From Gemmatimonadota bacterium (GTDB lineage: Bacteria; 4572-55; J002), in the NCBI GenBank assembly GCA_003697105.1, contig RFFQ01000065.1, forward strand, positions 1-10,899: 10,899 nucleotides of DNA, in the 5' to 3' direction. The notes under the pieces were generated by a model. That model did not search any database. It had not been told where the DNA came from and saw nothing but the letters and a program-made list of their open reading frames with translations. Below are positions 1 through 10,899 of this stretch, piece after piece (within the stretch, counting starts at the first letter, position 1; each line of letters begins with the position of its first letter). Position numbers and translations under genes: made by a program.

Positions 1-307
1 AGGTGGTAAAAAAGAGTTCCTCGATCTCCACACCCGCCGGGTGGAATACAAAATGGGCTTCCCCGTTTAGGTAGGGATCAACGGCGGACGTAAGCGACAG
101 CTCAATATTTTGGACGTTAAAACCATTGTGCTGGGGGTCGTGCCCACCACCTTGCAACATCGGGATGGATTCTTCAGCAGCCGTCGATCCACCCACAGCA
201 AATAAACCATTTAACGAGATTTGGGGATTCATCAAGGACGGTGTCTGGGCAAAGATAACCGCGACACCCCCCACGACAATCCATAAGGATAACACTAAAT
301 TTTTCAT
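1..307 (-). CDS. Outer-membrane receptor/porin-like protein, N-terminal part (metal uptake suspected)
   Basis: This is a 5' partial gene of about 102 codons; the rest lies beyond the left edge. Translation from ATG at 307 begins MKNLVLSLWIVVGGVAVIFAQ, a basic start, a hydrophobic core and an Ala-Gln junction, which reads as a Sec signal peptide. The mature part starts with a beta-type run (NPQISLNGLFAVGG), then a Gly/His stretch LQGGGHDPQHNGFNVQNIELSL, and then SAVDPYLNGEAHFVF. From memory this order resembles outer-membrane proteins annotated as zinc-regulated TonB-dependent receptors or porin-like proteins in deltaproteobacteria and relatives; no search was run. A purine-rich AGAGGGG about 10 bases upstream serves as ribosome binding site. 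The gene lies 124 bases downstream of the His-rich gene and is probably co-regulated with it. The barrel and any plug domain are outside the window, so TonB dependence is not shown. Confidence 0.75.
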   Translation of the reverse strand, partial: MKNLVLSLWIVVGGVAVIFAQTPSLMNPQISLNGLFAVGGSTAAEESIPMLQGGGHDPQHNGFNVQNIELSLTSAVDPYLNGEAHFVFHPAGVEIEELFFTT

Positions 308-343
308 CAAACCGATCCCCTCTAATCTGTTGATTTTATTTGA

Positions 344-349
344 ATTATA
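344..349 (-). promoter_or_regulatory. Possible -10 element upstream of the receptor gene
   Basis: The minus strand reads TATAAT exactly, 37 bases before the receptor start codon. No good -35 hexamer sits 16 to 18 bases upstream, so this may be chance in an AT-rich leader. If real, the receptor could be transcribed separately from the His-rich gene. Confidence 0.22.
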
Positions 350-376
350 AAACTATAGACCACCCCCTTACGTCCA

Positions 377-405
377 CCATCTGCCTGACGTTCAGATAGG
401 GATGG
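377..405 (-). other. Imperfect hairpin in the gap between the His-rich gene and the receptor gene
   Basis: On the minus strand an outer CCATC/GATGG stem encloses an inner CTGA/TCAG stem with a three-base loop (ACG). The two are separated by an asymmetric internal loop. No run of T follows, so it is not a typical intrinsic terminator. It could protect or attenuate the upstream transcript, or be chance. Confidence 0.3.
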
Positions 406-431
406 CATTGTTAATCAACTCAATAGTACGA

Positions 432-791
432 TTAGAGAAAAGCCGGCGGGGAGTGTTTCGGAGCAAAATGAAGGATCGATTGGGAGAAAAATACCGGTGT
501 GGACAAAACGCGAGGTACCAAACACGGCAGCACTGTCCAGAACTGCCCAGCAACCAATAAAATAACACCGGTAGTCACAAATAGTTGCCAAAGGGCACAA
601 TGTTCATGGGTTGAATTTGAAACGGGTGAAGAGGGTAACTCGTGGGAGTGATCCGTATGAGCGTGAACCAATTCGCCATGAGTGACACAATACTGGTGAT
701 CCACCAATAAAAAGTGGTTCAGTGCCACAAGTAGGCTACCAAGGTAAAACAGAGTTACGAATGGTGTTATCGCTTTGATTCGTCTCATCAT
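432..791 (-). CDS. Small His/Cys-rich membrane protein, putative metal-handling
   Basis: A 119-residue protein if started at the ATG at 791. The frame stays open upstream to a TTG at 845, with ATGs at 836, 833 and 818. I chose 791 because the longer versions would translate through the palindrome at 817-833 and add a tail rich in polar residues before the first hydrophobic segment; no start has a good ribosome binding site. Residues 11-30 form one membrane segment and about 68-87 a second. Between them is a loop dense in ligands: H26, H32, C35, H38, H43, H45, H48, H50, H62, H64 and C65, including CVTHGE and HEHC. The C-terminus ends HFAPKHSPPAFL. A C..HGE / H.HC pattern with a terminal AP..SPPA recalls small DUF2946-like proteins found beside metal TonB receptors, a resemblance from memory only. 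It precedes such a receptor here. Function is inferred: metal binding in the periplasm or at the membrane. Confidence 0.68.
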   Translation of the reverse strand: MMRRIKAITPFVTLFYLGSLLVALNHFLLVDHQYCVTHGELVHAHTDHSHELPSSPVSNSTHEHCALWQLFVTTGVILLVAGQFWTVLPCLVPRVLSTPVFFSQSILHFAPKHSPPAFL

Positions 792-809
792 CACGGAATT
801 TTTAGAGTT

Positions 810-815
810 CTTATA
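810..815 (-). promoter_or_regulatory. Possible -10 element for the His-rich gene
   Basis: The minus strand reads TATAAG, five of six matches to TATAAT, directly adjacent to the palindrome and 18 bases before the ATG at 791. No convincing -35 hexamer is visible. Its position beside the palindrome is what makes it worth listing: a protein bound there would block it. Confidence 0.3.
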
Positions 816-816
816 C

Positions 817-833
817 ATGCAACACTGTTGCAT
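817..833. promoter_or_regulatory. Perfect palindrome, candidate metalloregulator operator
   Basis: Plus strand ATGCAACACTGTTGCAT: two perfect 8-base arms around one central base. It ends 25 bases before the chosen start of the His-rich gene and starts 16 bases after the ATP-grasp stop codon. Size and symmetry suit a dimeric regulator of the Fur/Zur class. It does not match the textbook Escherichia coli Fur or Zur boxes, so the regulator is not identified. The His-rich and receptor genes downstream make metal control the natural guess. Confidence 0.5.
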
Positions 834-847
834 CATGAGGATCAAAT

Positions 848-2218
848 TTATGCTTTAGACGCCTTTTTTGTCAAGAGATAAACACGGTGTTGGTGAAGAA
901 TCTCCGGTCGCAAATGACCCCGGTCATCGACAATCGACCGGCGAAAGTACCATCGCGATATTTCACTTGCCGGTTTAAACTCCCGTTGAGATGCGTGACA
1001 CATCAAAAAAGATTCATGTTCGGCATGAATATCCCTTACCCCAACGCCATCTCGCAATCGCCGGTCGCCGGTATAAATGCCGGTTTTGTGATGGTTTTTT
1101 ATCTGGACTGGTGTTGGTTGCACATTACGAGCAATGATCTGCGATCTAAATTTTGGTTGTAAATACCGTTCTTGTAATGCATTCAGATCGATTTGATAAT
1201 TTGCGTTTAAATGCTCCAACAAATGGAGGGCTAACATTGGAATATCATCATCGATCACCTGTAGTTGGGTATAAAAAGCGATGGATGCCACCAAACGCGG
1301 GTTGATTTCAATCAAATAGGGCTGATTGGCGATGCTATCGACCACAAAATCCAGTCCGAAAATGCCTTTATAACCGAGTGTTGCCAAATAATTGCCCATA
1401 TTTTGGGTGATCCTCACCATCTCATCGATTGAAGAGGGGGGTAAGGGTGTGGAACGCCAGTCGTTACCGCACGAACCGAGCGGGTTTGCCGTCAGCTCCG
1501 GGACACCGGTGATTTGGTAAAACGGTGCGGAGCAGACCGTCCCGAAGCGGGTCACACAGGCGTTTATGGTCAATTTCAGTCCCTCGATATAGCGGGATAT
1601 CCGCACGGTCTTACCTTTGATCTGTTCCTGAATTCGGGCAAAATCCGCCTCAGATTGGATGAAAAAGGTGCCATTTCCGGCAAAACTAAATCCCATTTGT
1701 AGAATTACCGGCAAACCCGTATCCAGAAGGCACTCCTGAAATCGCGGGCGGTCATTGAGTTTGATAATCCGATAGCCCGGCACGGGGAGATCAAGCTGTT
1801 TGGCAACTTCAAAAAAGCGGAGTTTGTTTTCCAACGGCAGGCTGCTTTTTGCGGGTGGCATAAGCGAATGCCATTGATTTTGGGTGACTACCTGCTCAAT
1901 TTGCGCCGTAGGCTTAAAGTAGATCAGATGCGGCTCCGGTAGTGAATTTAGATAATCACGTACGCGATGATGGGCTAAAATCAAATGCGTGGAGAGAAAA
2001 TCTGGGTCAAAACCGCCCATTTCGTGCGTAAGAGACAAAACCGGCGGTTCCAGCAGGTGGCGAACCGGATCATCATCCCCGCAAATAATGTGGAAATTCG
2101 GGAGAATCTCATCCAAACCCACCGCGTAATGGATGGTATTGGTGACAAAAACAACCGGGGGTTGGTCGTGGAATAGCGGTGGCAGGTCTGAATTGGAACG
2201 TATCATCAGAGGGGTCAT
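848..2218 (-). CDS. ATP-grasp domain protein, substrate unknown
   Basis: About 456 residues from ATG at 2218; a TTG one codon earlier (2221) and an ATG at 2206 are alternatives, and none has a clear ribosome binding site. ATP-grasp enzymes activate a carboxylate as acyl phosphate and join it to an amine, thiol or similar nucleophile. Visible marks are a Gly-rich ATP loop GFSFAGNGTF (about 176-185), a conserved-looking acidic strand GLDFVVD (about 288-294) and the metal-binding signature EINPRL (about 304-309). The first 130 residues look like a pre-ATP-grasp Rossmann-type region (VVFVTNT, LIYFKPT). The last 100 residues are rich in Arg and His and may be a separate C-terminal domain. No partner enzyme of a known ligase pathway is adjacent. 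It stands alone between the polysaccharide cluster and the metal-related genes, so context does not settle its role. Membership of the superfamily is solid; the substrate is not known. Confidence 0.85.
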   Translation of the reverse strand: MTPLMIRSNSDLPPLFHDQPPVVFVTNTIHYAVGLDEILPNFHIICGDDDPVRHLLEPPVLSLTHEMGGFDPDFLSTHLILAHHRVRDYLNSLPEPHLIYFKPTAQIEQVVTQNQWHSLMPPAKSSLPLENKLRFFEVAKQLDLPVPGYRIIKLNDRPRFQECLLDTGLPVILQMGFSFAGNGTFFIQSEADFARIQEQIKGKTVRISRYIEGLKLTINACVTRFGTVCSAPFYQITGVPELTANPLGSCGNDWRSTPLPPSSIDEMVRITQNMGNYLATLGYKGIFGLDFVVDSIANQPYLIEINPRLVASIAFYTQLQVIDDDIPMLALHLLEHLNANYQIDLNALQERYLQPKFRSQIIARNVQPTPVQIKNHHKTGIYTGDRRLRDGVGVRDIHAEHESFLMCHASQREFKPASEISRWYFRRSIVDDRGHLRPEILHQHRVYLLTKKASKA

Positions 2219-2219
2219 C

Positions 2220-2240
2220 AAAAAACCGATACATTTATCG
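2220..2240 (-). other. Terminator-like hairpin immediately before the ATP-grasp start
   Basis: The minus strand reads a perfect 5-base stem CGATA/TATCG with a 4-base loop AATG, then one G and six T, then the ATP-grasp start. The stem is short and AT-rich, so as an intrinsic terminator it would be weak. Ending two to three bases from the start codon, it might act as an attenuator or mask initiation, or be chance. Confidence 0.25.
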
Positions 2241-2487
2241 TCAGCAAACGGCGATCTTCACGAGTGGGACAATCCACTTGGGGAGTTTGTGCCCATTCCA
2301 GATTTTGCAAATTTTGCAAGACGTGTTGCTCGTATGGATTACGACGAAAGCTACAAATTTACGCTCAGAGGCGAGAGCCGCCCCTACCAAAATCATAGAA
2401 ACACGCTATTGTTGCTAATTTTGCCGTGAAAATAAAAGCGTAGCGAGTTTAGAGTTCAATTCCACCAAACTTACAAGCTGCCAAGCT
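2222..2487. other. 266-base non-coding gap with small hairpins, possible decayed repeat
   Basis: This is the only real break in the gene packing. It holds a 7-pair hairpin with one G.T pair at 2261-2280 (loop GACAAT), a GC-rich hairpin at 2368-2384 (minus strand GGGGCG-GCTCT-CGCCTC) and a perfect 9-base tandem repeat ATTTTGCAA at 2302-2319. A weak promoter-like pair on the minus strand (TTGAAC at 2459-2454, then a TTTATT about 17 bases on) could serve the ATP-grasp gene, but both boxes are poor. The GGTAGGGGCGG...CGCC string recalls GC-rich dispersed intergenic repeats of some environmental bacteria, which is a recollection only. Open frames here on the plus strand run on into the antisense of the ATP-grasp gene and are not believed. 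Confidence 0.4.
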
Positions 2488-3351
2488 CTATTTAACGACC
2501 GCTTTCGCCAGTAGAATCAGCATCCGCCCGCTAATCGCAAAGTAAACCAACCCGTCCAGCAATCGATTTTGACCCGCTAAAAATTTATTATAATAGATAA
2601 TCATCGCCTGATGAAAGACAAATGTCATGTAGATGGGTCGTCGCCGGCTACTGCGGCGGTAGTAGTGTGTACAGGTTGCCCCGGCTTCGTAATAAATTCG
2701 CCAACCCGCTTCGCCGATACGCCGGCTCCAGTCTAAATCTTCACCGTACATAAAATAGGCTTCATCCCAGCCGCCCACCTGATCGATGACCTCGCGCCGG
2801 ACTAGGAAAAACGCACCGGAAAGGGCTTCCACCTCCCCAGAGTGATCCGGGGCAAGGTAGGTGAGATTATACTTACCCAATCTGGGATGCGTGGGAAAAA
2901 GACGGGCTAAACCGGTCAATTTGGCGAACGATGCCAGCGGATCGGGCAATCCACGGCGGGAGGTATAAATAAAAGTGCCGTCGGGGGCATTCATTCGGCA
3001 TCCGGCGGCGCCAATATCGGGGTGGTGCTCCATCAACTGGAGCATTGTTTGTAGGGTGTCCGGCGCCACCACATTATCCGGGTTCAAAAAAAGAAGGTAA
3101 CGCCCCGAACTGACCGCAATACCCTGATTGCACGCATGAGCAAACCCCCAGTTTTTATCATTTTCAAGGCAGATCACTTGCGGAAATTCAGTCCGAACCA
3201 TCGTCATGGAATCATCGACTGAATCATTATCTACCACAATTACTTCCATTGAAAAATCACCACGGGAGGCAAACACGGCTTGCAACGCCAATCGCAAGAA
3301 ATTCTTGACATTGTAATTGACGATGATAATCGATAAGTCAACGGGAGGCAC
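2488..3351 (-). CDS. GT2 family glycosyltransferase, rhamnosyltransferase-type
   Basis: About 287 residues from GTG at 3351; a TTG at 3366 would add five residues (MRKFT) but has no ribosome binding site at a useful distance. It is a GT-A fold inverting enzyme that moves a sugar from a nucleotide donor to a growing lipid-linked glycan on the cytoplasmic face. The start DLSIIIVNYNV is the classic GT2 first strand. Further marks are VDND (40-43), LNPDN with the metal-binding acid (about 89-93), SGAFFLVRR (178-186) and GEDLDW with the likely catalytic acid (203-208), followed by a conserved-type His (CTHYYRR). The pattern NPDN / SGAFFLVRR / GEDLDW is that of WbbL-like rhamnosyltransferases, but donor identity cannot be read from sequence. 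A C-terminal hydrophobic stretch could touch the membrane. It overlaps the end of the dehydrogenase gene by 14 bases (29 with the TTG start) and is the last gene of the packed cluster. Confidence 0.9.
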   Translation of the reverse strand: MPPVDLSIIIVNYNVKNFLRLALQAVFASRGDFSMEVIVVDNDSVDDSMTMVRTEFPQVICLENDKNWGFAHACNQGIAVSSGRYLLFLNPDNVVAPDTLQTMLQLMEHHPDIGAAGCRMNAPDGTFIYTSRRGLPDPLASFAKLTGLARLFPTHPRLGKYNLTYLAPDHSGEVEALSGAFFLVRREVIDQVGGWDEAYFMYGEDLDWSRRIGEAGWRIYYEAGATCTHYYRRSSRRRPIYMTFVFHQAMIIYYNKFLAGQNRLLDGLVYFAISGRMLILLAKAVVK

Positions 3352-4336
3352 GGTAAATTTTCTCAATAATTTCGACGGTTTTTAGTCCTTCAATCCCGGT
3401 TGTAGCGATTTGCTCCCGCCCCAGAATGGTTTCCACCACATTGGCGATCACTTTATCATGATTGGACATCGAACCGTGATAAAAACCGTAGTCATTGGCG
3501 GGTGAGGATTGGGGTACGTCCTGAATAACAAAATCTTGAATATTCTGATATTCCAACACATTCAGATATTGTCCACCAATTTTAACGGTTCCTTTTTCCG
3601 CAAAAATGGTGATGGAACCTTCCATATTTTTTTGATGGGCGCATATAGTATAAGTGATCGTCCCGATAGCGCCGCTTTTAAACTCCAGCAACGCTCCGCC
3701 ACAATCCTCAAAATCAATATAATCGTGGGCAACATTCCGGCGAATTGCCTGTACGGTAGTAACATCACCAATCAGCCAATAGAGCAGATCAATAAAATGA
3801 CTAAATTGCGTGAATAGCGTACCGCCATCTTGCTCCAACCGTCCTTTCCAACTGGAATGTTGGTAGTATGCCTTGTTTCGATTCCAATAGCAATTTACGG
3901 CAACCTGATAAATGTTGCCGAACCGTCCGGTCTCAATTGCCTGTTTTACAGCAACAACCGGCGGATTATAGCGATTTTGCTTCACCACAAAGAGCATTTT
4001 CTGCATTTTTTCGGCGGCATGGAGCATATCCAAACAATCCGAAGAACGCAATGCCATTGGTTTTTCGCACAGCACATGGTGTCCGGCATTCAAAGCGCGA
4101 ATGGAAAGGGGTGCATGGGTGTTATTGGGGGTACAAATCGTGATCACATCAACTGTCGGATGCTTCTCCAGCAGGTCTGAAAGATGGCGATACGCCGGGA
4201 CATCAAAGCCCTCTGCTCGTGCCTCTACCACATCACAAGTAGCGACTAATTCTGCTTGCGGATGCGCTTTAATGTGCCGGATATGGCGTTGCCCAATAGC
4301 ACCACAGCCGACAACGGCAAATGAAATCGATTTCAA
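3338..4336 (-). CDS. Gfo/Idh/MocA family NAD(P)-dependent oxidoreductase, likely sugar-nucleotide dehydrogenase
   Basis: About 332 residues from TTG at 4336, chosen because GAGGTG lies six bases upstream and translation then begins MKSISFAVVGCGAIGQRH. A GTG at 4348 gives four more residues and would overlap the YfhO stop codon. Residues 10-15 are the dinucleotide-binding GCGAIG, 91-93 the family EKP with its catalytic-type Lys, and 174-184 (LFTQFSHFIDL) carry the His/Asp pair at 180 and 183. The Tyr-Tyr...SWKG...GGTLFTQ.SH.IDLL arrangement resembles WlbA/WbpB, which oxidise UDP-N-acetylglucosaminuronic acid at C3 in making amino-sugar uronates. That assignment is moderate. No matching aminotransferase (WlbC/WbpE type) or acetyltransferase lies in the window. 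The location between a YfhO-like protein and a glycosyltransferase supports a role in making or modifying a sugar donor. Length is normal for the family. Confidence 0.88.
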   Translation of the reverse strand: MKSISFAVVGCGAIGQRHIRHIKAHPQAELVATCDVVEARAEGFDVPAYRHLSDLLEKHPTVDVITICTPNNTHAPLSIRALNAGHHVLCEKPMALRSSDCLDMLHAAEKMQKMLFVVKQNRYNPPVVAVKQAIETGRFGNIYQVAVNCYWNRNKAYYQHSSWKGRLEQDGGTLFTQFSHFIDLLYWLIGDVTTVQAIRRNVAHDYIDFEDCGGALLEFKSGAIGTITYTICAHQKNMEGSITIFAEKGTVKIGGQYLNVLEYQNIQDFVIQDVPQSSPANDYGFYHGSMSNHDKVIANVVETILGREQIATTGIEGLKTVEIIEKIYRASR

Positions 4337-4340
4337 CAGA

Positions 4341-4346
4341 CACCTC
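4341..4346 (-). promoter_or_regulatory. Ribosome binding site that decides the dehydrogenase start
   Basis: GAGGTG on the minus strand overlaps the YfhO stop codon (TGA at 4347-4345) and lies four to six bases before TTG at 4336. It favours that TTG over the GTG at 4348, which has no such site, and couples the two genes. Confidence 0.5.
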
Positions 4347-6888
4347 ACAGTTGGCGGCGCTTTTTGATGCCAAATTCCCAGCCAAACACGAGCAAGATAA
4401 ACAACAACGCCACGCTCCCGGAGATCACCCCAGCCCGGAAAGGTGGGTCTTGGAATTTAAATTCAATGGTGTGTTCACCCGCGGGAACCCGGATAGAACG
4501 CAAGGCATAATTGGTTTTGTAAATATCAACTTTTTCACCGTTAATATAGGCGTGCCAGCCGGGGGGATAATTGACTTCGCTCAGAACCAGCAAACATTCC
4601 TGAGCAATATTGGCATGAAGTGTAATCTGATGAATATCAAAATCGGTGACCTGAACCGTACTCCCCGTTTTATCACCAAACGAAAAATAGCCAAGTGAAT
4701 CTGCCTCGCCTAAATTTAAATCATACGTGGATTCCAATACGGCGGCTTGAGCTGGATTAAATGTTGGGCTTTTCAGTTCATCAAATATGGCTTTGGGGTC
4801 TGTCAGCACTTTTACCCGATCCACCAGATATGCCCGCGGCAAATTTTTGAGATTTTGATAGACGATCATCCCATTACTTTGAAACACTTGCCGAAAATCC
4901 GGGTGGGGAAACTGTCCCGAAACCACCAGATATTTGCCATTGAACATCGCCATCGCAGTGGATAACCGCTCAACATTGAGCTGTCCATTGGGGAACAGGA
5001 CGTAATCAAACATATCTTGTATGACCCGTAACTTGGCGGCGTGGTATCCCCCCATCGACTCAATCAGGTAATATGCCCAAATATTATTTTGAAAGAGGTC
5101 ACCGACACCTTGGACATTTCCCAAGCTGAGTATTCGGAATTTCCCGGTATCTTGCTTGAGAAAATCCGCTACTGGGTCGGTGATGGCAAGCTGGCTGTTA
5201 ACCACCGTGGGTTCTGCTTTGGCAACGGTGAATCGCCGGTTGAGAAGCCACAAATCGAGAGTCAACACTACCAGAACCGCGATCACAAATGTCCGCCGGT
5301 TCAAGCGACGTTGGATGGCTAAGATCAGCAAGGCACAACTGACAACCATGAAAAAGGTCATCCGGTACACATCTTTTTTCGCCATATCAAACCGCTGTGC
5401 CGCTAAATAGTTGATCGTGGCTTCATCGTATGTCGCCCGGTCCCGGTCACGGGTGAACATGCCATCTTGGCGCAGGGATTGGTACAACCCGTTACCACCA
5501 ACGGCAAAAATCAGACTGATTAAAATGGAAACCGCCGCAATGGTTGCGAGTCCTTTCCACAAAAATTGGAATTTCGGTTCGAGCTTCTTTTTAACCGTTT
5601 CAAATTGATCGAGTAATACTTGTAAACCAAATCCGGCGAGGACAGCTACGGCAAATTCCAGCAGAACCAACACCATTGCCGGCACCCGAAACTTGTTAAA
5701 ATACGGAAGATGATTCAGTAAAAATTCACTGAGGAGGGGAAAATGCCGTCCAAAACTAACCAGTAAGGAGACGATACCGAGAATCAGCATAAAAACGGTA
5801 ATGCGATTCCGGCGAAACAAGAGCGCAATCGCGGAAAGCAATAAGGGTAAAAGCCCCATATAGAGCGAATTTTGGGTAAACGGCATCTGCCCCCAATAGA
5901 AACCGCCCTGCTCACCCACCCCATAAAATGCTGGGACAAAAAAGGTGATAATTTCCTCGGGAGGGAAAGACCAACTGGTGGCGTAATCATGAGAAAGACC
6001 GGTTTTCGGCGCGGTTGTATCCAACGCGGGTGGAACACCCCGGATGGAATAGTGGCTGTATTCCTGAACCGGTCCAAAATAAATATACGAGAGCGCAAAA
6101 CCGATCAACACAGCAATGGCACACAATCCGCCCCCTAAAACAACTTTGAAATTACGCTTCGCTAATTCGATGATAACCCAGTAAAGCGTGAACGCACCGA
6201 GCATCAGCAGAGTATAATAGGCAATTTGGGGGTGCTGGGCAAGAAGTTGCAACCCAATCGTCAAACCTGCCAGGGCCAAATAAAAAAGCGACGGTGATTC
6301 CAATAGACGTAAAATAGCGTAAAACGTCCACGGGATGTACATGATCGTCCATAGCTTCCCGCCGTGTGCAATGGGGATTAAGCCGACAAAATGGGGCATT
6401 AGCATAAACGTGATGGCGCCCAGCAAAGAAGCACTTCGTGCCAATTTTAAGTGACGCAGCAACAGATAAAGCCCGAGAGCACCAAAAATGAAATGGAGAA
6501 GATGCGGATGAAGTACACGTCCGGTACTGAATGGAAGTTTGGCGATAATTGTACGGTGAAATATATCGACTGGATAAACAATGGAATGGATCATACTCCC
6601 AAAACTTGGCATTCCCGAAAATATGTAAGGTGTCCATTGTGGATAGTAACCTTTTGAGACCGCTTCTTTTGTAAAATGCGCCGCATATGTCCCGGCAGAG
6701 GCATCGGCGGCATTAAACGTTTTGCCTAAAAAGGTATACTCAAAAAATTGGCTATAAATTAGCACCGCAAAAATCAGTAAAACGATGAGGTTAAAGTAGC
6801 GATTCACGTACGTTGGTATTGAGGAGGAACCACTCGCGGAACCGGATGGTGTTCGGCTTCTTTTTGTTTGTTTTTTCTTTTTTCCCAT
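4345..6888 (-). CDS. YfhO-family polytopic membrane protein (GT-C-like)
   Basis: An 847-residue integral membrane protein. The N-terminus is a cytoplasmic Lys/Arg/Ser tail (MGKKKKQTKRSRT), followed by a first membrane segment at about 33-50. An outside loop then carries N59AAD62 and PQWTPYIFSGMP (83-94). This matches the YfhO pattern, in which an acidic residue in the first outer loop and a P.W.PY..GMP motif recur. Later marks are QHPQIAYY (218-225), SWSFPPEE (306-312) and KFRVPAM (399-405). Around a dozen hydrophobic segments follow by eye. A large soluble outer region runs from about residue 560 to 815 and ends in a beta-type motif PPGWHAYINGEKV; a last membrane helix and a basic tail close the protein. 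In Firmicutes, YfhO-type proteins are proposed GT-C transferases that add sugars from undecaprenyl phosphate to teichoic acids. The acceptor here is unknown. No GtcA-type flippase is present in the window. It ends 8 bases before the dehydrogenase start. Confidence 0.9.
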   Translation of the reverse strand: MGKKKKQTKRSRTPSGSASGSSSIPTYVNRYFNLIVLLIFAVLIYSQFFEYTFLGKTFNAADASAGTYAAHFTKEAVSKGYYPQWTPYIFSGMPSFGSMIHSIVYPVDIFHRTIIAKLPFSTGRVLHPHLLHFIFGALGLYLLLRHLKLARSASLLGAITFMLMPHFVGLIPIAHGGKLWTIMYIPWTFYAILRLLESPSLFYLALAGLTIGLQLLAQHPQIAYYTLLMLGAFTLYWVIIELAKRNFKVVLGGGLCAIAVLIGFALSYIYFGPVQEYSHYSIRGVPPALDTTAPKTGLSHDYATSWSFPPEEIITFFVPAFYGVGEQGGFYWGQMPFTQNSLYMGLLPLLLSAIALLFRRNRITVFMLILGIVSLLVSFGRHFPLLSEFLLNHLPYFNKFRVPAMVLVLLEFAVAVLAGFGLQVLLDQFETVKKKLEPKFQFLWKGLATIAAVSILISLIFAVGGNGLYQSLRQDGMFTRDRDRATYDEATINYLAAQRFDMAKKDVYRMTFFMVVSCALLILAIQRRLNRRTFVIAVLVVLTLDLWLLNRRFTVAKAEPTVVNSQLAITDPVADFLKQDTGKFRILSLGNVQGVGDLFQNNIWAYYLIESMGGYHAAKLRVIQDMFDYVLFPNGQLNVERLSTAMAMFNGKYLVVSGQFPHPDFRQVFQSNGMIVYQNLKNLPRAYLVDRVKVLTDPKAIFDELKSPTFNPAQAAVLESTYDLNLGEADSLGYFSFGDKTGSTVQVTDFDIHQITLHANIAQECLLVLSEVNYPPGWHAYINGEKVDIYKTNYALRSIRVPAGEHTIEFKFQDPPFRAGVISGSVALLFILLVFGWEFGIKKRRQL

Positions 6889-6926
6889 GATGTTTGTTGC
6901 CTATTTTAGTGAAAGAAAATGACACT

Positions 6927-7877
6927 TCAAGGGTGAATTAACTGTTTTGCATTTTGGTGGTAGATACGATCATAAACGTTCGCCGGTAAATCCAGTGAAT
7001 CCAAAAACGATTTTAATCCAAGTTGATAATTATCCGTGCCATATAACAATTTGGTCGCATATCGGATTAAAAATGTTCGCGCAAACGTCGGATCGCGGGT
7101 TAGGGCATAATACCCACTCCCTCCCGATAAATCGGCATAAAGATTATCATAGGTTGTTAATAGATAGCAAATAATGCCCTCTTGATCAATATGTCCCGTT
7201 GGATATTGGACATCCTTTGGCACGTCCTTACTGATATTTTTCCAAAAAAAAGGTCCGTGCCCGATGAATTTTATATCCGGGTACTGTTGTAATGCCCGTT
7301 CCAAGGTCTCAAAATCCATCAAATAGCCAGAAAAGTGATACTGTAATTCTTTATATTTTTTCCGGAGTACCGGGATGCCGTTACAGAGCCATCGTGCTGT
7401 TTTTGCCGGAATCCCTCCTAACTTGTGAGTGCGGAAACATTTGGCTAACACCTGATCAAAACGGTGTTCTGCCTGAAACGAAAATCCCTGATGACCTTCC
7501 TCCATGTGAAAAATCAAGGGTAATTTTAATTGATGGATACATTCCAGCAGGGGCTGAAGTTGCGGGGAATCCCAACGGACATTTGCTTTGAGTTCGCCAC
7601 AGCCTCGGATCCCTTTGTGATAGTACTCCTGAAATCGTTCCACCGCATCAGGACGGTTAGGGTCTGGGGCGTAAAAAGGAACAATGCGATCCGGGTATTT
7701 TTGATACGCTTCTAACACCGGTTCAACCGGAAAAGGATGATAATTCCATTTAATGTGATTTCCCACTTCTTCCCACGTGAGGAGCCAACATTTATCCAGA
7801 TGATAGGTATCGAGATACTCAATAAGGGTTTCTGCTGTAATGCCGTTTAAGCCTAAATGCAGATGGGAATCGATCAT
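6927..7877 (-). CDS. Amidohydrolase-family metal-dependent hydrolase
   Basis: 316 residues from ATG at 7877, three bases after the upstream stop codon; there is no Shine-Dalgarno site, so translational coupling is likely. The TIM-barrel amidohydrolase (Amidohydro_2/ACMSD-like) layout is complete. The N-terminal HxH metal pair is SHLH (H5, H7), an acidic GCGELK gives E95, FHMEE gives H124, FIGHGPFF gives H207 and YGTDN gives D282. These are the expected metal and catalytic positions, so the enzyme is probably active, with one metal. Family members hydrolyse or decarboxylate small carboxylates, lactones and amides. Which of these applies cannot be read. Its place between a glycosyltransferase and a YfhO-like protein suggests work on a sugar or a precursor, for example removal of an acyl group. 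No signal peptide is seen, so it is cytoplasmic. The next gene follows after 38 bases. Confidence 0.88.
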   Translation of the reverse strand: MIDSHLHLGLNGITAETLIEYLDTYHLDKCWLLTWEEVGNHIKWNYHPFPVEPVLEAYQKYPDRIVPFYAPDPNRPDAVERFQEYYHKGIRGCGELKANVRWDSPQLQPLLECIHQLKLPLIFHMEEGHQGFSFQAEHRFDQVLAKCFRTHKLGGIPAKTARWLCNGIPVLRKKYKELQYHFSGYLMDFETLERALQQYPDIKFIGHGPFFWKNISKDVPKDVQYPTGHIDQEGIICYLLTTYDNLYADLSGGSGYYALTRDPTFARTFLIRYATKLLYGTDNYQLGLKSFLDSLDLPANVYDRIYHQNAKQLIHP

Positions 7878-7880
7878 AGT

Positions 7881-8870
7881 TTATTGAATTAAGTGTTCCT
7901 CAAGGGCTTGCTGCTTCATGCCTTGACATTTATAAAAATGGATAATAGAACGATACCACAAAAATAGCAAGGGTCGAGGAAATAACCGTTCTGCCAACGG
8001 CAAACTGGTTCTGAAAACCGAATGAATGATTGGATTCTGGATTCCATAACGCGAGATCAGATTACCAATGCGGCGCTGAAATGATGGTTTGGCATCGGGT
8101 AAAGGCATCACCCGATCAATTTGTAAATCTTCTGCTAATTCCGGTAATTTTAGATAACACAATACCGCAGATTTTCCAGCAGAAATCGTGCGCTCACAAT
8201 ATCGTTTCAAGGTTGGGTTATAATAATGATAGGATTGGGCTTGAGGGCTGTAGTAAAAGCGGGTTTTTAATTCGCGGTATAGCCGAAATCCAATTGCTAA
8301 ATCTTCATTTCCGTAAATTCCTTTACCAAAACTTTCATCATCAAACCCTCCAACCTTCCAAAACGACTCTCGACTCACGGAAATATTCCCTCCTTGGAAA
8401 TACCAGTACGGTTTTGCCGTATCAATCCGACCAGCTTTCTTCGGAAAAATTTGCTGATTGCCCCCATGATCGATAAAATCAATAAAACGTCCGGTTGCAT
8501 AATGTGCCGGAATCTGCTTATGCCCTAAAACCACACAATTTGTATCGGATTGGTGATAGTACCAATGTCCAGAAACAAGGCTCGGTGAGACCTCCATATC
8601 ATCATCTAAAAAGAGCAATGCCTGACCAGAAGCTTCTCTGGCACCCGCATTTCGGGAATACGGATACCCCCGATTTTCGTGACGTTCATAGATGAATCGG
8701 CATGGCATTTCGACCGAATTGAGATAATCGTTGGTATCGGTATCCGAACCGTCATCGGAGACAATGACTTCATACCGGTCAGCCGGAAAATCTTGGTGAG
8801 ATAAAGATTCCAAACACAGTTTCAGTATATCTAACCGGTTATAAGTAGTAATGATAACCGAAACATCCAT
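7881..8870 (-). CDS. GT2 family glycosyltransferase
   Basis: 329 residues from ATG at 8870, with GGGAG seven bases upstream as a good ribosome binding site. GT-A fold inverting transferase. MDVSVIITTYNR is the first strand and DDGSD (39-43) binds the nucleotide. FLDDDME (87-93) holds the DxD-type metal-binding acids, and YFQGGNISVSRE (157-168) is an acceptor-side segment. GNEDLAIGFRL (187-197) holds the likely catalytic acid, followed by SYHYYNP, where a His commonly follows in this family. The C-terminal 100 residues are basic and end in aromatic-rich helices (LFLWYRSIIHFY), which suggests membrane association. The donor and linkage cannot be deduced. It starts four bases after the stop codon of the sialyltransferase-like gene and ends three bases before the amidohydrolase start, so the three are surely co-translated. 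Confidence 0.92.
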   Translation of the reverse strand: MDVSVIITTYNRLDILKLCLESLSHQDFPADRYEVIVSDDGSDTDTNDYLNSVEMPCRFIYERHENRGYPYSRNAGAREASGQALLFLDDDMEVSPSLVSGHWYYHQSDTNCVVLGHKQIPAHYATGRFIDFIDHGGNQQIFPKKAGRIDTAKPYWYFQGGNISVSRESFWKVGGFDDESFGKGIYGNEDLAIGFRLYRELKTRFYYSPQAQSYHYYNPTLKRYCERTISAGKSAVLCYLKLPELAEDLQIDRVMPLPDAKPSFQRRIGNLISRYGIQNPIIHSVFRTSLPLAERLFPRPLLFLWYRSIIHFYKCQGMKQQALEEHLIQ

Positions 8871-8874
8871 AATG

Positions 8875-9966
8875 TTACTCCCAAAACAGAACGGTTTCCG
8901 AAAATAATTCTTCCACGATAGGGATTATGCCCTGGTCGTGCGTCAAGGCTTCCGGAGCCATCTTAATAGCAGAGATGACTTGGGTTTGCGGTGAAAATAA
9001 CGACGCATACAACATCGTTGAGGAGAAAAGGGTGATCACATAATCAATTGATAACGCTTTTAAGAGAATTTCCACAGGTAGCCCCTTCAATTGTGAAATC
9101 AGTTTTATGGGGAATCCGGCGATATCATAGAAATATGTGTACTTTTCCGATGATTCCCGAGGGTGCGGTTTTAGGAAGAGGGTATCCACATGCAGTTCGT
9201 GTTGAATCCGTTGGACAATATTGGCGTAAATTGCTAACTCACGCTGTTCGGTAAGACCTCGATCCGCCGATAAGGGTTGGGTGAGCAGCAGCGCGGTTTT
9301 TCCGTCCACGGTCGGCAATGCTTCAAGGTGATCGATCCAAGTAGTAAGCTTAGTTGCTATTTTTTTTTGGATTAAGTTCCCCAGATCATGCACCGGCTTA
9401 TTGGGAAAAAAAGCCCACTTGCGAAATTTATCGGGATATACAACGTAACTGCTATCATTGATCTTATTTTTTCCTAACACATAATGGTAGCATGCTAGGC
9501 CATAATGAAACACCAGTTTATCAGTTAAAAAGCGCCCAATAACTTTATGGTAAGGTTCTTTTTTTATCCGTTGGATATAGGTACCTAACCCTTCTTCGAT
9601 AAAATAGGTTTTATCGGGTTCAATCCAGCGGTGAATGATTTGGTTATTTAACTGAGTGTCATTCGACCAGAATACAATCCGTTCGGTATCGGTATTTCGG
9701 CGTGTATAGGGGAAATTCTCTTTTAACTTTCTGGCATCACGAAGCCAATTCCAGTTTAAATATTTATTTCGTGGAAAAAGGATTTCTTCATGAATTTCAT
9801 CCCAATCGGATGTCGCAAATAGGGCTGGGTGGATATTTTTTTGGGGTCCCGTCAGAATGAGAATACAGGGTACCGACCGGCCGATGTCTGCTTTCCATTG
9901 ATCCGCAATCAGACTGGAAAAGATGATGTGCAAAGGTGTTGAGGCGATAAAAAAAAGTTCTGTCAT
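8875..9966 (-). CDS. Putative sialyltransferase (GT52/polysialyltransferase-like)
   Basis: 363 residues from ATG at 9966. GGAG lies ten bases upstream, overlapping the end of the flippase gene. The start FFIASTPLHIIFSSLIADQ is the typical first strand and helix of the GT-B bacterial sialyltransferases, which bind CMP-sialic acid. All three signature motifs are present in order. The D/E-D/E-G motif, with the catalytic base, is FIEEGLGTY with EEG at 124-126. The HP motif, which contacts CMP, is LFLKPHPRE with HP at 267-268. The SS/T motif is LFSSTMLYAS with SST at 315-317. Length and order fit GT52 and the related alpha-2,8-polysialyltransferases. The donor might instead be another CMP-nonulosonate such as legionaminic or pseudaminic acid. 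No CMP-sugar synthesis gene is visible here, so the donor pathway must lie elsewhere if the call holds. Confidence 0.82.
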   Translation of the reverse strand: MTELFFIASTPLHIIFSSLIADQWKADIGRSVPCILILTGPQKNIHPALFATSDWDEIHEEILFPRNKYLNWNWLRDARKLKENFPYTRRNTDTERIVFWSNDTQLNNQIIHRWIEPDKTYFIEEGLGTYIQRIKKEPYHKVIGRFLTDKLVFHYGLACYHYVLGKNKINDSSYVVYPDKFRKWAFFPNKPVHDLGNLIQKKIATKLTTWIDHLEALPTVDGKTALLLTQPLSADRGLTEQRELAIYANIVQRIQHELHVDTLFLKPHPRESSEKYTYFYDIAGFPIKLISQLKGLPVEILLKALSIDYVITLFSSTMLYASLFSPQTQVISAIKMAPEALTHDQGIIPIVEELFSETVLFWE

Positions 9967-9972
9967 TTCGCG

Positions 9973-10899
9973 TTATCTCCAGCGAACCCAAGTAGTAAAC
10001 GAGAACCGGTATTTCCATACCATTATCATGGAAAAAAGACCTAAAATGACAAGCTTAACGCTGTATTGCCATATCGGGGATTCCCATAAGGATGCTATTG
10101 GTAAGGTGACCCCATATACTAAAACGAGTATCAAAGTTGGTACGGCAAGCGTTAATAAAGATGTAGTATGCAACTGCAGAACATATTTACTGACCCCCCA
10201 ACCTCCCAGTGCCATAATTGCATATGAAATTACCGTGGTGTAAGCACTAGCTTCGTATCCAAACATCGGAATATAGATCGAATTTAAAAGGATATTGATG
10301 ATACCGGCACTAAGTGCAATTACAGAGGTCCAGATCGTTTTGTAGGCAAAACCTAAGTTTCGACCCCACACTTGCCACCAATATACAAAAATATGCCCAA
10401 ATACCACGATCGGAATCAGATGTAATGCGGTATGATAGGATGCCGCCGATATAATCTGTCCAATGAGTTCGCCAAATAACATTAAAAATAGCGCACAAAT
10501 TAAAACTAACCGCATCATTTTATCAACATCTAAATCCAGTTGGTGGTAAGATTTGGACTTCATGTATTCATAGTAATCGGGCGTCCATGCCGTTAGTAAT
10601 GCGGTCAGGAAGAGATTTAAGACAGTTCCGATATTGTAGGCAAAACTATATAATCCGGTTGCCGCAGAATCAATATAATTATTGATCATAATTCGGTCAA
10701 ACTGGGCTAAGATAATCCCACTCAGTTGATAGGGTACTAATGGTAATGAATATCTGAGAATATACCGGATATGGTGGCGGTTAAAGGCAACTGAAAAATA
10801 GGGTTTTACATAATAGACAATGGCACCACTTAGAATACCACCGATAATGATTTGCCCCCAAATTAGCCCTAGATACCGGTCTGTTTGTAACATCAAGAC
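9973..10899 (-). CDS. Wzx-type polysaccharide flippase, C-terminal part
   Basis: The frame is open to the right edge (VLMLQTDRYLG at the boundary), so the ATG at 10893 is internal and the N-terminal third is missing. The 308 residues seen compare with about 430-500 in full-length proteins. Wzx proteins of the MOP superfamily move lipid-linked oligosaccharide units from the inner to the outer face of the inner membrane. The recognisable core is SLPLVPYQLSG followed by AQFDRIMINNYID and GLYSFAYNIG, the usual start of the second half-bundle. The later FGYEASAYTTVISYA matches the GxxAxAxxT..S pattern. Roughly eight hydrophobic helices are visible and the C-terminus is basic (FTTWVRWR). It is upstream and six bases from the sialyltransferase-like gene, placing export first in the operon order seen here. 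Its specificity is unknown. Confidence 0.85.
   Translation of the reverse strand, partial: VLMLQTDRYLGLIWGQIIIGGILSGAIVYYVKPYFSVAFNRHHIRYILRYSLPLVPYQLSGIILAQFDRIMINNYIDSAATGLYSFAYNIGTVLNLFLTALLTAWTPDYYEYMKSKSYHQLDLDVDKMMRLVLICALFLMLFGELIGQIISAASYHTALHLIPIVVFGHIFVYWWQVWGRNLGFAYKTIWTSVIALSAGIINILLNSIYIPMFGYEASAYTTVISYAIMALGGWGVSKYVLQLHTTSLLTLAVPTLILVLVYGVTLPIASLWESPIWQYSVKLVILGLFSMIMVWKYRFSFTTWVRWR

Follow-up and report, generated by a model that had tools for sequence, protein, structure and literature searches.

A probable CMP-nonulosonate transferase of the GT38/GT52 type, encoded beside a Wzx flippase gene in a Gemmatimonadota bacterium

The DNA analyzed here (the window, 10,899 nt) corresponds to the complete contig C132 of a Gemmatimonadota genome (4.18 Mb in 199 contigs, 97% complete). 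One of its genes probably encodes a cytoplasmic, metal-independent, inverting GT-B CMP-nonulosonate transferase, with most likely a legionaminic-type donor and a lipid-linked glycan as acceptor, the product being flipped by the adjacent Wzx protein. The protein family, the motif set, the fold match, the synthesis genes in the same genome and the recurrent neighbourhood of the relatives were all obtained by computation. The transferase is a further member of a well-known enzyme family, not a new system, and behaves as the family predicts. The original prediction, a CMP-nonulosonate transferase of the GT52/polysialyltransferase type, is supported by the profiles, the fold and the synthesis genes of the genome.

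Family, motifs and fold of the transferase

The gene and its motifs are located in the window as follows.

8875-9966, minus strand: CMP-nonulosonate (sialyltransferase-type) glycosyltransferase, PF07388/GT52, 363 aa, assigned by Pfam matches over cut-off and by fold
9589-9597, minus strand: D/E-D/E-G motif, E124-E125-G126, equivalent to E152-E153-G of MhPST; E125 is the putative catalytic base
9154-9171, minus strand: KPHPRE, residues 266-271, containing the HP motif H268-P269, putatively stabilizing the CMP leaving group
9070-9072, minus strand: E299, putative ribose-binding glutamate, invariant in the alignment (compare E323 of MhPST)
9016-9027, minus strand: FSST, residues 314-317, S/T motif, putatively binding phosphate, with spacing as for S339-T340 of MhPST

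This reading frame is the sole PF07388 gene found by a profile search of the whole genome. The model of the bacterial alpha-2,8-polysialyltransferases, PF07388, gives 85.6 bits against a cut-off of 23.3 (E = 5.9e-24), the alignment covering residues 5-332 of the transferase and positions 2-314 of the 316 in the profile. The match to PF07922 (GT52, a family in which CAZy also lists an alpha-glucosyltransferase) is weaker but also over the cut-off (35.4 bits against 26.1, E = 9e-9), and no other Pfam family is matched at E <= 1. These profile matches are far beyond chance. The motifs EEG, KPHPRE and FSST, described earlier as having the right order and spacing, are confirmed by translation, and their spacing fits the GT38 enzyme MhPST. 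Taken alone, they are weak to moderate evidence, as among 20,000 shuffled versions of the protein with its composition kept, 13 show the same set in the same order and spacing.

In MhPST, whose structure has been solved, catalysis involves E153 of the D/E-D/E-G motif as the base and H291 of the HP motif, which stabilizes the departing CMP; the ribose is bound by E323 and the phosphate by S339-T340 (PMC5517516). The catalytic base and the HP histidine are separated by 143 residues in the window transferase (E125 to H268) and by 138 in MhPST (E153 to H291); the ribose-binding glutamate is at H+31 (E299) versus H+32 (E323), and the phosphate-binding S/T pair at H+47/48 (S315-S316) versus H+48/49 (S339-T340). 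In the alignment of 20 sequences (the transferase and 19 relatives, 17-24% identical to it), K266, H268, P269, P297 and E299 are invariant, and the acid in position 125 and G126 are at least 90% conserved, while the serine of the S/T motif is not strictly kept in the relatives from Lachnospiraceae. Judging by spacing and conservation, rather than by superposition of side chains, E125, H268, E299 and S315-S316 are likely equivalent to the catalytic residues of MhPST. By homology with this enzyme, E125 would deprotonate the acceptor hydroxyl, H268, aided by the S/T motif, would stabilize the CMP leaving group, and E299 would hold the ribose.

No solved structure was matched by sequence, either with phmmer of the protein or with hmmsearch of the 20-sequence alignment against PDB. 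A second profile reached a GT80 sialyltransferase weakly, below significance (E 0.26), the HP and SS columns being in register. As sequence alone does not reach solved structures, a comparison of folds was needed. The AF2 model, built from the 20-sequence alignment, is of moderate confidence (pLDDT 64, pTM 0.66), and its nucleotide-binding half, about residues 221-330, mostly has pLDDT of 70-90. The two top Foldseek matches in PDB are to the GT38 polysialyltransferase of M. haemolytica (5wc6 and 5wcn, E 5.4e-10 and 4.4e-9). The first 22 rows of VIA-align are all GT80 and GT38 sialyltransferases with Z from 14.7 to 12.7, while the first other proteins, UDP-GlcNAc 2-epimerases and plant UGTs, have Z of 11.5 and below. 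In this model-based comparison the margin of sialyltransferases over unrelated GT-B rows appears modest, about 1-3 Z units, and its direction agrees with the profiles. The fold check has thus produced no GT-B family that beats the sialyltransferases in Pfam, Foldseek or VIA-align. In particular, GT99 and GT107 (beta-Kdo transferases) are absent from the listed fold matches, and Pfam likewise gives none at E <= 1, though the GT99 model is perhaps not in Pfam.

Among the solved families, GT38/PF07388 resembles the transferase most closely, with the best profile, the best Foldseek match and four motifs at nearly the same spacing (VIA-align Z 12.8 over 282 residues), but the identity to the M. haemolytica enzyme over the structural alignment is about 14%. 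The likeness to GT52 (Neisseria Lst, Haemophilus LsgB) consists in the PF07922 match, which is weaker than that of PF07388. The GT80 enzymes (Pasteurella PmST1, Photobacterium) have the same GT-B architecture and the highest Z (14.7), but are 10-12% identical and yield no profile match.

Gene neighbourhood

The other genes assigned to the glycan locus are all in the same strand.

9973-10899, minus strand: Wzx-type flippase, C-terminal 308 aa, cut by the contig end, 6 bp upstream of the transferase; PF01943, 46.2 bits against a cut-off of 28.2
7881-8870, minus strand: GT2 glycosyltransferase, 329 aa, 4 bp downstream of the transferase; PF00535, 93.3 bits
6927-7877, minus strand: amidohydrolase-family protein, 316 aa, 3 bp downstream of the GT2 gene; PF04909, 38.3 bits
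4345-6888, minus strand: YfhO/PgfM-like large membrane protein, 847 aa; PF09586 over cut-off at the C terminus only, with a weak match to NF047589 (PgfM1)
3338-4348, minus strand: Gfo/Idh/MocA oxidoreductase, 336 aa; PF01408 and PF02894 over cut-off
2488-3366, minus strand: second GT2 glycosyltransferase, 292 aa; PF00535, 91.1 bits; the start codon is uncertain, the listed start overlapping the Gfo/Idh/MocA gene by 29 bp

The gaps of 6, 4 and 3 bp indicate that the genes for Wzx, the transferase, GT2 and the amidohydrolase form a single operon. The list of neighbours given in the original prediction (the Wzx fragment, two GT2 enzymes, the amidohydrolase and the YfhO-like protein) is correct, except that it had omitted the Gfo/Idh/MocA gene between the YfhO-like and the second GT2 genes. 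No polymerase (Wzy) is seen in the window. A search for the missing half of Wzx and for an overlap with another contig of the genome found none, and thus C132 could not be joined to the contigs with nonulosonate genes. The GT2 enzymes and the transferase would build an undecaprenyl-linked oligosaccharide in the cytoplasm, and the adjacent Wzx would then carry the finished glycan across the membrane.

This arrangement bears on whether the protein may be a true polysialyltransferase that polymerizes one nonulosonic acid into a homopolymer capsule, as could be suggested by the score of PF07388, higher than that of GT52 (85.6 versus 35.4 bits), and by the first rank of the M. haemolytica polysialyltransferase in Foldseek. 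However, the presence of Wzx and of two GT2 genes in the operon would rather fit a repeat unit of mixed sugars, and the operon differs from a Kps-type locus. Moreover, the first strand of the AF2 model begins at residue 2, so that no counterpart of the N-terminal membrane anchor of MhPST is seen, although GT38 enzymes perhaps do not all need one. GT52 is also matched by most relatives (18 of 20 match both this model and PF07388). A polysialyltransferase is thus very improbable, and transfer of a nonulosonate to a lipid-linked glycan is preferred.

The locus was earlier regarded as unexplained. The O-antigen locus of H. parainfluenzae T3T1 comprises, in this order, a flippase, a GT52 sialyltransferase, a polymerase and two glycosyltransferases, and its O-unit carries acetylated Neu5Ac (PMC3989065); in H. 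influenzae, a tetrasaccharide bearing sialic acid is added by hmg, a Wzy-type locus that includes siaA (PMC3928620). These loci share with the window a flippase gene and a sialyltransferase-family gene lying near glycosyltransferase genes, and a homologue from H. aegyptius (L045) is encoded in an hmg-like locus. Given these parallels to the order of flippase, sialyltransferase and glycosyltransferase genes, the locus is less without precedent than had been thought. Unlike the Haemophilus loci, the window has no nonulosonate genes or visible polymerase, and has the YfhO-like, amidohydrolase and Gfo/Idh genes instead. The latter, for which no parallel was found, are the unusual part of the locus.

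The 847-aa YfhO-like protein (4345-6888), which weakly resembles PgfM of streptococci, is a possible GT-C-type enzyme with the same glycan as its substrate. Further along the window, an ATP-grasp protein (848-2221) has a below-cut-off match to the biotin carboxylase family (154.5 of 684 bits) and is followed 2 bp later by a 137-aa reading frame; the two apparently form a unit separate from the glycan operon.

Nonulosonate supply in the genome

Contig C127 carries, together and in one direction, genes for LegC, a NeuD-type acetyltransferase, NeuC and NeuB, all scoring over curated cut-offs: the LegC aminotransferase (TIGR04181, 479 bits against 420), the NeuD/LegH-type acetyltransferase (202 against 160.8), the NeuC/LegG-type 2-epimerase (384.5 against 235.9), and the NeuB/LegI-type synthase (471 against 399.65). 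With the NeuC, NeuB and NeuD models, Neu and Leg subtypes cannot be told apart. The closest solved relatives of the C127 NeuC are hydrolysing UDP/GDP-diacetylbacillosamine 2-epimerases, that is, enzymes of the legionaminate route, which suits a legionaminic-type pathway. The model of the LegB 4,6-dehydratase (TIGR04180) is not matched over its cut-off in the genome, the best score being 167.6 bits against 475, and a WbpM/PglF-type dehydratase on C187 might substitute for LegB, as SpsM does in B. subtilis. On C127, 179 bp precede LegC before the contig ends. The ends of C127, C128 and C129 have a stretch of roughly 180 bases in common, a repeat just upstream of LegC at which the assembly broke.

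Other genes point to a possible second nonulosonate. On C126, a second NeuB, lacking the SAF domain, directly follows a CMP-sugar synthetase, and on C186 a CMP-sugar synthetase is fused to a HAD phosphatase domain of the KdsC/YrbI type (similar to Kdn-9-phosphatase). The best PDB matches of both synthetases are CMP-NeuAc synthetases, not KdsB, and their scores with the PseF model, 142 and 160 bits, are under its cut-off of 205.7. KdsB, which makes CMP-Kdo, is encoded on a separate contig, C7 (TIGR00466, 262 bits against 155.2). Hence the genome very probably makes at least one CMP-nonulosonate, most likely of the legionaminic type, perhaps two, as well as CMP-Kdo. Two further matches were not counted: a third NeuB match, on C9, is by translation a DAHP (3-deoxy-7-phosphoheptulonate) synthase-like reading frame, and a CTP_transf_3 match on C14 looks GlmU-like.

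The whole-genome search for synthesis and CMP-activation genes has therefore found two NeuB, NeuC, LegC, a NeuD-type acetyltransferase and two CMP-sugar synthetases other than KdsB. Surface decoration with a sialic, legionaminic or pseudaminic acid, suggested earlier, gains from the presence of synthesis genes, but the exact sugar is not settled by them, and CMP-Kdo is available too. A legionaminic-type donor is favoured: LegC, NeuD, NeuC and NeuB of C127 would synthesize the sugar, and either of the two CMP-sugar synthetases other than KdsB would convert it to its CMP form. A point against this is that the transferase lies on a different contig from every nonulosonate gene found.

Both contigs with the synthetases carry further glycan genes. 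Downstream of the NeuB and CMP-synthetase genes of C126 (5349-6767 and neighbours) there are a glycosyltransferase weakly similar to BFO_1060 (54.6 bits against a cut-off of 200), an FkbM methyltransferase and sulfotransferase-like reading frames, which suggests that this nonulosonate enters a glycan of its own, perhaps with sulfate or methyl groups. The synthetase/HAD fusion of C186 lies near a 324-aa TagB-like glycosyltransferase with the motifs QEG, KLHP and QYST (1073-2293 and 4093-5067). The TagB-like candidate, like the BFO_1060-like one, is far below its model cut-off. As C126 and C186 have candidate transferases of their own, the window transferase need not serve all nonulosonates.

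Relatives and the choice of donor

A profile-based scan of named genomes yielded 23 relatives, 10 of them with NeuB within about 8 kb and 14 with NeuB or a CMP-sugar synthetase; in a set of other contigs of the window genome, NeuB was not matched, and the hits obtained were cross-hits to KdsB, to general aminotransferases and to an epimerase. In two genomes (G227 and G256) a PF07388-family gene lies beside LegC, NeuB, NeuC and a CMP-synthetase, LegC and NeuB being 50-55% identical to those of the window genome. On the same contig as the G227 locus, from bacterium STD1_102 (L055), the gene order is NeuD, NeuB, NeuC, nucleotidyltransferase, CMP-synthetase, radical SAM, Wzx, transferase and Wzy, the pairing of Wzx with the transferase being common to this locus and the window.

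The association with NeuB was also considered in a sample of 386 genomes spread over the domain, 13 of which have PF07388 over the cut-off. NeuB over the cut-off is found in 6 of these 13 and in 19 of the 373 others (Fisher p = 5e-5; 3.6e-4 without the window's own genome). In six of the 13, any match to NeuB is at about 1e-8 or worse, and thus the PF07388 family may also use other donors or include stray hits. The sole other genome of the same phylum among the 386 (G001) lacks both PF07388 and NeuB. A single-protein scan of genome contigs produced 37 pattern matches, none of which was confirmed; no relative was found in viral contigs, and tblastn against plasmids gave two weak matches. In the tree of 26 relatives the transferase is placed beside L032 and L035 with support of 91/82, but all these branches are long and may be joined by long-branch attraction, hence no inference is drawn.

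Family membership does not fix the donor: for the GT52 enzyme Lst of Neisseria, CMP-Leg5Ac7Ac is about as good a donor as CMP-Neu5Ac (PMC4668040), and in N. gonorrhoeae it can transfer Kdo (PMC8092323). CMP-Kdo as the donor, with Kdo added to a surface glycan or LPS, is consistent with this activity of Lst, with KdsB in the genome and with the HP motif, which is common to beta-Kdo transferases (PMC5517516). This seems unlikely, since Pfam gives only the polysialyltransferase and GT52 models, the relatives recurrently adjoin NeuB and CMP-NeuAc-type synthetases, and KdsB lies apart on C7, with no Kdo gene seen in the window.

A less remote alternative, which we consider possible though rather doubtful, is the second nonulosonate of the genome, Kdn-like and made via a 9-phosphate by the C126 NeuB and the C186 synthetase/phosphatase fusion. 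The absence of the SAF domain in this NeuB and the KdsC/Kdn-9-phosphatase-like HAD domain of the fusion agree with such a donor, and three relatives (L046, L052, L060) adjoin NeuB, HAD and CMP-synthetase genes. It is opposed by the candidate transferases that C126 and C186 possess themselves, and by the recurrence of the LegC-type neighbourhood beside PF07388-family genes in G227 and G256. The legionaminic-type donor, probably supplied by the C127 pathway, is thus preferred. Tentatively, the protein might be a GT38/GT52-type enzyme dedicated to CMP-legionaminate, a role with few known representatives in bacteria. The glycan that it helps to build would be of an unusual kind, exported by Wzx and altered further by the YfhO-like, amidohydrolase and Gfo/Idh products of the same operon.

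Findings of nonulosonic acids beyond pathogens and animal hosts are growing in number (PMC8053191). In 2020 no transferase attaching legionaminic-type sugars to cell surfaces had been reported, and B. subtilis, whose sps pathway resembles the one considered here in its legionaminic-type synthesis, has no GT38, GT42, GT52 or GT80 enzyme, its Leg transferase not having been identified (PMC7439481); one putative legionaminic-type transferase followed in 2021 (PMC9298399). The GT38/GT52 branch that recurs beside LegC-type pathways provides a concrete, testable set of candidates for these little-known transferases, and the window extends sialyltransferase-type enzymes to a poorly sampled phylum, represented by two of the genomes examined.

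Two relatives have unusual reading frames. In the hmg-like locus of Haemophilus aegyptius NCTC8502 (L045), the SiaA-like frame of 183 aa (7818-8369) and the flippase frame of 192 aa (4433-5011) look truncated compared with relatives. In a Lachnospiraceae MAG (L049, 5931-8516), the relative lies inside an 862-aa reading frame and is possibly fused to another domain.
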